Source of the DNA: Ancylobacter koreensis
Lineage (GTDB): Bacteria; Pseudomonadota; Alphaproteobacteria; Rhizobiales; Xanthobacteraceae
NCBI RefSeq assembly: GCF_023016525.1
Contig: NZ_JALKCG010000001.1
Location: forward strand, 248,001-312,000
Length of the DNA: 64,000 bases
Reading direction: 5' to 3'
The notes below the pieces were generated by a model. The model did not search any database. It saw only the letters and a list, made by a program, of their open reading frames with translations, and was not told the DNA's origin. Position numbers and translations under genes: made by a program. Of the stretch, positions 1 to 64,000 are shown in pieces (the first letter of the stretch is position 1; every line of letters starts with the position of its first letter).

Positions 1-628
1 CGTCGTCATCGCCTGGCCGGTCAGCTACGCCATCATCCTCTATGGCGGGCGCTACCGGCTGCTGTTCACCCTCGCCTTCGCCGTGCCCTTCCTCACCGGC
101 GAGGTGCTGCGCGTCATCGCCTTGCAGGGCCTGCTCGGCCCGCTCGGGCTGATCAACGGCGTGCTGATGGCGCTCGGCGCGGCGCCGCTGCGCTTCATCA
201 TGTACACCAACGTCGCCAGCGCCATCGGGCTGGTCTATCTCTACCTGCCGATCGTGGTGACGGTGATCTACCTGTCGCTGCTGAACTTCGATGCCCGGCT
301 GATCGATGCGGCGAAGATCTTCGGCGCCAGCCCGGCGCGTGCCTTCTTCGAAATCACCTGGCCGCTGAACCTGTTCGGCACGCTGATCGGCTTCGCGCTG
401 TGCTTCATCCCGTGCCTGTCGGCGACACTGGCACCGCGCTTCCTCGGCGGGCCGAACGGCACGCTCTACGGCATGGCGATGGCGCAGCAGTTCGGCGAGA
501 GCGGCACCTGGGCGCTCGGCGCCGCCATGGGCGTCGTGCTGTTCCTCACCTCGATCCTCGCCGTGCTGGCGGTCTGCCTCAAGGTCGACCTGCGCCGCAC
601 CGGCTTCACCGGCTTCGGGAGGGGATGA
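1..628 (+). CDS. ABC transporter permease, PotB-like (5' partial)
   Basis: Inner-membrane permease subunit of an ABC importer, probably of the spermidine/putrescine (PotB/PotH) type. The frame is open from base 2, so the start lies outside the window. What remains is mostly hydrophobic helices and the cytoplasmic EAA loop, seen here as DAAKIFGASPARAFFEITWP, the site that docks on the ATPase. The TGA stop overlaps the ATG of the next permease gene. Two different permeases side by side are typical of polyamine and ferric-ion importers; the ATPase and binding protein would lie upstream. The substrate cannot be read from this fragment. Confidence 0.85.
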   Translation, partial: VVIAWPVSYAIILYGGRYRLLFTLAFAVPFLTGEVLRVIALQGLLGPLGLINGVLMALGAAPLRFIMYTNVASAIGLVYLYLPIVVTVIYLSLLNFDARLIDAAKIFGASPARAFFEITWPLNLFGTLIGFALCFIPCLSATLAPRFLGGPNGTLYGMAMAQQFGESGTWALGAAMGVVLFLTSILAVLAVCLKVDLRRTGFTGFGRG

Positions 629-1458
629 TGGCCCGCCGCCTGACACGCTTCCTGAGCAAATACGCGCTGCTGGCGACGCTCGCCATCTCCTATCTCTTCC
701 TCTATCTGCCGATCGTGCATATCGGCCTCGGCGCCTTCGCGAAGAACCACGCCTTCCCCTACCCGCCGCGCTGGACGCTCGACACCTTCGGGCGGCTGTT
801 CGCCAATTCGCTGTACCAGAACGCCTTCGCGAACAGCCTCATCCTCGGCGTGGGGGCGGGCGCGCTCTCCACTTTGCTGGCGGCCGCCGCCACGCTCGGG
901 CTGATGCGCCACGCCGGCCGGCGCACGGGGCTCTATCTCGTGCTCTTCGTCGCCCCGCTCTTCGTGGCGGAGGTGCTGCTGGGCATCGCCTCGCTGATCT
1001 TCAACGGGCTGTTCCTCGAACTGCAGGGCAACCTCGTCTCGGCGATCCTCGCCAATGCGGTGCACTGCTTCAGCTACGCGCTGCTGATCATGGCGACGCA
1101 GCTCTACCGTTACGACTGGCGGCTGGACGACGCGGCCATGGTGTTCGGCGCCTCGCCGACCCGCACCTTCTTCGAGGTGACGCTGCCGCTGATCTGGCCC
1201 GGCCTGCTCGGCGCCTTCATCGTCACCTTCATCATGGCGTTCAACAATCTGGAGATTTCCTTCTACCTGCTCGGCGCCACGCCGACCCTGCCCTCGGTGG
1301 CCTGGGGCGCGCTGCGCTACGGCGTGAAGCCGGAGCTCTACGCGCTCGCCACCGCCGTCAATCTCGTCGTCGTGGTCGGGCTGGCGGTGATGTTCGTGCT
1401 GATGCTGACCGGCAAGGTCGCCTTCGGTCACCGGCCCGAGCGCGAGCGGGCGGTCTGA
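628..1458 (+). CDS. ABC transporter permease, PotC-like
   Basis: Second inner-membrane permease of the same importer, 276 residues, the usual size for PotC/PotI. It has about six hydrophobic segments and an EAA loop near residues 165-190 (DDAAMVFGASPTRTFFEVTLP). Two ATGs are possible, at 625 and 628. I chose 628 because GGGAGGGG at 617-624 gives it better ribosome-binding spacing; 625 would make an ATGA overlap with the upstream gene. It should pair with the preceding permease to form the channel. Polyamine specificity is inferred only from the family and the gene pairing. Confidence 0.85.
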   Translation: MARRLTRFLSKYALLATLAISYLFLYLPIVHIGLGAFAKNHAFPYPPRWTLDTFGRLFANSLYQNAFANSLILGVGAGALSTLLAAAATLGLMRHAGRRTGLYLVLFVAPLFVAEVLLGIASLIFNGLFLELQGNLVSAILANAVHCFSYALLIMATQLYRYDWRLDDAAMVFGASPTRTFFEVTLPLIWPGLLGAFIVTFIMAFNNLEISFYLLGATPTLPSVAWGALRYGVKPELYALATAVNLVVVVGLAVMFVLMLTGKVAFGHRPERERAV

Positions 1459-1485
1459 GCCACGAGGCGACCGGAGGCGCATGAT

Positions 1486-3099
1486 GTGGCATGGTCATTG
1501 CGTGCCCCGCACAGGGGGGCCTTGACCGGAGTGCAGGACGTGTTGCTCGACGCGCTGGGGCTGAATCTCGAACGCCGGCCGGACGCACCCCTCTACCGGC
1601 AGATCTATCACGGGCTGGCGGCGGAGATCGTCGGCGGCTCCATCAAGCCGGGCCAGCGCCTGCCCTCGACGCGCGACCTCGCGCAGGCGCTGGGCGTCTC
1701 GCGCAACACCATCATGCTCGCCTTCGAGCAGCTCGCCGCCGAGGGCTATCTTGAAGGGCTTTCCGGCTCGGGCACCTATGTCTCGCGCGAGCCGCCCGCC
1801 GAGGTGGTGGAGCCCGCCGCGCCGCGCATCAACCCGGCGATCAAGGCGGCCGGCAGTCTCGACCGCAGCCTCGACCTTGCGGTCGAACTCGCCGCCGATC
1901 CGGGCATCGATTCCGGCGTCGAGCTGGGCGTGGCGCTCGCCCACGCGCCGCAGACGCTGCGCCACATGCGCCGGCCTGTGCCGTTCCGCTCCAATTTCCC
2001 CGCGCTCGACGCCTTTCCCGTGCAGCTCTGGGCCAAGCTCGCCGCCGACCTCTACCGCCGGCTCGACGCCGATACCGCCAACCACCTGATGGGCGAGGGC
2101 GATCCGCAGGGCTATGCGCCGCTGCGCGAGGCCATTGCCGAACATGTCTCGCTCGGCCGCGGCATCGACTGCACCGCCGAGAACGTCATCATCTTCGCCG
2201 GTGCGCAGCAGGCGGTCGACCTCGCTTGCCGGCTGCTGCTGATGCCGGGCGACAAGGTGGTGTGCGAGGATCCCGGCTATGACGGCATCTACGCCTCGGC
2301 CATCGCCACCGGCGCGGTGCCGGTGCCCGTCCCGGTCGACGATGACGGGCTCGATCTGGAGGAGGCCCTGCGCCGGGCACCGGACGCGCGCATGGTCTAT
2401 GTCTCGCCCTCCAAGCAGTTCCCGCTCGGCATGGCGCTGTCGCTGGAGCGCCGCCGGCGCCTCGTCGACTGGGCGAGCCGCTCCGGCGGCTGGATCGTCG
2501 AGGACGATTACGACAGCGAGTTCCGCTATTCCGGCCGCCCGCTGCCCTCGCTCTACGGCATGGATGGCGGCGCGCGGGTGATCTATCTCGGCACCTTCAG
2601 CAAGACGCTGTTCCCGGCGCTGCGGCTCGGCTTCGCCATCGTGCCGGCGCCGCTGGTGGAGGCCTTCGTCTCCGCCCGGACCGTGGTCGGACGCTATTCG
2701 CCCATCCTCGAACAGGTGCTGGTCGCCCGCTTCATGAAGGAGGGGCATTTCGCCAGCCATGTGCGCAAGATGCGCAAGCTCTACGCGCAGCGGCAGGAAT
2801 ATCTGCTCGACGCGCTGGCGCGCCGGCTCGGCGCCTATATGACGGCGCGGCCGACCGACACCGGCATGGAGATCGTCGCGCGGCTGGCGCCGGGCATCAG
2901 CGCGCGGGCGCTCGCCAAGGCGGCAGCGCGCGAGGGGCTGGAGATCATGCCGCTCTCGCTGCTCGCCCGCAGCGGGGAGGTCGATGTCGACGACCGCATC
3001 ACGCTCGGCTTCAGCCCCTTCACCGCCCGGCAGATCGACGAGGCGGTGGAGAAGCTGCGCGGCGTACTCGCCGCCCTTCCCGTCGCACCGCGGAACTAG
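1486..3099 (+). CDS. MocR-type PLP-dependent transcriptional regulator
   Basis: GntR-family regulator of the MocR/PdxR class: an N-terminal winged helix (about residues 25-95) joined to a fold-type-I aminotransferase-like domain that binds pyridoxal phosphate. Visible hallmarks are the DNA-binding stretch [20 protein letters not shown], the PLP-pocket motif [10 protein letters not shown], and [14 protein letters not shown] with the Schiff-base lysine. The start is uncertain: GTG 1486 is the longest form, but TTG 1522 and GTG 1540 (after GGAG) also fit, and the core domain begins about residue 25. It starts 27 nt after the permease genes and could control them, or genes of vitamin B6 or amino-acid metabolism. 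Its TAG stop shares the CTAG palindrome with the tex stop on the other strand. Confidence 0.9.
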
Positions 3100-5453
3100 C
3101 GCCGCTTCAGCGCGTCCATCAGCGCCGCGCCGAGAGCGCCCTGCGGCTCGGGGCGGCGAGTCTCGGGGCGCTGGTTCTTAGCCGGCGCATTAACGGGTTT
3201 CGCCTCCCCGCGTGGCGCCCGCTCGCCCGCTGCCGGGGGCCTTCCCGCCGCTCCCGCGTCGCGGCGCATGGAGAGGGATATGCGCTTGCGCTTGAGGTCG
3301 ACCTCCAGCACCCGCACCTTCACCACGTCGCCCACTTTCACCACCTCATGGGCGTCCTTCACGAAGCGGTCGGCGAGCTGGGAGACGTGCACCAGCCCGT
3401 CCTGATGCACGCCGATGTCGACGAAGGCGCCGAAGGCCGCGACATTCGTCACCGTGCCTTCCAGCTCCATGCCGGGCTTCAGGTCCTTCATGTCGTCGAT
3501 GCCGTCGGCGAAGGTGGCGGTCCGGAAGGCGGGGCGCGGGTCGCGGCCGGGCTTGTCCAGCTCGGCGATGATGTCGCGCACGGTCGGCAGGCCGAAGCGC
3601 TCGTCGACGAAGGTGCGGGGATCCAGCCCCGACAACGCCGCGCTGTCGCCCATCAGGCTGCGCAGGTCGCGCCCGCACGCCTTCACGATCCGGCGCGCCA
3701 CGCCATAGGCCTCCGGATGCACCGAGGAGGCGTCGAGCGGCTCATTGCCGTCGCGGATGCGCAGGAAGCCGGCGCATTGCTCGAAGGTGCGTGGCCCGAG
3801 CCGCGACACGTCGAGCAACTGCTTGCGGCTGGCGAAGGGGCCGTTGGCGTCGCGATGGGCGACGATGGCCTCGGCCAGTGCGGTGCCGAGCCCCGACACC
3901 CGCGCCAGCAGCGAGGCGGAGGCGGTGTTGAGATCGACGCCGACCGCGTTCACCGCGTCCTCCACCACCGCGTCGAGCGCGCGGGCGAGATGGTACTGAT
4001 CGACATCGTGCTGGTACTGGCCGACGCCGATCGACTTCGGCTCGATCTTCACCAGCTCGGCCAGCGGGTCCTGCAGGCGCCGGGCGATGGAGACCGCCCC
4101 GCGCAGCGAGACGTCGAGACCGGGAAACTCGGCCGCCGCCAGCTCGGAAGCGGAATAGACCGAGGCGCCGGCCTCCGAGACCACCACCTTGATCGGCCTC
4201 ATCCCGTTCTCGAACGGCGGCAGATCGCCCAGCATCTCGGCGACCAGCTTTTCGGTCTCGCGGCTGCCGGTGCCGTTGCCGATAGCGATGAGCTCGACCC
4301 TGTGCTGGCGGATGAGGCGGGCGAGCTCGCCCTGCGTGCCGCGCACATCATTCTTCGGCGGGAAGGGATAGACCGTCGAGGTGGCGAGCAGCTTGCCGGT
4401 GGCGTCCACCACCGCGACCTTGACGCCGGTGCGGATGCCGGGGTCCAGCCCCATGGTGGCGCGGGTGCCGGCGGGCGCGGCGAGCAGCAAATCCTTGAGG
4501 TTGCGGGCGAAGACGTCGATCGCGCCGGTCTCGGCCTTCAGCCGCAGCTCGGTCATCAGGTCGAGCGCCAGATGCATGGCGAGCTTCACCCGCCAGGTCC
4601 AGCCCGCGACCTCCATCAGCCACACATCGCCCGGCAGCGTGTCGCCGATGGCGTAAGCGTCGGCGATCATCCGCACCACCGGCTTGACGGGGCGGGGATC
4701 GTCCGCGTCCACCTCGATGTCAAGGGTCAGCACATCCTCGTTGCGCCCGCGCAGCATGGCGAGCGCGCGGTGGCTCGGCACGCCGGACCAGCGCTCCACA
4801 TGGTCGAAATAGTCGGAGAACTTGGCGCCTTCCTCCTGCTTGCCCTCGACCACGCGGGCGCGCAGGAAGGCGTTCTGCTGGAGATAGGTGCGCAGCCGGC
4901 CGAGAAGCTCGGCATTCTGCGCGAACTGCTCGGAAAGGATGTCGCGCGCGCCTTCCAGCGCCGCCTTCACATCCGCCACCTCCTCGGTGAGATAGGCCGT
5001 CGCGATCTCCGCCGGCACGAGCGCGCGCTCGGTCAGGATCGCCTCGGCCAGCGGGCCGAGGCCGCGTTCGCGGGCGATGTCGGCGCGGTTGCGGCGCTTC
5101 GGCTTGAAGGGGAGATAGATGTCCTCCAGCTCCGCCTTGGTCGCCGCCGCCGCGATGCCCGCCTCCAGCTCCGGCGTCAGCTTGTCCTGCTGGCGGATCG
5201 ACTCGAGGATGGCGCCGCGCCGGGCTTCGAGTTCGCGCAGATAGACGAGGCGCTCGCCGAGCAGGCGAAGCTGGGTGTCGTCGAGCCCGCCGGTCGCCTC
5301 CTTGCGGTAGCGCGCGATGAAGGGAACCGTCGCGCCCTCGTCGAGCAGGGCGATGGCGGCGGCGGCCTGCGCCGGCCGGGCGCCGATCTCCTGCGCGATG
5401 CGCGCGGCGATCTGCTGGGCGATGGAAGCTGCGGACGAAGCGGTCGAAGACAT
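3096..5453 (-). CDS. tex: Tex family RNA-binding transcription accessory protein
   Basis: Cytoplasmic Tex protein, 785 residues, the normal length. Domains in order: N-terminal helical/HTH region with the family signature [12 protein letters not shown], a YqgF/RNase-H-like domain ([16 protein letters not shown]), helix-hairpin-helix repeats ([18 protein letters not shown]), and a C-terminal S1 RNA-binding domain ([20 protein letters not shown]). A low-complexity basic tail of about 55 residues follows. The frame stays open upstream to 5627, but the Tex homology begins just after the ATG at 5453, so I used that start. Tex binds nucleic acid and influences transcription and stress tolerance. 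It converges on the MocR gene with stop codons overlapping on CTAG, and is divergent from the GntR gene. Confidence 0.95.
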
Positions 5454-5630
5454 GCGGCGGCGAATTCCCTGAAAGGCGTCGGGCACGGGCCGGCGACCAT
5501 AGTCAACCACAACGCCGGGCGCCAATGCCGGGTGCCGGGTCTTCCCCGCAATCCGCTCCCGTTCCCCGCCCGGCGCGAGGGCTCCGGACAACGGCCGGCC
5601 TCGCCGCTCACATTCGACACGCGACATTAA

Positions 5631-5649
5631 ATTGTTGACACTCTACAAT
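5631..5649. promoter_or_regulatory. Candidate GntR/FCD operator and -35 region
   Basis: The 19-bp element ATTGT-N9-ACAAT is an inverted repeat with perfect 5-bp arms, 20 bp before the GntR start. A TTGACA hexamer (5635-5640) lies inside it, so a bound dimer would block polymerase. FadR/FCD-type regulators commonly bind palindromes with TTGT...ACAA edges. Binding by the adjacent regulator is inferred, and I see no good -10 at ideal spacing. Confidence 0.45.
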
Positions 5650-5668
5650 CCGGCGATAGGCTCAGCGC

Positions 5669-6385
5669 ATGTCGGACAGTTCCTCCACCAGCCGCGACGT
5701 CACCTTCCTTCGCCTCAACTCGCTGCCGATGCTGCTGGAGCGCGAGATCGAGAGCATGATCCTCGACGGCCGGCTCTCGGTCGGCGGGCGGGTGAACGAG
5801 AACCAGCTCGCCGCCGCCTTCGGCGTCAGCCGGGGGCCGGTGCGCGAGGCGCTGCGCTCGCTGGAGGCGCTCGGCCTCGTGGAGCTGCTGCCCAATCGCG
5901 GCGTTTTCATCCGCCGGCTGGAAATCGAGCAGGTCATCGAGGTCTATGGCGTGCGCGCCGCGCTGTTCGGCTATGCCGGCAAGCTTTTGGCGCAGCGGGG
6001 CGACCCGGTGGTGCTCGCGCGGCTGCGCGCCATGCTCGACGACATGTCGGCCGCCGCGGCCCGGCATGATTTCGACCGCTACTACCCGCTGAATTTCGAG
6101 TTCCACGATTACGTGGTGGCCAGCACCGGCAACAGCGTGCTGGCCGCGCAGTATCGCGGGCTCGTCAAGCAGCTCCGCCTGTACCGCGCCGGCAATCTGA
6201 TGACCGGCAACACGCTGGAGCTGTCCAACGAGGAGCATGCCCGCATGGTCGAGGCCATCGCCGCCGGCGATGCCGAGGCCGCCTTCCGGGCCTGCTTCGA
6301 CCATGTCGAAAGCGGCAAGGAGCGCCTTCTCGCGCGCTCCCCCGCCCCCGCCTCCTCGGCCGAGCCGCAGGAGAAATCCGCGTGA
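5669..6385 (+). CDS. GntR family regulator with FCD ligand-binding domain
   Basis: DNA-binding repressor of the FadR subfamily, 238 residues. An N-terminal winged helix (about residues 15-80, with NENQLAAAFGVSRGPVREAL) is followed by an all-helical FCD domain (about 90-220) that usually binds an organic acid, often through a metal. The start at ATG 5669 fits a promoter-like TTGACA in the short upstream region. It lies directly before the tctC-tctB-tctA operon and is most likely its local, substrate-responsive regulator. The ligand is unknown; a carboxylate matching the transporter is the natural guess. Confidence 0.9.
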   Translation: MSDSSSTSRDVTFLRLNSLPMLLEREIESMILDGRLSVGGRVNENQLAAAFGVSRGPVREALRSLEALGLVELLPNRGVFIRRLEIEQVIEVYGVRAALFGYAGKLLAQRGDPVVLARLRAMLDDMSAAAARHDFDRYYPLNFEFHDYVVASTGNSVLAAQYRGLVKQLRLYRAGNLMTGNTLELSNEEHARMVEAIAAGDAEAAFRACFDHVESGKERLLARSPAPASSAEPQEKSA

Positions 6386-6493
6386 CCACCGCTACCGCGC
6401 CCCGTCCCCGCAAGTCCCGGAGGCGTGCCGCCGCCTGAAGTCTTCACTGGGAGACCGCCCGGCAGAGGCGGCCCCGCTCCATGGGAGGAATCT

Positions 6494-7453
6494 ATGCGCA
6501 AGACCCTGACCGGCCTGATCGCGGCGGCCATGACCGCCGCCCTCGGGACATTCGCCCTCCACGCCGAGCCGCTCGCCTATCCGCAGAAGGTCGTCACCCT
6601 CGTCACCCATTCGAGCCCGGGCGGCGGCAGTGACGTGTTCCTGCGCGAATTGAGCAAGTATCTCGGCAAGTACATCGCCGCCACCTTCGTGGTGGAGAAC
6701 GTGCAGGGCGGCAGCGGCGCCAAGGCCGTCGCCCGCGTCGCCGCGGCTCCGGCCGACGGCAGCGTGTTCTACGCCACCACGCCGACCTACATCTATACCT
6801 CGCTGCTCTCCAAGCCCTCGGCCACCTATAAGGACCTGGAGCCCTTGGTGAACATGTTCGCCGACAGCGAGGTGATCTACACGCGCGCCGACGGCCCCTA
6901 CAAGACGCTGAAGGATGTGATCGACAAGGCCAAGTCCGAGCGCGGGCGCTGGGGCGCCTCCAATCCGGCCTCGCTGGAGCGCCAGGCCGCCGAACAGCTC
7001 AAGCGCGCCGCCGGCGTCAACGCCGCCATCGTCACCCATGAGGGCGGCGGCGACATGATGCTCAACGTGCTGAACGGCACGCTCGACATCGGCATCGGCG
7101 AGATCCAGGAGCTGCGCTCGCAGATCGAGGCCGGCAAGGTGCGCCTGCTCGCCACCTTCAACCCGCAGCGCATCCCCGAGAAGCCCGATGTGCCGACCGT
7201 GAAGGAGAGCGGCTACGACGTCAGCCTCGTCAAGTTCCGCGGCCTCGCCGGCCCCAAGGGCCTGCCGGACGACGTGACCAAGGTGTGGGACACGGCGGTG
7301 AAGGCGGTGCTGGAGGATCCCGAGTACAAGAAGCGCTACACCGAGGAAGTGCTGGTGGCGAACTTCATTCCGCACGCCGAGTACCCGGCCTTCATCACCA
7401 ATTTCGCCGACACCACCGAGGCGTTCCTGAAGGAAACCGGCGCGGTCAAGTAG
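6494..7453 (+). CDS. tctC: TctC/Bug family tricarboxylate-type substrate-binding protein
   Basis: Periplasmic binding protein of a tripartite tricarboxylate transporter, 319 residues. It begins with a Sec signal peptide (MRKTLTGLIAAAMTAALG..., cleavage near HAEP). Bug-family features include the start of the mature domain (YPQKVVTLVTHSSPGGGSDV) and the loop AKPDGSVFY-like APADGSVFYATTP. A GGAGGA ribosome-binding site lies 4 nt before the ATG at 6494. It delivers substrate to TctA/TctB encoded downstream. Bug proteins bind diverse carboxylates, so the substrate cannot be assigned; the downstream MmgE/PrpD protein suggests a tricarboxylate or similar acid. Confidence 0.93.
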   Translation: MRKTLTGLIAAAMTAALGTFALHAEPLAYPQKVVTLVTHSSPGGGSDVFLRELSKYLGKYIAATFVVENVQGGSGAKAVARVAAAPADGSVFYATTPTYIYTSLLSKPSATYKDLEPLVNMFADSEVIYTRADGPYKTLKDVIDKAKSERGRWGASNPASLERQAAEQLKRAAGVNAAIVTHEGGGDMMLNVLNGTLDIGIGEIQELRSQIEAGKVRLLATFNPQRIPEKPDVPTVKESGYDVSLVKFRGLAGPKGLPDDVTKVWDTAVKAVLEDPEYKKRYTEEVLVANFIPHAEYPAFITNFADTTEAFLKETGAVK

Positions 7454-7467
7454 CGGCCCGCCCTCCC

Positions 7468-7499
7468 GCGTGGCGCCGCCGGACAGGCCGGCGCCACGC
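7468..7499 (+). terminator. Intercistronic hairpin after tctC
   Basis: An 11-bp perfect GC-rich inverted repeat (GCGTGGCGCCG ... CGGCGCCACGC, 10-nt loop) lies between tctC and tctB, with no T-run after it. This position and form fit a stability or partial-termination hairpin that keeps binding-protein mRNA more abundant than transporter mRNA. A similar hairpin follows the HAAT binding-protein gene at 16813. Confidence 0.55.
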
Positions 7500-7564
7500 C
7501 CCTTTCCCCCGAAGACCGTCCCGGGCCCGCAAGGGCCTGCGAGGACCGCTGCGAGGACCGCTCC

Positions 7565-8059
7565 ATGAATCGCGACCTCATCGCCGGCGCCGTGCTGCTC
7601 GCCATTGCCGGCGCCTATTACGTCTCCATCGGCACCATCGCCGACAGCACCCTGTCGGACGAGGTCGGCGCCGCCGGCCTGCCGCTGGCGCTTGCCGGCC
7701 TGCTCGCGCTGATCGCCCTAGTGATGATGGCCCGCGCGGTCCTCGCGACGCGGGCGGCGCGCCGCGCCGGCGGGCCGGTGGCCGCCGTCGAGGACGACGA
7801 AGAGGGCGACGCCTCCGTGCCGCGCGCCCTCGGCCTGCTGCTGATCGGCGCCGCCTATGTCGTATTGCTGCCCTATGCCGGCTATGTGCTCAGCGTCGCG
7901 CTGCTCATCGCCGCCGTCGCGTTCTATGAGGGCGCCGCGCGGAGCTGGGTGATCCCGGCCGCCGCCATCGGCGGCGCGGCCCTCTACTGGGCGATCTTCG
8001 TCAAGCTGCTGGGCGTCCACCAGCCCGCCGGCATCCTCGTTCAGGGATGGCTCTCGTGA
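7565..8059 (+). CDS. tctB: TctB, small membrane subunit of tripartite tricarboxylate transporter
   Basis: Small inner-membrane protein, 164 residues with four predicted hydrophobic helices (about residues 5-22, 38-57, 78-115 as a pair, 122-145). The size and topology fit the TctB family, whose members are poorly conserved in sequence. The loop at about 65-78 is acidic (VEDDEEGD). The identity rests mainly on position between tctC and tctA. Its stop codon TGA (8057-8059) overlaps the tctA start. Confidence 0.88.
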   Translation: MNRDLIAGAVLLAIAGAYYVSIGTIADSTLSDEVGAAGLPLALAGLLALIALVMMARAVLATRAARRAGGPVAAVEDDEEGDASVPRALGLLLIGAAYVVLLPYAGYVLSVALLIAAVAFYEGAARSWVIPAAAIGGAALYWAIFVKLLGVHQPAGILVQGWLS

Positions 8060-9552
8060 CGACTTTCTGGGACATCGTTCATCTGCTCACCGGCACGCCG
8101 CTGTTTCTGGTCGCCATTCTCGGCCTGACCTGGGGCATTCTCGGCGGCGCGCTGCCGGGCATCTCGGCGTCCATCACCATGGCGCTGGTGCTGCCCTTCA
8201 CCTACACCATGGACCCGGCCATGGCGATCGCGCTGCTCGCCTGCGTCTATATCGGCGCGGAATATGGCGGCTCGATCCCGGCCATCCTCATCCGCACGCC
8301 GGGCACGAACTCCTCCGCCGCTACGGTGATCGACGGCTATGAGATGAACCGGCAGGGCCGCGCCGGCGAGGCTCTCGGCATCTCGCTGATGTCGGGCGTG
8401 ATCGGTAGCCTCTTCGGCCTCCTCATGCTGGCGATGCTGACCGAGCCGCTCTCCTGGCTGGCGCTCGCCTTCAAGCCGACTTCCTATTTCGCGCTCGGCA
8501 TTCTCGGCCTCAGCGTCATCGCCTCGATGGGCGGCGATTCGCTGCTGAAGGGCCTCGCCGCCGCCGTCATCGGGCTGATGATCGCCACGGTGGGCACCGA
8601 TCCGATCTCCGGCGTCACCCGCTTCACCTTCGGCGTGCCGGACCTGCTGAGCGGCATCGAGCCTGTCGTGGTGATGGTCGGCCTGTTCGCGCTCACCGAG
8701 CTGATGAGCCAGTCCGGCTCGACATCGGTCACTCAGCTCGGCAACTCGATCCGCATCCGCCTGCCCGGTTGGGAGATGATGCGCACGCTGCGCCGCTCGC
8801 AGATCATCGGCTGCATCCTCGGCCTGTTCGAGGGGCTCACGCCGGGCGGTGGCGGCTCGGTGGCCGCGTTCATGTCGTATAACGAGGCCCGCCGCTGGTC
8901 GAAGACGCCGGAAAAGTTCGGCAAGGGATCGGAGGAAGGCATCGCCGCACCCGAGACCGCCAACAATACGGTGGCCTCCACCGCGCTGATCCCGCTGCTG
9001 AGCTTCGGCATTCCGAGCTCCAACTCCACCGCCGTGCTGCTCGGCGGCCTGCTGATGCACGGCCTGCTGCCCGGCCCGCGCCTGTTCGAGCAGAACCCGC
9101 AGGTCATCGACAGCCTCTATGTCGGCTCGCTGATCGCCATCATCGCCCAGATCGGCGTCGGCGTGATCATCCTGCCGGCCTGCGTGTGGATGGTGAACCG
9201 CCCGCGTCCCTATCGCTCGGGCTTCATCTTCGCGCTCATCCTGTCGGGCCTCTACACGCTCAACAACAGCACGTTCGACCTCGGCCTCGCGCTCGCCCTC
9301 GGCCTCGTCGGCTACTTCATGCGCCTCGCCCGCTTCCCCGTGCTGCCGATGATCCTCGGCGTCGTGCTCGGCCACATGGTCGAATCGAGCTACCGCCGCT
9401 CGCTGGTGCTCTCCGGCGGCGACTTCCACATCTTCGTCGAGGATCCGATCGCGGTCGGGCTGCTCGGCGCCGCCCTCCTCTTCGTCACCTTCTCGCTGGC
9501 GCGCGAATATCGCGAAGCGCGCCGGACCAAGCTGCAGGAAGCCCACCAGTGA
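8056..9552 (+). CDS. tctA: TctA, large membrane subunit of tripartite tricarboxylate transporter
   Basis: Large inner-membrane subunit, about 498 residues and 10-12 hydrophobic helices. It carries the family motifs GGALPGISASITMALVLPFT near the N-terminus and GLTPGGGGSVAAFMSY in the middle, plus GIPSSNSTAVLLGGLLMHGL. Two starts are possible. ATG 8047 lacks a ribosome-binding site, while GTG 8056 makes a GTGA overlap with tctB and has AGGGA 8 nt upstream, so I prefer 8056. It moves the carboxylate delivered by TctC, driven by an ion gradient. The gene overlaps the next one by GTGA. Confidence 0.95.
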   Translation: MTTFWDIVHLLTGTPLFLVAILGLTWGILGGALPGISASITMALVLPFTYTMDPAMAIALLACVYIGAEYGGSIPAILIRTPGTNSSAATVIDGYEMNRQGRAGEALGISLMSGVIGSLFGLLMLAMLTEPLSWLALAFKPTSYFALGILGLSVIASMGGDSLLKGLAAAVIGLMIATVGTDPISGVTRFTFGVPDLLSGIEPVVVMVGLFALTELMSQSGSTSVTQLGNSIRIRLPGWEMMRTLRRSQIIGCILGLFEGLTPGGGGSVAAFMSYNEARRWSKTPEKFGKGSEEGIAAPETANNTVASTALIPLLSFGIPSSNSTAVLLGGLLMHGLLPGPRLFEQNPQVIDSLYVGSLIAIIAQIGVGVIILPACVWMVNRPRPYRSGFIFALILSGLYTLNNSTFDLGLALALGLVGYFMRLARFPVLPMILGVVLGHMVESSYRRSLVLSGGDFHIFVEDPIAVGLLGAALLFVTFSLAREYREARRTKLQEAHQ

Positions 9553-10916
9553 ACCAGCACAGCCCCCTTTCCGGCACGACCGCCGCCGGCCGCCTGGCCG
9601 CCTTCGCCGAAAGCGCCGTCCCGCCCCCGGCGGCCGACGCGGTGAGCCGGCGCCTGCTGCTGGACATTTGCGGCCTCGCCTTCTCGGCCCGGCACGAGCC
9701 CTATACGCGCGCCGCCCTCGCCAGCGCCGCCGGCCCCGGCCCCTGCACCGCCATCGGCCACGCGCAGGGCTTCGGCCTCTACGACGCCGCGCTGATCAAC
9801 GGCACGGCGGCGCATGGCGAGGACTATGACGACACCTTCGAGGGCGGGCCGGTGCATGCCGGCGCCGTGCTGGTGCCGGCGACGCTCGCCATCGCCCAGC
9901 ATCGCGGCCTCGGCGGTGCCTCCGTGATGCGCGGCATCGGAGTCGGCGCGGAGATCATGAGCCGGCTAAGCCTCGTGACGCCGCAGGCCATTCACAAGGC
10001 CGGCTTCCATCCCACGGCGGTCATCGGGGCGCTGGCCGCCTCCGCCGCCGTCGGCGTCGCCATCGGGCTCGACCGGGCACGCATCGCCAACGCCATCGGC
10101 ATCGCCGGCAGCCTGGCCTCGGGCATCATCGAATATCTCTCCGACGGCACCTGGACCAAGCGCCTGCACCCCGGCGCGGCGGCGCAGGCGGGCCTGCGCG
10201 CGGCGCTGCTCGCCGAGGCCGGCTTCCTCGGCCCGGCGACGGTGCTGGAAGGCGACCACGGCTTCTTCCGCGCCTTCGCGCCCTCGAAGACGGCGAACTT
10301 CGCGCCGCTGCTGGACGGGCTCGGCGAGGAGTGGATCATGCCGACCATCGCCTTCAAGCCCTATGCCTGCGGGACCATGACCCAGCCCTTCATCGACTGC
10401 GCCATCGCGCTGGCCCGACAGGGGGTGGCGGCCGAGGAGATCGTTTCCATCGTCTGCAAGGTCGGCGAGGGCACCGTGCACCGGCTGTGGGAACCGCTCG
10501 CCGCCAAGCAGACGGTGCCGAACGGCTATGCCGCCAAGTTCTCGACGCCCTATTGCATGGCGGTCGGCTTCCTCGAAGGCGCGGCGGGCCTGCGCCAGTT
10601 CGGCGACGACCAGACCCAGCGCGCCGACGTGCGCGCCCTCGCGGCGCGCATTTCCTACGAGATCGACCCGGCCGACGAGTACCCGCACAATTTCACCGGC
10701 CATCTGCGGGCGACGCTGAAAGACGGCTCAGTGCGCGAAATCCGCCAGCCGCACATGCGCGGGGGCGCCCGCGAGCCGCTGAGCGATGCCGAGCTCACCG
10801 CCAAGTTCACCGCCAACGTGCTGTTCGGCGGTGGCGACACGGCGACCGCCGAGGCGCTGCGCGCCGCCATCGACCGCATCGCCGCCGGTGCGCCGACCGT
10901 CTCGCTGGGAGCCTGA
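9549..10916 (+). CDS. MmgE/PrpD family protein
   Basis: Cytosolic protein of 455 residues in the MmgE/PrpD family. That family includes 2-methylcitrate dehydratase, cis-aconitate decarboxylase and iminodisuccinate epimerase. Visible family features are NGTAAHGEDYDDTFEGGPVH, with the conserved His/Asp cluster, and KPYACGTMTQPFIDC. The GTG start at 9549 overlaps the tctA stop, so translation is coupled. In this operon it probably performs an early step (dehydration, isomerisation or decarboxylation) on the imported acid. Members of this family differ widely in substrate, so the reaction is not assigned. Confidence 0.88.
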   Translation: MNQHSPLSGTTAAGRLAAFAESAVPPPAADAVSRRLLLDICGLAFSARHEPYTRAALASAAGPGPCTAIGHAQGFGLYDAALINGTAAHGEDYDDTFEGGPVHAGAVLVPATLAIAQHRGLGGASVMRGIGVGAEIMSRLSLVTPQAIHKAGFHPTAVIGALAASAAVGVAIGLDRARIANAIGIAGSLASGIIEYLSDGTWTKRLHPGAAAQAGLRAALLAEAGFLGPATVLEGDHGFFRAFAPSKTANFAPLLDGLGEEWIMPTIAFKPYACGTMTQPFIDCAIALARQGVAAEEIVSIVCKVGEGTVHRLWEPLAAKQTVPNGYAAKFSTPYCMAVGFLEGAAGLRQFGDDQTQRADVRALAARISYEIDPADEYPHNFTGHLRATLKDGSVREIRQPHMRGGAREPLSDAELTAKFTANVLFGGGDTATAEALRAAIDRIAAGAPTVSLGA

Positions 10917-10918
10917 GC

Positions 10919-11674
10919 ATGAGCGACATCCATCACCGCCCGGTCGCTATCGTCACCGGCGCCTCGCGCAATATCGGCCGCGCCATCGCGCTGGCGCTCG
11001 CCGGCGCCGGAACCTCGGTCGTCATCGTCGCCCGCAGCGACCGCGAGAGCGCCGAGGCGGTCGCCCGCGAAGTCGAGGCGGCCGGCACGGAGGCGAGCGT
11101 CGTGCTGGCCGACGTGGCGCGCGAATCCTCCGCCGACATCATCGTCGACCACGCGCTGGAGCGTTTCGGCCGGCTCGACATTCTGGTGAACAACGCCTCG
11201 GTGCGGCGCGAGAAGCCGGTGGAGGCGATGAGCTTCGCCGAGTGGCACGAGATCCTCGGCATCTGCCTCGACGGCGCCTTCCTTTTGACCCGCGCCGCCA
11301 TTCCGCACCTCTCCGCCTCGCCGGCCGGCGCCATCGTCAACATAGGCGGGCTGACCGCCTATACCGGCGCGCCCGGCCGCGCCCATGTGGTGGCCGCCAA
11401 GGCGGGACTGGACGGGCTGACCAAGGCGCTGGCGGTGGAGCTGGCGCCGCGCGGCATCACGGTGAACCTCGTCTCGCCCGGCCGCATCGCCACCGATCGC
11501 AGCCACGGCACGGCGGAGAAGAACCCGGCCCACCATGCGCGCAACCGCACGCTGACCGGCGCGGAAGGCTCGGCCGAGGACGTCGCGTCCATGGTGGCCT
11601 ATCTTGCGGGTCCGGCCGCGCGATTCGTGACCGGCCAGACCATCCATGTGAACGGCGGCGCCTACCTCCCCTGA
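10919..11674 (+). CDS. SDR-fold protein lacking the catalytic Ser and Tyr
   Basis: Short-chain dehydrogenase/reductase fold, 251 residues. The NAD(P)-binding TGASRNIGRAIA (about residues 13-24) and the NNAS motif are intact. The usual catalytic tetrad is not: at the Ser position (about 144) the sequence reads NIGG, and at the Tyr position (about 157) it reads HVVAAKAG, so Val replaces Tyr while Lys161 remains. Homologues are usually annotated as 3-oxoacyl-ACP reductases, but this copy cannot use the standard Ser-Tyr-Lys chemistry. It starts 2 nt after the MmgE/PrpD stop and belongs to the same operon. It may bind nucleotide for a different reaction or act non-catalytically. Confidence 0.85.
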   Translation: MSDIHHRPVAIVTGASRNIGRAIALALAGAGTSVVIVARSDRESAEAVAREVEAAGTEASVVLADVARESSADIIVDHALERFGRLDILVNNASVRREKPVEAMSFAEWHEILGICLDGAFLLTRAAIPHLSASPAGAIVNIGGLTAYTGAPGRAHVVAAKAGLDGLTKALAVELAPRGITVNLVSPGRIATDRSHGTAEKNPAHHARNRTLTGAEGSAEDVASMVAYLAGPAARFVTGQTIHVNGGAYLP

Positions 11675-11707
11675 GGCGGCGCGCCGGCGCAGCGCCGGGA
11701 GCGGAGC

Positions 11708-12460
11708 ATGTTGGAAGCCGTGACGCCGGCGCAGTACGCGCTTGTGGCGCTGATGGCCTTTCTCGCCGGCACGCTCGGCGGCGTCACCGGCTACGGGCCG
11801 GGCCTTCTGCTCCCGCCCATCCTGCTGCCCATCGTCGGGCCCGAGGCGGTGGTGCCGGTGATCGCCGTCTCCTCGCTGATGTCCAACGCCTCGCGCCTCG
11901 TCGCCTTCCGCCGCGATTTCGACCTGCGCCGCGCCCTGCTCATCGTCGCCTTCGCGCTGCCGGCCTCCGCGCTCGGCGCGTGGGGCTACACCCGGCTGTC
12001 GGGCGGCCTCATCTCGGTGATCATCGGGACGGTGCTGATCGTCGCGATCCCGGCCCGCCACGCGCTCATGCGGATGCGCGGCCGGCTTTCGGGTCGCGGA
12101 CTGATGGCGGCCGGCGCCGGCTATGGCGTCCTTATGGGCGGCACGGCCGGCACCGGCGTGGTGCTGATCTCCATCCTGCTGGCGACCGGGCTGAACGGCG
12201 CGGCGGTGATCGCCACCGATGCCGGCATCTCGCTGGTGCTCAGCGTGATCAAGGTCGGCGTGTTCGTGGCGGCAGGCGCGCTGCCGCTCTCCTCCTGGGT
12301 CATGGCGCTCCTCATCGGCGTGTCGGCGACGCCCGGCGTGTTCCTGGCAAAGCGGGTGCTCGGAACGCTCTCCAGCCGCGCGCATATCCGCATACTCGAC
12401 ATCATCGTCGCCATTGGCGGGCTGATCCTGATCGTGCAGGGGCTGCGCGCACCGGCCTGA
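11708..12460 (+). CDS. TSUP (TauE/SafE) family membrane transporter
   Basis: Inner-membrane protein of 250 residues with about eight hydrophobic helices in two repeats. It has the TauE/SafE-type glycine-rich start (FLAGTLGGVTGYGPGLLLPP) and the second repeat (GVLMGGTAGTGVVLISILL). TSUP proteins export sulfite, sulfoacetate or other small organic anions. It is the last gene of the tct operon, 33 nt after the SDR gene and preceded by GGGAGCGGAGC. It may export a product of the pathway or provide a second route for the substrate. Substrate not assignable from sequence. Confidence 0.85.
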   Translation: MLEAVTPAQYALVALMAFLAGTLGGVTGYGPGLLLPPILLPIVGPEAVVPVIAVSSLMSNASRLVAFRRDFDLRRALLIVAFALPASALGAWGYTRLSGGLISVIIGTVLIVAIPARHALMRMRGRLSGRGLMAAGAGYGVLMGGTAGTGVVLISILLATGLNGAAVIATDAGISLVLSVIKVGVFVAAGALPLSSWVMALLIGVSATPGVFLAKRVLGTLSSRAHIRILDIIVAIGGLILIVQGLRAPA

Positions 12461-12579
12461 CCCGCATTCCCCGCGCGGCTTGCGTTTTGGACGCCCGCGC
12501 GCGAATAAACGCGGACTGTCGGGCGGGCCGCCGCGCAGGCGCGGGCCACCTGCCCGGCGCGATTTCCCCGCCACGAAAC

Positions 12580-13803
12580 ATGGCGGCGCAGCAGCGGCGG
12601 ACGGAAGCGGTGACGGATCGCGACAGGGGCGAAGATCGGCGGCCCGACACAGGCCGGACTGACGTTGGCCGAAATGACGGGGGCCGTACCGATACCTGGC
12701 GGATCGGCGTGCTGTTCTCCCGCAAGGGCCACATGCAGATGCCGGAGACGGAGCATTTCCGCGGCACCGCGCTGGCCATCGAGGAGATCAACCTCTCCGG
12801 CGGCGTCAACGGGCGCGCCATCGAGCCGGTCTGCTACGATCCCGAATCCAGCCCCGAGCTCTATCGCCGCTATGCCGAGCGCCTGCTCACCGAGGACGGC
12901 ATCGGCACCATTTTCGGCTGCTGCGCCTCCTCCAGCCGCAAGGCGATCCTCGCCACGGTGGAACGGCGCAACGCGCTGCTCTGGTACCCCTCCCTCTATG
13001 AGGGCTTCGAATATTCGCCGAACGTGATCTACACCGGCGCGGCGCCGAACCAGAACAGCCTGCAGCTCGCGCGCTACCTGTTCGCCAATTTCGGCCGGCG
13101 CTTCTATCTCGTCGGCTCGGACTACATCTATCCCCGCGAATCCAACCGCATCATGCACGACGTGGTGGGGCGCGAGGGCGGCGAGGTGGTGGGCGAGACC
13201 TATGTACCCGTCCTGCCGCACGAGGACCAGATCCGCCGCGTGGTGGAGGACATAAGGCGCAAGGCGCCGGACGTGGTGTTCTCCACCGTGGTCGGCACCG
13301 GCGGGCAGGCCTTCTACCGCATCTTCCGCGAAGCCGGGCTCGATCCCCGCACCATGCCGGTGGCGAGCCTCACCTTTGCCGAAGGCGAGGTCGCCGCAAT
13401 AGGTCCGGAGCTGTGTGCCGGACACATCACCGCCGCGCCCTATTTCTCGACCGTCGACACACCCGCCAACCGACGCTTTGCCGCCGCCTACCGCGCCCGC
13501 TTCGGCCATGACGCGCCGGTGACGATGTATGCCGAAGCGGCCTATTTCCAGATCCACGTCTTCGCCGAGGCGTTGCGCCGGGCCGGCTCGCTCGACACGC
13601 AGCGCCTTGTCGACGCCGCGCTCGGCACCGAATACGACGCGCCGCAGGGGCGCATCCGCATCGACCCCGACAACAACCACACCTATCTGCACCCGCGCAT
13701 CGGCGTGGTGAACGCGCACGGCACCTTCGACGTGGCGTGGGAGGCGCGCGCGCCGGTGAAGCCGGACCCCTATCTCGTCGACCACGTGTACGACCATGCA
13801 TAG
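12580..13803 (+). CDS. AmiC-like amide-sensor (type I periplasmic-binding fold, no signal peptide)
   Basis: Ligand-sensing regulator, about 407 residues, related to AmiC and to urea/short-chain amide binding proteins. The type I periplasmic-binding-protein fold begins at WRIGVLFSRKGHMQMPETEH, continues through GCCASSSRKAILATVERRNALLWYPSLYEG (split over two lobes), and has the AmiC/UrtA signature GSDYIYPRESNRI. There is no signal peptide; the N-terminal ~40 residues are charged and low-complexity. That fits a cytoplasmic sensor rather than a transporter subunit. Start choice is uncertain (ATG 12580 or GTG 12610). The ANTAR regulator gene follows 42 nt downstream, as amiR follows amiC. In the Pseudomonas system AmiC sequesters AmiR until an amide binds. 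Confidence 0.88.
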   Translation: MAAQQRRTEAVTDRDRGEDRRPDTGRTDVGRNDGGRTDTWRIGVLFSRKGHMQMPETEHFRGTALAIEEINLSGGVNGRAIEPVCYDPESSPELYRRYAERLLTEDGIGTIFGCCASSSRKAILATVERRNALLWYPSLYEGFEYSPNVIYTGAAPNQNSLQLARYLFANFGRRFYLVGSDYIYPRESNRIMHDVVGREGGEVVGETYVPVLPHEDQIRRVVEDIRRKAPDVVFSTVVGTGGQAFYRIFREAGLDPRTMPVASLTFAEGEVAAIGPELCAGHITAAPYFSTVDTPANRRFAAAYRARFGHDAPVTMYAEAAYFQIHVFAEALRRAGSLDTQRLVDAALGTEYDAPQGRIRIDPDNNHTYLHPRIGVVNAHGTFDVAWEARAPVKPDPYLVDHVYDHA

Positions 13804-13845
13804 GCCCGGCGGGCGAGCCGTGCGGCGGGTCGGGGAGGCGATCGG

Positions 13846-14457
13846 GTGAGCGCCGCGGTCATCCAGAACCTGCGCAACACGCGCGTCGCCGTCGTGCATC
13901 CGCGCGACCAGGACGGCGAGGATCTGGTGCGCCAGCTCCAGCGCATCGGCTGCCAGGTGCAGATGGTCTGGCCACCGCCCGCGCAGCTTCCGCTGCCGCT
14001 CGACGCGGTGTTCTTCCTGCTCGACCGCGACACCAGGAGCTCCATGCCCTGGCGCATGGCGGATCTCAGCATCGCCCACATCGCCATCGTCGATTACGAG
14101 AATCCGACCGTGCTGAAGGCGTTGCTCGATTCGAGCGCGCATGGCGTGCTGGTGCGCCCGATCCGCGCCTCCGGCGTGCTGTCCAACCTCGTGCTGGCGC
14201 TGTCCATGCGCGGCTATGAAAGCCGGCTGCTGTCCAAGATCGCCAAGCTCGAGGACACGCTGCGCACCCGCCGCGACGTCGAGAAGGCGACGCGGCTGCT
14301 GATGGGGCTGCGCAACCTGACCGAGGACGAGGCCTACCAGTTCATCCGCAAGCAGGCGACCGCCCGCCGCGTGCCGATCGGCACCGTCGCCGCCTCGATC
14401 ATCAACGCGCAGGCCATGCTCGCCGAGCTCGGCCGCGACACGGACGGCGAGCGTTGA
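13846..14457 (+). CDS. AmiR-like transcription antiterminator with ANTAR domain
   Basis: RNA-binding antiterminator, 203 residues. The N-terminal ~125 residues form a pseudo-receiver domain like that of AmiR; I see no conventional phospho-acceptor pattern. A coiled-coil linker (about 125-150, KIAKLEDTLRTRRDVEKATR) leads into a C-terminal three-helix ANTAR domain (about 150-200, LLMGLRNLTEDEAYQFIRKQA). GTG start with GGGAGG upstream. ANTAR domains bind paired hexaloop hairpins in leader RNA and stop an intrinsic terminator from forming. The 244-nt segment directly after this gene has such a hairpin and a terminator, so the nitrilase-transporter operon downstream is its likely target. Confidence 0.92.
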   Translation: MSAAVIQNLRNTRVAVVHPRDQDGEDLVRQLQRIGCQVQMVWPPPAQLPLPLDAVFFLLDRDTRSSMPWRMADLSIAHIAIVDYENPTVLKALLDSSAHGVLVRPIRASGVLSNLVLALSMRGYESRLLSKIAKLEDTLRTRRDVEKATRLLMGLRNLTEDEAYQFIRKQATARRVPIGTVAASIINAQAMLAELGRDTDGER

Positions 14458-14581
14458 GCAAGCGGCAGAGGCATATCGCCTAGATTATAGGCATTTGAAC
14501 AAGTGCCGTACTTGTCGGCACTTCGGGCTTGACTCCGCCTTTCCGCTGCGTTTCGATGACCGTGCTCCATGGGGAGCGTCG

Positions 14582-14597
14582 GCGGCAGCGTTGCCGC
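14582..14597 (+). promoter_or_regulatory. ANTAR-type hexaloop hairpin
   Basis: A 5-bp perfect stem GCGGC/GCCGC encloses the six-base loop AGCGTT. A at loop position 1 and G at position 4 are the two conserved loop bases of known ANTAR RNA targets. The second hairpin of the pair is less clear. One candidate is AAGGCG at 14634-14639 (A1 and G4 present, weak stem, inside the terminator). Another is TGTGCA at 14611-14616 (G4 only, overlapping the 5' arm of the terminator). Confidence 0.65.
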
Positions 14598-14615
14598 TTC
14601 ACATTCAGGCTGTGC

Positions 14616-14660
14616 AGCCCTCGTTGGCGCCGGAAGGCGCTGCCGGGGGCTTTTTGTTTT
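14616..14660 (+). terminator. Intrinsic leader terminator (antitermination target)
   Basis: An outer AGCCC/GGGCT pair (14616-14620 with 14647-14651) and an inner GGCGCC-GGAA-GGCGCT hairpin (14626-14641) are followed by TTTTTGTTTT (14651-14660). It lies 41 nt before the nitrilase ATG, so it would stop transcription before the operon unless disrupted. Confidence 0.8.
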
Positions 14661-14701
14661 CGCGACGCGGGCGACCGCGGCGCCCGGAGAGGTGTGCCCA
14701 G

Positions 14702-15571
14702 ATGCCGAGTTCGAGCCTTGTTCGCGTCGCCTGCATCCAGATGGAGCCGCGCTTCGGCGACACTGCGGCCAATGTCGCCCACACGCTCGACCTCATCTCG
14801 CGCGCCGCCGACGAGGGCGCGAAGCTCGTGGTGCTGCCCGAGCTCGCCAACACCGGCTACGTCTTCGAGACGCGCGCCGAAGCCTTCGCGCTGGCCGAAA
14901 CCATTCCGGACGGCCCGACCTCGCTGGCCTGGGCGAAGATCGCCGCCGAGCGCGGCCTCTTCATCGTCGCCGGCATCACCGAGCGCGAGGGCGAGGCGCT
15001 CTACAACAGCGCCGTGGTGATCGGCCCGCAGGGCCATATCGGCACCTACCGCAAGACGCATCTGTGGGGGAACGAGAACCTGTTCTTCGAGCCGGGCAAT
15101 AACGGCTTCCCGGTGTTCCAGACCGCCATCGGGCGTATCGGCGTCGCCATCTGCTACGACGGCTGGTTCCCGGAAGTGTACCGGCTGCAGGCGCTGCAGG
15201 GCGCGGACATTGTCTGCGTGCCGACCAACTGGGTGCCGATCCCCGGCCAGGCCGAGGGGCGCGAGGCGATGGCCAACATCCTCGCCATGGCCGCCGCCCA
15301 TTCCAACTCGCTCTACATCGCCTGCGCCGACCGCATCGGCACCGAGCGCGGCCAGCCCTTCGAGGGCCAGAGCCTCATCCTCAGCTACACCGGCTGGCCC
15401 GCCGCCGGCCCGGCCAGCCGCGACGGTGAGGAGATCGTCTCCGCCGAGATCGACCTCGGCGCCGCCCGCCGCGCCCGCAACTGGAACGCCTTCAACCAGG
15501 TGCTGCGCGACCGCCGCACCGACATCTACGCCGAGATGCTCGGCTCCGACATTTCCCGCGGCTGGTACTGA
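14702..15571 (+). CDS. Nitrilase superfamily C-N hydrolase
   Basis: Cytosolic hydrolase of the nitrilase/amidase superfamily, 289 residues. The Glu-Lys-Cys triad is visible: E47 in LPELANTGY, K118 in YRKTHLW, and C151 in AICYDGWFPE, with a supporting Glu near 130. It would hydrolyse a nitrile, amide or N-carbamoyl bond and release ammonia or an amine. The start ATG 14702 lies just after the leader terminator; the frame is open upstream through the leader but that part is not protein-like. Its position first in an ABC-transporter operon under an AmiC/AmiR-like pair suggests the imported compound is its substrate. Length and motifs fit aliphatic amidohydrolases better than true aromatic nitrilases, but the exact class is open. 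Confidence 0.92.
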   Translation: MPSSSLVRVACIQMEPRFGDTAANVAHTLDLISRAADEGAKLVVLPELANTGYVFETRAEAFALAETIPDGPTSLAWAKIAAERGLFIVAGITEREGEALYNSAVVIGPQGHIGTYRKTHLWGNENLFFEPGNNGFPVFQTAIGRIGVAICYDGWFPEVYRLQALQGADIVCVPTNWVPIPGQAEGREAMANILAMAAAHSNSLYIACADRIGTERGQPFEGQSLILSYTGWPAAGPASRDGEEIVSAEIDLGAARRARNWNAFNQVLRDRRTDIYAEMLGSDISRGWY

Positions 15572-15622
15572 GCCCGCCGCGCCCGCCTGCGACACAACGA
15601 TAACCTTCCGGAGAACCAGACC

Positions 15623-16792
15623 ATGTCCCTGATGCGCATTTCACGCCGCCGGCTGCTTCTGGCCGGCACCGTCGCCGCCGGCCTGCTCGCCGGCCCGGCG
15701 CTCGCCGCCGACACCATCACCATCGGCATCCCGGTGGGCCTGTCGGGCGCCAACTCGGTGGTCGCCCCCTCGGTCGTGCAGTCCGCCGAGCTCGCCGTCG
15801 AGGAGATCAACGCCAAGGGCGGCATCCTCGGCAAGAAGGTGGTGCTCGAAGTCGCCGACGACGCCTCGGGCGCCGCCGGCGCGCAGAAGGCCTTCGATTC
15901 GCTGATCTTCCAGAAGAAGGTCGACGCGCTGATCTCCATGGAGACCTCGGCCGCCCGCAATGCCGGCCTGCCGATCGTCAACCGCGGCAAGGTCCCCTAC
16001 ATCTACACCTCGTTTTACGAGGGCCGCTCCTGCTCGCCCTACATGTATGTCAACGCCTGGGTGCCCGACCAGCAGGTCGCCCCCATCGTCGACTACTTCA
16101 AGGACAAGGGCGCCAAGACCTATTTCCTGATCGGCTCGGACTACGCCTTCGGCCGCGGCATGCTCGCCTTCACCAAGGAGTACATCGAGAAGACCGGCGG
16201 CAAGATCGTCGGCGACGAATACGCCCCGATGGACGCCACCGACTGGACCGCCATCCTCTCCAAGGTGAAGGCCGCCAACCCGGACGCCATCATCACCTCG
16301 ACCGCCGGCGGCGCGCCGAACGTGACCCTCACCAAGCAGCTGCGCGCGGCGGGCATCAAGTCGCTCTACGGCAACCTCGCCGTGGATGAGGGCACCGCGA
16401 AGTCCATGGGCCCGGACGCCGAGGGCATCTACATCGCCGGTTCCTACTTCACCAACATCGACACCCCCGCCAACAAGGCGTTCCTCGCCGCGATGGAGAA
16501 GAAGTTCGGCAAGGAGATGAAGACCCCGAACGACCTCTCCGTGCCGGAATACGAGGCAGTCTACGCTTACAAGGCGGCGGTGGAGAAGGCCGGCACGACC
16601 GACGCCGCCAAGGTCATCCCGGCGCTCGCCGAGGTGACGGTGGACGGCCCGCGCGGCGCCATCACCATGAACAAGCAGCGCCACGCGCCGCTGACCATGT
16701 ATCTCGGCCAGGTGAAGGGCGATGGCTCGGTCGACATCATCTCGACCTTCAAGGACGTCGATCCCGGCGAGCAGTGCCCCAAGCTGAAGTGA
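15623..16792 (+). CDS. Branched-chain/amide-type ABC substrate-binding protein (UrtA/LivK family)
   Basis: Periplasmic binding protein of the hydrophobic-amino-acid/amide transporter (HAAT) family, 389 residues. The N-terminus is a twin-Arg-containing signal peptide (MRISRRRLLLAGTVAAG..., cleavage at ALAA). The fold resembles the AmiC-like protein of this locus, sharing GSDY and the FTNIDTPANK / FSTVDTPANR segment. That similarity suggests sensor and transporter recognise related ligands. The ribosome-binding site is TCCGGAGAA. The gene follows the nitrilase by 51 nt and is separated from the permease genes by a stable hairpin. Confidence 0.92.
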   Translation: MSLMRISRRRLLLAGTVAAGLLAGPALAADTITIGIPVGLSGANSVVAPSVVQSAELAVEEINAKGGILGKKVVLEVADDASGAAGAQKAFDSLIFQKKVDALISMETSAARNAGLPIVNRGKVPYIYTSFYEGRSCSPYMYVNAWVPDQQVAPIVDYFKDKGAKTYFLIGSDYAFGRGMLAFTKEYIEKTGGKIVGDEYAPMDATDWTAILSKVKAANPDAIITSTAGGAPNVTLTKQLRAAGIKSLYGNLAVDEGTAKSMGPDAEGIYIAGSYFTNIDTPANKAFLAAMEKKFGKEMKTPNDLSVPEYEAVYAYKAAVEKAGTTDAAKVIPALAEVTVDGPRGAITMNKQRHAPLTMYLGQVKGDGSVDIISTFKDVDPGEQCPKLK

Positions 16793-16812
16793 GCGCCTGA
16801 CGCTCCAAACCC

Positions 16813-16839
16813 GCCATCCCCGGCCCCGCCGGGGATGGC
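16813..16839 (+). terminator. Intercistronic hairpin after the binding-protein gene
   Basis: A perfect 12-bp stem (GCCATCCCCGGC/GCCGGGGATGGC) with a 3-nt loop sits between the binding-protein and permease genes, with TTTT a few bases later. It probably reduces read-through or protects the upstream message. A repeat TGAGACGTCG occurs twice just after it. Confidence 0.6.
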
Positions 16840-16894
16840 ACGGCTTTTGAGACGTCGTCCTCTGAGACGTCGCCCGCGACCCGAAGGACCCCAC

Positions 16895-17731
16895 ATGATC
16901 GCCCAGACGCTGGACATCGTGACGACCGCCGCCATCCTCTATGCGGTGGCGACCGGGCTGCTGCTCGTGTTCGGCGTCATGAAGATCATCAATTTCGCCC
17001 ATGGGGGGCTGATGACGCTCGGCGGCTATGCCGCGCTCATCGCCACCCAGGCCGGGCTCAACCCGTGGCTCGCCATCCCGCTCGCGGCGCTGTTCGGCGG
17101 CGTCGCCGGCATGGCCATCGAGCGCTTCGTGGTGCGCCCGCTCTACGCCCGCCCGCTCGACGCCATCCTCGCCACCTGGGGTCTGTCGATCATCATCGGG
17201 CAGGTCATCACCCTCGTCTTCGGGCGCGGCGTGCAGTTCACGCAGGCCCCGCTCGAAGGCACGCTCGACCTGTTCGGCGAGAGCTATTCCGCCTACCGCC
17301 TCGCGCTGGTGGGCATCGCCGCCGCGCTCGGCCTCGCGCTCACCGCGCTGCTGCAGGGCACGCGCCTCGGGCTGGAGACCCGCGCGGTCATCATGAACGA
17401 GGACCTCGCGCGCGGGCTCGGCATCAACAGCGCGCTGGTGCGCTTCATCACCTTCACACTCGGCTCGGCGCTGGCCGGCGTCGCCGGCGCGCTGATCACG
17501 CCGCTGTCGAGCGTCGACCCCAACATGGGCGTGCCCTGGCTGGTGAACGCCTTCATGCTGGTGCTGGTCTCCGGCGCCTCGCTCGCCAGCCTGCTGGCGG
17601 CCTGCCTGGTGCTGGGCGGCGCGCAGGTGCTGGTGGCGACCCATCTCAGCCCGGTGCTCGGCGGGCTCACCATCGCCGTGCTCGCCGCCGTCATCCTGCG
17701 CATCCGTCCTCAGGGGTTCGCCCGTGACTGA
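16895..17731 (+). CDS. HAAT ABC transporter permease (LivH/UrtB type)
   Basis: Inner-membrane permease, 278 residues with about eight helices. It shows the LivH signature GVMKIINFAHGGLMTLGGYAA near residue 30 and the loop AVIMNEDLARGLGINSALVRF that contacts the ATPase. The ATG at 16895 was chosen because LivH homology starts there. The 3' end overlaps the next gene by 8 nt, indicating translational coupling. It works with the fused LivM-LivG protein and LivF. Confidence 0.92.
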   Translation: MIAQTLDIVTTAAILYAVATGLLLVFGVMKIINFAHGGLMTLGGYAALIATQAGLNPWLAIPLAALFGGVAGMAIERFVVRPLYARPLDAILATWGLSIIIGQVITLVFGRGVQFTQAPLEGTLDLFGESYSAYRLALVGIAAALGLALTALLQGTRLGLETRAVIMNEDLARGLGINSALVRFITFTLGSALAGVAGALITPLSSVDPNMGVPWLVNAFMLVLVSGASLASLLAACLVLGGAQVLVATHLSPVLGGLTIAVLAAVILRIRPQGFARD

Positions 17732-19556
17732 AGCGCGCCGCCTGTCCCTCATCCTCGCCGTCGCGCTGCTCGCGCTCGGCGCAATCTTCGCCGGCCCCTA
17801 TGTGCTCGACACCTATTCGGTGAACGTGCTCACCCGCTCGCTGCTCTACGCGGCGGTGGCGCTGACCGTCGACCTCCTATGGGGCTATCTGGGCATCCTC
17901 ACCTTCGGCCAGTCGGTGTTCTTCGCCTGCGGCGCCTATGCCGCCGGCCTCGTCTTCACCCATATGGACTTCAGCGAGGGCAACGCCGTTCTCGCGCTGG
18001 CACTCGGCGTCGGCGGCGCGCTGCTGGTGGCCGCCATCGTCGGCTGGCTCGCCTTCTGGCACGGCGCCTCGGCGCTCTATGCCTCGGTCATCACGCTGGT
18101 GCTGCCCATCGTGGCGACGCAGCTGCTCTATTCCGGCGGCACCTTCACCGGCTCGTCGAGCGGCCTCTCCGGCTTCATGAGTTTCGACCTCTCCATGGAG
18201 GCGTGGTTCTGGCTGGCGGGCAGCTTCCTCGTGGCGGTGACGACGCTCGCCTATATCGTGGTGCAAAGCGATGCCGGACGGCTGCTGGTCGCCGTGCGCG
18301 AGAACGAGCAGCGCTGCAAATATCTCGGCCTCGACACCTCGCGGCTGAAGATCCTCGTCTATCTCGCCTGCGCCGTGATCGGCGCGATCGCCGGCTACAT
18401 CTATGCCGGCTACGCGATGGTGGTGGCGCCCGAGCTCGCCGGCTTCGTCTTCGGCACCGAACTCGTCATCTGGACCGCGCTCGGCGGGCGCGGCACCTTG
18501 CTCGGGCCGGTGTTCGGCGCGCTGATCGTCGATTATGAGAGCGCCCAGCTCGCCGGCGACTATCCCTTCGTCTGGCAGCTCATCATCGGCACGCTGTTCG
18601 TGCTGGTTATCATCGCCTTCCCGCGCGGCCTGCTGCCGGTGCTGTTCGACATTCCGCGCAAGGCGCTCGGCCTTGTCCGCAAGCGCCCCGCCGCGCCGCC
18701 CGCCAGCGTCACCCTCTCGACGCTCGATGCCGCCGAGACGCAGGGCGAGGAGGTCGGCGACGACGGCCCGGCGCTCGCCGTGCACGGTGTCGCCCGGCGC
18801 TTCGGCAGCCTCAACGTGCTGGAGGCGATCGACTTCGAGGCCCGCGCGGGCGAACTCGTCAGCCTCGTCGGCCCGAACGGCGCCGGCAAGACCACGCTGA
18901 TGCGCTGCATTGCCGACGGCGCCGAGCGCTCGGCCGGCACCATCGTCATCAATGGCCACGATATCGGCCGCAAGCCGCCGGAAGCCTGCGTCGCCCTCGG
19001 CGTCGGCCGCAAGTTCCAGATGGCCAATGTGTTCGAGACCTTGACCGTCGCGCAGTGCCTGCAGATCGCCCGCGCCCGCCATGCCCGCCCCTCGTTGTGG
19101 CGCCGGGCGCGGGAACTGCCGCTGCCGGAAGCCGCGATGCACGTGCTGGCCACGACGGGGCTGGACCGGCAGCTTTCCACCCCCGCCCACCTGCTCTCGC
19201 ACGGCATGAAGCAGGCGCTGGAGCTTTCCATGGTGCTTGCGCTGGAACCGCGCGTGCTGCTGCTCGACGAGCCCACCGCCGGCCTGACCAAGACCGAGCG
19301 CATGCAGATCGGCGCCATCCTCATCGACCTGACGAAGAAGCAGGGCCTGTGCGTGCTGCTGGTCGAGCACGATCTCGATTTCGTGCGGGAGATTTCCTCG
19401 CGGGTCATCGTGCTGCATCAGGGCCGCATCGTGCTCGACGGCTCGGTGGAAGAGGTGGTCGCCTCCGAGCTGGTCAAGCAGGTCTATGCCGGTTCCGGCC
19501 ATGCCGGCATCGCGCATGAGAGCGGGCCCTCCACCGCGCAGGAGATGCCGGCATGA
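17724..19556 (+). CDS. Fused HAAT permease-ATPase (LivM-LivG)
   Basis: Single 610-residue polypeptide. The N-terminal ~315 residues are a LivM-type permease (multiple helices, signature GYLGILTFGQSVFFACGAYA). The C-terminal ~270 residues are a LivG-type ATPase. The ATPase has Walker A GPNGAGKTT (about residues 383-391), an atypical signature segment LSHGMKQALELS in place of LSGGQ, and Walker B VLLLDEPTAGLT. An acidic linker (TLDAAETQGEEVGDDG) joins them. The reading frame is uninterrupted through the junction, so the fusion looks real. GTG start, overlapping the upstream permease. ATGA overlap joins it to LivF. Confidence 0.93.
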   Translation: MTEARRLSLILAVALLALGAIFAGPYVLDTYSVNVLTRSLLYAAVALTVDLLWGYLGILTFGQSVFFACGAYAAGLVFTHMDFSEGNAVLALALGVGGALLVAAIVGWLAFWHGASALYASVITLVLPIVATQLLYSGGTFTGSSSGLSGFMSFDLSMEAWFWLAGSFLVAVTTLAYIVVQSDAGRLLVAVRENEQRCKYLGLDTSRLKILVYLACAVIGAIAGYIYAGYAMVVAPELAGFVFGTELVIWTALGGRGTLLGPVFGALIVDYESAQLAGDYPFVWQLIIGTLFVLVIIAFPRGLLPVLFDIPRKALGLVRKRPAAPPASVTLSTLDAAETQGEEVGDDGPALAVHGVARRFGSLNVLEAIDFEARAGELVSLVGPNGAGKTTLMRCIADGAERSAGTIVINGHDIGRKPPEACVALGVGRKFQMANVFETLTVAQCLQIARARHARPSLWRRARELPLPEAAMHVLATTGLDRQLSTPAHLLSHGMKQALELSMVLALEPRVLLLDEPTAGLTKTERMQIGAILIDLTKKQGLCVLLVEHDLDFVREISSRVIVLHQGRIVLDGSVEEVVASELVKQVYAGSGHAGIAHESGPSTAQEMPA

Positions 19557-20251
19557 ACGCGCTTGAGATCGACGGCCTCTCCAGCGGCTATGCCGGCGCC
19601 GTGGTGGTGCGCGAGGTGAGCCTTGCCCTCGCGCAGGGCGAGATCCTCGCCGTGCTCGGCAAGAACGGCATGGGCAAGTCGACGCTGCTGAAGGCAACCA
19701 TGGGCTTCCTGCCCAAAATGGCCGGCACCGTCGCCATCGCCGGCACCGAGGCGACGCGGCTCGCGCCCCACCGCGTGGCGCGGCTGGGCGTCGGCTATGT
19801 CGCGCAGGAGAAGGCGCTGTTCCAGGACCTGACCGTCGAGGAAAATCTCCGCCTCGCCGTGCGTCGGCCGGATTTCGAGGCGGCGTTGGCGGAGGTGGAG
19901 GCCTCCTTCCCCTTCCTGCTGCAACGGCTGAAGCAGCGCGCCGGCACGCTGTCGGGCGGCGAGCAGAAGATGCTGCTGATGGCGCGTTCGCTGGCGACCG
20001 GGGCGAAGCTGCTCATGGTCGACGAAATCACCGAGGGGCTGCAGCCCTCCGTCATCGACCGGCTCGCCGGCGTCATCCGCGCCTGCCGCGAGCGGCACGG
20101 CACGACGATGCTGCTGGTGGAGCAGCATCTGCCCTTCGCCCTCGCCGTCGCCGACCGCTGGGCGGTGCTCGACCGCGGCGAGATCGCCGAGACGGGCGCC
20201 TCCTCCGAACCCGACGCCCGCGCCCGCGTGCTGAAGCATCTGAGCGTGTAA
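19553..20251 (+). CDS. HAAT ABC transporter ATP-binding protein (LivF/UrtE type)
   Basis: Cytoplasmic ATPase of 232 residues, second nucleotide-binding subunit of the importer. It has Walker A GKNGMGKST (about residues 37-45), Q-loop YVAQEKALF, signature LSGGEQKM, Walker B LLMVDEITEGLQ and the H-loop in LLVEQHL. LivF/UrtE proteins share the EITEGLQP pattern. It overlaps the fused permease-ATPase gene by ATGA. Confidence 0.95.
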   Translation: MNALEIDGLSSGYAGAVVVREVSLALAQGEILAVLGKNGMGKSTLLKATMGFLPKMAGTVAIAGTEATRLAPHRVARLGVGYVAQEKALFQDLTVEENLRLAVRRPDFEAALAEVEASFPFLLQRLKQRAGTLSGGEQKMLLMARSLATGAKLLMVDEITEGLQPSVIDRLAGVIRACRERHGTTMLLVEQHLPFALAVADRWAVLDRGEIAETGASSEPDARARVLKHLSV

Positions 20252-20261
20252 GGAGCCGCGC

Positions 20262-20993
20262 GTGACCTTCTCCATCGTCGCCCGCTGCCCCCTCACCGGC
20301 CGCCTCGGCGTCGCGGTGGCCACCGCCGTGCCCGCGGTCGGCTCCATGTGCCCCTTCACCCGGGCGGGCACGGGGGCGGTCTCCACCCAGTCCTGGGTCA
20401 ACCCCTATCTCGCCCTCGGCGTGCTCGACCTCATCGCCGGCGGCGCGCGGGCACCGGAGGCGCTGGCCGCCGTTCTGGAGAAGGACGCCGCGCGCGAGTT
20501 GCGCCAGATCGGCGTCGTCGACGCGGCCGGACGGGCAAGCGCCTTCACCGGCGCGGAATGCACGCCGTGGTGCGGACAGGAGACCGGCGAAGGCTTCGCG
20601 GTGCAGGGCAACATGCTGACCGGGCCCGAGGTGATCGCCGTCATGGCGAGCGCCTTCCGCGCCTCGACCGGCGCCCCGCTCGACGAGCGGCTGATGCGCG
20701 CCATGGAGGCGGGAGACGCCGCCGGCGGCGACAAACGCGGGCGCCAGTCCGCCAGCCTGCGGATACAGGGCGCCGAGGATTATCCCGCGCTTGACCTGCG
20801 GGTCGACGAGCATCCCGCCCCGATCGCCGAGTTGCGCCGGGTGCTGGAGATCGCCCGGCTTCAGCTCGTGCCCTTCGTCGAGGGCATGCCGAAGCGCGAC
20901 GCGCCTCCCGGCCCGGCGCCGGAGTCGGTCACCGCCATGCTCGCGCTGTCCCCGCCGCAGCGGCCAGGCGGAGGCGGCAGCGCACCTGACTGA
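20262..20993 (+). CDS. DUF1028 family protein (Ntn-hydrolase-like)
   Basis: Cytosolic protein of 243 residues in the DUF1028 family, which has a predicted Ntn-hydrolase-like fold. The family start TFSIVARCPLTGRLGVAVAT and the stretch AVSTQSWVNPYL are visible. GTG start preceded by AGGAG, 10 nt after livF, so it belongs to the same operon. DUF1028 genes are often found with transport and amidohydrolase genes, and a peptidase or amidase role has been suggested but not settled. Here it could process the imported compound or the nitrilase product. Confidence 0.85.
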   Translation: MTFSIVARCPLTGRLGVAVATAVPAVGSMCPFTRAGTGAVSTQSWVNPYLALGVLDLIAGGARAPEALAAVLEKDAARELRQIGVVDAAGRASAFTGAECTPWCGQETGEGFAVQGNMLTGPEVIAVMASAFRASTGAPLDERLMRAMEAGDAAGGDKRGRQSASLRIQGAEDYPALDLRVDEHPAPIAELRRVLEIARLQLVPFVEGMPKRDAPPGPAPESVTAMLALSPPQRPGGGGSAPD

Positions 20994-21020
20994 GACGGGG
21001 CACCTTACGGAAGTGGCCGC

Positions 21021-21049
21021 TTGACAATAAGTGCATATGCACGTATCTG
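21021..21049 (+). promoter_or_regulatory. marR promoter with palindromic operator
   Basis: TTGACA (21021-21026), a 17-bp spacer and TATCTG (21044-21049) form a sigma70-type promoter just before marR. The spacer contains the perfect 12-bp palindrome GTGCATATGCAC (21031-21042). A repressor there would block the promoter, so autorepression by MarR is likely. A related palindrome precedes the efflux genes at 21544. Confidence 0.7.
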
Positions 21050-21055
21050 ACCGGC

Positions 21056-21508
21056 ATGAGTACCGATGAAGCCTCCCCGCTTTCGCTGTCCCATGTGGCG
21101 GCCAACTGCCTGTGCCGGCGCGTGCAGCACGCCAGCCGCAGCGTGGGCAAGCGCTTCGACGACGCGTTTCGCGGCACGGGGCTGAACAACTGGCAGTTCA
21201 CCATGCTGATGGCGCTGTCCTCGTCCTCCGCTCCGCGCACCATCGGCCAGGTCGCCGCCGAACTCGGCATGGACCGCACCACCACGACCAAGAACCTGGG
21301 TCCGCTGGAACGGCGCGGTCTGGTGGCGGTGCGCGCGGACGAGAAGGACGCCCGCGTGCGCCGCGTTGTGCTGACCCCCGAGGGCGCAAAGGTGCTCGGC
21401 GACGCGATGGCGCGCTGGCAGGCGGTGAACGACGAGGTCGCGGCCGGGCTGACGCCCGAGCAGCTCGCCACGCTGCGCGCCGCGCTCGACATCATCGCGC
21501 GGCTGTGA
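21056..21508 (+). CDS. MarR family transcriptional regulator
   Basis: Winged-helix repressor, 150 residues, normal for the family. The DNA-binding region is about residues 55-100 (TIGQVAAELGMDRTTTTKNLGPLERRGLV) with the wing DEKDARVRRVVLT, flanked by dimerisation helices. It probably senses a small aromatic or toxic compound and de-represses the RND efflux genes that begin 217 nt downstream, because both promoters carry related palindromes. The ligand is unknown. Confidence 0.92.
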   Translation: MSTDEASPLSLSHVAANCLCRRVQHASRSVGKRFDDAFRGTGLNNWQFTMLMALSSSSAPRTIGQVAAELGMDRTTTTKNLGPLERRGLVAVRADEKDARVRRVVLTPEGAKVLGDAMARWQAVNDEVAAGLTPEQLATLRAALDIIARL

Positions 21509-21543
21509 CGGGGACCGGGGCATGTCGACGGTTCTCCTTTCCC

Positions 21544-21567
21544 AGTTAGGTGGATATCCACTTAACT
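21544..21567. promoter_or_regulatory. Second MarR-type operator before the efflux operon
   Basis: A 24-bp dyad with core GTGGATATCCAC (21550-21561) and outer AGTTA/TAACT arms; only one symmetric position mismatches. The core has the same GTG-N-ATAT-N-CAC form as the marR operator. It lies 160-180 bp before the adaptor gene, which suggests a leader of some length or a promoter overlapping the site. Confidence 0.65.
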
Positions 21568-21725
21568 CACCTTCGCCGATACGGTGGCCCGCGGACATCG
21601 ACCAATGTTCGGCCATCGAGGGTCCGGCGGCCGGGAATGCCCCCTTCCGGTCGCCGGCCCGCCCCCTCTCCGCAGCCGCTTCTCAACCCCTTTCCCGCAG
21701 CCCTTTCCGCACCCGCGAGCCCGCC

Positions 21726-22856
21726 ATGCGACTGAAGACGCTCCTTCTCATCTCGGCGGCGGTTCTCGCGACGGGCGGCGCCGGCGTCGTCCTGTTCACC
21801 CGTGCCTCCGCCATCCCGGTCGCGCAGGCCGATCCGCGCCGCGAGCCGCCGCTGGTGCGCACCGTCGAGGTGCGGCCGGCCGGCGTGTCGGAGCGGGCCT
21901 TCACCGGCCTCGTCGCCGCGCGGGTGCAGAGCGATCTCGGCTTCCGCGTCCATGGCAAGGTCGTCCAGCGCCTTGTCGATGCCGGCGAGCGCGTGACTGC
22001 CGGACAGGTGCTGATGCGCATCGACCCGAGGGATCTCGACCTCGCCCGTGCCGCCCGCGACAACGCGGTGGCGGCCGCGCAGGCCCAGCTCGTTCAGGCC
22101 GAAGCCGACGAGGCGCGCTACAGCCGGCTGGTGGCGGATGGCTGGACGCCGAAGCAGCGCTACGAGCAGGCCCGCGCCGCCGCCGACACGGCGCGGGCGC
22201 AGCTGGACTCAGCCCGCGCGCAGGCGGAGGTCGCCCGCAACGAGAGCGCCTATGCCGAGCTTCACGCGGATGCCGACGGCACCGTGGTGGAGACGCTGGC
22301 CGAGCCGGGACAGGTGGTCGACGCCGGCCAGGTGGTGGTGCGCCTCGCCCATGCCGGGGCGCGCGAAGCCACCATCGACCTGCCGGAGACGGCGCGCCCG
22401 GCCATCGGCTCAGGCGCGCAGGCACGGGTCTACGGCATGGGCGAGGAGCGTTTCCCCGCCCGGCTGCGCCAGCTCTCTGATTCCGCCGACGCCGCCACCC
22501 GCACCTATGAGGCGCGTTACGTGCTGGACGGTGCGGCGGGCGAAGCCCCGCTTGGCGCCACCGTCACCGTCTGGGTACCTCAGACCACGGGCAGCGGCGC
22601 GGACGAGACAGAGGTGCCGCTCGGCGCCTTGCTCGACGATGGGCGCGCTACCGGAGTCTGGGTGGTCGATCCGGCGGCCTCCACCGTCGCCCGCCGGCCG
22701 GTCGCGATCCGTCGCATCGGCCAGGAGAGCGCCATCGTCACCGGGCTGGCACCGGGACTGCGGGTCGTCGCGCTCGGCGCCCATCTCCTGCACGAAGGTG
22801 ACGTTGTGCGGATGGGCGGAACGCCGGCCGGTACCGAACGGACGGCAGCGCAATGA
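21726..22856 (+). CDS. RND efflux periplasmic adaptor subunit (HlyD/AcrA family)
   Basis: Membrane-fusion protein of 376 residues. An N-terminal signal or anchor segment (LLLISAAVLATGGAGVVLF) is followed by a lipoyl half-motif (LGFRVHGKVVQRLVDAGERV), a coiled-coil hairpin (about residues 105-175, rich in Ala, Arg and Glu), the second lipoyl half, and beta-barrel and membrane-proximal domains. It bridges the RND pump to an outer-membrane channel in the periplasm. No TolC-like gene is nearby, so a shared channel is likely. The gene overlaps the pump gene by ATGA. Expression is probably controlled by the upstream MarR. Confidence 0.93.
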   Translation: MRLKTLLLISAAVLATGGAGVVLFTRASAIPVAQADPRREPPLVRTVEVRPAGVSERAFTGLVAARVQSDLGFRVHGKVVQRLVDAGERVTAGQVLMRIDPRDLDLARAARDNAVAAAQAQLVQAEADEARYSRLVADGWTPKQRYEQARAAADTARAQLDSARAQAEVARNESAYAELHADADGTVVETLAEPGQVVDAGQVVVRLAHAGAREATIDLPETARPAIGSGAQARVYGMGEERFPARLRQLSDSADAATRTYEARYVLDGAAGEAPLGATVTVWVPQTTGSGADETEVPLGALLDDGRATGVWVVDPAASTVARRPVAIRRIGQESAIVTGLAPGLRVVALGAHLLHEGDVVRMGGTPAGTERTAAQ

Positions 22857-25800
22857 ACGGCTTCAATCTCTCGGCGCTCGCCGTGCGCGAGCGCGCCGTC
22901 ACCCTTTTCTTCATCCTCGCCATCGCGGTGGCCGGTGCCTACGCCTTCGTGAAGCTCGGCCGCGCCGAGGATCCCACCTTCACCGTGAAGGTGCTCACCG
23001 TCACCGTCGCCTGGCCCGGCGCCACCGCGCCGGAGATGCAGGAACTCGTCACCGAGCCGCTGGAGAAGCGGCTTCAGGAGCTGCGCTGGTACGACCGGGT
23101 GGAAGCGCTGGTGCGGCCGGGCCTCGCCTTCCTCACCCTCACGCTGCGCGATTCCACGCCGCCCGAGGACGTCGCCGAGCAGTTCTATCAGGCCCGCAAG
23201 AAGCTCGGTGACGAGGCGCGCAACCTCCCCGCCGGCGCGCTCGGCCCCTTCATCAACGACGAATATTCCGACGTCACCTTCGCGCTCTACGCGCTGCGCG
23301 CGCCCGGCATGGCGCCGCGCCTGCTGGTGCGGCAGGCCGAGACGATCCGCCAGCAATTGCTGCATGTGCCGGGCGTCAACAAGGTCAACATACTGGGCGA
23401 GCGGCCCGAGCGCATTTTCGTCGAGTTCTCCTATCCCCGCCTCGTCACGCTCGGCATCAGCGCGCAGGACGTGTTCGCGGCGCTGGCGCGGCAGAACGCC
23501 GTCACCCCGGCCGGCTCCATCGACGCCGACGGTCCGCAGGTGATCGTGCGGCTGGAGGGGGCCTATGACGATCTCCAGAAGATCCGCGACACGCCGGTGG
23601 TTGCCGGCGGGCGCACGCTTCGCCTCGGCGACATCGCGGAGGTGGAACGCGGCTACGAGGACCCGCCGACCTTCCTGATCCGCAACGAGGGCGAGCCGGC
23701 GCTGGCGCTCGGCGTCGTCATGCGCACCGGCTGGAACGGGCTGGAACTCGGCCGGGCGCTGGAAGCGGAGACGGCGAAAGTCGCCGCCACGCTGCCGCTC
23801 GGCGTCTCGCTCACCAAGATCACCGACCAGGCGGTGAACATCGCCGAATCGGTCGACGAATTCATGCTGAAGTTCTTCATGGCGCTCGGCGTTGTGCTGC
23901 TGGTCAGCCTGCTGAGTCTGGGCTGGCGGGTCGGCATCGTGGTGGCCGCCGCCGTGCCGCTGACGCTGGCCGCCGTCTTCGTCATCATGCTGGCGACCGG
24001 GCGCTTCTTCGATCGCATCACGCTGGGCGCGCTGATCCTCGCGCTCGGCCTGCTGGTCGACGACGCCATCATCGCCATCGAGGTGATGGTGGTGAAGATG
24101 GAAGAGGGCATGGACCGCATAAAGGCGGCCGCCTATGCCTGGAGCCACACCGCCGCACCCATGCTGTCGGGCACGCTGGTCACGGTCATCGGCTTCATGC
24201 CGGTGGGCTTCGCCCGCTCCACCGCCGGCGAATATGCCGGCAACATTTTCTGGATCGTCGCCTTCGCGCTGGTCGTCTCGTGGTTCATAGCGGTCGCTTT
24301 CACGCCCTATCTCGGGGTGAAGCTGCTGCCCGACATCAAGCCGGTGGAGGGCGGACACCACGCCATTTACGCGACTTCAGGCTATCGCCGCCTGCGCGCG
24401 CTGATCTCCTGGGCGGTGCGCCGCAAATACATCGTCGCCGCCGCCGTGCTGCTGGTCTTCGCGGTCTCGGTCGTCGGCATGGGCGGGGTGCGCCAGCAGT
24501 TCTTCCCGGTCTCCGACCGGCCGGAAGTGCTGGTGGAGGTGCGCCTGCCGGAAGGCACCAGCATCGGCGTCACCCGGCAGGCGGTGGAAGAGGTGGAAGC
24601 CTGGCTGCGCGGCCAGCCGGAGGCGCAGATCGTCACCTCCTATGTCGGGCAGGGCGCGCCGCGCTTCTTCCTCGCCATGGCGCCGGAGCTGCCCGACCCG
24701 GCCTTCGCCAAGATCGTCATCCTGACCCCGGATTCGACGGCGCGCGAGGCGCTCAAGCTGCGCCTGCGCCAGGCCGTTGCCGAGGGGCTGGCCCCCGCCG
24801 CCTATGTCAGGGTCACGCAGCTCGTCTTCGGCCCCTACACGCCCTTCCCGGTAGAGTTCCGCCTGCGCGGGCCCGATCCCGACGTGCTGCGCGGCTTCGC
24901 CGACGAGGCGCTGGCAATCATGCGCGCCGACCCGAACACCCGGCAGGCCAACGAGGACTGGGGCCGCCGCGCGCCCGCGCTGCGCTTCGTACTCGATCAG
25001 GACCGGCTGCGGCTGATCGGCCTGTCGCCGGCGGAAGCCGCCCAGCAGCTGCAGTTCCTGCTCACCGGCATCACCCTCACGCAGGTGCGCGAGGACATCC
25101 GCACGGTGAACGTGGTCGGCCGCAGCTCCGGCGGCGAGCGGCTGGACCCGGCGCGGCTGTCCGACTTCACGCTGACCTCGCGCGACGGCAAACGCGTGCC
25201 GCTCGACCAGATCGGCCATACCGAAGTGCGCATGGAGGAGCCCATCCTCAAGCGCCGCGACCGGGTGCCGACCGTCACCGTGCGCGCCGACATCGCCGAC
25301 GGCCTGCAGCCGCCCGAGGTTTCGCGCGCGCTGATGACGGCCTTCCAGCCGCTGATCGCCCGCCTGCCGGAGGGCTACACGCTGGAGATGGCCGGCTCGA
25401 TCGAAGAGGCCGCAAAGGCGAATGTGGCGCTCGCCGCCGTGTTCCCGCTGATGCTGACGCTGATGCTGGCGGTGATCATGGTGCAGGTGCGCTCCTTCTC
25501 CGCCACCGCCATGGTGATGCTCACCGCGCCGCTCGGCCTGGTCGGTGCGGTGCCGACCCTGCTCATCTTCAATCAGCCCTTCGGCTTCAACGCCATACTC
25601 GGTCTGATCGGACTGGCGGGCATCTTGATGCGCAACACACTGATCCTGATCGGCCAGATCCACACCAACGAGGCGGAAGGGCTCGATCCCTACCACGCCG
25701 TGGTGGAGGCGACGGTGCAGCGGGCGCGGCCGGTCATCCTCACCGCGCTGGCGGCGGTGCTGGCCTTCATCCCGCTGACCCATTCCGTGTTCTGGGGTTC

Positions 25801-25963
25801 GCTGGCCTATACGCTGATCGGCGGCACCGCGCTGGGCACGGTGCTGATCCTCGTCTTCCTGCCGGCGCTCTACGCCATCTGGTTCCGGGTGAAGGCGCCA
25901 GCCCCCGCCGATGCCGCACCGGCGCCCGCCGCTTCGCACGCCGTGCCGGCCGCCCACGGCTAG
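22853..25963 (+). CDS. RND efflux transporter permease subunit
   Basis: Inner-membrane proton-driven exporter of the AcrB/HAE1-like class, 1036 residues: two sets of six helices and two large periplasmic loops. The helix-4 aspartate pair needed for proton relay is seen in LGLLVDDAIIAIEVMVVKME. Porter-domain features such as WPGATAPEMQELVTEPLEKR are typical of the HAE-1/CzcA-like branch with shorter N-terminal sequence. It works with the adaptor encoded upstream. Substrates probably are hydrophobic or amphipathic toxic compounds, but this cannot be read from sequence. It converges on the lysR gene with a gap of 12 bp. Confidence 0.94.
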   Translation: MNGFNLSALAVRERAVTLFFILAIAVAGAYAFVKLGRAEDPTFTVKVLTVTVAWPGATAPEMQELVTEPLEKRLQELRWYDRVEALVRPGLAFLTLTLRDSTPPEDVAEQFYQARKKLGDEARNLPAGALGPFINDEYSDVTFALYALRAPGMAPRLLVRQAETIRQQLLHVPGVNKVNILGERPERIFVEFSYPRLVTLGISAQDVFAALARQNAVTPAGSIDADGPQVIVRLEGAYDDLQKIRDTPVVAGGRTLRLGDIAEVERGYEDPPTFLIRNEGEPALALGVVMRTGWNGLELGRALEAETAKVAATLPLGVSLTKITDQAVNIAESVDEFMLKFFMALGVVLLVSLLSLGWRVGIVVAAAVPLTLAAVFVIMLATGRFFDRITLGALILALGLLVDDAIIAIEVMVVKMEEGMDRIKAAAYAWSHTAAPMLSGTLVTVIGFMPVGFARSTAGEYAGNIFWIVAFALVVSWFIAVAFTPYLGVKLLPDIKPVEGGHHAIYATSGYRRLRALISWAVRRKYIVAAAVLLVFAVSVVGMGGVRQQFFPVSDRPEVLVEVRLPEGTSIGVTRQAVEEVEAWLRGQPEAQIVTSYVGQGAPRFFLAMAPELPDPAFAKIVILTPDSTAREALKLRLRQAVAEGLAPAAYVRVTQLVFGPYTPFPVEFRLRGPDPDVLRGFADEALAIMRADPNTRQANEDWGRRAPALRFVLDQDRLRLIGLSPAEAAQQLQFLLTGITLTQVREDIRTVNVVGRSSGGERLDPARLSDFTLTSRDGKRVPLDQIGHTEVRMEEPILKRRDRVPTVTVRADIADGLQPPEVSRALMTAFQPLIARLPEGYTLEMAGSIEEAAKANVALAAVFPLMLTLMLAVIMVQVRSFSATAMVMLTAPLGLVGAVPTLLIFNQPFGFNAILGLIGLAGILMRNTLILIGQIHTNEAEGLDPYHAVVEATVQRARPVILTALAAVLAFIPLTHSVFWGSLAYTLIGGTALGTVLILVFLPALYAIWFRVKAPAPADAAPAPAASHAVPAAHG

Positions 25964-25975
25964 CGGGGCGGGCGT

Positions 25976-26872
25976 CTACGCCGGCGGCACCAGCACCCGG
26001 GCCGCCGCCGCGCGCACCGCCTTGGTGAGCCGGCTCAGCAGCGAGGCGTGCAGCCGGGCGACGGTCCAGTAGAGCGGCACCTCGACCCGCTGGCCGGGCG
26101 GCAGCTCGACAAGGCGGCCGGCGTCGAGATGAGGCTGCGCCATTGCGACGGGGTGCATGCCCCAGGCGAGGCCGGCCAGCGTCATGTCGAGGAAGCCGTG
26201 AGTCGAGGGCACCCAATGCACCGCGCCGGCCGGCTCGACACCATGTGCCGTGCCCGCCCAGCGCGACTGGAGGAAATCCCGCCGGTCGAAGCGCAGGAAG
26301 GGCGCGCGGCGCAGCGCCTCCGGCGTGACGCCCGTGGGGAAATGGCGCGTGATGAAATCGGATGCGGCGCAGGCGGCGTAGCGCAGCGCGCCGAGCGGCA
26401 CGGTCCGGCATCCCGGGACCGGCTCACGCTCGGCGGTCACGGCGGCGAGCACCTCCCCCGAGCGCAGCCGCGCGGCGGTATGCGCCTCGTCGTCGAGGGC
26501 GAGGTCGAGCGCGGCCTCACCCTCCCGGCCAAAGGCGGCGGCCGCCGCCGGAAACCAGGTGGCGAGGCTGTCAGCGTTCACCGCCACCGGCAGCGTCAGC
26601 CGCCCTTCTGCCGGGCCGAGGGCACCGCCGAGAGTGGGCAGGTCGTGCTCCAGCAGCCGCACCCGGTCGAGATGGGCACAGAGTGTGCGGCCGAGATCGG
26701 TTGCCGTGCAGGGCTGGCCGCGCACCACCAGCACCGCGCCGACGCGCTCCTCCAGCCCGCGCACGCGCTGGGAGACGGCGGAGGGCGTGATGCCGAGGGC
26801 GCTCGCGGCCCGCTCGAACGAGCCCTCCCGCACCACGGCGGCGACGGCGGACAGCGAAGGGTAATCCAGCAT
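25976..26872 (-). CDS. ArgP/LysG-type LysR family regulator
   Basis: LysR-type regulator, 298 residues, of the ArgP (IciA)/LysG subgroup. The N-terminal helix-turn-helix has the subgroup start MLDYPSLSAVAAVVREGSFE and ASALGITPSAVSQRVRGLEE; the rest is a two-lobe effector-binding domain. It is divergent from lysE with 73 bp between starts, the standard arrangement for controlling a basic-amino-acid exporter. The likely co-inducer is lysine or arginine. Confidence 0.92.
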   Translation of the reverse strand: MLDYPSLSAVAAVVREGSFERAASALGITPSAVSQRVRGLEERVGAVLVVRGQPCTATDLGRTLCAHLDRVRLLEHDLPTLGGALGPAEGRLTLPVAVNADSLATWFPAAAAAFGREGEAALDLALDDEAHTAARLRSGEVLAAVTAEREPVPGCRTVPLGALRYAACAASDFITRHFPTGVTPEALRRAPFLRFDRRDFLQSRWAGTAHGVEPAGAVHWVPSTHGFLDMTLAGLAWGMHPVAMAQPHLDAGRLVELPPGQRVEVPLYWTVARLHASLLSRLTKAVRAAAARVLVPPA

Positions 26873-26874
26873 GG

Positions 26875-26918
26875 ATGAAGTCTTGCTTCATTGGGATTAG
26901 GAGAACAAGTTTTACTTG
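26875..26918. promoter_or_regulatory. lysR-lysE intergenic operator region
   Basis: Two inverted repeats lie between the divergent genes: ATGAAG-N5-CTTCAT (26875-26891) and CAAGT-TTT-ACTTG (26906-26918). LysR regulators usually occupy two such sites spaced by about one to two helical turns. Which one is the high-affinity site is not clear. Confidence 0.55.
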
Positions 26919-26945
26919 ATCGGGAGGAGGCGCCACCAAGGCGCC

Positions 26946-27578
26946 ATGACATCCGCATCGCTCGCCCCCTTTGTCACCGGCTTCCTGCTTTCGGCTGCCC
27001 TCATCGTCGCCATCGGCGCGCAGAACCTGTTCGTGCTGCGGCAGGGGCTGCGGCGCGAGCATGTCGGACCGATCGTGCTGTTCTGCGGCGCCGCCGACGC
27101 GCTGCTGATCCTTGCCGGGGTGGCGGGCGTCGGCGCCTTCCTCGCGGCGCTGCCGCAGCTCTCGACGCTGCTCGCGCTCGGCGGCGCCGGCTTCCTCGGC
27201 TGGTATGGACTGCGCGCCCTGCGGCGCATGGCGACGCCGGAGGCGATGGCGGTGAACGCGGCGGGGGGTGTGACGCTTGCCCGCGCGCTGCTGGCGACGG
27301 CCGGCTTCACCCTGCTCAACCCGCATGTCTATCTCGACACCGTGCTGCTGATGGGCGCCGCCGGCTCGGCACAGCCGGAAGCCGCGCGCCCGCTCTTCGT
27401 GGCGGGGGCGGCGGCGGCGAGCTTCGTCTGGTTCGCCGGGCTCGGCTATGGCGCACGGCTGCTGCGCCCGCTCTTCGCCCGGCCGGGGGCGTGGCGTGTG
27501 CTGGATGCGCTGGTGGGCGTCGTCATGCTGGGGCTTGCCGCCTCGCTCGCCGCCCGCGCGCTGGCGGCCGCAAGCTGA
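26946..27578 (+). CDS. LysE/ArgO family amino-acid exporter
   Basis: Inner-membrane exporter of 210 residues with about six helices. Family features are the N-terminal ALIVAIGAQNLFVLRQGL and the mid-protein motif LNPHVYLDTVLLMG, characteristic of LysE/ArgO. It exports lysine and/or arginine when intracellular levels rise. The ATG at 26946 was chosen because homology begins right after it. Regulated by the divergent ArgP-type protein. The 213 bp after it, before the autotransporter's 3' end, contain nothing I can identify. Confidence 0.92.
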   Translation: MTSASLAPFVTGFLLSAALIVAIGAQNLFVLRQGLRREHVGPIVLFCGAADALLILAGVAGVGAFLAALPQLSTLLALGGAGFLGWYGLRALRRMATPEAMAVNAAGGVTLARALLATAGFTLLNPHVYLDTVLLMGAAGSAQPEAARPLFVAGAAAASFVWFAGLGYGARLLRPLFARPGAWRVLDALVGVVMLGLAASLAARALAAAS

Positions 27579-27791
27579 CGGGGACGCGGGGCCGCCGGGC
27601 TGCAGCGTGGACAGGATGCTCGACGCGGTGCGGAGGTTCGGACGCCGGGTTCGCGATCGTGAGCGCGTTGCGCCCGCGCGTGCCGCGCGGTTGCGAAGCC
27701 GGCCAGGATCGGGAAAGGCGCACCCTCAGCATGGCCCGCCGAAAACGGGGCCGGCCACGCGCCGCACGGGCGTCGGGGCCGGCCTTCGCTA

Positions 27792-30700
27792 TCAGAACTT
27801 CTTCTCGACGCCGATCTTGGCGGTCAGCTGGCTGGCCTCGGAATTGAATTCCGCACCGGCCGAGACGACGAAGGAGAAGCTGCGGTCCACATTGTAGAAC
27901 TGCGCCGAACCGGCGACTTCGCCGAACATCCCGTCGAGCCCGTCGACGAAGCTGGTCGTGGCGAAGGTGGCGGGGTCGAAGAACACCACCGAGTTGTTGC
28001 CCTCGAACTCGTTCCAGAGCTTGCCCAGCACATAGACCTCGCCCGAGCCGAAGCTGGTCACGAAGTTGGCGCCGACGCGCGCACCGATACCGCCGCGAAC
28101 GCTGGTGTTGTCGTCGTAGCTGACCGAGGCCCCGCCATAGTAACCGTCGTCGAAGGACGAGGTGACATAGGCGAAGGACACCACCGGCTCCAGGTAGAAG
28201 ACGTCCTGGGTGAAGCGGTAGCCGACATTGGCCCGCACGCCGACATTGGTCACGTCGCTGTTGAGGCCGGTCATCGACGGCGAGTTGTAGTCGAGGTCGA
28301 GGAAGTCGGCCTTCACCTCGGCATCGGCGTAGAAGGGGCCGGCCTTGTAGGAGAGATAGCCGCCGACCGAGCCGCCGCTGTATTCGGCGGACATGCCGTA
28401 GGAATTGAAGTTCACGTCCGAGGTGATGTAGCCGCCGAACACGCCGAACCGCCAGGTGTCGGTGGCGAGATAGTCCGCGCCGCCGAAGAAGCTGTAGGTG
28501 TTCTGGTCGTACCCGGTGTCATACGCCACCGGCGTGCCGAGGATGTAGGACGTCTCGTAATTGTCCCGCGTCGCCCAGCTGCCGCCGGCCCGCGCCCAGA
28601 TAAGGATCCGGCGGTTCCCCTCGGATTCGACCGCGCCCGGCATCGCGCCGCGGAAATAGGCGTCGTAGATGTGGTCCTGAACGACGCCGTTCGACTGGTA
28701 CCAGATGTTCTGCGCGGCGGTGATCAGGCTCGGCAGGGCGTGCGCGGCCGTGCCCCAGTCGGTGACCAGCTCGAATTCCGAGCTGACCTCGTCCTGGCGC
28801 AGGAAGGTCGCGTAGAACCCGCTCTGCACCGCGCCGTAGCCGCCGATGTTCACATAGCCCTGCGACAGCGGCGAGATGTAGAAAGTCTCGCCGTACTTGC
28901 ACAGCGTGCTGCCGCAGCTGTTATCGGGCGGGAGCGCGCTGAAGGGCGCGAAGTCGGCGCCGACGCCGCCGGTCGCGCCGCTGTAATCCACCACGACGAG
29001 GCCGTTCGAGCTCATGCCCGGAGCACCCTTCACCGTGTTGAGGATGATGCCGGTCGAGCCCGAGACGCTCGCAGCGACGAAGTCCTTGTCCTTGCCGTGG
29101 TCGGTGATGACGAGAACGTCGGCGGTGTTGTCGGTGTAGTCGATGTCGACGGCCAGATTGCCGTAGCCGGTATAGCTCGCCTCCAGCAGGAAGCGGTCGC
29201 CGACGCCACCGTCCATCATCGACAGCACGCCGTTATTGATCAGCGTGAAGTCGTGGAACTTGGTCTGCTCGGCCGTATCGGCGAGGAAGGCGGACTGGAT
29301 CAGGCCGGTGTTCTCGAGATAGGCGTCCGTGCCCTTGATCTTGCTCTCGCCGGAAGTGAACCAGGTGCCGGTGTTGAGGAAAGCCGCCGTGCCCGAATCC
29401 TTGCTGTCGACATCGACGGCACCGATAAGCAAGCCGTCATTGACCACCAGGCTGCTGCCGCCCTTGATCTTCAGCTCCGCGTCGTCCGCCGCATCGGCGA
29501 AGTCGGCGAGCCAGCCGGAGGCCAGCACGTTGTCTACGGCCAGCCAGTTCGCGCCGAAGCCGAAGGAGAGCACGTCGATGGCGCTGCTGTTCCAGCCATA
29601 GGGCGTGTTGATGCTGCCGATGACGCCAGTGTCGCCGTTGTAGACGAGCACGCCGGACGCCGTCTTGTCGGCATCCACCTTGACGACGGAGGTGTCTTTG
29701 CCGCCCTCGCCGATCAGCGTGCCGAAATTCAGCACCGCGACGGACGACTCACCCTTGTACTTGATGTCGACGGCCGAGCCGACAGGCGCGAACACGCCGC
29801 CGGTCGTCACCGCCTCGGTGCCCGGCGTCACCGTGGCACCGTTCGCGAAGCCCGGCGTCAGGTAGTCGTCCTGCCCGCTGAAATCCCAGACGCCCGAATT
29901 CGCCACCACCACGCCGAAGGCGGTGGGCTCCGACTCGTAGCCGTAAATGATGTCCGAAACGTCGATCTCCAGATCGCTTGTCGGAGGTCGGGAGCGCATA
30001 GGTGCCGTCGCCATAATTGCTATAGACGTTGATGCGGGCGTTCGGGCTCGACACGGCGTCGATATCACCCAGGCCGTTCGCCACGATGATCGAGCCGCCG
30101 ATCCCGTCCTTGCTGTTCTCGGCATAGATGCCGGCATTGACCTTGCTGCCATCCATTTCGAGCAGGCCGGCATTGACGACCACGACGGTGCCGTTGCTGC
30201 CGTCCCCGTCCTTGCTGTCCGTGCTGGCGTAGATGCCGTACTCGCCGGCGGCGGAGATCTCCGAGCCGATCCAGTTGGCGACGAAGATGTCCCCCCCTTC
30301 TTGTTGTTCACCTCGATGCCGATCTTGTCGGCGTCGATGACGCCGGACGCGCCGAGCGAGGGGAAGCCGTTATAGACCGAGACTATGGACCCGTTGCCGT
30401 CGACGGAAATGCCGTCCTCGCCGCGATGATCGTCTCGGAAGAGGCGTTGTAGATGTCGACGGAACCCGAACCCTCGGCCTTGACCGCGATACCGGTCTTG
30501 TCGGCTTCGATATGCCCGAAATTATAGATATCGGTGTGGCCCGTGCTGTCCTTGCCGGTCTCGACGGAAATGCCGTTCTTGTCGGCATAGATGTCACCGG
30601 CATTGAAGATGTCGATGACGCCGGCACCGCTCTCGTTCTTGGCCGAGATACCGTCTTCCTTCGCGTAGATCGCGCCGGTCTCGACGATCTTGCTCGTCAT

Positions 30701-31498
30701 CTCGTCCAGCACGCCGTTCCAGATGGTGATGTCGCCGCTCTTGGACGTCGCCTTGATGCCGGTGCCTTTGACCTGACCGATGGTGAAGGCTTCACCCACC
30801 TCGAGGTCGACGGGGGTGGTGTCTACATAGAACTGGTTGTCCTTGAGCGACAGTTTGTCGGCGAAGATCACACCGACGATGCCGGTGTTGACGATGACGA
30901 TATCGCCATCCTTGGACTCGGCCGTGATGCCGTCGCCCTTGCTGGCCTCGATATAGGCGCCGCTCTCGATGGAAATGTTGCCGAGATTGGCGTCCTTGGT
31001 ACCGGTCTTCACCGCGATGCCGGTCTTCGTGCTCTCGATGGCGCTGGTGTCGCCGATCTCGACCTCGATGTCGTAGCCCTTGTCGTCCTCGATCGAGACG
31101 CCTTCACCGTTGAAGTAGTTGTAAACCGTGTTGTCGCTGCCATCCACTTCCGGCGCGGTGAGGTGGAAGTCGTTGTCGAAGGTCTTGTCGGAGCCCGTCG
31201 TCGGCGCCTTACCGGACTTGTACTGCGCGTCCTTGCCGGAAATCTCGCCCTGGCAGACGGCGTTCCAGTAATCGAGCGGAGCCATGCCCGGGGCGTTGGT
31301 GATCGTGCAGCCGGAGAGCGGGACGGCCCGAGCCGGGGTCGGCTGGACGACGACCACGCAGGTCATCAGGGCCGTGCCGGCGAGAAGAGCGCCACGTGCT
31401 AGGCCGGCCGGCGTCAAGGCACGGAAACGGAACTTGCCGGACACAGCAGCACGCTTGAGGCCGGAGCGCTGGGCGCTCGCCTTCCGCTTCATACGCAT
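27792..31498 (-). pseudogene. Autotransporter, lysine-rich passenger, interrupted by three frameshifts
   Basis: Outer-membrane autotransporter that would be about 1230 residues if intact. It starts at ATG 31498 with a long extended signal peptide (residues ~1-60, cleavage near ARAV). Repeated short beta-helix units such as AKEDGISAKNESGAGVIDI and ADKTGIAVKAEGSGSVDI follow, and the gene ends in a beta-barrel finishing with KKF. Coding similarity continues across three frame changes: near 30428 (one base apparently missing in AACATCGCGGCG context), at a C7 run near 30291-30297, and near 29985. The last two compensate each other. They may be sequencing errors, true decay, or slippage at the C7 run. 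The first ~280 mature residues contain about 22 Lys and no Arg. It is head to head with a methyltransferase gene. Confidence 0.8.
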
Positions 31499-31625
31499 TC
31501 TAAAAGCCCCCCCGGCAAACGGCCGGTGAGGACTTGCCAAACGGCTTGAAAACCTCCCCGGCATCGCTTGCCCGGAGGTATTCGCCGGGCCTAAGAAGAA
31601 AAACCTTAGCAATGCGGGGGCATGA

Positions 31626-33167
31626 ATGTCGGCATCGTGGATGGCGGGCTATGTGAGCGATGTGACCTACACGCTCGGCTTTTACCGCGAGCTCGCTCCC
31701 TCGTTCCTTCAGTTCGTCTGCGAGAGCAACGGCGTGCAGGGAGCGCCGCGCGATCGCCGCCTGCGCTATTGCGAGCTGGGCTGCGGGCGCGGCTACGGCA
31801 CCGCCCTGCTCGCCGCCGCCAACAGCGACATCGACTTTGTCGGCATCGACTTCAACCCCACCCACATCGCCGAAGCGCGGGCTCTGGCCACACGGGCGGG
31901 CCTCGACAATCTCCGCTTCATCGAGACGAGTTTCGGCGAGGCGCTGGCCTCCTCCGACCCGGCGCTGGCGGAATTCGACATCATCGCCCTGCACGGCGTC
32001 TATACTTGGGTGGCGCCCGAAGTGCGGCGCGACATTGTGAGCTTCCTGCGCGCCAAGCTGCGCTCGGGCGGCATCGCCTATGTCAGCTACAACACCTTCC
32101 CCGGCTGGGCGGCGGCAGCGCCGCTTCAGCACCTCATCGGCCAGATCGCCGCGCGCACGACGGGCGACAGCATCGCGCGTTTCAAGCGCGCCTACGACAC
32201 GCTCGTCCAGCTCTCCCAGCCGGGCTGCGCCTATATCGGTCGCAACCCGGCGGTGAAGTCGCGGCTGGACGCGATGGCCAACCAGAACCCAAGCTACCTC
32301 GCGCACGAGTTCCTGAACGAGTTCTGGGAACCCATCTATGTGAGCGACGCCTTCGCCGACTTCGCCGAGGCCAAACTCACCTTCGTCGGATCGGCCACCA
32401 TCGGCGAGAACCGCCTGTCCTTCTGCGTGCCGAAGGACATGTTCGAGCTGGTGAGCCAGGCTCCCGACCAGACGATGCGCGAGCAGATCAAGGATTTCAT
32501 CGGCAACAAGCAGTTCCGCCGCGACGTCTATGTGAAGGGGCCCATCGCGCTCACCCCGGCCGAACAGCGCAGCCGTTTCCAGGACACGCTGTTCGCGCTG
32601 ACCGGACCGGTCGCCACCCTTCCCGAAAGCTGGCCCATACCGGCGGGTACCGCCCGGCCGGCGCCGGGCCTCGTCGAAGGGGCCGTCGCCCGGCTCAGGC
32701 AGGGGCCGGCCACCGGCGGCGAGCTCATGACGCTGCTGGCGCACATCGCCCAGACCGAGGTCGATGTGCGCATCGTCTGCGAGATACTCATCGAGAACCA
32801 TCTGCTGGTCCCCGCCCGCCCGGCCGGCTCCGCCAGCGACCCGGCCGCCGCCGCACGGCTCAACGAGGTGGTCGGCAACCTCTCGCTGAAGGCGGATACC
32901 CACCGCTTCTTCGCCTCTCCGGTGCTGGGCTCGGCTGTCGGCGTCTCACAGTTCGACCGGCTGGCGCTGCCGCTTCTCGAGCGCAATGCCGGCGCCGGAG
33001 CGGAGGAGCTTGCGGGCCTCGCGCTGGCGCGCGTGACGGAGAGCGGTCTCAACATCCGCCGCCGGGGCAAGACCGGGGACGCGACCGCCGGCGACCTCAT
33101 CGACCTGGCGGAGAATCTGCGCGGCCAAACCGCCCCCATGCTGCGAAATCTCGGCATCGGCAGCTGA
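31626..33167 (+). CDS. Class I SAM methyltransferase with MethyTransf_Reg domain, OmpB-methyltransferase-like
   Basis: Predicted protein methyltransferase, 513 residues. The N-terminal SAM-binding domain shows motif I ELGCGRGYGTALLAAAN (about residues 50-66) and VGIDFNPTHIAEAR. The linking motif YVSYNTFPGW (about 155) leads into the MethyTransf_Reg region, then a C-terminal domain. This layout is that of the rickettsial lysine methyltransferases PKMT1/PKMT2, which modify the autotransporter OmpB (established for Rickettsia). ATG 31626 is 127 bp from the start of the divergent Lys-rich autotransporter, which is therefore the natural candidate substrate (inference). A generic or small-molecule methyltransferase role remains possible. 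Confidence 0.82.
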   Translation: MSASWMAGYVSDVTYTLGFYRELAPSFLQFVCESNGVQGAPRDRRLRYCELGCGRGYGTALLAAANSDIDFVGIDFNPTHIAEARALATRAGLDNLRFIETSFGEALASSDPALAEFDIIALHGVYTWVAPEVRRDIVSFLRAKLRSGGIAYVSYNTFPGWAAAAPLQHLIGQIAARTTGDSIARFKRAYDTLVQLSQPGCAYIGRNPAVKSRLDAMANQNPSYLAHEFLNEFWEPIYVSDAFADFAEAKLTFVGSATIGENRLSFCVPKDMFELVSQAPDQTMREQIKDFIGNKQFRRDVYVKGPIALTPAEQRSRFQDTLFALTGPVATLPESWPIPAGTARPAPGLVEGAVARLRQGPATGGELMTLLAHIAQTEVDVRIVCEILIENHLLVPARPAGSASDPAAAARLNEVVGNLSLKADTHRFFASPVLGSAVGVSQFDRLALPLLERNAGAGAEELAGLALARVTESGLNIRRRGKTGDATAGDLIDLAENLRGQTAPMLRNLGIGS

Positions 33168-33522
33168 AGCGCGAACGGCGCGGCCGGCCAGGCCGCCCGA
33201 ACCGGCTGAACGCCTTGGGAATCGGCACAGGGGGGCGCTGATCGTCAGATTGCGCCTTCCCCTTCGGAACGGTCCGCCTCGGTCGTCGGAATGCCGGTGA
33301 GCCGCTGAGATACGGCGCGGGGCCGAAAAACGCCCCTGAATCGGCGATTTATGGCGGGCCGCGAGCGACCAAGAAGAGAACTATATGTTCGCTATAGCCC
33401 TATGACGTGTGTTGGCTCATACCTGCCCCTCGCCGCCTTTCAGCGACGTCCGCTTTGCGCCGCCACTTCAGCCGTTCGGTCTGGCTCAGCGCTACGCGGA
33501 AACCGCCATTCGTTCACCTCGC
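33168..33522. other. Non-coding stretch before the IS remnant
   Basis: No gene, RNA or terminator recognised. Base composition is less GC-biased at its right side (about 33350-33420, with CTATATGTTCGCTATAGCCC). The short open frames here have no protein-like composition. It may be debris from insertion events. Confidence 0.4.
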
Positions 33523-33918
33523 TTATGGCAGCGATTGGGAACGATCAAGATGGGGATTTTGAACAGCCCCGGCTTCACCGGAGGCCATTGGTTTGAGCCA
33601 CGCCGCCATTTTCTGCTCATCGAGCAGAGCATAATAGCGTTTCTCGGCTTCGGCCGGCGGGATGTTGCCGATAGGCGCCAGAAGCCGGCGATGGTTGAAC
33701 CCGTCAACCCAGGTCAGCGTGGCGAACTCGACGCCCTCAAAGGATCGCCAAGGCCCCCGACGATGGATGACCTCGGCCCGGTAGAGGCCGTTGATCGTCT
33801 TGGCGAGTGCGTTGTCATAGCTGTCACCGACGCTGCTGACGGAAGGCCCGATGCCGACCTCAGCCAGCCGTTCGGTGTAGCGAATGCTCACATATTGCGA
33901 TCCGCGATCGGTGGCCCT
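33523..33918 (-). pseudogene. IS3-family transposase OrfB fragment
   Basis: C-terminal ~120 residues of an IS3-family DDE transposase. Recognisable segments are DRGSQYVSIRYTERLAE, SVGDSYDNALAKTINGLY, the third-acid region around RAEVIHRRGPW, and FNHRRLLAPIGNIPPAEAE. A TAG stop (33919-33921) immediately precedes DRGSQY, and the upstream two thirds of the gene are missing. The 3' end runs into a probable terminal repeat at 33560-33585. It is an inactive relic marking past insertion between the methyltransferase and luxR genes. Confidence 0.85.
33560..33585. repeat. Probable terminal inverted repeat of the IS3 remnant
   Basis: The segment begins TGAACAGCCCCGGC and ends CCGGAGGC, resembling the TGAACCGCCCCGG...-type ends of IS3-family elements as I recall them. 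Only this end is seen, because the other side of the element was lost. Confidence 0.45.
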
Positions 33919-34019
33919 CTAGCCTCCGGCTTGTTTGCGTGCGGTTTGCGAGACGCTAGTGTACACACACTGGAACACCGGCGCCTCCAAGCTGAAGCCG
34001 TTTCCGCCGAAGGATTTCC

Positions 34020-34787
34020 ATGGACACCGAAGGCGTTCACCAGCTTTGGGACGAGCTTTCCGATTTCGAGGCTGGCCAATCCTCTGCTGCGGCGGCGCAC
34101 CTCATGTCATGGCTGTGCAAGGCCTCACAGGCGTGGAACGCCACATGGGCCGGCGCCCTGCGACTGCCCGACCCGACGGAGGGCGACGCGCTGCAAGGCT
34201 GGCGTGTTGCCGGTGTACAGGCCCTGCACCCCGTTGCCCCGCATCTGGACGAACAGCATTTCAAGATCATTCTCGAAGCCTGGGACCGCCGCGAGATCGA
34301 CCCTTCCTTCCTGCTGCCGATGCGAGGCGTCGGCACCTTCCGCAGCTACTCCTTCCGGCGCGAACTGCCGGCGGAGTGGTTCTCGTCGCCGTTCTACGAA
34401 CAGCACTACGGGCGGGTGGGCACCTTCGACGCCGTGTTCGTCGCCTTCCCGCTGAACGGCGACTGCGAATCGCATTTCGGTTTCTATTCCGCGCGGACCT
34501 TTACCGATGAGGAGATCCAGCTGCTGATGCTGGGCCTGCGTGGCATCAAATGGTTTCACCGCCAGCTCATGCTGGGACACGGCCTGCTGCTGGCCTCCGC
34601 ACCCTTGACCGCGACAGAGCGGCGTGTGCTGCATCTGCTGCTCACCAAGGCCTCGGAAAAGGAGATCGGCGGACGCCTCGACATGGCGACCTCCACCGCG
34701 CACCAGCATGTCACCCGCATCTACCGCAAGTTCGGCGTGCGCAGCCGGGCGGAGCTGATGGGCATCTGGCTCAACAGCGCCGGCTAA
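34020..34787 (+). CDS. LuxR family transcriptional regulator
   Basis: Regulator of 255 residues. The C-terminal ~65 residues form a LuxR/GerE helix-turn-helix (LTATERRVLHLLLTKASEKE ... STAHQHVTRIYRKFGVRSRAEL). The N-terminal ~180 residues are a sensory domain I cannot assign; it lacks an obvious receiver aspartate or acyl-homoserine-lactone pocket pattern. The ATG at 34020 was chosen as the first in frame with protein-like sequence. It lies 140 bp upstream of, and in the same direction as, the large autotransporter gene, and an inverted repeat in the gap could be its operator. Control of surface-protein expression is the likely job. Confidence 0.85.
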   Translation: MDTEGVHQLWDELSDFEAGQSSAAAAHLMSWLCKASQAWNATWAGALRLPDPTEGDALQGWRVAGVQALHPVAPHLDEQHFKIILEAWDRREIDPSFLLPMRGVGTFRSYSFRRELPAEWFSSPFYEQHYGRVGTFDAVFVAFPLNGDCESHFGFYSARTFTDEEIQLLMLGLRGIKWFHRQLMLGHGLLLASAPLTATERRVLHLLLTKASEKEIGGRLDMATSTAHQHVTRIYRKFGVRSRAELMGIWLNSAG

Positions 34788-34810
34788 AGGTCGGTGCCGG
34801 CCCGCGCCTA

Positions 34811-34826
34811 TCCTCTATTTAGAGGA
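34811..34826. promoter_or_regulatory. Candidate operator: TCCTCT-ATTT-AGAGGA
   Basis: A perfect 6-bp inverted repeat around ATTT, 100 bp before the autotransporter start and 23 bp after luxR. Size and place suit a site for the adjacent LuxR-type protein. An ATTATA-like -10 follows at about 34852-34858. Confidence 0.4.
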
Positions 34827-34927
34827 CATGAACCTCGAAAATCCGTCGCCTATTATACCACCACGGCGTCGGAACTCCGGCTGCGCGCAGAAGTCGATCG
34901 GGGCGGTCGCGGGGGGGGGGCGGGGCG

Positions 34928-37900
34928 ATGGTGTGCGACGCTGAGATGCGGGCGGGAAAGCGACGCGACATGCAGGGTCGTCACCCCGTCGTGGGAGCCC
35001 GCGCCCGTGCCGCGGCGCTGGGAGGCGTGTCGCCTCTCGTCCTGTGCGCGCTCGCCGGAACCCTTGTCGTGTCTCCGACCATGTTGCCACTGCCGGCTTT
35101 CGCCGAGGGCGGTAATGGCGGCTCGGTTACCGACTACTCGGGCGGCGGCGCTGGCGGTGCCGATTCGGCAACGGCAACCGGCGGTGCCGGTGGTAATGGC
35201 GGCTTTGTCAACTCGGCCGGCGGGGGCGGTGGCGCCGGCGTGGCCGGTGGCGCCGGCGGAAATGGCGGCGGCGATCCGGGCGCGGGTGGTGCCGGCGCTA
35301 GCGCGGTCGGCGGCGCGGGCACTGACGGCGGCCAGGGCGGTGATGGCAGAAACAACGGCGGCGGCGGCGGCGGCGGCGGCGCGCATGGCGCGGTGCTCAC
35401 GACGACGACCACCGATGCCGGTGCCACGGGTGGAGGTGGCGGCAATGGCGGCAATGGAACGCCTGTCTTTACCAACGTCGCAGGCGGCGGCGGCGGTGGC
35501 GGCGGCGCGGCCGGTTGGGGCGTCGTCGTCGACGGCACCGGTCTCACCTACACCCTGACCGGAACCGCTGCAGGCGGCACGGGCGGCGCGGGGGGGAATG
35601 GCACCGGCACCGCAGGCAATGGCGGCGCGGGCGGAACCGGCGGGACGGGTGTCACTTTCACCGGCAGCGGCACGCTCGTCAATTCGGGCTCCATCCTCGG
35701 CGGCACGGGCGGGGCGGGGGGAACGTCCGCCTACCGGGCCGGGGCCGCCGGCGCGGGCGGCAGCGGTGTCGTCGGCGCCGATCTGACGATCGTCAATGCC
35801 GGCGCCATTTCCGGCGGCCTTGCCGGCGATGGCGTGACGCGCGCCAATGCCATCTCCTTCACCGGCGGCTCAAATAGTCTGACGCTTCAGGAGGGCTGGA
35901 GCCTCACCGGCGATCTGGGCGTGAACGCCGCCGGCAGCTCGCTCACCTTCAAGCTCGACGGCATAGACGCCGATGTGTCGAACAACATCACCGGCCAGGG
36001 CGGCGTCATCGTCGATGTCGGGCCGCAGGTTCTGACGCTGTCGGGCGTCAACAGCTATTCCGGCGGCACGACCATAACCTCCGGCACGCTGAGCGTGGCG
36101 AGCGCGGAGGCGCTGGGCGACGGTGTCAGCCTCACCTTCGATGCGCCGGTGAGCGGCGTGACCGGGCTTTCCGACGCAGCGTCCACGCTCTCGTCTGCCA
36201 TCTCCGCCTATGCGAGCGCGCCGACCGCAGAGAACGCGGCGGCGCTGGCGGCGGCGCAGGCCGGCTACCGGCAGACGATCGACGAGGGACAGTCGAGCGG
36301 CGAACTGCCGACGCTGCAGGTAACCGGAGTGCTGTCTCTCAACCCCGGGACCGACAGGCCGATCGCGATCGGTGATGGGCAGGCCGGTACGATTCGCCTG
36401 GAAGGCGACGATGCCGCGCTGACCATGTTCGGCTTCCCCATCAGCGGAACCGACAGTGCCATCAAGGTCGGGAGCGGCGGCGTGCTCGATCTCGGCGTCG
36501 GCGAAGGCCAGGTTCTGGGCTATGTCTTCGCCGAGAACCACGCTGACACGGGAGGGGCGCTCTACAACGCATCCGGAACGGTGAGCATCGCCCACGCGAA
36601 CTTCACCGGAAATTCGGCGGCGACTTCCAGCGGCGCCATCCTGAATACGGGCGTCATGACGCTGTCAGACAGTGCCTTCTCGGAGAACTCTGCTGACTAT
36701 GGAGGGGCCATCGGCCAATTTGGCACCCTTCTGGTCGAACGCAGCACCTTCACGGACAATGACGTCCAGTCGGTGGGCGGGGCGATCTACATCTCGGGCG
36801 GATCCCCAACCACGGTTATTGCAAGCAGCTTCTCCGGCAACAGCGCGGGGGAGCAGGGCGGCGCGATCTCTGCTGAAGGGGCATATATTCCTGTCGTTTT
36901 GAGCGTCGTCGACAGCGATTTCACCGGCAACAGTGCGGGGTCGGTAGGCGGTGCGATCGCGCTGCAAGGCGGCACGCTTAACCTGACGGTCAGTGCTGGC
37001 TCCGGCAGCCTGTTTTCCGGCAATACGGCCGGCGGTCAGGCCTCGGCGATCCATGTGGGGACTGGCGTCCGCATGAACGTCTCTCCGTCGTATTTCGTCT
37101 ACACGGCGTCCACGCTCAATGTCGACACGGGTACAGGGGCGCTGCTCGACATGCGCGACCCGATGAGCGGCTACGCCGACAACGTCACCAACACCGTGGC
37201 GAAGACCGGGGCCGGCACCTGGGCGCTGGGGGGCGGGAGTGTGCTCGCCGTATCCGGCACTGGCGCCACTGACTTCTCGGTCTCGGAAGGCCAACTCTAT
37301 CTCTACGCCGCCGGCGAGGTCGACAACCCGACCACGGACGACGAGGACGCCGTGGTTGGCGCGGGCACGATCCAGCTCGACGGCGCGACGTCCACCTTCA
37401 CGGTCGGGGCCGACGGCACGCTAGTCGCCGGCGGCGCGAACAGCGTCACGACGGCCGGCATCATCACCTTCGAGGATGGCGCCACGCTGCGCGGCGGCAA
37501 TGCCGACACCGCCATGGGCGGCACCGATCCCACCTTCATGGAGAAGGGCGGCGCCACCTCGCTGAGCCTCACCGCCACCGGCGGCATCACGCTGGAGGGC
37601 ACGCTCAACGTCGCGGCGCTCGGCGCCACCGACAGTTTCACCCTTGATGGCGCACTCGGCGGGGAGCACGGTGCGCTCACAAAAACCGGCGCCGGCACGG
37701 TGGTGCTGACAGGTGCCAACACCTATGCCGGCGGAACCAGGATCGAGGCCGGTACGCTCAGTGTCTCGTCCAACGCCAATCTTGGCGCGGCGGCGGGCGG
37801 TCTCGCCTTCGACGGCGGCACTCTGGCGACCACGGCCAGTTTCGACAGCGCTCGCGCTATCACCCTGCTCGCCAGCTCCAGCATCGACGTGGCCGCAAGT

Positions 37901-39862
37901 ACCACGCTTGGCCTTTCGGGGGCGGTGACCGGCACGGGTACCCTTACCAAGCAGGGTGGCGGAATACTGGCGCTGTCGGGTGTCTCCTCGGTCGACTGGA
38001 GCGTCGAGGCGGGCCGGCTTTCGGCCGATGCCGCCGACTTCAGCGGCGCTGTCGCCCTGGCCGCCGGCGCGCAGTTGGATCTTACCGCCAGCAGCGCGTC
38101 CACCTATGCCGGCACGCTGTCGGGCGCCGGCACTTTTGTGAAGGATGGCGCGGCGCTGCTAACCTATTCGGGCAACGGCGCTGCCTTTACCGGCCTCACC
38201 GAGGTCGCCGAGGGACGCCTGGCGGTCGACGGCGTGCTCGGCGGACGCGTGGATGTGCTCTCGGGCGGCATACTCGGCGGCACAGGCACCGTCGGCGCGC
38301 TCGACGCCGCATCGGGTGGGCGGGTCGGGCCCGGCAATTCCGCCGGAACCCTCACCGTCACCGGCGACGCGAGCTTTGGCGCCGGTTCCGTGTACGAGGT
38401 GGAAATCCACGGCACTGGCGTGTCCGACCTGCTTGCCGTCCAGGGTACGGCCTATCTGAACGGCGGCCTCGTGGAACTGACGGCGCTCGATCCCGAAGGG
38501 AGCTACCGCACGGGCCAGATCTACACCATCCTCACGGCCCAGGACGGGGTTATCGGATCCTTTGACGGCCTTGAGGTGCTGTCGCCGTTCCTGCGTGCGA
38601 AGCTCGGCCAGAGTTCCAACGCGGTCGATGTGACCATCGCGGTGGAGCATGACTTCACGACCGTCGCCGTGACGCCCAATCAATACGCGACCGCGGCGGC
38701 GCTCGACACGCTGGGACACCGCGGGGCGTCGCTCGAGCTCTATAATGCGCTGCTGTTTCTGCCCACCGGCAGCCAGGCGCGCGGCGCCTTCGACCAGCTC
38801 TCGGGCGAAGTGCACGCCTCGGCGCAGAGTGTGTTCATGGAGCAGAGCGGGCTGATCCGCGGTGCGCTGAACGATCGCCTGCGGGCGGCGCAGGCTGGGG
38901 TCGGCGCGGCGGCGGGAAGCGTCGTCAGCGGCGTCGAGACGGCGGACGGCGCGCTCGCCTATGCCGTACCCTCGAAGGTGCAAATGGCGGCCGAGATGAG
39001 CCTGCCGCTCAAGGCGGCGCCCGCCCCGCTCCCGGCGGAAAGGTTCGCGCTGTGGACCACGGGCTTCGGCAATTGGGGCGCGTTCGACAGCACTGCCAAC
39101 GCTACCGGCATTACCGACAGCACCGGCGGTTTTCTGATCGGTGCCGACACCCTCGTCGGCGATGTCTGGCGGGTCGGCATTGGCGGCGGCTACAGCTCCA
39201 CCAGCTTCTCGGCGGCCGGCCGCGCCTCTTCCGGCAACAGCGACAACTGGCACGCCGCCCTCTATGCCGGCGGGAACTGGGACGCGCTCGCCGTGCGTAC
39301 TGGCCTCGCCTATACGTGGCAGGACGTCGCCACCAGCCGCTCCGTCGCCTTCCCCGGTTTCGCCGACCGTCTCTCGGCCGACTACAGCGCCGGCACATTG
39401 CAGGCCTTCGGCGAACTCGGCTACCGGATCGACACGGCCTTTGCCGCCTTCGAGCCCTTCGCCAACCTCGCTTATGTCAGCCTCGACACATCGGGCTACA
39501 CAGAGACCGGCGGGGCGGCGGCGCTGCAGTCGAATGGCGTCGACATGAACACCGGCTTCGCGACGCTGGGCGTGCGGGTGGCGAAGGAACTGACATCCGG
39601 CGTGCATGCGACAACGCTGCGCGGGGCCATCGGCTGGCGTCAGGCCTTCGGCGACATCACGCCGGCGATGAGCGAGGCGTTCCAGACCTCCAGCGTCTTC
39701 ACCGTCACCGGCACGCCGATCGCTGAAACTGCGGCGGTGCTGGAGGCCGGGCTGGACATGCGCCTCGGCACCGGCGCGACGCTCGGCATCGCCTATACTG
39801 GCCAGTTCGGCGATGGCGTCGAACAGAACGGCTTCAACGCAACCCTCAAGGCCAGCTTCTGA
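34928..39862 (+). CDS. Large autotransporter with Gly-rich region, Pmp-like repeats and beta-barrel
   Basis: Outer-membrane adhesin-like autotransporter, 1644 residues. A signal peptide (about 1-60, cleavage at AFAEGG) is followed by a glycine-rich segment (about 58-260) of short repeats such as GGAGGNGG. A beta-helix passenger includes at least four chlamydial-Pmp-like units with FTGNSA or FSGNSA and GGAI (about residues 540-700). Autotransporter-associated repeats such as GAGTVVLTGANTYAGGT follow, and a C-terminal barrel (about 1370-1644) ends KASF. The start was taken at ATG 34928, after a G-rich ribosome-binding region; ATG 34970 is an alternative. Probably a surface adhesin or aggregation factor, possibly controlled by the upstream LuxR protein. 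Confidence 0.93.
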   Translation: MVCDAEMRAGKRRDMQGRHPVVGARARAAALGGVSPLVLCALAGTLVVSPTMLPLPAFAEGGNGGSVTDYSGGGAGGADSATATGGAGGNGGFVNSAGGGGGAGVAGGAGGNGGGDPGAGGAGASAVGGAGTDGGQGGDGRNNGGGGGGGGAHGAVLTTTTTDAGATGGGGGNGGNGTPVFTNVAGGGGGGGGAAGWGVVVDGTGLTYTLTGTAAGGTGGAGGNGTGTAGNGGAGGTGGTGVTFTGSGTLVNSGSILGGTGGAGGTSAYRAGAAGAGGSGVVGADLTIVNAGAISGGLAGDGVTRANAISFTGGSNSLTLQEGWSLTGDLGVNAAGSSLTFKLDGIDADVSNNITGQGGVIVDVGPQVLTLSGVNSYSGGTTITSGTLSVASAEALGDGVSLTFDAPVSGVTGLSDAASTLSSAISAYASAPTAENAAALAAAQAGYRQTIDEGQSSGELPTLQVTGVLSLNPGTDRPIAIGDGQAGTIRLEGDDAALTMFGFPISGTDSAIKVGSGGVLDLGVGEGQVLGYVFAENHADTGGALYNASGTVSIAHANFTGNSAATSSGAILNTGVMTLSDSAFSENSADYGGAIGQFGTLLVERSTFTDNDVQSVGGAIYISGGSPTTVIASSFSGNSAGEQGGAISAEGAYIPVVLSVVDSDFTGNSAGSVGGAIALQGGTLNLTVSAGSGSLFSGNTAGGQASAIHVGTGVRMNVSPSYFVYTASTLNVDTGTGALLDMRDPMSGYADNVTNTVAKTGAGTWALGGGSVLAVSGTGATDFSVSEGQLYLYAAGEVDNPTTDDEDAVVGAGTIQLDGATSTFTVGADGTLVAGGANSVTTAGIITFEDGATLRGGNADTAMGGTDPTFMEKGGATSLSLTATGGITLEGTLNVAALGATDSFTLDGALGGEHGALTKTGAGTVVLTGANTYAGGTRIEAGTLSVSSNANLGAAAGGLAFDGGTLATTASFDSARAITLLASSSIDVAASTTLGLSGAVTGTGTLTKQGGGILALSGVSSVDWSVEAGRLSADAADFSGAVALAAGAQLDLTASSASTYAGTLSGAGTFVKDGAALLTYSGNGAAFTGLTEVAEGRLAVDGVLGGRVDVLSGGILGGTGTVGALDAASGGRVGPGNSAGTLTVTGDASFGAGSVYEVEIHGTGVSDLLAVQGTAYLNGGLVELTALDPEGSYRTGQIYTILTAQDGVIGSFDGLEVLSPFLRAKLGQSSNAVDVTIAVEHDFTTVAVTPNQYATAAALDTLGHRGASLELYNALLFLPTGSQARGAFDQLSGEVHASAQSVFMEQSGLIRGALNDRLRAAQAGVGAAAGSVVSGVETADGALAYAVPSKVQMAAEMSLPLKAAPAPLPAERFALWTTGFGNWGAFDSTANATGITDSTGGFLIGADTLVGDVWRVGIGGGYSSTSFSAAGRASSGNSDNWHAALYAGGNWDALAVRTGLAYTWQDVATSRSVAFPGFADRLSADYSAGTLQAFGELGYRIDTAFAAFEPFANLAYVSLDTSGYTETGGAAALQSNGVDMNTGFATLGVRVAKELTSGVHATTLRGAIGWRQAFGDITPAMSEAFQTSSVFTVTGTPIAETAAVLEAGLDMRLGTGATLGIAYTGQFGDGVEQNGFNATLKASF

Positions 39863-39991
39863 AAGCCGCCCACACCGCACCCCGCGCCGGCCGCAGGGTC
39901 AAAACAGCCGCCTGAGTGTTGTCCTGCCCGAGGGACCACTCCATGCCCCACTCAGCCAGGGCGTTGAAACGCTCCAGGGTCATGCGTCGGA

Positions 39992-41386
39992 ACGCTGAAG
40001 CCGGCGCCGTTCGATGTCGTCGTGGTGCACAGCTTCTCGCGCTTCTTCCGCGATCACTTCGAGCTGGAGTTCTATGTCAGGAAGCTCGCCCGTAACGGCG
40101 TGCGACTGGTGTCGATCACCCAGGAAATGGGCGACGATCCGATGCACGTCATGATGCGGCAGATCATGGCGCTGTTCGACGAGTACCAGTCCAAGGAGAA
40201 CGCCAAGCACGTCCTGCGGGCCCAGAAGGAGAATGCACGGCAGGGCTTCTGGAACGGTGCTCGCCCGCCGATCGGCTATCGCGTGGTCGAGGCCGAGCAG
40301 CGCGGCGCCAAGGTTAAGAAGAAGCTGGAGATTGATCCGCTTCACGCCGACACCGTGCGGCTGATCTTCGATTTGGCCCTGAATGGCAACGGTCGCTCCG
40401 GCCCTATGGGTGTGAAGGCGATCGTCAGCCATCTTAACCGCAACCGGATTTACACCCGCGAGGGCGGGCGCTGGGGCATCGGTCAGCTGCACAGGGTGCT
40501 GACCCGCCGGACCTATGTCGGCGAGCACCAGTTCAACAGCCGCTCCAAGAGCAAGCAGAAGAAGCCGGAGAGCGAGGTAGTGGTGGTCGCCGTGCCGCCG
40601 CTCATCGACACGAAGGTCTTCGACGCCGTGCAGGAGCAGCTTCAGGCACGCAATCCCAAGATCGTCCCGCCGCGCGTGGTGAGCGGCCCGACGCTGCTGA
40701 CTGGCATCTGCTATTGCGCGCAGTGCGGCGGGGCGATGACCATCCGCACCGGCAAGAGCGGGCGGTACCGCTACTATGCCTGCTCGATCAAGGCGCGACA
40801 GGGCGAGACTGGCTGCGCCGGCCGCGCCATCCCGATGGAGACACTCGACACGTTGGTGGCCAGCCACATCGAGCAGCGCCTTCTTCAGCCCGAGCGGCTG
40901 CAGGAAATCCTCGCTTCCATGCTCAGTCACCGCCAGGAGCGACTTGAGCGCCGCCGCGAGCACATTGCCGAACTCAACAAGCGCGGGACGGAGGCGGATC
41001 AGCGGCTGCGCCGTCTCTATGACGCGATCGAATCAGGCGTCGCCGATATCACCGATCCGGCGCTGAAAGAGCGTATCGACGGACTGAAGGCTATCCGCGA
41101 TCAGGCGCAGGCCGATGTCGCCCGAGCTCAGACTTCTCTCGCGACGTCAGGCGAGGAATCCGTCACGCCCGCGATGGTGGCACGTTTTGCTGACATTGCC
41201 CGTAAGCGCATGCGCCTCGAAGGCGGCGGCTACCGGCGTGATCATTTGCGCGCCTTTGCTCAGCGTGTCGAGGTCGGAACGAAGGAAGTCCGCATCATCG
41301 GATCGAAGGGAGACCTGCTCCGAACGCTGGCTGCCGTCTCAGGAGGGAAATTGGCGGCGCGCGACGTGCCCAGTTCGGGACTGAAA
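39992..41386 (+). pseudogene. Serine recombinase, N-terminally truncated, adjoining tRNA-Ser
   Basis: Large serine recombinase remnant, about 465 codons. The N-terminal part of the resolvase domain with the catalytic Ser is missing; similarity begins at FDVVVVHSFSRFFRDHFELE. The Recombinase domain (GARPPIGYRVVEAE, RRTYVGEHQFN), a zinc-ribbon (CYCAQCGGAM ... CSIKARQGETGC) and the C-terminal coiled coil are present. There is no stop before the tRNA: the frame continues antisense through tRNA-Ser (giving GWDSNPRY) to 42058. That tail is not real protein, and I end the feature at the tRNA. The 130 bp upstream (39863-39991) hold only an unassigned short minus-strand peptide-like stretch. The protein should be inactive. 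Confidence 0.85.
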
Positions 41387-41476
<90 letters not shown>

Positions 41477-41700
41477 GCACGTGGCGCGGGGGTCAGCCGC
41501 GCCGGGAGCGGAGGGCTCAATAGCCGAGCGCGGGCGCCCGCACAAGTCCGCCCGTTCAATATTGGCACCGCGCCGGCTTCCGCCGCCGGTCGCCGGAGGC
41601 CGGCGCGAACCCGGCCGTCCGCCGCGCCGCCCCCTAGGGGCTCCCCACACCGGCGCCACACCGCCGCCAAGTGTCGCCTGGTAGGGAGAATAACGTATTC

Positions 41701-41747
41701 CCGGCTCAGCATAGTCATTGTGTTAAGCAGAATGGATGCTGAGCCGG
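41701..41747. repeat. Perfect 12-bp inverted repeat upstream of the GGDEF-EAL gene
   Basis: CCGGCTCAGCAT (41701-41712) and ATGCTGAGCCGG (41736-41747) are exact complements separated by 23 nt. No T-run follows. It lies 68 bp before the ATG, within the likely promoter or 5' leader, and could be an operator or an mRNA stem. Confidence 0.6.
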
Positions 41748-41814
41748 CATCCGACCATTGTCTTTGCCTTCCGGCACCGGCGATACTGGGCAGCACGCTG
41801 GTGCGGGAGTCTTC

Positions 41815-44160
41815 ATGTCGGCCGATGCGGTCCGCCATTCCGTTCGCGTCCTTGCCGATGGACTCGAACGCAACCTGCTGCTGCTCGTTCTCGCGGCGCT
41901 CATCATCGCGCTGTGCGGAAACGTGCTGCGGGCGATGCCGCCGCTGCGCCGCGCCCTTGCCGGCGGCACGCTGGTCGGCGGCACGGCGGCCGCCAGCCTC
42001 TTCTTTCCGATCTGGGAGAGCGGAGCGGAGCTGTTCGACCTCAAGATCGTCCCGCTGACGCTGGCCGCGCCCATTTTCGGGCCGCTCGCCGCGCTCCTCG
42101 CCGGCGCCATCGCCCTCGGCGCACGCGCCATGGCGCACAGCTTCGCAGTGCCCTGCGTGATCGGCGTCGGCGGCGCCGTGGCTGCCGGCACGCTGGTGGC
42201 CGGCCGACTGGGCTGGCGGCTCGACCCGCGGCGCGTGGCGGCGCGCCCGCTCACGGCCGGCCATGCGGTGGTGCTCGCCCTGCTGGCCCTGCTCGTCGCC
42301 GGCGCGACCTATGGCTACCGCTACGGCGAGACCTCATTGACCGGCGAGGGGGCCCTCGCGCCCTTCCTCTTCATCGTCCTGGCGGCGCCGGCGGTGACGC
42401 TGGTCTTCGCGTTGCTCTACGCCTTCGACGAGCAGCAGCGGCACACGCGGCTGACGCTGGCAGCCACGCAGGCGCGCCTCTCCACCATCGGCAACAACCT
42501 GCCCGGCGTGCTCTACCAGCGCGCCACCGGGCCGAATGGCGAGCTGGTCTTCACCTATGTGAGCGCGCGGGCGAAGGACGTGCTCGGCGTCCCGGCGGAG
42601 GAACTCGTCGCCAACCCCGCCCGGCTGCTGGAGCTGGTTCATCCCGACGACATCCACATCGTGCGGGCCGCGATGGCCCAGGCAAGACGCGGCGGCGCCG
42701 AAGCGCTGGAGAACGAATACCGCATCATCCGCCCGGACGGCGAGGTGCGCTGGCTGCATGTGCGCTCGCAGCGCACCCATCGCGACCAGCTTTCCGCCGA
42801 TCACGGGATGGTCGCCGAGGGTATCGCCTTCGACGTCACCGCGCAGAAGGAGGCAGAGCAGGCGGCGCAGGAAGCGCGCCAGCGCCACGAATGGCTGTTG
42901 TCGCACGACATGATGACGGGCCTGCTCAACCGCCATGCCCTGCTGCAGATGATCGACGCGCATCTCGCCTCGCCCGCACCCGGCGCCGCCCTGCTGCTGA
43001 TCGACCTCAGCCAGAGCGCGCTGGTGAATGAGTTCTTCGGCGCCGAGGCCGGCGACGAGCGCCTGAAGGAAGCGGCCAGCCGCCTCGCCGCCATCACGCC
43101 CGGCGGAGCCGCCGTGGCCCGCACCGGCGGCGACAGCTTCGCCGTCTTCGTCCCGGCATCCGACAGGGAAGCCGCCCGCCGGCTCGCCATGCGCATCGCC
43201 GCCGTCATGGCGACGCCGCTGGTACGGGACGGACAGGACATGCCGATGGCCGCGCGCGTCGGTATCTCCTATGGGCCGGAGCAGGGCGCGGACGGGCAGG
43301 GCCTCGTGCGCGCCGCGTCCGTCGCGCTGGAATCCGCGCGCGACGCGCCGGACCGCGTCGTGGCCGAGTTCACCCCCGACATGGCACGCCTGCGTGCCGA
43401 GCAACGCCATTATGACGAGGAGCTGCGCCGTGCTGTCACGGGCGGCGAGCTCACCCTTGTCTACCAGCCGGTGGTACGCACCGACGGGCGAATCCTCGTC
43501 GGCTTCGAAGCGCTGGTGCGCTGGAACCATCCGGTATTCGGCGACGTGCCCGCCGGTGAGTTCGTCGCCCGCGCCGAGGCGACCGGGCTGTGGGCGGCAC
43601 TGGACCGCTTCGTGCTTCTGCGCGCCTGCACCGAGGCGCGCCACTGGGCGGGCGAGCCGTGGCTGTCGGTCAACCTGTCTGCCGCCTGGTTCCAGATCGG
43701 CGACGTCGTCGCGGCGATCCGGCAGGTGCTGGACGCCACCGGCTTTCCCGCGCGGCGGCTGCAGGTGGAAGTGACGGAGCGCATCCTCATCGAGCGGTAC
43801 GACGCCGCCATCCGCATCATCGACGGGCTGCACGATCTCGGGGTCGCCGTATCCATCGACGATTTCGGCACCTTCTACTCCTCGCTCGGCTATCTGCACC
43901 GCCTGCCCATCGACAAGATCAAGCTCGACCGCAGCTTCGCGCTCGACGTCGACCATAGCGAGCGGGCGCAGGCGGTGGTGGAATCGGTGCTGGCGCTGTG
44001 CGCCCGGCTCAGGATCGAGGTGGTGGCCGAGGGCGTGGAGACCGAGGCGCAATATGCCTGGCTGGCCGCCCATGGCTGCCCGCTGGTGCAGGGCTTCCTC
44101 ACCGGCCACCCCGGCCCCGCGCCGGCCGGCGAACGCGACGCCGACAAAAGAACCGCTTAG
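41815..44160 (+). CDS. Membrane PAS-GGDEF-EAL protein; degenerate GGDEF, EAL residues intact
   Basis: Cyclic-di-GMP phosphodiesterase-type protein, 781 residues. The N-terminal ~210 residues hold about six helices with the LytS/YhcK-type 5TM pattern (FDLKIVPLTLAAPIFGPLAA). A PAS/PAC domain (about 220-345), a GGDEF domain (about 350-520) and an EAL domain (about 530-770) follow. The cyclase signature is GGDSF (about 438-442), so synthesis is doubtful. In the EAL domain EAL (E565), NLSAAW, VTERIL, DDFGTFYSS, KIKLDRSF, VAEGVETEAQ and QGF are all present, so hydrolysis is likely. The ATG at 41815 has GGGAG upstream; a TTG at 41758 is in frame. The membrane part probably senses a ligand. Confidence 0.93.
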   Translation: MSADAVRHSVRVLADGLERNLLLLVLAALIIALCGNVLRAMPPLRRALAGGTLVGGTAAASLFFPIWESGAELFDLKIVPLTLAAPIFGPLAALLAGAIALGARAMAHSFAVPCVIGVGGAVAAGTLVAGRLGWRLDPRRVAARPLTAGHAVVLALLALLVAGATYGYRYGETSLTGEGALAPFLFIVLAAPAVTLVFALLYAFDEQQRHTRLTLAATQARLSTIGNNLPGVLYQRATGPNGELVFTYVSARAKDVLGVPAEELVANPARLLELVHPDDIHIVRAAMAQARRGGAEALENEYRIIRPDGEVRWLHVRSQRTHRDQLSADHGMVAEGIAFDVTAQKEAEQAAQEARQRHEWLLSHDMMTGLLNRHALLQMIDAHLASPAPGAALLLIDLSQSALVNEFFGAEAGDERLKEAASRLAAITPGGAAVARTGGDSFAVFVPASDREAARRLAMRIAAVMATPLVRDGQDMPMAARVGISYGPEQGADGQGLVRAASVALESARDAPDRVVAEFTPDMARLRAEQRHYDEELRRAVTGGELTLVYQPVVRTDGRILVGFEALVRWNHPVFGDVPAGEFVARAEATGLWAALDRFVLLRACTEARHWAGEPWLSVNLSAAWFQIGDVVAAIRQVLDATGFPARRLQVEVTERILIERYDAAIRIIDGLHDLGVAVSIDDFGTFYSSLGYLHRLPIDKIKLDRSFALDVDHSERAQAVVESVLALCARLRIEVVAEGVETEAQYAWLAAHGCPLVQGFLTGHPGPAPAGERDADKRTA

Positions 44161-44284
44161 CCGTCGGCGCGCGCCTCGTCGCGGCTGCCCGAGGCAAAGA
44201 CAGAACCGACCTTTGCCGCTTCGGGGCGCCCGAGAACGAGCCGACAAGACGAGCGAAAACGCTTCCATTTCAACGAAGCGGGCA

Positions 44285-44361
44285 TGGCCTCCCGGAAGGG
44301 AATCGAACCCCTGACCCCAGGTTTAGGAAACCTGTGCTCTATCCTGCTGAGCTACCGGGAG
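44285..44361 (-). tRNA. tRNA-Arg(CCT)
   Basis: A 77-nt tRNA on the minus strand with acceptor CTCCCGG/CCGGGAG, D arm TAGCTCAGCAGGATAGAGCA, anticodon loop TTCCTAA (anticodon CCU, reading AGG), T loop GGTTCGATTCC, and encoded CCA. The 283 bp that follow, to the nuclease gene, hold no clear feature. Confidence 0.95.
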
Positions 44362-44644
44362 TGACCGCGCGTACATGAACCCAATCGCCCGCCCGGATCA
44401 AGAGGGCCCGCCGGTGGACGAAGGAGGTCTGCCGCGCGGTCCGGCCCTCAACGGCTGTGGCAGGCCGGCGCCATCCCTCCGTCGCCGCACGCCACACCAT
44501 GGCGCGGGTGGGCGGCGCGGCCGCTTTACGCTAGGATGGGCGACCACGATGATCAGCGATCGCGACGATCGGGAGCGCCGCGGCCCGGATGGAGGCTTCC
44601 GGGCAGAGGACGGTGCTTTCCGGTCCCGATGGCCGGAGACGATC

Positions 44645-45595
44645 ATGCCGGGAAGCGTGAGCGTGCCGCCTGCCCTGTCCAGCATGCCGAGCCACGGCTT
44701 CCGGCATCGCCTGGCCGTGCGCATTTTTTGCGGGCCTATTGCCGCGCTTCTCCTTGTTGCCACCCTGCTGCCCGCCGCGCCGGCGAGTGCGGCGCCGGGC
44801 GATGATGTGGCGACGCCAGAGCCCTGTCCGGACGCCTTCGTCCCGGCGGGCCGGGTCGTCGCGGTGGAGGCCGCCGACCTCCGGCTTGCCGATGGCGGCG
44901 TCCTGCGCCTCGCCGGCGTCTCGCGCGCCGGGGAGGCGGAGACGCCGGCGTTCCGCGCCGCCCTGACGGAGGCGCTCGCCGGGCGCGAGGTCGCGTTCGC
45001 GCCCTCCGCTCCGCCCGACCGCTACGGCCGCCGCGCCGGCCTCGTGCGCGCCGCCGGCGACACCGCCGCGCTTCAGGAGGCCCTGATCGCGCGCGGCCTG
45101 CTTGCCTGGCGGCCGGAAGCCGGCGTGCGTGGATGTCTTGAGAAATGGCGCGCGGCGGAAGCCGGAGCGCGCCGTGCCCGGCTGGGAATCTGGCGCTCGC
45201 TACCGCTTGCCGCGCGCGATGTCGCCGCCATCCGGGCCCGGCAGGGCCTGTTCACGATTGTCGAAGGCCGGATTCTCTCGGTTGGAAACCGCCGCACGCT
45301 GGATTACCTCAATTTCGGCCCGGTTTGGCGGCAGGACTTGACCGGACAGGTGACGAGCGCCGCGCGCGCCGCGCTGGAGGCCGCCGGCACGCCCGCGACG
45401 GTTTTGGCGGGGCGGCGCGTGACGCTGCGCGGCACGGTGTTCGAGGCCGGCGGGCCGGCCATGGAGATCGTGCTGGCGGACCAGATCGTTCTGGCCGACC
45501 AGATCGGCCGTGGCGGGCCAGGCGGGGATTTGGGCGCCGTCATTCCGGGTGGACCATCCGGAGAGGCGGCGATGAGGCAGGCGGGAGACGAGTGA
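44645..45595 (+). CDS. Secreted thermonuclease-like (SNase-fold) protein
   Basis: Exported protein of about 316 residues. It has a hydrophobic signal (GPIAALLLVATLLPAAPASA) followed by a staphylococcal-nuclease-like domain (about 70-190): VPAGRVVAVEAADLRLADGG, DRYGRRAGLVRA, and EAGARRARLGIW. The conserved DRYGR and the E/K-ARxxxxGIW pattern support the family. A second beta-rich region (about 195-290) resembles an OB-type fold. The start is uncertain: ATG 44645 or ATG 44684, both just ahead of the signal. It overlaps the M48 protease gene by GTGA. Catalytic residues are not all verified, so nuclease activity is uncertain. Confidence 0.72.
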   Translation: MPGSVSVPPALSSMPSHGFRHRLAVRIFCGPIAALLLVATLLPAAPASAAPGDDVATPEPCPDAFVPAGRVVAVEAADLRLADGGVLRLAGVSRAGEAETPAFRAALTEALAGREVAFAPSAPPDRYGRRAGLVRAAGDTAALQEALIARGLLAWRPEAGVRGCLEKWRAAEAGARRARLGIWRSLPLAARDVAAIRARQGLFTIVEGRILSVGNRRTLDYLNFGPVWRQDLTGQVTSAARAALEAAGTPATVLAGRRVTLRGTVFEAGGPAMEIVLADQIVLADQIGRGGPGGDLGAVIPGGPSGEAAMRQAGDE

Positions 45596-47097
45596 GCACG
45601 CGGACGGGCACAGGGGGCCGGCAGGGCATCGCGACGGGCACGTTCGCGGGCGCGCTGCTGCGCGCCTGCGCGCTCGGCGGCGCGCTGCTGCTCGGCGCCT
45701 GCGCCGCCCTCAACGAGCCCCGCAGCGCCAGCGCGCCGACGCCCCCGCCCCGACTGGAAGAGCAGCTCACCCCCGCCCAGCGCCAGGAGCATGAGCGGCT
45801 CGTCGCCTCCTATGGCGGCGCCTATACCGACCCCAAGCTGCAGAAGCAGATCGAGGAAGTGGTCGCGCGCCTGGTCGCCGCCTCCGAGCGGCCGGACCTG
45901 CATTACCGCGTCACCATCCTCAATTCGCCGGCGGTCAACGCCTTCGCCCTGCCGAACGGCTCGCTCTATGTGACGCGCGGCCTGCTGGCGCTCGCCTCGG
46001 ACAATTCCGAGCTCGCCTCGGTGCTGGCGCATGAGATGGCGCACGTCATCGCCAACCACGCGGCGACCCGCGAGGACCAGATGAAGCAGGCGGTACTCGT
46101 CAGCCGCGTCATCTCCGATGTCGTCAACGATTCCGATCTCGGTGCGCTGGCGCTGGCCAAGAGCCGCATCTCGCTCGCCAGCTTCTCGCGCGGGCAGGAG
46201 CTGGAGGCCGACGCGATCGGCGTGGGCATCAGCGCCCGCGCCGGCTTCGACCCCTATGGCGCCGAGCGTTTCCTCACCACCATGGGCCGGCAGGCCTCGA
46301 TCCGCTCCACCTCGATGAGCCAGAGCGCCGGTACCGAGGCGACGGATTTTCTCGCCAGCCATCCCGCGACGCCCGAGCGCATCTCCATCGTGATGGCCAA
46401 TGCCCGCGAATACGCCGCCCCCAACAAGCCGGGCGAGCGCGAGCGCGGTCCGTATCTGACCGCCATAGACGGCCTCGTCTATGGCGACGACCCCAAGGAA
46501 GGCTTCGTGCGCGGGCGGCGCTTCTTCCATCCCAAGCTCGGCTTCACCTTCACCGCGCCGGAAGGCTTCACGCTGGAGAACACCTCGCAGGCGGTGCTCG
46601 GCGCCAGCGGCTCGGGACGCGAGGCGCTGCGCCTCGACGCGGTGCGCGTCGCCGGCGACCAGTCGCTGGCGCAGTATCTCTCCTCAGGCTGGATCGAGGG
46701 CGTCGAAATCTCGACGGTGGAGAGCCTGGTGCTGAACGGCTTCCCCGCCGCCACGGCGGTGGCGCGCGGCGAGCAATGGTCGTTCCGCATGTTCGCCATA
46801 CGCTTCGGCAGCGACGTCTACCGGCTGATCTTCGCCGCCCGCCAGCTCACTCCCGAGCTCGACCGCTCCTTCCGCGAGGCGGCGGAAACCTTCCGCCGCG
46901 TCTCCATCGAGGAGGCGGACAATGTGAAGCCGCTGCGGCTTCGCGTCGTCACCGCCGGGCTGACCGACACGCCGGAAAAACTGGCCGGCAAGATGGACGT
47001 GCAGGACAAGGCGCTGGAGCGCTTCCTGATCCTCAACGGCCTCAGCCGCGGCGACAAGCTCGCCTATGGCGAGCGCTACAAGATCGTCGCGGAGTAA
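45592..47097 (+). CDS. M48 family metalloprotease, lipoprotein
   Basis: Zinc metalloprotease of the M48 (BepA/LoiP-like) family, 501 residues. The lipobox LLGAC marks it as a probable lipoprotein on the periplasmic face of a membrane. Catalytic HEMAH is at about residues 147-151 and the third zinc ligand lies in QELEADAIGVG (about 203). The C-terminal ~60 residues (ERFLILNGLSRGDKLAYGERYKIV) resemble a LysM-like module. GTG start overlapping the nuclease-like gene. Such proteases act in outer-membrane protein quality control, and the rpoH gene lies close by on the opposite strand. Confidence 0.92.
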   Translation: MSTRTGTGGRQGIATGTFAGALLRACALGGALLLGACAALNEPRSASAPTPPPRLEEQLTPAQRQEHERLVASYGGAYTDPKLQKQIEEVVARLVAASERPDLHYRVTILNSPAVNAFALPNGSLYVTRGLLALASDNSELASVLAHEMAHVIANHAATREDQMKQAVLVSRVISDVVNDSDLGALALAKSRISLASFSRGQELEADAIGVGISARAGFDPYGAERFLTTMGRQASIRSTSMSQSAGTEATDFLASHPATPERISIVMANAREYAAPNKPGERERGPYLTAIDGLVYGDDPKEGFVRGRRFFHPKLGFTFTAPEGFTLENTSQAVLGASGSGREALRLDAVRVAGDQSLAQYLSSGWIEGVEISTVESLVLNGFPAATAVARGEQWSFRMFAIRFGSDVYRLIFAARQLTPELDRSFREAAETFRRVSIEEADNVKPLRLRVVTAGLTDTPEKLAGKMDVQDKALERFLILNGLSRGDKLAYGERYKIVAE

Positions 47098-47130
47098 GGC
47101 GCCGGTATCGTGCCCGGTTGCGCGCGGACG

Positions 47131-47163
47131 ATCCTGGATCGGCCTCTCGCGGCCGTCCGGGAT
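47131..47163. repeat. Dispersed palindromic repeat, copy 1
   Basis: ATCC...GGATCGGCC-loop-GGCCGTCCGGGAT, a GC-rich dyad between the converging M48 and rpoH genes. Related copies occur at 61822-61851 and 63275-63310. It may act as a bidirectional hairpin at the gene ends. Confidence 0.6.
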
Positions 47164-47166
47164 GAC

Positions 47167-47204
47167 GATCTGTCATTTGACGCCGGATCTGTCATTTCAC
47201 GCCG
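47167..47204. repeat. Imperfect 19-bp tandem duplication over the rpoH stop codon
   Basis: GATCTGTCATTTgACGCCG (47167-47185) is followed directly by GATCTGTCATTTcACGCCG (47186-47204). They differ at one base. The rpoH stop (TGA, complement of 47197-47199) lies in the second copy. Confidence 0.85.
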
Positions 47205-48075
47205 AGAAGACGCCCGCCGGCACGTCCGGGCCGCGGGTCAGCGCGATGCGCAGCTTCTCGATGGCGCGGCTCTCGATCTGGCGCACGCGCTCCTTGGAGA
47301 TGCCGAGCCGCGCGCCCAGCGTCTCCAGCGTCTCGCTCTCCTCGTCCAGACGGCGCGCCTTGATGATGCGGAACTCGCGCTCATTGAGCCCGCGCAGCGC
47401 GCCCGCCAGCCAGCGCCGGCGCCGCTCGCCGTCGATTTCGCGCGAGACCTCCTCGTCCGGCAGCGGCTGCTCGGCCACCAGCAGGTCCATCCGTTCGGCG
47501 CCCTCCTCGTCGTCGAATGCGAGCGGGGCGTTGAGCGAGAGATCGGGCACGCCGAGCCGGGCATCCATGCGCGCCACCTCGATGGCGCTGACGCCGAGGC
47601 GGGCGGCGATGGCGTGGTGCATCTCCTCGCGGCTCGTCGGCTCGCCGGCGCCGGCGCGTTCCAGCCGCGCGCGCACGCGACGCAGGTTGAAGAAAAGCGC
47701 CTTCTGGCCCGACGAGGTGCCGCCGCGCACGATGGACCAGTTGCGCAGCACATAATCCTGCACCGCAGCGCGGATCCACCAGGTGGCGTAGGTGGAGAAG
47801 CGCACCTCATGGGTGGTCTCGAAGCGCGAGGCCGCCTCCATCAGCCCGACATGCGCCTCCTGGGCGAGATCGGACATGGGCAGCCCGTAATTGCGGAAGC
47901 GGCGGGCAATGGCGATGGCGAGCCGCATATGCGCGTGGATGAGCTCGTGGAGCGCCTTCTCGTCGCCCTCGCGCGACCAGCGGCGCGCCAGCTCATATTC
48001 CTGCGCGCGGTCGAGGAGCGGCGCCGCCCTCGCGGCGCGCGACAGATGGGTGTAGCCGCCAGCCTCTTCGCTCAT
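47197..48075 (-). CDS. rpoH: RNA polymerase heat-shock sigma factor RpoH
   Basis: Sigma32-type factor, 292 residues. Region 2 shows DLAQEAHVGLMEAASRFE and VRFSTYATWWIRAAVQDY. The RpoH box is QKALFFNLRRVRA. Region 4 has the helix-turn-helix GARLGISKERVRQIESRAIE. The frame is open upstream, but the ATG at 48075 (MSEEAGGY) is where RpoH similarity starts. It directs transcription of chaperone and protease genes on heat or envelope stress. Alphaproteobacteria often have more than one rpoH; which paralogue this is cannot be decided here. Confidence 0.94.
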   Translation of the reverse strand: MSEEAGGYTHLSRAARAAPLLDRAQEYELARRWSREGDEKALHELIHAHMRLAIAIARRFRNYGLPMSDLAQEAHVGLMEAASRFETTHEVRFSTYATWWIRAAVQDYVLRNWSIVRGGTSSGQKALFFNLRRVRARLERAGAGEPTSREEMHHAIAARLGVSAIEVARMDARLGVPDLSLNAPLAFDDEEGAERMDLLVAEQPLPDEEVSREIDGERRRRWLAGALRGLNEREFRIIKARRLDEESETLETLGARLGISKERVRQIESRAIEKLRIALTRGPDVPAGVFSA

Positions 48076-48232
48076 GCGCCATTCCCCCGGGACAGCAGCG
48101 GGAACCACGCGACGCATGCCTTGCGCATGTCTGCGCGGACCCGGACCGGAGAGAAACGCGATCGGGCGCGGAAAGTTCCGCGTGTGAAAGAGTATGGCCG
48201 CCGCCCGGACGGCAAACGGGCCTTTAAACGAA

Positions 48233-48261
48233 AAAGGCCCGGCTACGCGCCGGGCCTTTTC
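48233..48261 (-). terminator. Intrinsic terminator after carD
   Basis: A perfect 12-bp stem AAAAGGCCCGGC/GCCGGGCCTTTT with a 5-nt loop and T-run on both strands. It is 25 bp past the carD stop and would end carD transcripts; the A/T flanks could make it bidirectional. Confidence 0.88.
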
Positions 48262-48286
48262 GTATTCGTCGAGGCGCATGCACCGC

Positions 48287-48883
48287 TCAGGCGGCGGCTT
48301 CCTCGGTGTCGGTCTCGTCCTCGGCGGCGACCGCCTCGTCATCGGCCTTGCCGGTGCGGCGCGGGCCCTTGAGCAGGTTCTGCTCGATCAGCTTGATCGC
48401 CTCGGTCTCGGTCAGGTTGTCGACGGCGGCGAGTTCGCGGGCCATGCGGTCGAGCGCGGCCTCGTAGAGCTGACGCTCGGAATAGGACTGCTCGGGCTGG
48501 GCCTCGGAGCGGTAGAGGTCACGCACCACCTCGGAGATGGCGACGAGGTCACCCGAGTTGATCTTGGCCTCATATTCCTGCGCGCGGCGGCTCCACATGG
48601 TGCGCTTCACCCGGGCGCGGCCCTTGAGGGTCTCCAGCGCCTTCTTGAGAATTGCGGGCTCGGAGAGCTTGCGCATGCCGACCGAGACGATCTTCGGGAC
48701 AGGGACGCGCAGCGTCATCTTGTCCTTCTCGAAATGGATGACGAACAGCTCGAGCTTGAAGCCGGCGACCTCCTGTTCCTCGATCGCCATAATGCGTCCG
48801 ACGCCGTGGGACGGATAGACGATGTGCTCGCCCGTCTTGAAACCCTGGCGGATATTGTTGGACGGCTTCTTGGTCGACGTCAT
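48287..48883 (-). CDS. CarD family transcriptional regulator (CdnL-like)
   Basis: RNA-polymerase-binding regulator, 198 residues. The N-terminal Tudor-like domain shows FKTGEHIVYPSHGVGRIMAIE and FVIHFEKDKMTLRVPVPK. The helical DNA-binding part follows with TMWSRRAQEYEAKINSGDLV. The acidic C-terminal ~25 residues (AVAAEDETDTEEAAA) are variable in the family. CarD/CdnL stabilises open complexes, especially at rRNA promoters. The ATG at 48883 was chosen because homology starts near it. Followed by a strong terminator, and preceded by a 385-bp gap with a candidate promoter. Confidence 0.94.
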   Translation of the reverse strand: MTSTKKPSNNIRQGFKTGEHIVYPSHGVGRIMAIEEQEVAGFKLELFVIHFEKDKMTLRVPVPKIVSVGMRKLSEPAILKKALETLKGRARVKRTMWSRRAQEYEAKINSGDLVAISEVVRDLYRSEAQPEQSYSERQLYEAALDRMARELAAVDNLTETEAIKLIEQNLLKGPRRTGKADDEAVAAEDETDTEEAAA

Positions 48884-49143
48884 GCTGTGCCTGCTCCTGG
48901 GTCTCGGTTCATCCGGCGCCGCGTCGCCCTCGGCGCGCTGCCGCCCGCGGCTCGGCCGCAGGGAAAAGAAACACCCCGGCTCCAACGGGTGAGGGAGCCG
49001 TACTTCAGCCGTCGACGGAAAACTCAGGGAAGCCCATCGCGCGGTTCTCGCGCGACGAACGAAGGCCCGACATAAATTCCGGGAGGGGCGCTCCGGTACG
49101 GGAGCGTTGCGCCATGGCAAACCCAATCGACTGCACGAAGGGC

Positions 49144-49171
49144 CTTATAGCACAAATCCTGTGAGAATCAA
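49144..49171 (-). promoter_or_regulatory. Candidate sigma70 promoter of carD
   Basis: On the minus strand TTGATT-N16-TATAAG lies about 260 nt upstream of carD, implying a leader of roughly 250 nt. The spacer contains CACA-N5-TGTG. The remainder of the 48884-49268 gap shows no gene. Confidence 0.5.
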
Positions 49172-49268
49172 AATGCTGCCGCAATGCAGCGCAAACCGCG
49201 CCGCCGCCGCTGAATCGTTCAGCGGCCGGCGTCGGTTCCGATTCGGGCGTTCCCCAAGGGGACGCCGG

Positions 49269-49604
49269 TCAGTCCTGCTTACCCGGTTCGGGCGACAGAT
49301 ACTGTAGCTTGTCGGGCACACCGTCCCATTCCTTGGCCTCCGGCAGCGGATCCTTGCGGTCCGTGATGTTCGGCCAGACCTTGGCGTAGTCGGCGTTGAG
49401 GGTGAGCCACTTCTCCAGCCCCGGCTCGGTGTCCGGCTTGATGGCCTCGGCCGGGCATTCCGGCTCGCAGACGCCGCAGTCGATGCACTCGTCGGGGTGG
49501 ATGACCAGGAAGTTCTCGCCTTCGTAGAAACAGTCCACCGGGCATACGGAGACGCAGTCCGTGTACTTGCACTTGATGCAATTATCCGTGACTACGTAGG
49601 TCAT
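49269..49604 (-). CDS. fdxA: 7Fe ferredoxin FdxA
   Basis: Small electron carrier, 111 residues, with a [3Fe-4S] and a [4Fe-4S] cluster. Cysteine motifs are [18 protein letters not shown] and [16 protein letters not shown], followed by the C-terminal extension ([19 protein letters not shown]) typical of the alphaproteobacterial FdxA. It is in the conserved order helicase - S4 protein - fdxA - carD. Confidence 0.96.
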
Positions 49605-49730
49605 TCTTGCGATCTCCGTGCGGAACACGTGAATTAGGCGCAGACCAAGGCTTCCGCGAGGCTCCCGTAGCGCACCTGCCGCCGGGGCGCAACACGCATC
49701 GCGCCGGCGCGGGCCGCCTGACGCGCAGGG

Positions 49731-49762
49731 CTGCCTAACGTGAAGGCTGCCTAACGTGAAGG
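49731..49762. repeat. Perfect 16-bp tandem duplication over the S4-protein stop codon
   Basis: Two exact copies of CTGCCTAACGTGAAGG (49731-49746 and 49747-49762). The TAG stop of the S4 protein (complement of 49751-49753) lies in the second copy, so a duplicated stop lies just downstream in the first. Confidence 0.9.
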
Positions 49763-50086
49763 GCTGCCCGGCGCATCCGTCGGCCCGACCTCCACATAGG
49801 TGGCGGCAGCGGCGGCCGCATCCCCCCGCCGCTCGATAAAGCCGGTGACCCGCCAAAGGCGCACGCCGGCATTCAGCGCGAGGGTCAGCACGTCGCCGGG
49901 CCGCACCGGGTGGGCGGGCGACGTGAGGCGGACGCCGTTCACCCTGACATGGCCGGCCCGGATGAAATCGGCGGCGGCGGTGCGGGTGCGCACGCAGCGC
50001 GCATGCCAGAGCCAGACATCGAGCCGCTGCCGGGCGGGCGGCGCGGCAGAGTCCTCGGCGGGACCGCGCGTCGTGATGCGCGGCAT
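49751..50086 (-). CDS. S4-domain RNA-binding protein (Hsp15-like)
   Basis: RNA-binding protein of 111 residues. The S4 domain occupies about residues 19-80 ([20 protein letters not shown] ... HVRVNGVRL ... [11 protein letters not shown]). This matches the heat-shock protein Hsp15, which recognises stalled 50S subunits carrying peptidyl-tRNA. It starts 7 nt after the helicase stop, so both are co-transcribed, and both act on RNA. Confidence 0.92.
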
Positions 50087-50093
50087 GGCGCGC

Positions 50094-53000
50094 TCAGCCG
50101 CCGTTCTTCTCCGCCTCCATCCGCGCCTTCAGCGCGAGCAGGGCGGCGAAGGGCGAATCCGGGTCCACCGGCTTGTCGCGGCGCGGCTCGTTGCGGGGCT
50201 CGTGACGCGGCTCGTGGCGCGAATCCTGACGCTGGAAGCGTTCCTGCCGGTCGCCGCGCTCGGGACGCGGACGATTGCCGTGGCGGTTGTCACCGCGGCT
50301 CTCGCCACGATTGTCGTCGCGGCGCGGCGGGCGGGCGTCGCCTTCCGGTCGGTCGGCGCGCGGCGCGCGGGCGTTCTCGTCGCGGCGGTTCTCGTTCTGC
50401 GGACGGCCGCGCCCGCGCTCGCCCTCGGGACGGTCGCGGCGGGCATCCGGGCGGGCGCCCTCGGCCGGCGCGTCGCCGCGCGCGGCGGGACGGTTGCTGT
50501 CGCGCCCGGCGGGCGCGCCGCTGCGGCGGTTCTGGTGCGCGGGGCGATGCTGGCCCGGCGGACGGCCGGGACGCCAGATTTCGATCATCGCCGGCTCGGC
50601 GGGAGTCGCTTCGGCGGGAGTCGGTTCGGCTGCAGCCGTCTCGACGGCGGCTTCGACAGGCTCGGCCTCGGCAGTCACAGCCTCGGCTGCAATCTCGGTT
50701 TCACCGGCGCTCTCGGGCGCGGCGGCCTCTTCCAGCGCCGGCTCGACCGTGTGGTCGAACACCGGATCGGTGAACACCTCACCACTGACGGCGGAAACGT
50801 CGACCGCCACCGTCTCTGCCGGCATCGCCGGCGCGGGGGCGGGCACCTCCTCCAGCGCCGGCTCGACGGTCTGGTCGAAGGCGACATCGGTGCCGGTCGG
50901 CACGTCCACCGCGACGGCCTCAGCCGCCACAGCTTCGGCGGCAGAGGCGGCGTCGACGGGCGCGGCTTCCACCGGCGCAGTCTCAGCGGAGGTGGTCTCG
51001 GCGGAAGTAGTCTCCACCGGCGCGGGCCGGCGTTCCATGCGGTAGCCGAGCGAGCGCAGGATGGAGGCGAAGTCCTCGCCCGCGCAGCCGGCTAGCGAGG
51101 TCATCGCCACGGTGGCGACGAAGCCGGAGCCGTCGAAGGCGCCGGCCGGCTTTTCGCCCGACGTTCCCGGCCGCCAGGCCAGCGCCGGCCGGATCAGGTC
51201 GGCGAGGCGCTCCAGAATGTCGACGCGCACCGCGCGGTCGCCGGCGACGCGGAAACCCACGGCGCGATAGAGCCCCTTCTGGATCTCAGGGTCGACCGGG
51301 ATCGAGGTGCGGCCCGAGGCGGCCAGATGCGGCAGCTCGTCGAGCCCCTTCTGCTGCAGCCCGCCATGCTTCAGCGCCCATAGCTGGGCCGCCAGCGAAC
51401 GCGGCGCCGGCTTCAGCAGCGTCGGGATGTAGATGTGATGCGCGCCGAAGCGCACGCCGTGGCCGCGCAGCACGGCCCGTGCTTCCTGCGGAAGGCTCTT
51501 CATCTCCTCCGCCACCTTGTGGCGCTCCAGCACGCCGAGCGACTCGACGAGCTGGAAGGCGATGCCGCGCGCGATGCCGGAGACGTCCTCGGCCTTGCCG
51601 AGGGCCAGCAGCGCGCCGAGCAGCTTCTCGACATGCGACTTCAGCCAGAGGTCGATGCGGGCCTGCACGGAATCCCGTGCCGGGCCGGTGAGATGCTCGT
51701 CGGCGATGACCTTGAGGCGGGGGGTGAGCACCTCCTCGCCGGGGATCAGCTTGGCGACCGGATCGCCGATCCAGCGCAGCGTGCCGTCGGCCGAGAGCAC
51801 GAAGGCATCGTCGCCCGCCTCGGAGAGCCGCGTGGCGCGCGCCTCGATCTCGCCGGCCAGCGCCTTCTGCGCCGTCGCGCGCAGCGCTTTCGCCTCGGGA
51901 CCGCCGGCGGAAGCGTCCGCCGCGAACTGGAAGCCGAGCAGATGGCCGATCACGTGGCCTTCCACGACAACGTCGCCGGTCTTGGTGATTTCAGTTTCGA
52001 GCATCGCGTTCTCTCGCAGGCGCCTCATCAGCACGCTGGTCCGGCGATCGACGAAGCGGTGGGCCAACCGCTCGTGAAGCGCATCGGAAAGCCTGTCTTC
52101 CACACGTCGCGTGACGCCTTGCCAGTGTTCCGGGTCGTCGAGCCAGTCCGGCCGGTTCGCCGCGAAGGTCCAGGTGCGGATCTGCGCAATGCGTCCCGAC
52201 AGCGTGTCTATGTCACCTTCCGCTCGGTCCGCCAAGGCCACTTGTTTGGCGAACCAGTCGGTGGAGAGCCTTCCGAGCCGCATCAGGTCGTCATAGACGG
52301 TCGAAACGAGGTCGGAATGGGAGGCCGGGGATACCTTCCGGTAGTCGGGAAGCTGGCACGCCTCCCACAACCGCTCCACCGCCCGCGCGCCAGTGGCGTG
52401 GCGCCGGATCGCCGGATCGTTGCCCACCCGCTCCAGCACCAGCACGTCGTCGGCGGTGGGCGCGCGGGTCAGCCCGTCCTCGCGCGGGGGCACGGCGAGC
52501 GAGCGGTGCAGCGTTTCGATCGAGGTGAAGTCGAGCGCGGAATTGCGCCATTGCAGCACGCGGTGCGGGTCGAAGGCATGCGCCTCCAGCCGCTCGACCA
52601 GCTCGGCGTCGAAGGGCGTGCAGCGCCCCGTGGTGCCGAAGGTGCCGTCGCGCTGGGCGCGGCCGGCGCGACCGGCGATCTGCGCCAGCTCGCCCGGATT
52701 GAGCTTGCGGAACTGCCAGCCATCGAACTTGGTGTCGCCGGCGAAGGCCACGTGGTCGACGTCGAGATTGAGACCCATGCCGATGGCGTCGGTGGCGACG
52801 AGGTAGTCGACGTCGCCGTTCTGGTACATCGCCACCTGCGCGTTGCGGGTGCGCGGGGAGAGCGCGCCGAGCACCACCGCCGCCCCGCCCTGCTGGCGGC
52901 GGATCAGCTCGGCGATCGCGTAGACCTCGTCCGCCGAGAAGGCGACGATGGCCGAGCGGCGCGGCAGGCGGGTGATCTTCTTCTCGCCGGCGAAGGTGAG

Positions 53001-53543
53001 GTTGGACAGGCGCGGGCGCACGAGAATGCTCACGCCCGGCAGCAGTTTCTCCACCAGCGGGCGCATGGTGGCGGCGCCCAGCAGCAGCGTCTCCTCCCGC
53101 CCGCGCCGGTTCAGCAGGCGGTCGGTGAAGACGTGGCCGCGGTCGAGATCGGCGGAGATCTGGATTTCGTCGAGCGCCACGAAGGCGACGTCGAGGTCGC
53201 GCGGCATGGCCTCGACGGTGGAGACCCAGTAGCGCGGATTGGCCGGCTTGATGCGCTCCTCGCCGGTGATCAGCGCCACATTGTGCTCGCCGGCGCGCTC
53301 CACCAGCTTGCCATAGACCTCGCGCGCCAGCAGGCGCAGCGGCAGGCCGATCAGCCCGGAGGAATGGCCCAGCATGCGCTCGATGGCGAGGCTCGTCTTG
53401 CCGGTATTGGTCGGCCCGAGCACGGCGGTGACGCCGCGCGCCCGCAGCGAGGGCGGCAACGGTCCGGAAGCGGCGCGGATTTCGGGACGGCCATCCGGGC
53501 GGCCATCGGGGCGGCTTGGGCCCGGCGGTGTGGCGATGTTCAT
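50094..53543 (-). CDS. Suv3-like DExH-box RNA helicase with long disordered C-terminus
   Basis: Large helicase, 1149 residues. The two RecA lobes cover about residues 38-360: Walker A GPTNTGKTS (43-51), DEIQ as the DExH motif, VLGALSPRTRN, and motif VI QIAGRAGR. A middle helical region follows, resembling mitochondrial Suv3. From about residue 850 the chain is disordered: first an Ala/Val/Glu-rich acidic stretch with two near-repeats (DQTVEPALEEVPAP and DHTVEPALEEAAAP), then an Arg/Asp/Gly/Asn-rich stretch like RGG tails. It ends with a conserved SPFAALLALKARMEAEK. The ATG at 53543 was chosen over the longer open frame to 53666. Probably an RNA helicase in RNA decay or ribosome assembly. Confidence 0.92.
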   Translation of the reverse strand: MNIATPPGPSRPDGRPDGRPEIRAASGPLPPSLRARGVTAVLGPTNTGKTSLAIERMLGHSSGLIGLPLRLLAREVYGKLVERAGEHNVALITGEERIKPANPRYWVSTVEAMPRDLDVAFVALDEIQISADLDRGHVFTDRLLNRRGREETLLLGAATMRPLVEKLLPGVSILVRPRLSNLTFAGEKKITRLPRRSAIVAFSADEVYAIAELIRRQQGGAAVVLGALSPRTRNAQVAMYQNGDVDYLVATDAIGMGLNLDVDHVAFAGDTKFDGWQFRKLNPGELAQIAGRAGRAQRDGTFGTTGRCTPFDAELVERLEAHAFDPHRVLQWRNSALDFTSIETLHRSLAVPPREDGLTRAPTADDVLVLERVGNDPAIRRHATGARAVERLWEACQLPDYRKVSPASHSDLVSTVYDDLMRLGRLSTDWFAKQVALADRAEGDIDTLSGRIAQIRTWTFAANRPDWLDDPEHWQGVTRRVEDRLSDALHERLAHRFVDRRTSVLMRRLRENAMLETEITKTGDVVVEGHVIGHLLGFQFAADASAGGPEAKALRATAQKALAGEIEARATRLSEAGDDAFVLSADGTLRWIGDPVAKLIPGEEVLTPRLKVIADEHLTGPARDSVQARIDLWLKSHVEKLLGALLALGKAEDVSGIARGIAFQLVESLGVLERHKVAEEMKSLPQEARAVLRGHGVRFGAHHIYIPTLLKPAPRSLAAQLWALKHGGLQQKGLDELPHLAASGRTSIPVDPEIQKGLYRAVGFRVAGDRAVRVDILERLADLIRPALAWRPGTSGEKPAGAFDGSGFVATVAMTSLAGCAGEDFASILRSLGYRMERRPAPVETTSAETTSAETAPVEAAPVDAASAAEAVAAEAVAVDVPTGTDVAFDQTVEPALEEVPAPAPAMPAETVAVDVSAVSGEVFTDPVFDHTVEPALEEAAAPESAGETEIAAEAVTAEAEPVEAAVETAAAEPTPAEATPAEPAMIEIWRPGRPPGQHRPAHQNRRSGAPAGRDSNRPAARGDAPAEGARPDARRDRPEGERGRGRPQNENRRDENARAPRADRPEGDARPPRRDDNRGESRGDNRHGNRPRPERGDRQERFQRQDSRHEPRHEPRNEPRRDKPVDPDSPFAALLALKARMEAEKNGG

Positions 53544-53670
53544 GAGCCGATCAACGGGTGGGGCCGGCGGGGGACGGCCCTTGTAGCACAGGAAACCCCG
53601 ATATGGGGACGCCGCCCGCACTTTGCCCGCGCCGCCGGGAAATGCCCGAGGGCGACTAGGGCACACCCGC

Positions 53671-54546
53671 CTATGGCACGCCGGCCTTGGAGGGGGTGGC
53701 GCGCCGGCCGATCATCGGCTCCGTCTCGAAGCTCTCGGCGTCGAGCCGGGCGACGCCGATGGCGGTGGTCACGGCGGCGCGGAACGGCACCATCACCTTG
53801 GTGCCGGCGACCGGCACCAGCCAGACGAACATGTCGCGGTTCTTCATCATGTACTTCACCGCGCTGCGGCTCGGCCGGTGGCCGGAGACCGGGCGGTAGG
53901 CGATGCGGCAGACCACGGAGGGGCCGCTATAGCCCTTCTCCGCCTTCACGTCCTCGACACGCTCGAAGCTGAGTTCGAGGTCGTAGCGCTGGCGCCCGTC
54001 ATAGATGGAGAGCACGCGCTCGCAGGCCTTGGCCGAGAACGGGTCGGCCCCGGCCGGCACCGCGATCAGCGCCGCCGTCATCGGGTCGAGCACGCCCTTG
54101 CGGTCCTTGTCGGTGATCGGCACCCGGTCCGGCGCCGGGTTGATCGGCGGCTCAATGCGCGTGTCGGTGACGCCGGAGGCGTTCATGACGATGCGGATGG
54201 CCTCGGCCTTCTTGTCGGATTCGGCCTGCATGGCGAAGCTGCGCGGCGCCGGCGCCCCGCGTTCCATCACCCCGCGCGCGCCTGCCGTGCCCTTGCCCGG
54301 CGCCACCGCCTGCGCGACGCCGGTGAGGCGCCCGCTGCCCGAGGCGATATAGGACTTGTCGTCGATCTCGATGATCAGCGCCGCGCGGCCGAGTTCCAGC
54401 CCGCCGAGCGACATCAGGTAGCGCGCTTCGAGACGGCCATCCGCGCGGGCGTCCGTCATCGCCGCGCCCGCCCCGCCAAGCGCCAAAACCGCCGTGAGGC
54501 AGAACCTCAGCATGAAGGCAACAATCCCGAATCGCCTGCGCGCCAT
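53671..54546 (-). CDS. DUF3108 domain-containing exported protein
   Basis: Exported protein of about 291 residues with an N-terminal signal (MLRFCLTAVLALGGAGAAM, cleavage near ARAD). The DUF3108 domain (about 45-280) begins RLEARYLMSLGGLELGRAAL and contains KVMVPFRAAV near the end. Its function is unknown; the family is periplasmic. The start may be 54546 or the internal ATG at 54513. It sits between rpmB (divergent) and the helicase, a common order in Hyphomicrobiales. Confidence 0.85.
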   Translation of the reverse strand: MARRRFGIVAFMLRFCLTAVLALGGAGAAMTDARADGRLEARYLMSLGGLELGRAALIIEIDDKSYIASGSGRLTGVAQAVAPGKGTAGARGVMERGAPAPRSFAMQAESDKKAEAIRIVMNASGVTDTRIEPPINPAPDRVPITDKDRKGVLDPMTAALIAVPAGADPFSAKACERVLSIYDGRQRYDLELSFERVEDVKAEKGYSGPSVVCRIAYRPVSGHRPSRSAVKYMMKNRDMFVWLVPVAGTKVMVPFRAAVTTAIGVARLDAESFETEPMIGRRATPSKAGVP

Positions 54547-54780
54547 CGCAGGAGCGCCCTTTATCCGTGTTTTCGGATGAGCTTGGAAGGCGGCGGAACT
54601 GTGACTCGCTTCCCTCACGAAAACGCCAGCCCGGCGGCGCGCAGCCTGCGCCGGCAGCCTTGACGGCACGGGGGCGGTTCCTTATAGGAGCGCACTCTTA
54701 ATTTCCACGGATGCCGCATGCGGGATCGTCGGGCACTTCGTCCTGCGACGCACCGGCTGCGAAGAATAAGGAAGTCCACG

Positions 54781-55074
54781 ATGTCCCGTCGGTGTGAACT
54801 TACCGGGAAGGCGGTTCTGACCGGCAATCTCGTGAGCCACTCGAACCGCAAGACCCGTCGGCGCTTTCTGCCGAACCTGGTGAACGTCACGCTCACCAGC
54901 GACGTGCTGAAGCGGTCGGTGAAGCTGCGCGTGAGCGCCAACGCCCTGAAGACGGTCGACCATCGCGGCGGCCTCGATGCGTTCCTGATCAAGGCCCGCA
55001 CCGAAGAGCTGTCGCCGAAGGCGGCCGAGCTGCGTCGCGCCCTCATCAAGGCGAACGAAGCCGCCGCCGCCTGA
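54781..55074 (+). CDS. rpmB: 50S ribosomal protein L28
   Basis: Ribosomal protein L28, 97 residues. It begins [20 protein letters not shown] and has [20 protein letters not shown], both standard. The ATG at 54781 follows AGGAAGTCC. It starts divergently from the DUF3108 gene, with the queuosine transporter gene 5 nt after its stop. Confidence 0.97.
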
Positions 55075-55079
55075 GCGCG

Positions 55080-55700
55080 ATGAAGCTCGCCGGCACCGAG
55101 ATCGCGATTTCGAGGCTCGCTCTCCCCGTCATCTCCATGATGGCGGTGGTGGCGGCCTCGAATGTGCTCGTGCAGTACCCGGTCGAGCATTTCGGCCTGC
55201 AGGAGGTGCTCACCTGGGGCGCCTTCACCTATCCGCTGGCCTTTCTCGTCAACGACCTGACCAACCGCCGCTTCGGCCCCGCCGTGGCGCGGCAGGTGGT
55301 CTATTTCGGCTTCGCGCTGGCGGTGCTGCTGTCGATCTATCTGGCGACCCCGCGCATCGCGCTCGCCTCCGGCACCGCCTTCCTGTTCGGCCAGCTGCTC
55401 GACATCGGCGTGTTCAGCCGTCTGCGCCGCAGGAGCTGGTGGCAGGCGCCGCTCGCCGGCAGCCTGATCGGCTCGGCGCTCGACACGGCGCTGTTCTTCT
55501 CGCTCGCCTTCGCGGGCGATGCCGACATGTCCTTCCCCGTCACCTACGCCTCGACCGGCATCACCGTGCCGCTCTGGATGGGCCTCGCCTGGTTCGACTT
55601 CCTGGTGAAGGTCGGCTGCGCGCTCCTTGCCCTGCTGCCCTATGGCGCGCTGATGGGCTGGCTGCGGCCCTGGACCACCACCGGCGCTACCGCGCGCTGA
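55080..55700 (+). CDS. Queuosine precursor transporter (YhhQ/VUT family)
   Basis: Inner-membrane transporter of 206 residues with about six helices. Features of the VUT_1 family are ASNVLVQYPVE, GAFTYPLAFLVNDLTNRRFG and the later FGQLLDIGVFS. The family imports preQ0/preQ1, precursors of the tRNA nucleoside queuosine. It starts 5 nt after rpmB and probably is co-transcribed with it. Confidence 0.92.
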   Translation: MKLAGTEIAISRLALPVISMMAVVAASNVLVQYPVEHFGLQEVLTWGAFTYPLAFLVNDLTNRRFGPAVARQVVYFGFALAVLLSIYLATPRIALASGTAFLFGQLLDIGVFSRLRRRSWWQAPLAGSLIGSALDTALFFSLAFAGDADMSFPVTYASTGITVPLWMGLAWFDFLVKVGCALLALLPYGALMGWLRPWTTTGATAR

Positions 55701-55713
55701 CGCTTCCTTATTC

Positions 55714-56718
55714 CTATTCGACGACCACGAAGCGCAGCAGCAGCGTGCGCTGCAGGGCGGAGAAATTGTCGTCCGAGATCAGGGTGAGGATCAGCTCGCC
55801 CGCCGCGTTGCGGTGCAGGGCGAGCCCTTCCATGTTGTCGATGGCGGCGAGACGGTTGGCGGTGATCAGCACCTCGCCTTCGATCAGCGCGCCCGGCCGG
55901 ATCTCGGCGAGCGGGAATCGGCGGATGCGCATGGCGACGCCGCGCAGCAGGTCGAAACGGCGCTCCAGCAGATAGACCCTGCCATCATCGGCGAGCGCCG
56001 CATCGGTGGCGCTGAATTCGTCGGTGCGGAGAAGCGCGAAGCGGCCGGTCAGTACCGGCTTCGTCAGCGGCGCGAACAGAAAGCCGGGCAGGCGCGCGGG
56101 GTCGGTCGGGCTTTCCTCGGCGATCACGATCACCGCCGCCGGGTCGCCGCCCGGCGGCGCCAGCATCGCTTCCGGCCCTTCATTGGAGCCGAGTTCGGCC
56201 AATGCCGGATCGGCAATCAGCCGCCGGCCGGCAGCCGCCGTGGGGTCCGGGCCGGGAAACAGCCAGACCTCCTGCCGCCGCTCGATGCCGACCAGAGTGC
56301 CCGCCGGGGTGCGCACCAGCGATTCGACGTCGCCGCGCCCGCGCGCCGCCAGCGTGCGCCCATCCGCCCCGCGCATCGGCAGCAGCCGGGCATCGGCGAC
56401 GCCGGTCGGGCGGTCGCCCTCGGAGAGGAGGCGGCCGGTGAGCCAAAAGCCGCGGTCGGTCACGGCGAGGAAGCCGGCACCGTCCGGGTCGATGCTGAGG
56501 CCGGACAGGCCGCCGAAATCCGTCGCCGTCGAGTTCAGCACCAGCCCGCCACGAAATTCCAGCGGCCCGAACCGCGTCGCGCCACCGCCGTCGAAACGCT
56601 CGATGGGGGTCGCGGTGACGACGATGGAATCGGTGGGCGTGGAGGGGGTGGTCTGCGCGCCGGCCGTCACCGGGGCGAGCAGCACCAGGCACAGAAGGAG
56701 CGCGCGGCGGGAGACCAT
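55714..56718 (-). CDS. Esterase-like activity of phytase family protein, exported
   Basis: Exported beta-propeller-like protein, 334 residues, with a signal peptide (LLLCLVLLAPVTAGAQ). The family features SGLSIDPDGAGFLAVTDRGFWLTG and SNEGPEAM...IVIAEES fit the phytase-like esterase domain. Proteins of this family are poorly characterised; some have been reported to be phosphoesterase-like. Converges on the queuosine transporter gene and sits 15 bp after the cytochrome gene on the same strand. Confidence 0.82.
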   Translation of the reverse strand: MVSRRALLLCLVLLAPVTAGAQTTPSTPTDSIVVTATPIERFDGGGATRFGPLEFRGGLVLNSTATDFGGLSGLSIDPDGAGFLAVTDRGFWLTGRLLSEGDRPTGVADARLLPMRGADGRTLAARGRGDVESLVRTPAGTLVGIERRQEVWLFPGPDPTAAAGRRLIADPALAELGSNEGPEAMLAPPGGDPAAVIVIAEESPTDPARLPGFLFAPLTKPVLTGRFALLRTDEFSATDAALADDGRVYLLERRFDLLRGVAMRIRRFPLAEIRPGALIEGEVLITANRLAAIDNMEGLALHRNAAGELILTLISDDNFSALQRTLLLRFVVVE

Positions 56719-56733
56719 ATCCGGGCGTTCCGT

Positions 56734-57231
56734 TCAGCGGCCGGGCGGCAACATGCGCGCCATCAGCCCGTCGCGCCGCACGAACTGGTGCCACAGCGCC
56801 GCCGCCACGTGGAGCACGACGATGCCGGCGATGACATAGGCGAGCGCGACATGCACCTTGCCGGTGCCCAGGCTCTTGCCAAGGGCCGTGGTGGTCACGG
56901 CGCCGAGGATCGGCTGCACGAGAATGGCAAGGTAGAGCAGCCCGTGCGTGGCGTGCGCGGCAATGGCGGTGAGCCGACCCATCCCCTCCGGCAGCGGCGG
57001 GGCGGCGTGGGTCAGCCGCCAGCCGATGCGCAGCACCGCCAGCGCCAGCACCGCATAGCCCGCGAAGAGATGGACGCGGAACAGGTAGAAGCGCGGCGGC
57101 GATCCGCGCTCGAAGAAGCCCCAGCTCCAGCCGGTCGCGAACTGCACCAGCACCAGCGCCGCCACCGACCAGTGCAGCAGGCGGGCGATGCGGTCGTAGC
57201 GGCTCGGCACGAGGGCGGCGGAAGCGGGCAT
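56734..57231 (-). CDS. Cytochrome b561 family protein
   Basis: Inner-membrane di-heme cytochrome b561, 165 residues with four helices. Candidate heme ligands are the His in RIARLLHWSV, FRVHLFAGY, HATHGLLY and KVHVALAYV/LHVAAALWHQF. Bacterial members move electrons between quinol and superoxide or periplasmic partners. The ATG at 57231 was chosen; a further ATG at 57318 would add an unrelated 29 residues. Confidence 0.92.
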   Translation of the reverse strand: MPASAALVPSRYDRIARLLHWSVAALVLVQFATGWSWGFFERGSPPRFYLFRVHLFAGYAVLALAVLRIGWRLTHAAPPLPEGMGRLTAIAAHATHGLLYLAILVQPILGAVTTTALGKSLGTGKVHVALAYVIAGIVVLHVAAALWHQFVRRDGLMARMLPPGR

Positions 57232-57366
57232 GGTCGGCGGAACCTTTCGTCGGTCGAAACGCGATGTCGAATCGGACGGCGCGAGCACTGCGCATATTGC
57301 GGCGCGTTTCGTTTCCATGCCATGTCATTGATAGGGCGTTGACGGGACGAATGTCGGGAGCGGGCG

Positions 57367-58215
57367 TTGTCGCAGGCGGATTCCACCAGCCGACGCGCGG
57401 CCCGCGCGGGGCGCCCGGCTGAGCCGGGCGCGAAGGTTGCGAAGGCCGCCGTCATCAGGCCGGTCACTCCCAAACAGGTCACGGGCAAACAGATCGCGGG
57501 CAAACAGATCGCGGGCAAGCAGATCACCGGCAAGCGGTTGCCCGCGCCGGGCGGCGCGGCTGCCGAGGGCACGCGCCACGGCCGCGCCAAGACGCCGACG
57601 CGCCTCAAGCGCATCGAGGCCAAGCGCAACGCCATCCTCGACGCCGCGCTGTCGCTGTTCTCGCGCTACGGCCTGCACGGCACCACGGTGGAGGAGATCG
57701 CCCGCACCGCCGGCGTCTCCAAGACCAACCTGTTCTACTATTTCGCCTCCAAGGAGGAGGTCTATGTCGGCGTGCTGAGCCGCCTGCTCGACCAGTGGCT
57801 GGACCCGCTGCGCGAATTGCAGCTCGACACCGACCCGATCAAGGGCATCGGCGAGTATATCCGCCGCAAGATCCTGTTCTCGCGCACCCATCCGGAAGCC
57901 TCGCGGCTGTTCTGCCTGGAGATGGTGCAGGGGGCGCCGCTGCTGCGCCACGAGCTGGAGACCTCGCTGAAGGAGCTGGTCGACGCCAAGGCGCAGGTCA
58001 TCCGCGCCTGGACCGCCGCCGGCAAGCTGGGGCCCATCGACCCGCACCACCTCATCTTCTCGATCTGGGCGACCACGCAACACTACGCGGATTTCGCCTC
58101 GCAGATCGACGCGCTGCTGAATACGGGGCTGGACGACGAGCGCTTTGTCGAGGAGGCTACGCGCAACGTGCAGCGGATCATCCTCGACGGGCTGCGCGTC
58201 AGGCAGGGCGGCTGA
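57367..58215 (+). CDS. RutR-like TetR family regulator with repeat-bearing N-terminal extension
   Basis: TetR regulator, 282 residues with a TTG start (GGGAG upstream). The N-terminal ~75 residues are basic and low-complexity and include four near-repeats of GKQIA/KQVTG (DNA 57470-57532, 15-bp units such as GGCAAACAGATCGCG). The helix-turn-helix (about 85-135) has TTVEEIARTAGVSKTNLFYYF. The C-terminal domain (LFCLEMVQGAPLLRHELE) matches RutR/YcdC, which binds uracil or thymine. Regulation of pyrimidine use is likely but no rut genes are visible. It is followed, 28 nt later, by a DsbA-like gene. Confidence 0.86.
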   Translation: MSQADSTSRRAARAGRPAEPGAKVAKAAVIRPVTPKQVTGKQIAGKQIAGKQITGKRLPAPGGAAAEGTRHGRAKTPTRLKRIEAKRNAILDAALSLFSRYGLHGTTVEEIARTAGVSKTNLFYYFASKEEVYVGVLSRLLDQWLDPLRELQLDTDPIKGIGEYIRRKILFSRTHPEASRLFCLEMVQGAPLLRHELETSLKELVDAKAQVIRAWTAAGKLGPIDPHHLIFSIWATTQHYADFASQIDALLNTGLDDERFVEEATRNVQRIILDGLRVRQGG

Positions 58216-58243
58216 GCCTTCGCCGCCGATAAGGATACATCCT

Positions 58244-58930
58244 ATGAAGCGCCGCGCGCTGCTCCTCTCCGCCGCCGGCCTTCCGCTTGCCGCCGCGCTG
58301 CTTTTCCTGAGCCTGCTTGCCGGCCCGTTTGCCGCCCCGCTGCGCGCGGCGACGCCCGACGTGCCGGCCGACACCATCCGCCAGCCGCGCCCGCTCGATG
58401 TCGAGGCTCTGCTGAACGACCCGCAGGCGCCGAACACCGGCAACCCGAAGGGCGACGTCACCATCGTCGCCTTCTTCGACTACAATTGCGGCTATTGCCG
58501 CAAGTCGATGCCCGCGCTGGAAAAGCTCGTCGCCGAGGACGGCAATATCCGCCTCGTCTACAAGGACTGGCCGATCCTGTCGAAAGGCTCGGTCACCGCC
58601 GCCCAGCTCGCCCTCGCCGCCGGCTACCAGGAGAAATATGTCGCGGCCCACAAGGCGCTGATGAAGGTGCCCGGCAACGCTTCCACCGAGCGCATGAGCG
58701 AGGCGCTGGCCGACGCGGGCATCGACCGCAAGCAGCTGGCGAAGGATCTGAAGACCCACGCCGCCGACATCGGCGCCCTGCTCGGCCGCAACAATGACCA
58801 GGCCGAGGCGCTCGGCCTGCCGGGCACGCCGGTCTATCTCGTCGGCCCCTACAAGGTCGCCGCCGCGCTGGATTACGAAGGCTTCAAGCAGGTGGTGCAG
58901 GACGCCCGCGAGCGCGCCGCCGGGCGCTAG
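58244..58930 (+). CDS. DsbA family thiol oxidoreductase, exported
   Basis: Exported thioredoxin-fold protein, 228 residues. A signal peptide (about 1-36, cleavage at LRAA) is followed by the active site CGYC (in FFDYNCGYCRKSMPALEKL) and the cis-Pro region GLPGTPVYLVG. This is the DsbA/BdbD-type fold that oxidises or isomerises disulfides in the periplasm. ATG 58244 after AAGGAT. Confidence 0.93.
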   Translation: MKRRALLLSAAGLPLAAALLFLSLLAGPFAAPLRAATPDVPADTIRQPRPLDVEALLNDPQAPNTGNPKGDVTIVAFFDYNCGYCRKSMPALEKLVAEDGNIRLVYKDWPILSKGSVTAAQLALAAGYQEKYVAAHKALMKVPGNASTERMSEALADAGIDRKQLAKDLKTHAADIGALLGRNNDQAEALGLPGTPVYLVGPYKVAAALDYEGFKQVVQDARERAAGR

Positions 58931-58942
58931 CTTCCCGCACCT

Positions 58943-60499
58943 TCACCCTTCCGCGTCCAGCCGCGCCGCCGCCCGCGCCAGCACCGCCGCGCGCGGGCCG
59001 GAACTGTCGAGCGTCACCCAGTCGAGCGGGCCGATCTCGCGCCCGGCCTGCCAGCGCACCACCTCCGGCGTCGCGTCGGAGGCATCCCCCCGGCGTCCGG
59101 CCACCCGCTCCTCAAGCGCCGCGACGGGCGCCTCCAGCCAGAGCCCGAGAAAGTCCACCCCGCTCTCCCACGCCACCTCGGCGATGGCCGCGCGCTCGTC
59201 GGCGCGCTGGTGCACGGCGTCGACGATCACCCCGTGGCCGATGGCGAGGATCGCCTCGGCGCGCGCCCGAAGCGCCGCATAGACCGCCTGCGTCGCCTCC
59301 ATGGAATAGGCATCGGGCGGCAGGCGCTCCAGCTCCGGCGTGCCGTGGAGCCGCTTGCGCTCGACATCCGAGCGCAGATGCACCGCGCCGGGCAGCGGCC
59401 CGACGCGCGGGGCAAGATGGGCCGCCAGCGTGCTCTTGCCGGTGCCGGAGAGCCCGCCCACCGCCACCAGCCGCACCGGGCGCGGCGCCAGCGCGGCCTC
59501 GGCATAGGCGAGATAGGCCCGCGCCTCCCGCGCGGCCTCTTCCCGCGCCGCGCCGGTCCGCTGCGCCCGCGCGGCGACCGTCACCTGCGCACGGATCGCC
59601 GCCCGCAGCGCGAGGAAGAGCGGCAGCGCGGCGAGCCCGTCATAGGGCGGGGTGTCGCCGCAGGCGATCAGGTAGCGGTTGAGCAGAAAATTCGCCTCGA
59701 AGGCGAGACCGCGCACGCCGATATCCATCAGCAGGAAGGCGAGGTCGTAGAGACGGTCGGTGGTGGCGAGAGCCTCGTCGAATTCCAGCGCGTCGAACAG
59801 CACCGGCCGGCCGTCGATGAGCGCGATGTTGCGCAGATGCAGGTCGCCATGGCAGCGCCGCACCTCGCCGGCCGCCGCCCGGCGGGCGAGCAGCGGCTCC
59901 AGCCGGTCGAACGCCTCGGCGAAGGCGGCGTCGAGCGCGGCCACGCGGGCGGGCGCCAGCACGTCGGGCGCCTCTTCCAGCCCCGCGATCACGTTGCGGA
60001 CGACGGCGCGCAGCTCGCGCCCGGTCTGCCCCCGCGCCGGCACAGCCTGCCGGTGCGCCGCCTCGATGCTGGCCGCCAGCGCCGCCAGCAGCGACGGTGA
60101 CAGCCCCCCGCGCGCAGATACATGGTCCAGCGTCGCGTTCTCGTCGAAGCGGGCCATATGCACCGCCCATTCGACGATTTCGCCCTCCCCGCCCAACGCC
60201 AGCACGCCGTCCCGGCGCGTCACCGGCACGAGGCCGAGATAGAGGCCGGGCGCGCTCGCCCGGTTCAGCTCAACCTCGCGCGCGCAGGCGTGCCGGCGTT
60301 TTTCGGGGGTGGAGAAATCCATGAAGGAGAAGCGCACCGCCCGCTTCACCTTGTAGACGTCCGGCCCCGCGAGGAAGACGGCGGCGCCGTGCGTGTCGAT
60401 GCGCCGGACCTCGCCCTCCCCCAGCCCGTAGGTAGCGGGGTCGGCCAGCAGGCGGAACACCGGCTCCTGGTCGGCGACGACGTGATCTGCGGTAGTCAT
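58943..60499 (-). CDS. Bifunctional aminoglycoside-phosphotransferase-like / AAA kinase fusion
   Basis: Two-domain protein of 518 residues. The N-terminal ~330 residues are APH/kinase-like, with the catalytic loop RCHGDLHLRNIALIDG and the Asp-containing LFDALEFDEALA. The C-terminal ~180 residues form a P-loop kinase of the zeta-toxin/gluconate-kinase type, with Walker A GGLSGTGKST and HLRSDVERKRLHG. Family members are widely annotated from sequence only; the substrate is unknown. Two starts, GTG 60508 and ATG 60499, differ by three residues. Confidence 0.86.
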   Translation of the reverse strand: MTTADHVVADQEPVFRLLADPATYGLGEGEVRRIDTHGAAVFLAGPDVYKVKRAVRFSFMDFSTPEKRRHACAREVELNRASAPGLYLGLVPVTRRDGVLALGGEGEIVEWAVHMARFDENATLDHVSARGGLSPSLLAALAASIEAAHRQAVPARGQTGRELRAVVRNVIAGLEEAPDVLAPARVAALDAAFAEAFDRLEPLLARRAAAGEVRRCHGDLHLRNIALIDGRPVLFDALEFDEALATTDRLYDLAFLLMDIGVRGLAFEANFLLNRYLIACGDTPPYDGLAALPLFLALRAAIRAQVTVAARAQRTGAAREEAAREARAYLAYAEAALAPRPVRLVAVGGLSGTGKSTLAAHLAPRVGPLPGAVHLRSDVERKRLHGTPELERLPPDAYSMEATQAVYAALRARAEAILAIGHGVIVDAVHQRADERAAIAEVAWESGVDFLGLWLEAPVAALEERVAGRRGDASDATPEVVRWQAGREIGPLDWVTLDSSGPRAAVLARAAARLDAEG

Positions 60500-60700
60500 G
60501 CTGCGCACCTGTGTGCCGCCAATCTACAACAGCCCCGCCGCCCCGCCATACGGCAAGCAGCGGAGGCGGGCGTCATATTCGCGTCTCCGGGCAGGTAGCG
60601 GGCCGGCGCATTTGAGGATGGGAGCGCGCGCGGATTCGCCGTAAAGGGAAGCCTCAACAGGCATCCGCCGCCCCCTCCGCCGCCCCCGACAGGACATCCC

Positions 60701-61759
60701 GTGACCGCACCCGCGCCCCCCAACCGCCGCCCGCCCGGCTTCGGCAGCGACAATGTCGCCGGCGTCTCCCCCGCCATCCTCGCCGCGCTCGCGGCGGCCA
60801 ATGAAGGACCGATGCCTTCCTATGGCGCCGACGAGATTTCCGCGCGCGTCGAGGCCCGGCTTTCCCAGCTGTTCGAGCGCGAGGTCGCCGTCTTCCTCGT
60901 CTCGACCGGCACGGCGGCCAACGCGCTGTCGCTCGCCGCGCTCACCCCGCCCTGGGGCGCCGTGCTGTGCCACGCGGAGAGCCATATCGAGAACGACGAA
61001 TGCGGCGCGCCCGAATTCTTCAGCGGCGGGGCGAAGCTCATCCACGTGCCGGGCGCCGAGGCGAAGATCGACCCGCAGGCGCTGGCCGAGGCGGCCCGTC
61101 GCAATCGGGGCGACGTGCATTGCGTGCAGCCGGCGGCGGTGTCGATCACGCAGGCGAGCGAGCTCGGCACGCTCTATTCGGTGGCGGAGACCGCCGCCAT
61201 CGGCGCGGTGTGCCGGCAGGCCGGCCTGCCGCTCCACATGGACGGCTCGCGCTTCGCCAACGCGGTGGCGGCGCTCAGTGCCAGCCCGGCGGAGATGACG
61301 TGGAAGGCGGGAGTGGATGTGCTCTCCTTCGGCGCCACCAAGAACGGCGCGCTCGGCGTCGAGGCCATCGTGCTGTTCGACCGCGAGCGCGCGGGCGAGC
61401 TTGCGTTCCGCCGCAAGCGGGCCGGCCACCTCTCCTCCAAGATGCGCTTCCTCGCCGCGCAGATGGAGGCCTATCTCGCGGACGACCTGTGGCTCGCCAA
61501 TGCCCGGCAGGCCAATGCCATGGCGGCGCGGCTGGATGCCGGGCTGCGCGCGCTGCCCGGCGTCACGGTGCAGGGCCGGGTCGAGGCCAACATGCTGTTC
61601 GCTCAGCTGCCGCAGACGATGATCGAGGGCCTGCTGGCGCAGGGCTTCCGCTTCTACACCGACCGCTGGGGCGCGGGCGTGGTGCGCCTCGTCACCTCCT
61701 TCGCCACGCGCGAGGAGGACGTCGACCGGCTCCTCGAGGCGGCGGCGAAGCTGGGGTAG
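60701..61759 (+). CDS. Threonine aldolase family PLP enzyme
   Basis: PLP-dependent lyase, 352 residues, of the low-specificity L-threonine aldolase family. Features are [40 protein letters not shown], the His that stacks on PLP in [16 protein letters not shown], and the Schiff-base lysine in SFGATKNGA. It cleaves threonine or allo-threonine to glycine and acetaldehyde. GTG start 60701. Its 3' end is followed by a double copy of the palindromic repeat. Confidence 0.93.
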
Positions 61760-61766
61760 CTCCCAT

Positions 61767-61855
61767 CGTCATCCCGGCCGAAGCGTAGCGGAGAGCCGGG
61801 ATCGCTCGCCGACTTCACGCGATCCCGGATCGGCTTGCGGCCGTCCGGGATGACG
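61767..61855. repeat. Dispersed palindromic repeat, composite copy 2
   Basis: Outer 11-bp perfect inverted repeat CGTCATCCCGG (61767-61777) / CCGGGATGACG (61845-61855). Inside are two hairpins: ATCCCGGC/GCCGGGAT (61771-61802) and ATCCCGGA/TCCGGGAT (61822-61851). It separates the converging threonine aldolase and mocR genes and could end transcription from both sides. Confidence 0.8.
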
Positions 61856-61869
61856 GCTTGCGCGCGGCC

Positions 61870-63255
61870 TCACATCACCGAGGAGACCACCTCGGGCGAT
61901 TCCTCCAGCGCGTGGGCAATGTAGTCGAGCGCCGAGCGGATCTGCGCGCGGCTCGACGGGCCGCCGAGGCACACGCGCACCGCCTCGCTCGCCGGCCCCG
62001 CCACGGTGAAGGCGTCGCTCGCCACCACGCCGATGCCCGTCGTGCGCATGTGGCCGACGAAGGCCGAGCGCGTCCACGGCGCGGGCAGCTCGATCCAGAG
62101 ATTGAAGCTCAAGGGATCGGCGCGGAATGAGCCGGCGGGCAGCAGCTCGGAGGCCAGCGCCTGCCGCGCCGCCGTCTCGGCGCGGATGAAGCGCAGCAGC
62201 GTGTCGGCGGTGCCGTCCTCGATCCAGCGGGTGGCGAGCGCCGTGGTCAGCGGCGAGGCCATCACGCTCGCCGTGCGCAGCGCCGCCGCGAAGGGGTAGC
62301 CCGAGCGGGCATCCGGCACCACCACATAGGCGGCGCGCAGGCCCGCGCCGATGCATTTGGCGAGGCCGGCAATGTGCCAGGTCAGATCCGGCGCGATGGC
62401 GGCGAGCGGGGGCGGGCCATGCGCGGGAATGAAGCCGTAGGCGTCGTCCTCGACGATCGGCACGCCGAAGCGCCGCGCCACCGCCGCGATGGCCGCGCGC
62501 CGCCCCTCGGGGATTGTCAGCGTGGTCGGGTTCTGCAAGGTCGGGTTGAGGTAGAGCGCCTTGGGCGCGTGCGTGCGGCAGGCGTCGGCGAAGGCATCCG
62601 GGTCGATGCCGTCGGCGTCCATCGGCAGGCCGACCAGCTTCAGCCCCAGCTGGGCGGCGACGGCGCGCGCGCCGGGATAGGTGATCGCCTCGCTCAGCAC
62701 CACATCGCCGGGCCGGGCCAGCAGGCCGAGAATGCCGAGCAGCGCGGGATGCGCGCCGGGCGTGACGAAGACGCGCTCCTGCGCCGGCACCAGCGCGCGC
62801 CGGCTCAGCCATGCGGTCGCCGCGTCCTTGTCGGCGCGGGTGCCGCCGAAGCCCTGGTAGCGCAGCAGGCCGACGAGATCGCGCCCGACCTCGGCGAGCC
62901 CCTCCTGCATGCGCTCGATCAGCGCCGGGTCGTCCGGCTCGGGCGGCAGGTTCATCGAAAGGTCGACGCCGCCGGCGCGCGGCGCGGTCGCCGGGCGCGG
63001 CCGGGCGCGCGGGGCGCCGGTGACGAAGGTGCCCTGCCCGACGCGCGATTCCACGAGGCCGCGCTTCTGCGCCTCGACATAGCCGCGCGCCACGGTGGTG
63101 AAGTCGATGTCGAGCTTCGCGGCCAGCTTGCGCTGCGGCGGCAGCCGGTCGCCCACGGTGAGCCGCCCGGCCCGTATGTCCTCGGCGATCAGATCGGCGA
63201 TGGCGAGGTAGCGCGGCTTGTCCGAGCGGGCGAGGTCGGGAATCCAGTCGGCCAT
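61870..63255 (-). CDS. MocR-type PLP-dependent regulator (second copy)
   Basis: GntR/MocR regulator, 461 residues. A winged helix (about 15-80, LPPQRKLAAKLDIDFTTVAR) is joined to an aminotransferase-like domain with YLNPTLQNPTT, EDDAYGF and the lysine region GLAKCIGAGLRAAYV. It is only distantly similar to the MocR at 1486. It is divergent from the Nit1C-type gene and separated from it by 409 bp. It may control Nit1C, the threonine aldolase or itself; no operator could be assigned with confidence. Confidence 0.92.
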   Translation of the reverse strand: MADWIPDLARSDKPRYLAIADLIAEDIRAGRLTVGDRLPPQRKLAAKLDIDFTTVARGYVEAQKRGLVESRVGQGTFVTGAPRARPRPATAPRAGGVDLSMNLPPEPDDPALIERMQEGLAEVGRDLVGLLRYQGFGGTRADKDAATAWLSRRALVPAQERVFVTPGAHPALLGILGLLARPGDVVLSEAITYPGARAVAAQLGLKLVGLPMDADGIDPDAFADACRTHAPKALYLNPTLQNPTTLTIPEGRRAAIAAVARRFGVPIVEDDAYGFIPAHGPPPLAAIAPDLTWHIAGLAKCIGAGLRAAYVVVPDARSGYPFAAALRTASVMASPLTTALATRWIEDGTADTLLRFIRAETAARQALASELLPAGSFRADPLSFNLWIELPAPWTRSAFVGHMRTTGIGVVASDAFTVAGPASEAVRVCLGGPSSRAQIRSALDYIAHALEESPEVVSSVM

Positions 63256-63274
63256 CGGTCGTCACTCTTCTCGT

Positions 63275-63310
63275 CGTCATCCCGGGCGGCCAAAGGCCGA
63301 TCCGGGATCG
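63275..63310. repeat. Dispersed palindromic repeat, copy 3
   Basis: CGTCATCCCGG-g-CGGCC-aaa-GGCCG-at-CCGGGAT, a 12-bp GC-rich hairpin. It lies 20 bp before the mocR start on its 5' side, so it would be in the mRNA leader or promoter of mocR. Confidence 0.75.
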
Positions 63311-63591
63311 TTCCCCACCCGGCACGCCGCCGCGCTTACCCCTGCTATAGCACGGCTGAATTGACTGTATAATGTTGCAAAGGTGGCGTGTCACCACTGG
63401 TCCACAAATTGCTGCATACGTTGTTGTGCGTAGGCCGGTGCGCCGCCTGCGCAGGAAGCGGGCATTTTCCTGCCCTTCGACTAAGCGTCAGCCTGTGTTT
63501 TCAACAGATCCGCAACGCTCTGACTCGTCTGATTGAATGTATTATTGAATGTAAAATGACTGTTTTGCTGATTCTTTGTTCATTCCATCAA
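63311..63591. promoter_or_regulatory. Regulatory region between mocR and the Nit1C gene
   Basis: This region is unusually AT-rich for the window. It contains the direct repeat ATTGAATGTA twice (63532-63541 and 63544-63553, 12-bp period), 40-60 bp upstream of the sigma54 promoter, a position suited to an activator. No clear NtrC-type palindrome was seen. Confidence 0.5.
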
Positions 63592-63608
63592 TTGGCACAT
63601 TGATTGCA
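63592..63608 (+). promoter_or_regulatory. Sigma54 promoter of the Nit1C gene
   Basis: TTGGCAC-N5-TTGCA. The GG at -24 and GC at -12 have the correct spacing and all consensus bases (TGGCAC-N5-TTGCW) match. It is 57 nt upstream of the ATG at 63665, which follows AAGGAGAG. Sigma54 control fits a nitrogen-limitation response. Confidence 0.85.
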
Positions 63609-63664
63609 ATTCCCTCTGGCACGGACCGGCACGCCGCCGGATCCATCCAGTCAAGGAGAGCGAC

Positions 63665-64000
63665 ATGGCCACCATCACCGTGCCGGCCCACCAGAAGGGC
63701 GACGTCCTGGTCGATTACGAGGACAAGAAGTTCGAGGACGTGAAGGCCGCACCCGGCGAGAAGGCGCTCGTCACCTTCCACACCGTCGCTTTCGAGGGCT
63801 CCATCGGCCTCGTCAACCTGCTGCAGGCCTCCCGCCTCATCCAGAAGGGCTTCGAGACCTCGGTGCTGCTCTACGGGCCCGGCGTCACGCTCGGCGTGCA
63901 GCGCGGCTTCCCCAAGATCGGCGACGAGGCTTTCCCCGGCCATCTCAACTTCAATGGCCGCATCGAGAAGATCATCAATGACGGCGGCAAGGTCTATGCC
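63665..64000 (+). CDS. Nit1C cluster protein, MSMEG_0572/Sll0783 family (3' partial)
   Basis: N-terminal 112 residues of a protein of the MSMEG_0572/Sll0783 nitrogen-starvation-response family, recognised from [39 protein letters not shown] and [11 protein letters not shown]. In cyanobacteria Sll0783 responds to nitrogen starvation. In other bacteria it is the first gene of the Nit1C cluster with nitrilase, radical-SAM and GNAT genes, which has been linked to cyanide assimilation. The rest of the gene and cluster lie beyond the window. Expression is probably sigma54-dependent. Confidence 0.9.

Follow-up and report, generated by a model that had tools for sequence, protein, structure and literature searches.

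A candidate ANTAR antitermination circuit with a conserved leader RNA ahead of a CN_hydrolase-importer-DUF1028 operon

The AmiC/AmiR-type locus

Our analysis of a 64,000-nucleotide (nt) stretch of the Ancylobacter koreensis genome (NZ_JALKCG010000001.1; here called the window) concerned a forward-strand locus that opens with an AmiC-like ligand sensor (positions 12580 to 13803; alternative start, GTG at 12610) and a putative AmiR-like antiterminator (13846 to 14457). The sensor has the type-I periplasmic binding protein (PBP) fold, and its closest solved structure is Pseudomonas aeruginosa AmiC (1QNL/1PEA; E value of 1e-99); against TIGR03407, it scored 347.8 bits, under the cut-off of 492.75. 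No signal peptide was seen in its translation, which was judged by eye. The adjoining regulator combines an AmiR_N pseudo-receiver (Pfam, 128 bits) with an ANTAR domain (55 bits), which makes the two genes a pair of the AmiC/AmiR type, with the signal peptide call made by eye. An earlier sequence-only reading of this DNA had described a sensor without a signal peptide and an ANTAR regulator, and both assignments held.

The next gene, nit (14702 to 15571, forward strand), encodes a CN_hydrolase (nitrilase superfamily) enzyme with a family match of 192 bits. It had been called a nitrilase, which by family scores is a superfamily name only. The product reached no NCBIfam cut-off (the top match was nitrile_Arch, NF040852, with 242 of 500 bits), and it is not a known nitrilase equivalog (52.1 bits against the 502.6-bit cut-off of Nit6803) or the aliphatic amidase AmiE (62.5 bits against the PRK13286 equivalog, cut-off 427), which is itself a member of the CN_hydrolase superfamily. 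The neighbors of nit genes without AmiC/AmiR (ten neighbors from four loci) offered no common clue to the substrate; they included HTH-cupin regulators, NMT1-type and HAAT binding proteins, a permease, an M20 peptidase, and a GATase1-like protein, and two of the ten were without a family.

The five-gene HAAT transporter/DUF1028 operon proposed behind nit was identified in full on the same strand. Family matches, together with solved-structure matches for the first product, assigned a HAAT-type periplasmic binding protein (15623 to 16792), a UrtB/LivH-like permease (16835 to 17731; an alternative start at 16895 is possible), a UrtC+UrtD-like permease-ATPase fusion (17724 to 19556), a UrtE-like ATPase (19553 to 20251), and a DUF1028 protein (20262 to 20993), whose gene was present in 20 of the first 23 orthologous loci fetched. 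As had been proposed, the sensor and the importer binding protein share a fold, both matching type-I PBP families and solved structures. We compared them at AmiC positions 83 and 133, which we take to be pocket positions. In the window and 16 further loci, the importer proteins carry Glu at position 83 and either Asp or Asn at position 133; the sensors carry Cys, Ser, Leu, or His at position 83. Because the two proteins differ at the compared positions, the idea that their common fold implies the same ligand is unsupported.

Hairpins and terminator of the leader

The gap between amiR and nit measures 244 nt, the length previously given for the leader; the transcribed part would be shorter. A promoter-like sequence, TTGACT-N17-TTCGAT (14529 to 14557), points to an RNA start near 14564 and thus to a leader of about 140 nt. 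In support of this, 77 of 96 distinct leaders have TTGAC in the 120 nt ahead of them, compared with 4 of 96 for a control stretch placed a further 300 nt upstream. Downstream on the same strand lie the hairpins P1 (14582 to 14597, GCGGC-AGCGUU-GCCGC) and P2 (14608 to 14619, GGC-UGUGCA-GCC) and an intrinsic terminator stem (14616 to 14651; −27.5 kcal/mol, with none of 200 dinucleotide shuffles as good), followed by a T tract (14651 to 14660) whose end lies 41 nt before the nit ATG. Both the distance and the fold agree with the T-tailed terminator described earlier. A strict consensus scan found neither a promoter nor a terminator; in our reading, the terminator was missed because the pattern disallows the mismatches of its stem. 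A third candidate hairpin, P0, just 5′ of P1, was rejected (median z of −0.33; z < −2 in 9 of 96 leaders against shuffles). P0 resembles a further hairpin with a six-base loop in some outer leaders.

According to PMC3369931, ANTAR targets consist of two hairpins with hexanucleotide loops that carry A1 and G4 in both. In the P. aeruginosa amidase operon, a ligand releases AmiR from AmiC and AmiR prevents termination; the leader there has two hairpins, the terminator overlaps them, and a CN-hydrolase gene follows. In the window, six bases separate the conserved stem arms of both P1 and P2. Loop 1 (AGCGUU) carries A1 and G4 as the rule asks, and its A1 can pair with U6, whereas loop 2 (UGUGCA) has U1, G4, and A6 and thus departs from the rule at A1. 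RNA folding closes positions 1 and 6 in the window and, across the leaders, in 82 of 88 P1 and 93 of 94 P2 loops. The sequence-only reading had described P1 as an A1/G4 hexaloop and had not named P2, whose loop starts with U. The A1 of P1 turned out not to be conserved as such, being C or U when position 6 changes too.

The 3′ arm of P2 is common to the terminator, and this overlap precedes the target gene nit; judged from the sequence, P2 and the terminator are mutually exclusive, which is the arrangement expected of ANTAR antitermination. We put at roughly 87% the probability that a conserved ANTAR antitermination circuit controls the nit-importer-DUF1028 operon. When ligand is absent, the AmiC-like protein would hold the AmiR-like protein, RNA polymerase would start within the amiR-nit gap and produce the leader, and without free AmiR this leader would fold as the terminator, so that transcription would end ahead of nit. 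A small, possibly amide-like nitrogen ligand would bind AmiC and free AmiR, whose ANTAR dimer would then bind P1 and P2. With the 5′ terminator arm retained by P2, the operon would be read, which probably amounts to uptake and splitting of a nitrogen compound. The reading rule itself would be changed here, with an AmiR that has no loop-plugging Met and RNA loops closable by a 1-6 pair.

In the Pseudomonas amidase operon, the regulator genes are not known to lie upstream of the leader. Here they do, and the enzyme, which is not an AmiE equivalog, is followed by the HAAT importer and DUF1028 genes; Thr172 of AmiR and U1 of loop 2 are further differences. The sensor, the AmiR_N-ANTAR regulator, the two hairpins, the overlapping terminator, and the CN-hydrolase all resemble P. 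aeruginosa AmiC/AmiR (1QNL, 1PEA, and 1QO0). The Pseudomonas logic proposed earlier for this locus is supported by the conservation of the leader and its terminator in orthologous loci. The AmiR predicted to act on it is without the RNA-contacting Met.

Conservation of the leader and its association with AmiC/AmiR

A covariance model of the leader (R1) was trained on 24 AmiR-Nit leaders, among them the window leader, which scored 100 bits (E value of 6e-23, filters off). The next-best nonoverlapping match in the window had an E value of 0.07, and the whole genome yielded one match at an E value of ≤0.1. In 151 genomes, the best 24 matches were the 24 training leaders. At 30 Nit loci outside the training set, the leader was present in 17 of 17 with AmiCR and absent from 12 of 13 without. 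Among 80 AmiR loci chosen by protein alone, some of which are training genomes under their names, R1 matched 76 at an E value of ≤0.05 and 73 at ≤2.1e-5, and Nit lay nearby in 71. Four genomes of the genus also gave untrained R1 matches immediately 3′ of amiR paralogs. Two single loci deviated: L148 has the leader with AmiCR absent within the 12 kb fetched, and L202 has AmiCR-Nit with no leader match.

Conservation of the hexaloop or terminator in orthologous loci was one test that the sequence-only reading had set for itself, and the reading passed it. In the 94 leaders with a readable P2, a T tract of at least 4 nt is present in all, the terminator fold has z < −3 in 93, and the P2 3′ arm is paired inside that fold in 91; the P1-P2 linker spans 7 to 14 nt (9 to 11 nt in 80 of 94). 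The compensatory changes it had called for were also found: terminator covariation was matched by none of 500 shuffles, and P1 covariation, on 31 distinct elements, was likewise unmatched. Only 55 of 88 leaders have G at position 4 of the P1 loop. The P2 stem shows no covariation in the first 24 leaders because it is invariant there. In the same 24, two slid versions of P1+P2 gave covariation values of 0.153 and 0.137 versus 0.130 for the proposed version, but no more than 55 and 68% of their cells are paired, with no double changes.

Alternatively, the leader could simply attenuate or terminate the amiC-amiR transcript, with AmiR acting elsewhere or not on nit. A terminator 3′ of amiR would be expected anyway, and at L148 the fetched DNA contains a leader but no AmiCR. 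We regard this explanation as very improbable, since P1 and the distance between P1 and P2 persist in different families despite other sequence change, such a leader is absent from 12 of the 13 Nit loci without AmiCR, and the promoter-like TTGAC stands just ahead of P1 in 77 of 96 leaders. What had been a single predicted circuit thereby becomes a family that shares a conserved regulatory RNA, for which a search against Rfam gave no family at the gathering threshold. This widespread cousin of the known Pseudomonas circuit was seen in Ancylobacter, Bradyrhizobium, Rhizobium, Mesorhizobium, Paracoccus, Methylobacterium, and Betaproteobacteria.

Residue 172 of AmiR and predicted closure of the RNA loops

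In PMC8934654, EutV is described as controlled by phosphorylation, with Met172, reported as essential for RNA binding, plugging the loop and Lys149 holding G4 (complex 6WW6); eutP RNA has A1 in both loops, and Met172 of ANTAR proteins is proposed to keep tetraloops out. Our system shares with this complex the ANTAR domain, the dual hairpin, G4 of loop 2, and Tyr164, and differs in having Thr at the positions of both Met172 and Lys149 and no A1 in loop 2. At the Met172 position, the 120 aligned AmiRs of the Nit operon comprise 117 Thr, 2 Ser, and 1 Met, whereas the other AmiRs examined have Met in 42 of 42. The 117 Thr rows keep Tyr164 in 114, Arg168 in 116, and Arg175 in 115.

In leaders that accompany Thr AmiRs, the first and sixth loop bases are complementary in 83 of 84 P1 and 89 of 89 P2 loops, compared with 9 of 22 and 6 of 22 for Met AmiRs. 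The Met-type loops were read by eye in 23 leaders (P1 was unread in the first L167 match and P2 in L073), and 12 of 22 P1 loops can pair if G-U is counted. Folds of 32 nt agreed with this reading in 21 of 22 cases (12 closed, including G-U, and 9 open; the L060 piece was mislocated), and shorter pieces folded differently in L062 and L072. Because the Met-type loops were hand-read and short-piece folds vary, the contrast is weaker for P1 than for P2. In Thr-type leaders, A1 and G4 occur together in 50 of 84 first loops, and second loops have A1 in 0 of 89 and G4 in 85 of 89. On sequence grounds, both the AmiR that would read the RNA and the RNA loops depart from the published ANTAR rule.

A tentative reading, somewhat less likely than not, is that this AmiR branch exchanged Met172 and Lys149 and came to read 1-6-closed loops that amount to tetraloops. 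Cross-talk would thereby be avoided between two circuits of one cell, one for AmiE and one for the importer and hydrolase. It is close to an even bet that the circuit works identically to P. aeruginosa AmiC/AmiR and that neutral drift within a single lineage produced Thr172 and the 1-6 pattern. Many independent origins can be dismissed: the tree, built by a quick method and with several long branches, allows about four changes of residue 172 (two forced by starred branches), and P1 position 1 changed only twice. Few evolutionary events lie behind the pattern, as drift would have it, and a Fisher value computed for the contrast disregards kinship and does not serve as a probability. Many Met-type P1 loops can also pair, and A1 of loop 2 is missing from most Met-type paralogs as well (present in 5 of 22). 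On the other hand, the two P1 changes, A to C and A to U, both came with a matching change at position 6, although two pairs are too few for a sign test on the tree to reach significance. The P2 contrast, the requirement of EutV for Met172 reported in PMC8934654, and locus L212, where the sole Met172 AmiR of the Nit-operon family accompanies the sole six-base P2 loop other than U-A, also speak against drift. The protein and RNA of this system form a natural pair whose deviation from the rule falls on the contact proposed to gauge loop size, which makes the roles of A1 and Met172 testable. If closed loops are indeed read, nature would here have set up a test of the tetraloop proposal of PMC8934654.

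The same genome holds a second AmiC/AmiR circuit (G000:C12, L062), alike in its AmiC, AmiR, leader-like element, and CN_hydrolase. It differs in that its AmiR has Met172 and Lys149, its loops read AAGGCC and GGUGUA with positions 1 and 6 unpairable, and its enzyme, with 724.5 bits against the cut-off of 427, ranks as an AmiE equivalog. The presence of this Met-type circuit before a true AmiE suggests two insulated parallel circuits in one genome and makes the two AmiRs candidate mutually insulated antiterminators. R1 found the L062 leader only at an E value of 0.098.

Architecture of the leader and its operon

The AmiC-like sensor gene (12580-13803, + strand) and the AmiR-like ANTAR gene (13846-14457, + strand) of the window (G000:C11:248001-312000 of a 4.06-Mb genome) have P. 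aeruginosa AmiC (E value of 1e-99) and AmiR (E value of 7e-25), respectively, as best solved relatives. A 244-nt gap on the + strand separates amiR from nit, which is followed on the same strand by four ABC importer genes, one of them fusing permease and ATPase, and by a gene for a DUF1028 protein. Among solved structures, the CN_hydrolase Nit is closest to PH0642 and a 'nitrilase' (E values of 6e-64 to 8e-63), both presumably from Pyrococcus; because Nit reached no NCBIfam family cut-off, 'nitrilase' is used here as a superfamily name only. Glu47, Lys118 and Cys151, which we take to be the catalytic triad, were invariant in the 22 sequences compared.

The hairpin proposed by the sequence-only reading was recovered as P1 (14582-14597, + strand; loop AGCGUU). 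Beside it lies a second hairpin, P2 (14608-14619, + strand; GGC-UGUGCA-GCC). The terminator (14616-14651, + strand; −27.5 kcal/mol), matched by 0 of 200 shuffles and followed by a T tract, begins with the 3' arm of P2. ANTAR targets, as described in excerpts of PMC3369931, comprise two small hairpins, the second of which excludes the terminator, and the leader in the window shows the same arrangement. A strict consensus scan found neither promoter nor terminator. A TTGACT-N17-TTCGAT element lies 5' of P1, and TTGAC precedes P1 in 77 of 96 leaders but occurs in the control stretch of only 4, which suggests that the RNA would start near 14564.

Conservation of the leader and its association with AmiC-AmiR

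AmiR relatives were found in 19 of 29 genus relatives (62-94% identity) and, with Nit as neighbour, in four further genomes (46-53%). Among loci from named organisms, 11 had an AmiR 82-90% identical to that of the window, nine from Ancylobacter and two from Xanthobacteraceae without a genus name, which makes Ancylobacter the probable genus. The order sensor, AmiR, Nit, binding protein, permease, permease-ATPase and ATPase was kept in all 23 fetched loci, with DUF1028 after the importer in 20. In an alignment of 24 leaders, including that of the window, 96.4% of terminator cells were paired and seven pairs had changed on both sides (0/500 shuffles as high). P1 and P2 together were 99.5% paired, with double changes in three pairs, all in P1; the P2 stem was invariant. 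Two slid versions scored higher for covariation in this small set, but only 55 and 68% of their cells were paired and double changes were absent.

R1, a covariance model covering P1 and the terminator, returned these same 24 leaders as its top matches across 151 genomes (E values of 3e-21 to 2e-9); they were its training sequences, so this outcome was expected. Next ranked five untrained matches (E values of 2e-5 to 0.0025; two in genome G001 and one each in G003, G027 and G029). Four of these directly follow a paralogous amiR, and the fifth directly precedes a paralogous amiC. Then came 14 weaker matches (E values up to 0.08), one of which, in G117, likewise lies 5' of a paralogous amiC. Among 397 genomes of the order, 35 had a Nit relative at E ≤ 1e-60; five of these were among the loci already collected, and the other 30, outside the training set, were added. 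AmiC-AmiR preceded Nit in 17 of these 30 loci, and the leader lay between them in 17/17 (E values of 2e-13 to 9e-10). Twelve of the 13 untrained loci without the pair gave no leader match up to an E value of 1; the remaining locus, L148, had one (E value of 3e-6) despite lacking AmiC-AmiR. Furthermore, an AmiR-only scan of 84,980 species, one genome each, yielded 131 relatives; among the best 80 of these 131, the leader was present at E ≤ 0.05 in 76 (73 at 2.1e-5 or better), with no match in L202, L208, L210 and L248, and Nit lay within the stretch in 71. In six betaproteobacterial loci the importer stands directly 3' of the leader; one of these genomes (L287) has Nit at the operon end.

Two Nit genes without AmiC-AmiR (L136, L138) have HTH-cupin regulators as neighbours, so that the mode of control appears to have been exchanged. 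L155 (genome G460) is a copy in decay or wrongly assembled, in which both AmiR and the binding protein of the importer are split between two frames.

AmiR residue 172 and loop positions 1 and 6

According to excerpts of PMC8934654, G4 of the RNA bound by EutV is stacked on Tyr164 and held by Arg142, Lys149 and Glu160; Met172, called essential for binding, lies inside the loop, where its proposed role is to exclude tetraloops. For A1, which is not specifically contacted, the proposed role is to hinder pairing across the loop. In gap-free alignments, the window AmiR has Thr at the position of Met172 (EutV numbering throughout). Among 146 AmiR rows we counted 117 Thr, 26 Met, two Ser (Albimonas loci L240 and L251) and one frame fragment; leaving out one fragment, the 122 distinct proteins comprised 96 Thr, 24 Met and two Ser. 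The Thr and Ser rows adjoin the importer family of the window operon, and one of the 26 Met rows (L212) lies inside such an operon, with Nit adjoining. Read by eye, a further 17 AmiRs outside the operon all carried Met, and those of L287 and L289, inside it, carried Thr. Lys149 occurred in 0/119 Thr/Ser rows versus 22/26 Met rows; the Thr rows kept Tyr164 (114/117), Arg168 (116/117) and Arg175 (115/117).

The 118 leader matches comprised 96 distinct leaders. Counting P1 as readable with at least four stem pairs, 84 P1 and 89 P2 loops could be read beside Thr AmiRs. Positions 1-6 of P1 were A-U in 69, C-G in 12, U-A in two and A-C in one, those of P2 were U-A in 89/89, and G4 was present in 52/84 P1 and 85/89 P2 loops. 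Over a set of 31 distinct P1 elements, positions 1 and 6 were paired in 93.5% (0/500 shuffles as high; slid versions ≤58%). Exceptions numbered 14 among the 96 distinct leaders: P1 was weak or different in L054, L148, L197, L203, L206, L209, L213 and L243, a six-base P2 was lacking in L156 and L157, P1 carried A-C in L225, L240 and L251, and P2 deviated in L212. Among 23 Met-type leaders, read by eye, positions 1-6 were Watson-Crick in 9/22 P1 loops (A1 in 19) and 6/22 P2 loops. Predicted RNA folding closed 1-6 in 82/88 P1 and 93/94 P2 loops of the operon family versus 12/22 Met-type P1 loops. In the P1 stem of several Met-type leaders (L062:9842-9913 and others), the position directly beneath the closing C-G is mismatched.

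Both Ser172 AmiRs accompany the non-pairing A-C in P1, as does the Thr AmiR of L225. L212 alone combines the operon with a Met172 AmiR, and its P2 loop, AAGUCC, is also the single six-base one without U-A. The Ser172 and L212 details agree with a link between residue 172 and loop pairing; kinship counts against it. In a tree built without residues 149 and 172, P1 position 1 changed only twice, its partner changing both times, 1-6 pairing was lost twice and residue 172 changed about four times. The covariation is therefore based on a small number of events, and the association of loop pairing with Thr172 may reflect a single one.

Titles and abstract openings of the open full-text literature, a scope that mostly excludes subscription papers, yielded no window-type operon and no Thr-type ANTAR protein. 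Excerpts of PMC8164766 give about 400 known ANTAR RNAs in firmicutes and proteobacteria; predicted ones are tabulated in the supplement of PMC3369931, where individual leaders of the window type may already appear.

Parallel ANTAR circuits

Downstream of a second AmiC-AmiR pair of the same genome (contig G000:C12), which has Met172, lie an element resembling the leader and a true AmiE (724.5 bits against a cut-off of 427). This element matched R1 with an E value of only 0.098, and its loops, AAGGCC and GGUGUA, preclude 1-6 pairing. A third ANTAR gene (G000:C11:734742; locus L068), which gave no R1 leader match, has as neighbours another AmiC-like protein, a HAAT importer, FmdA and a double CN_hydrolase. 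A plausible reason for a changed reading rule is that it would keep parallel circuits apart. Within L068:838-10472 the sensor is of the PBP5 type, the ANTAR protein lacks AmiR_N at the threshold used, and two CN_hydrolase stretches share one protein.

In five Met-type loci, R1 also matched an ANTAR-like leader just 5' of amiC (L164:6771-6843, L067:11605-11678, L071:10317-10393, L165:8988-9064 and L167:9222-9287; E values of 2.5e-5 to 0.008), so the regulator genes there would control themselves; none was found at this position in the Thr-type loci searched at E ≤ 2 or E ≤ 0.05. Two tandem leader-like matches (L298:6389-6591; E values of 0.0005 and 0.0008) lie 3' of a Met-type amiR, and a third match is located some 2.7 kb 5' of amiC.
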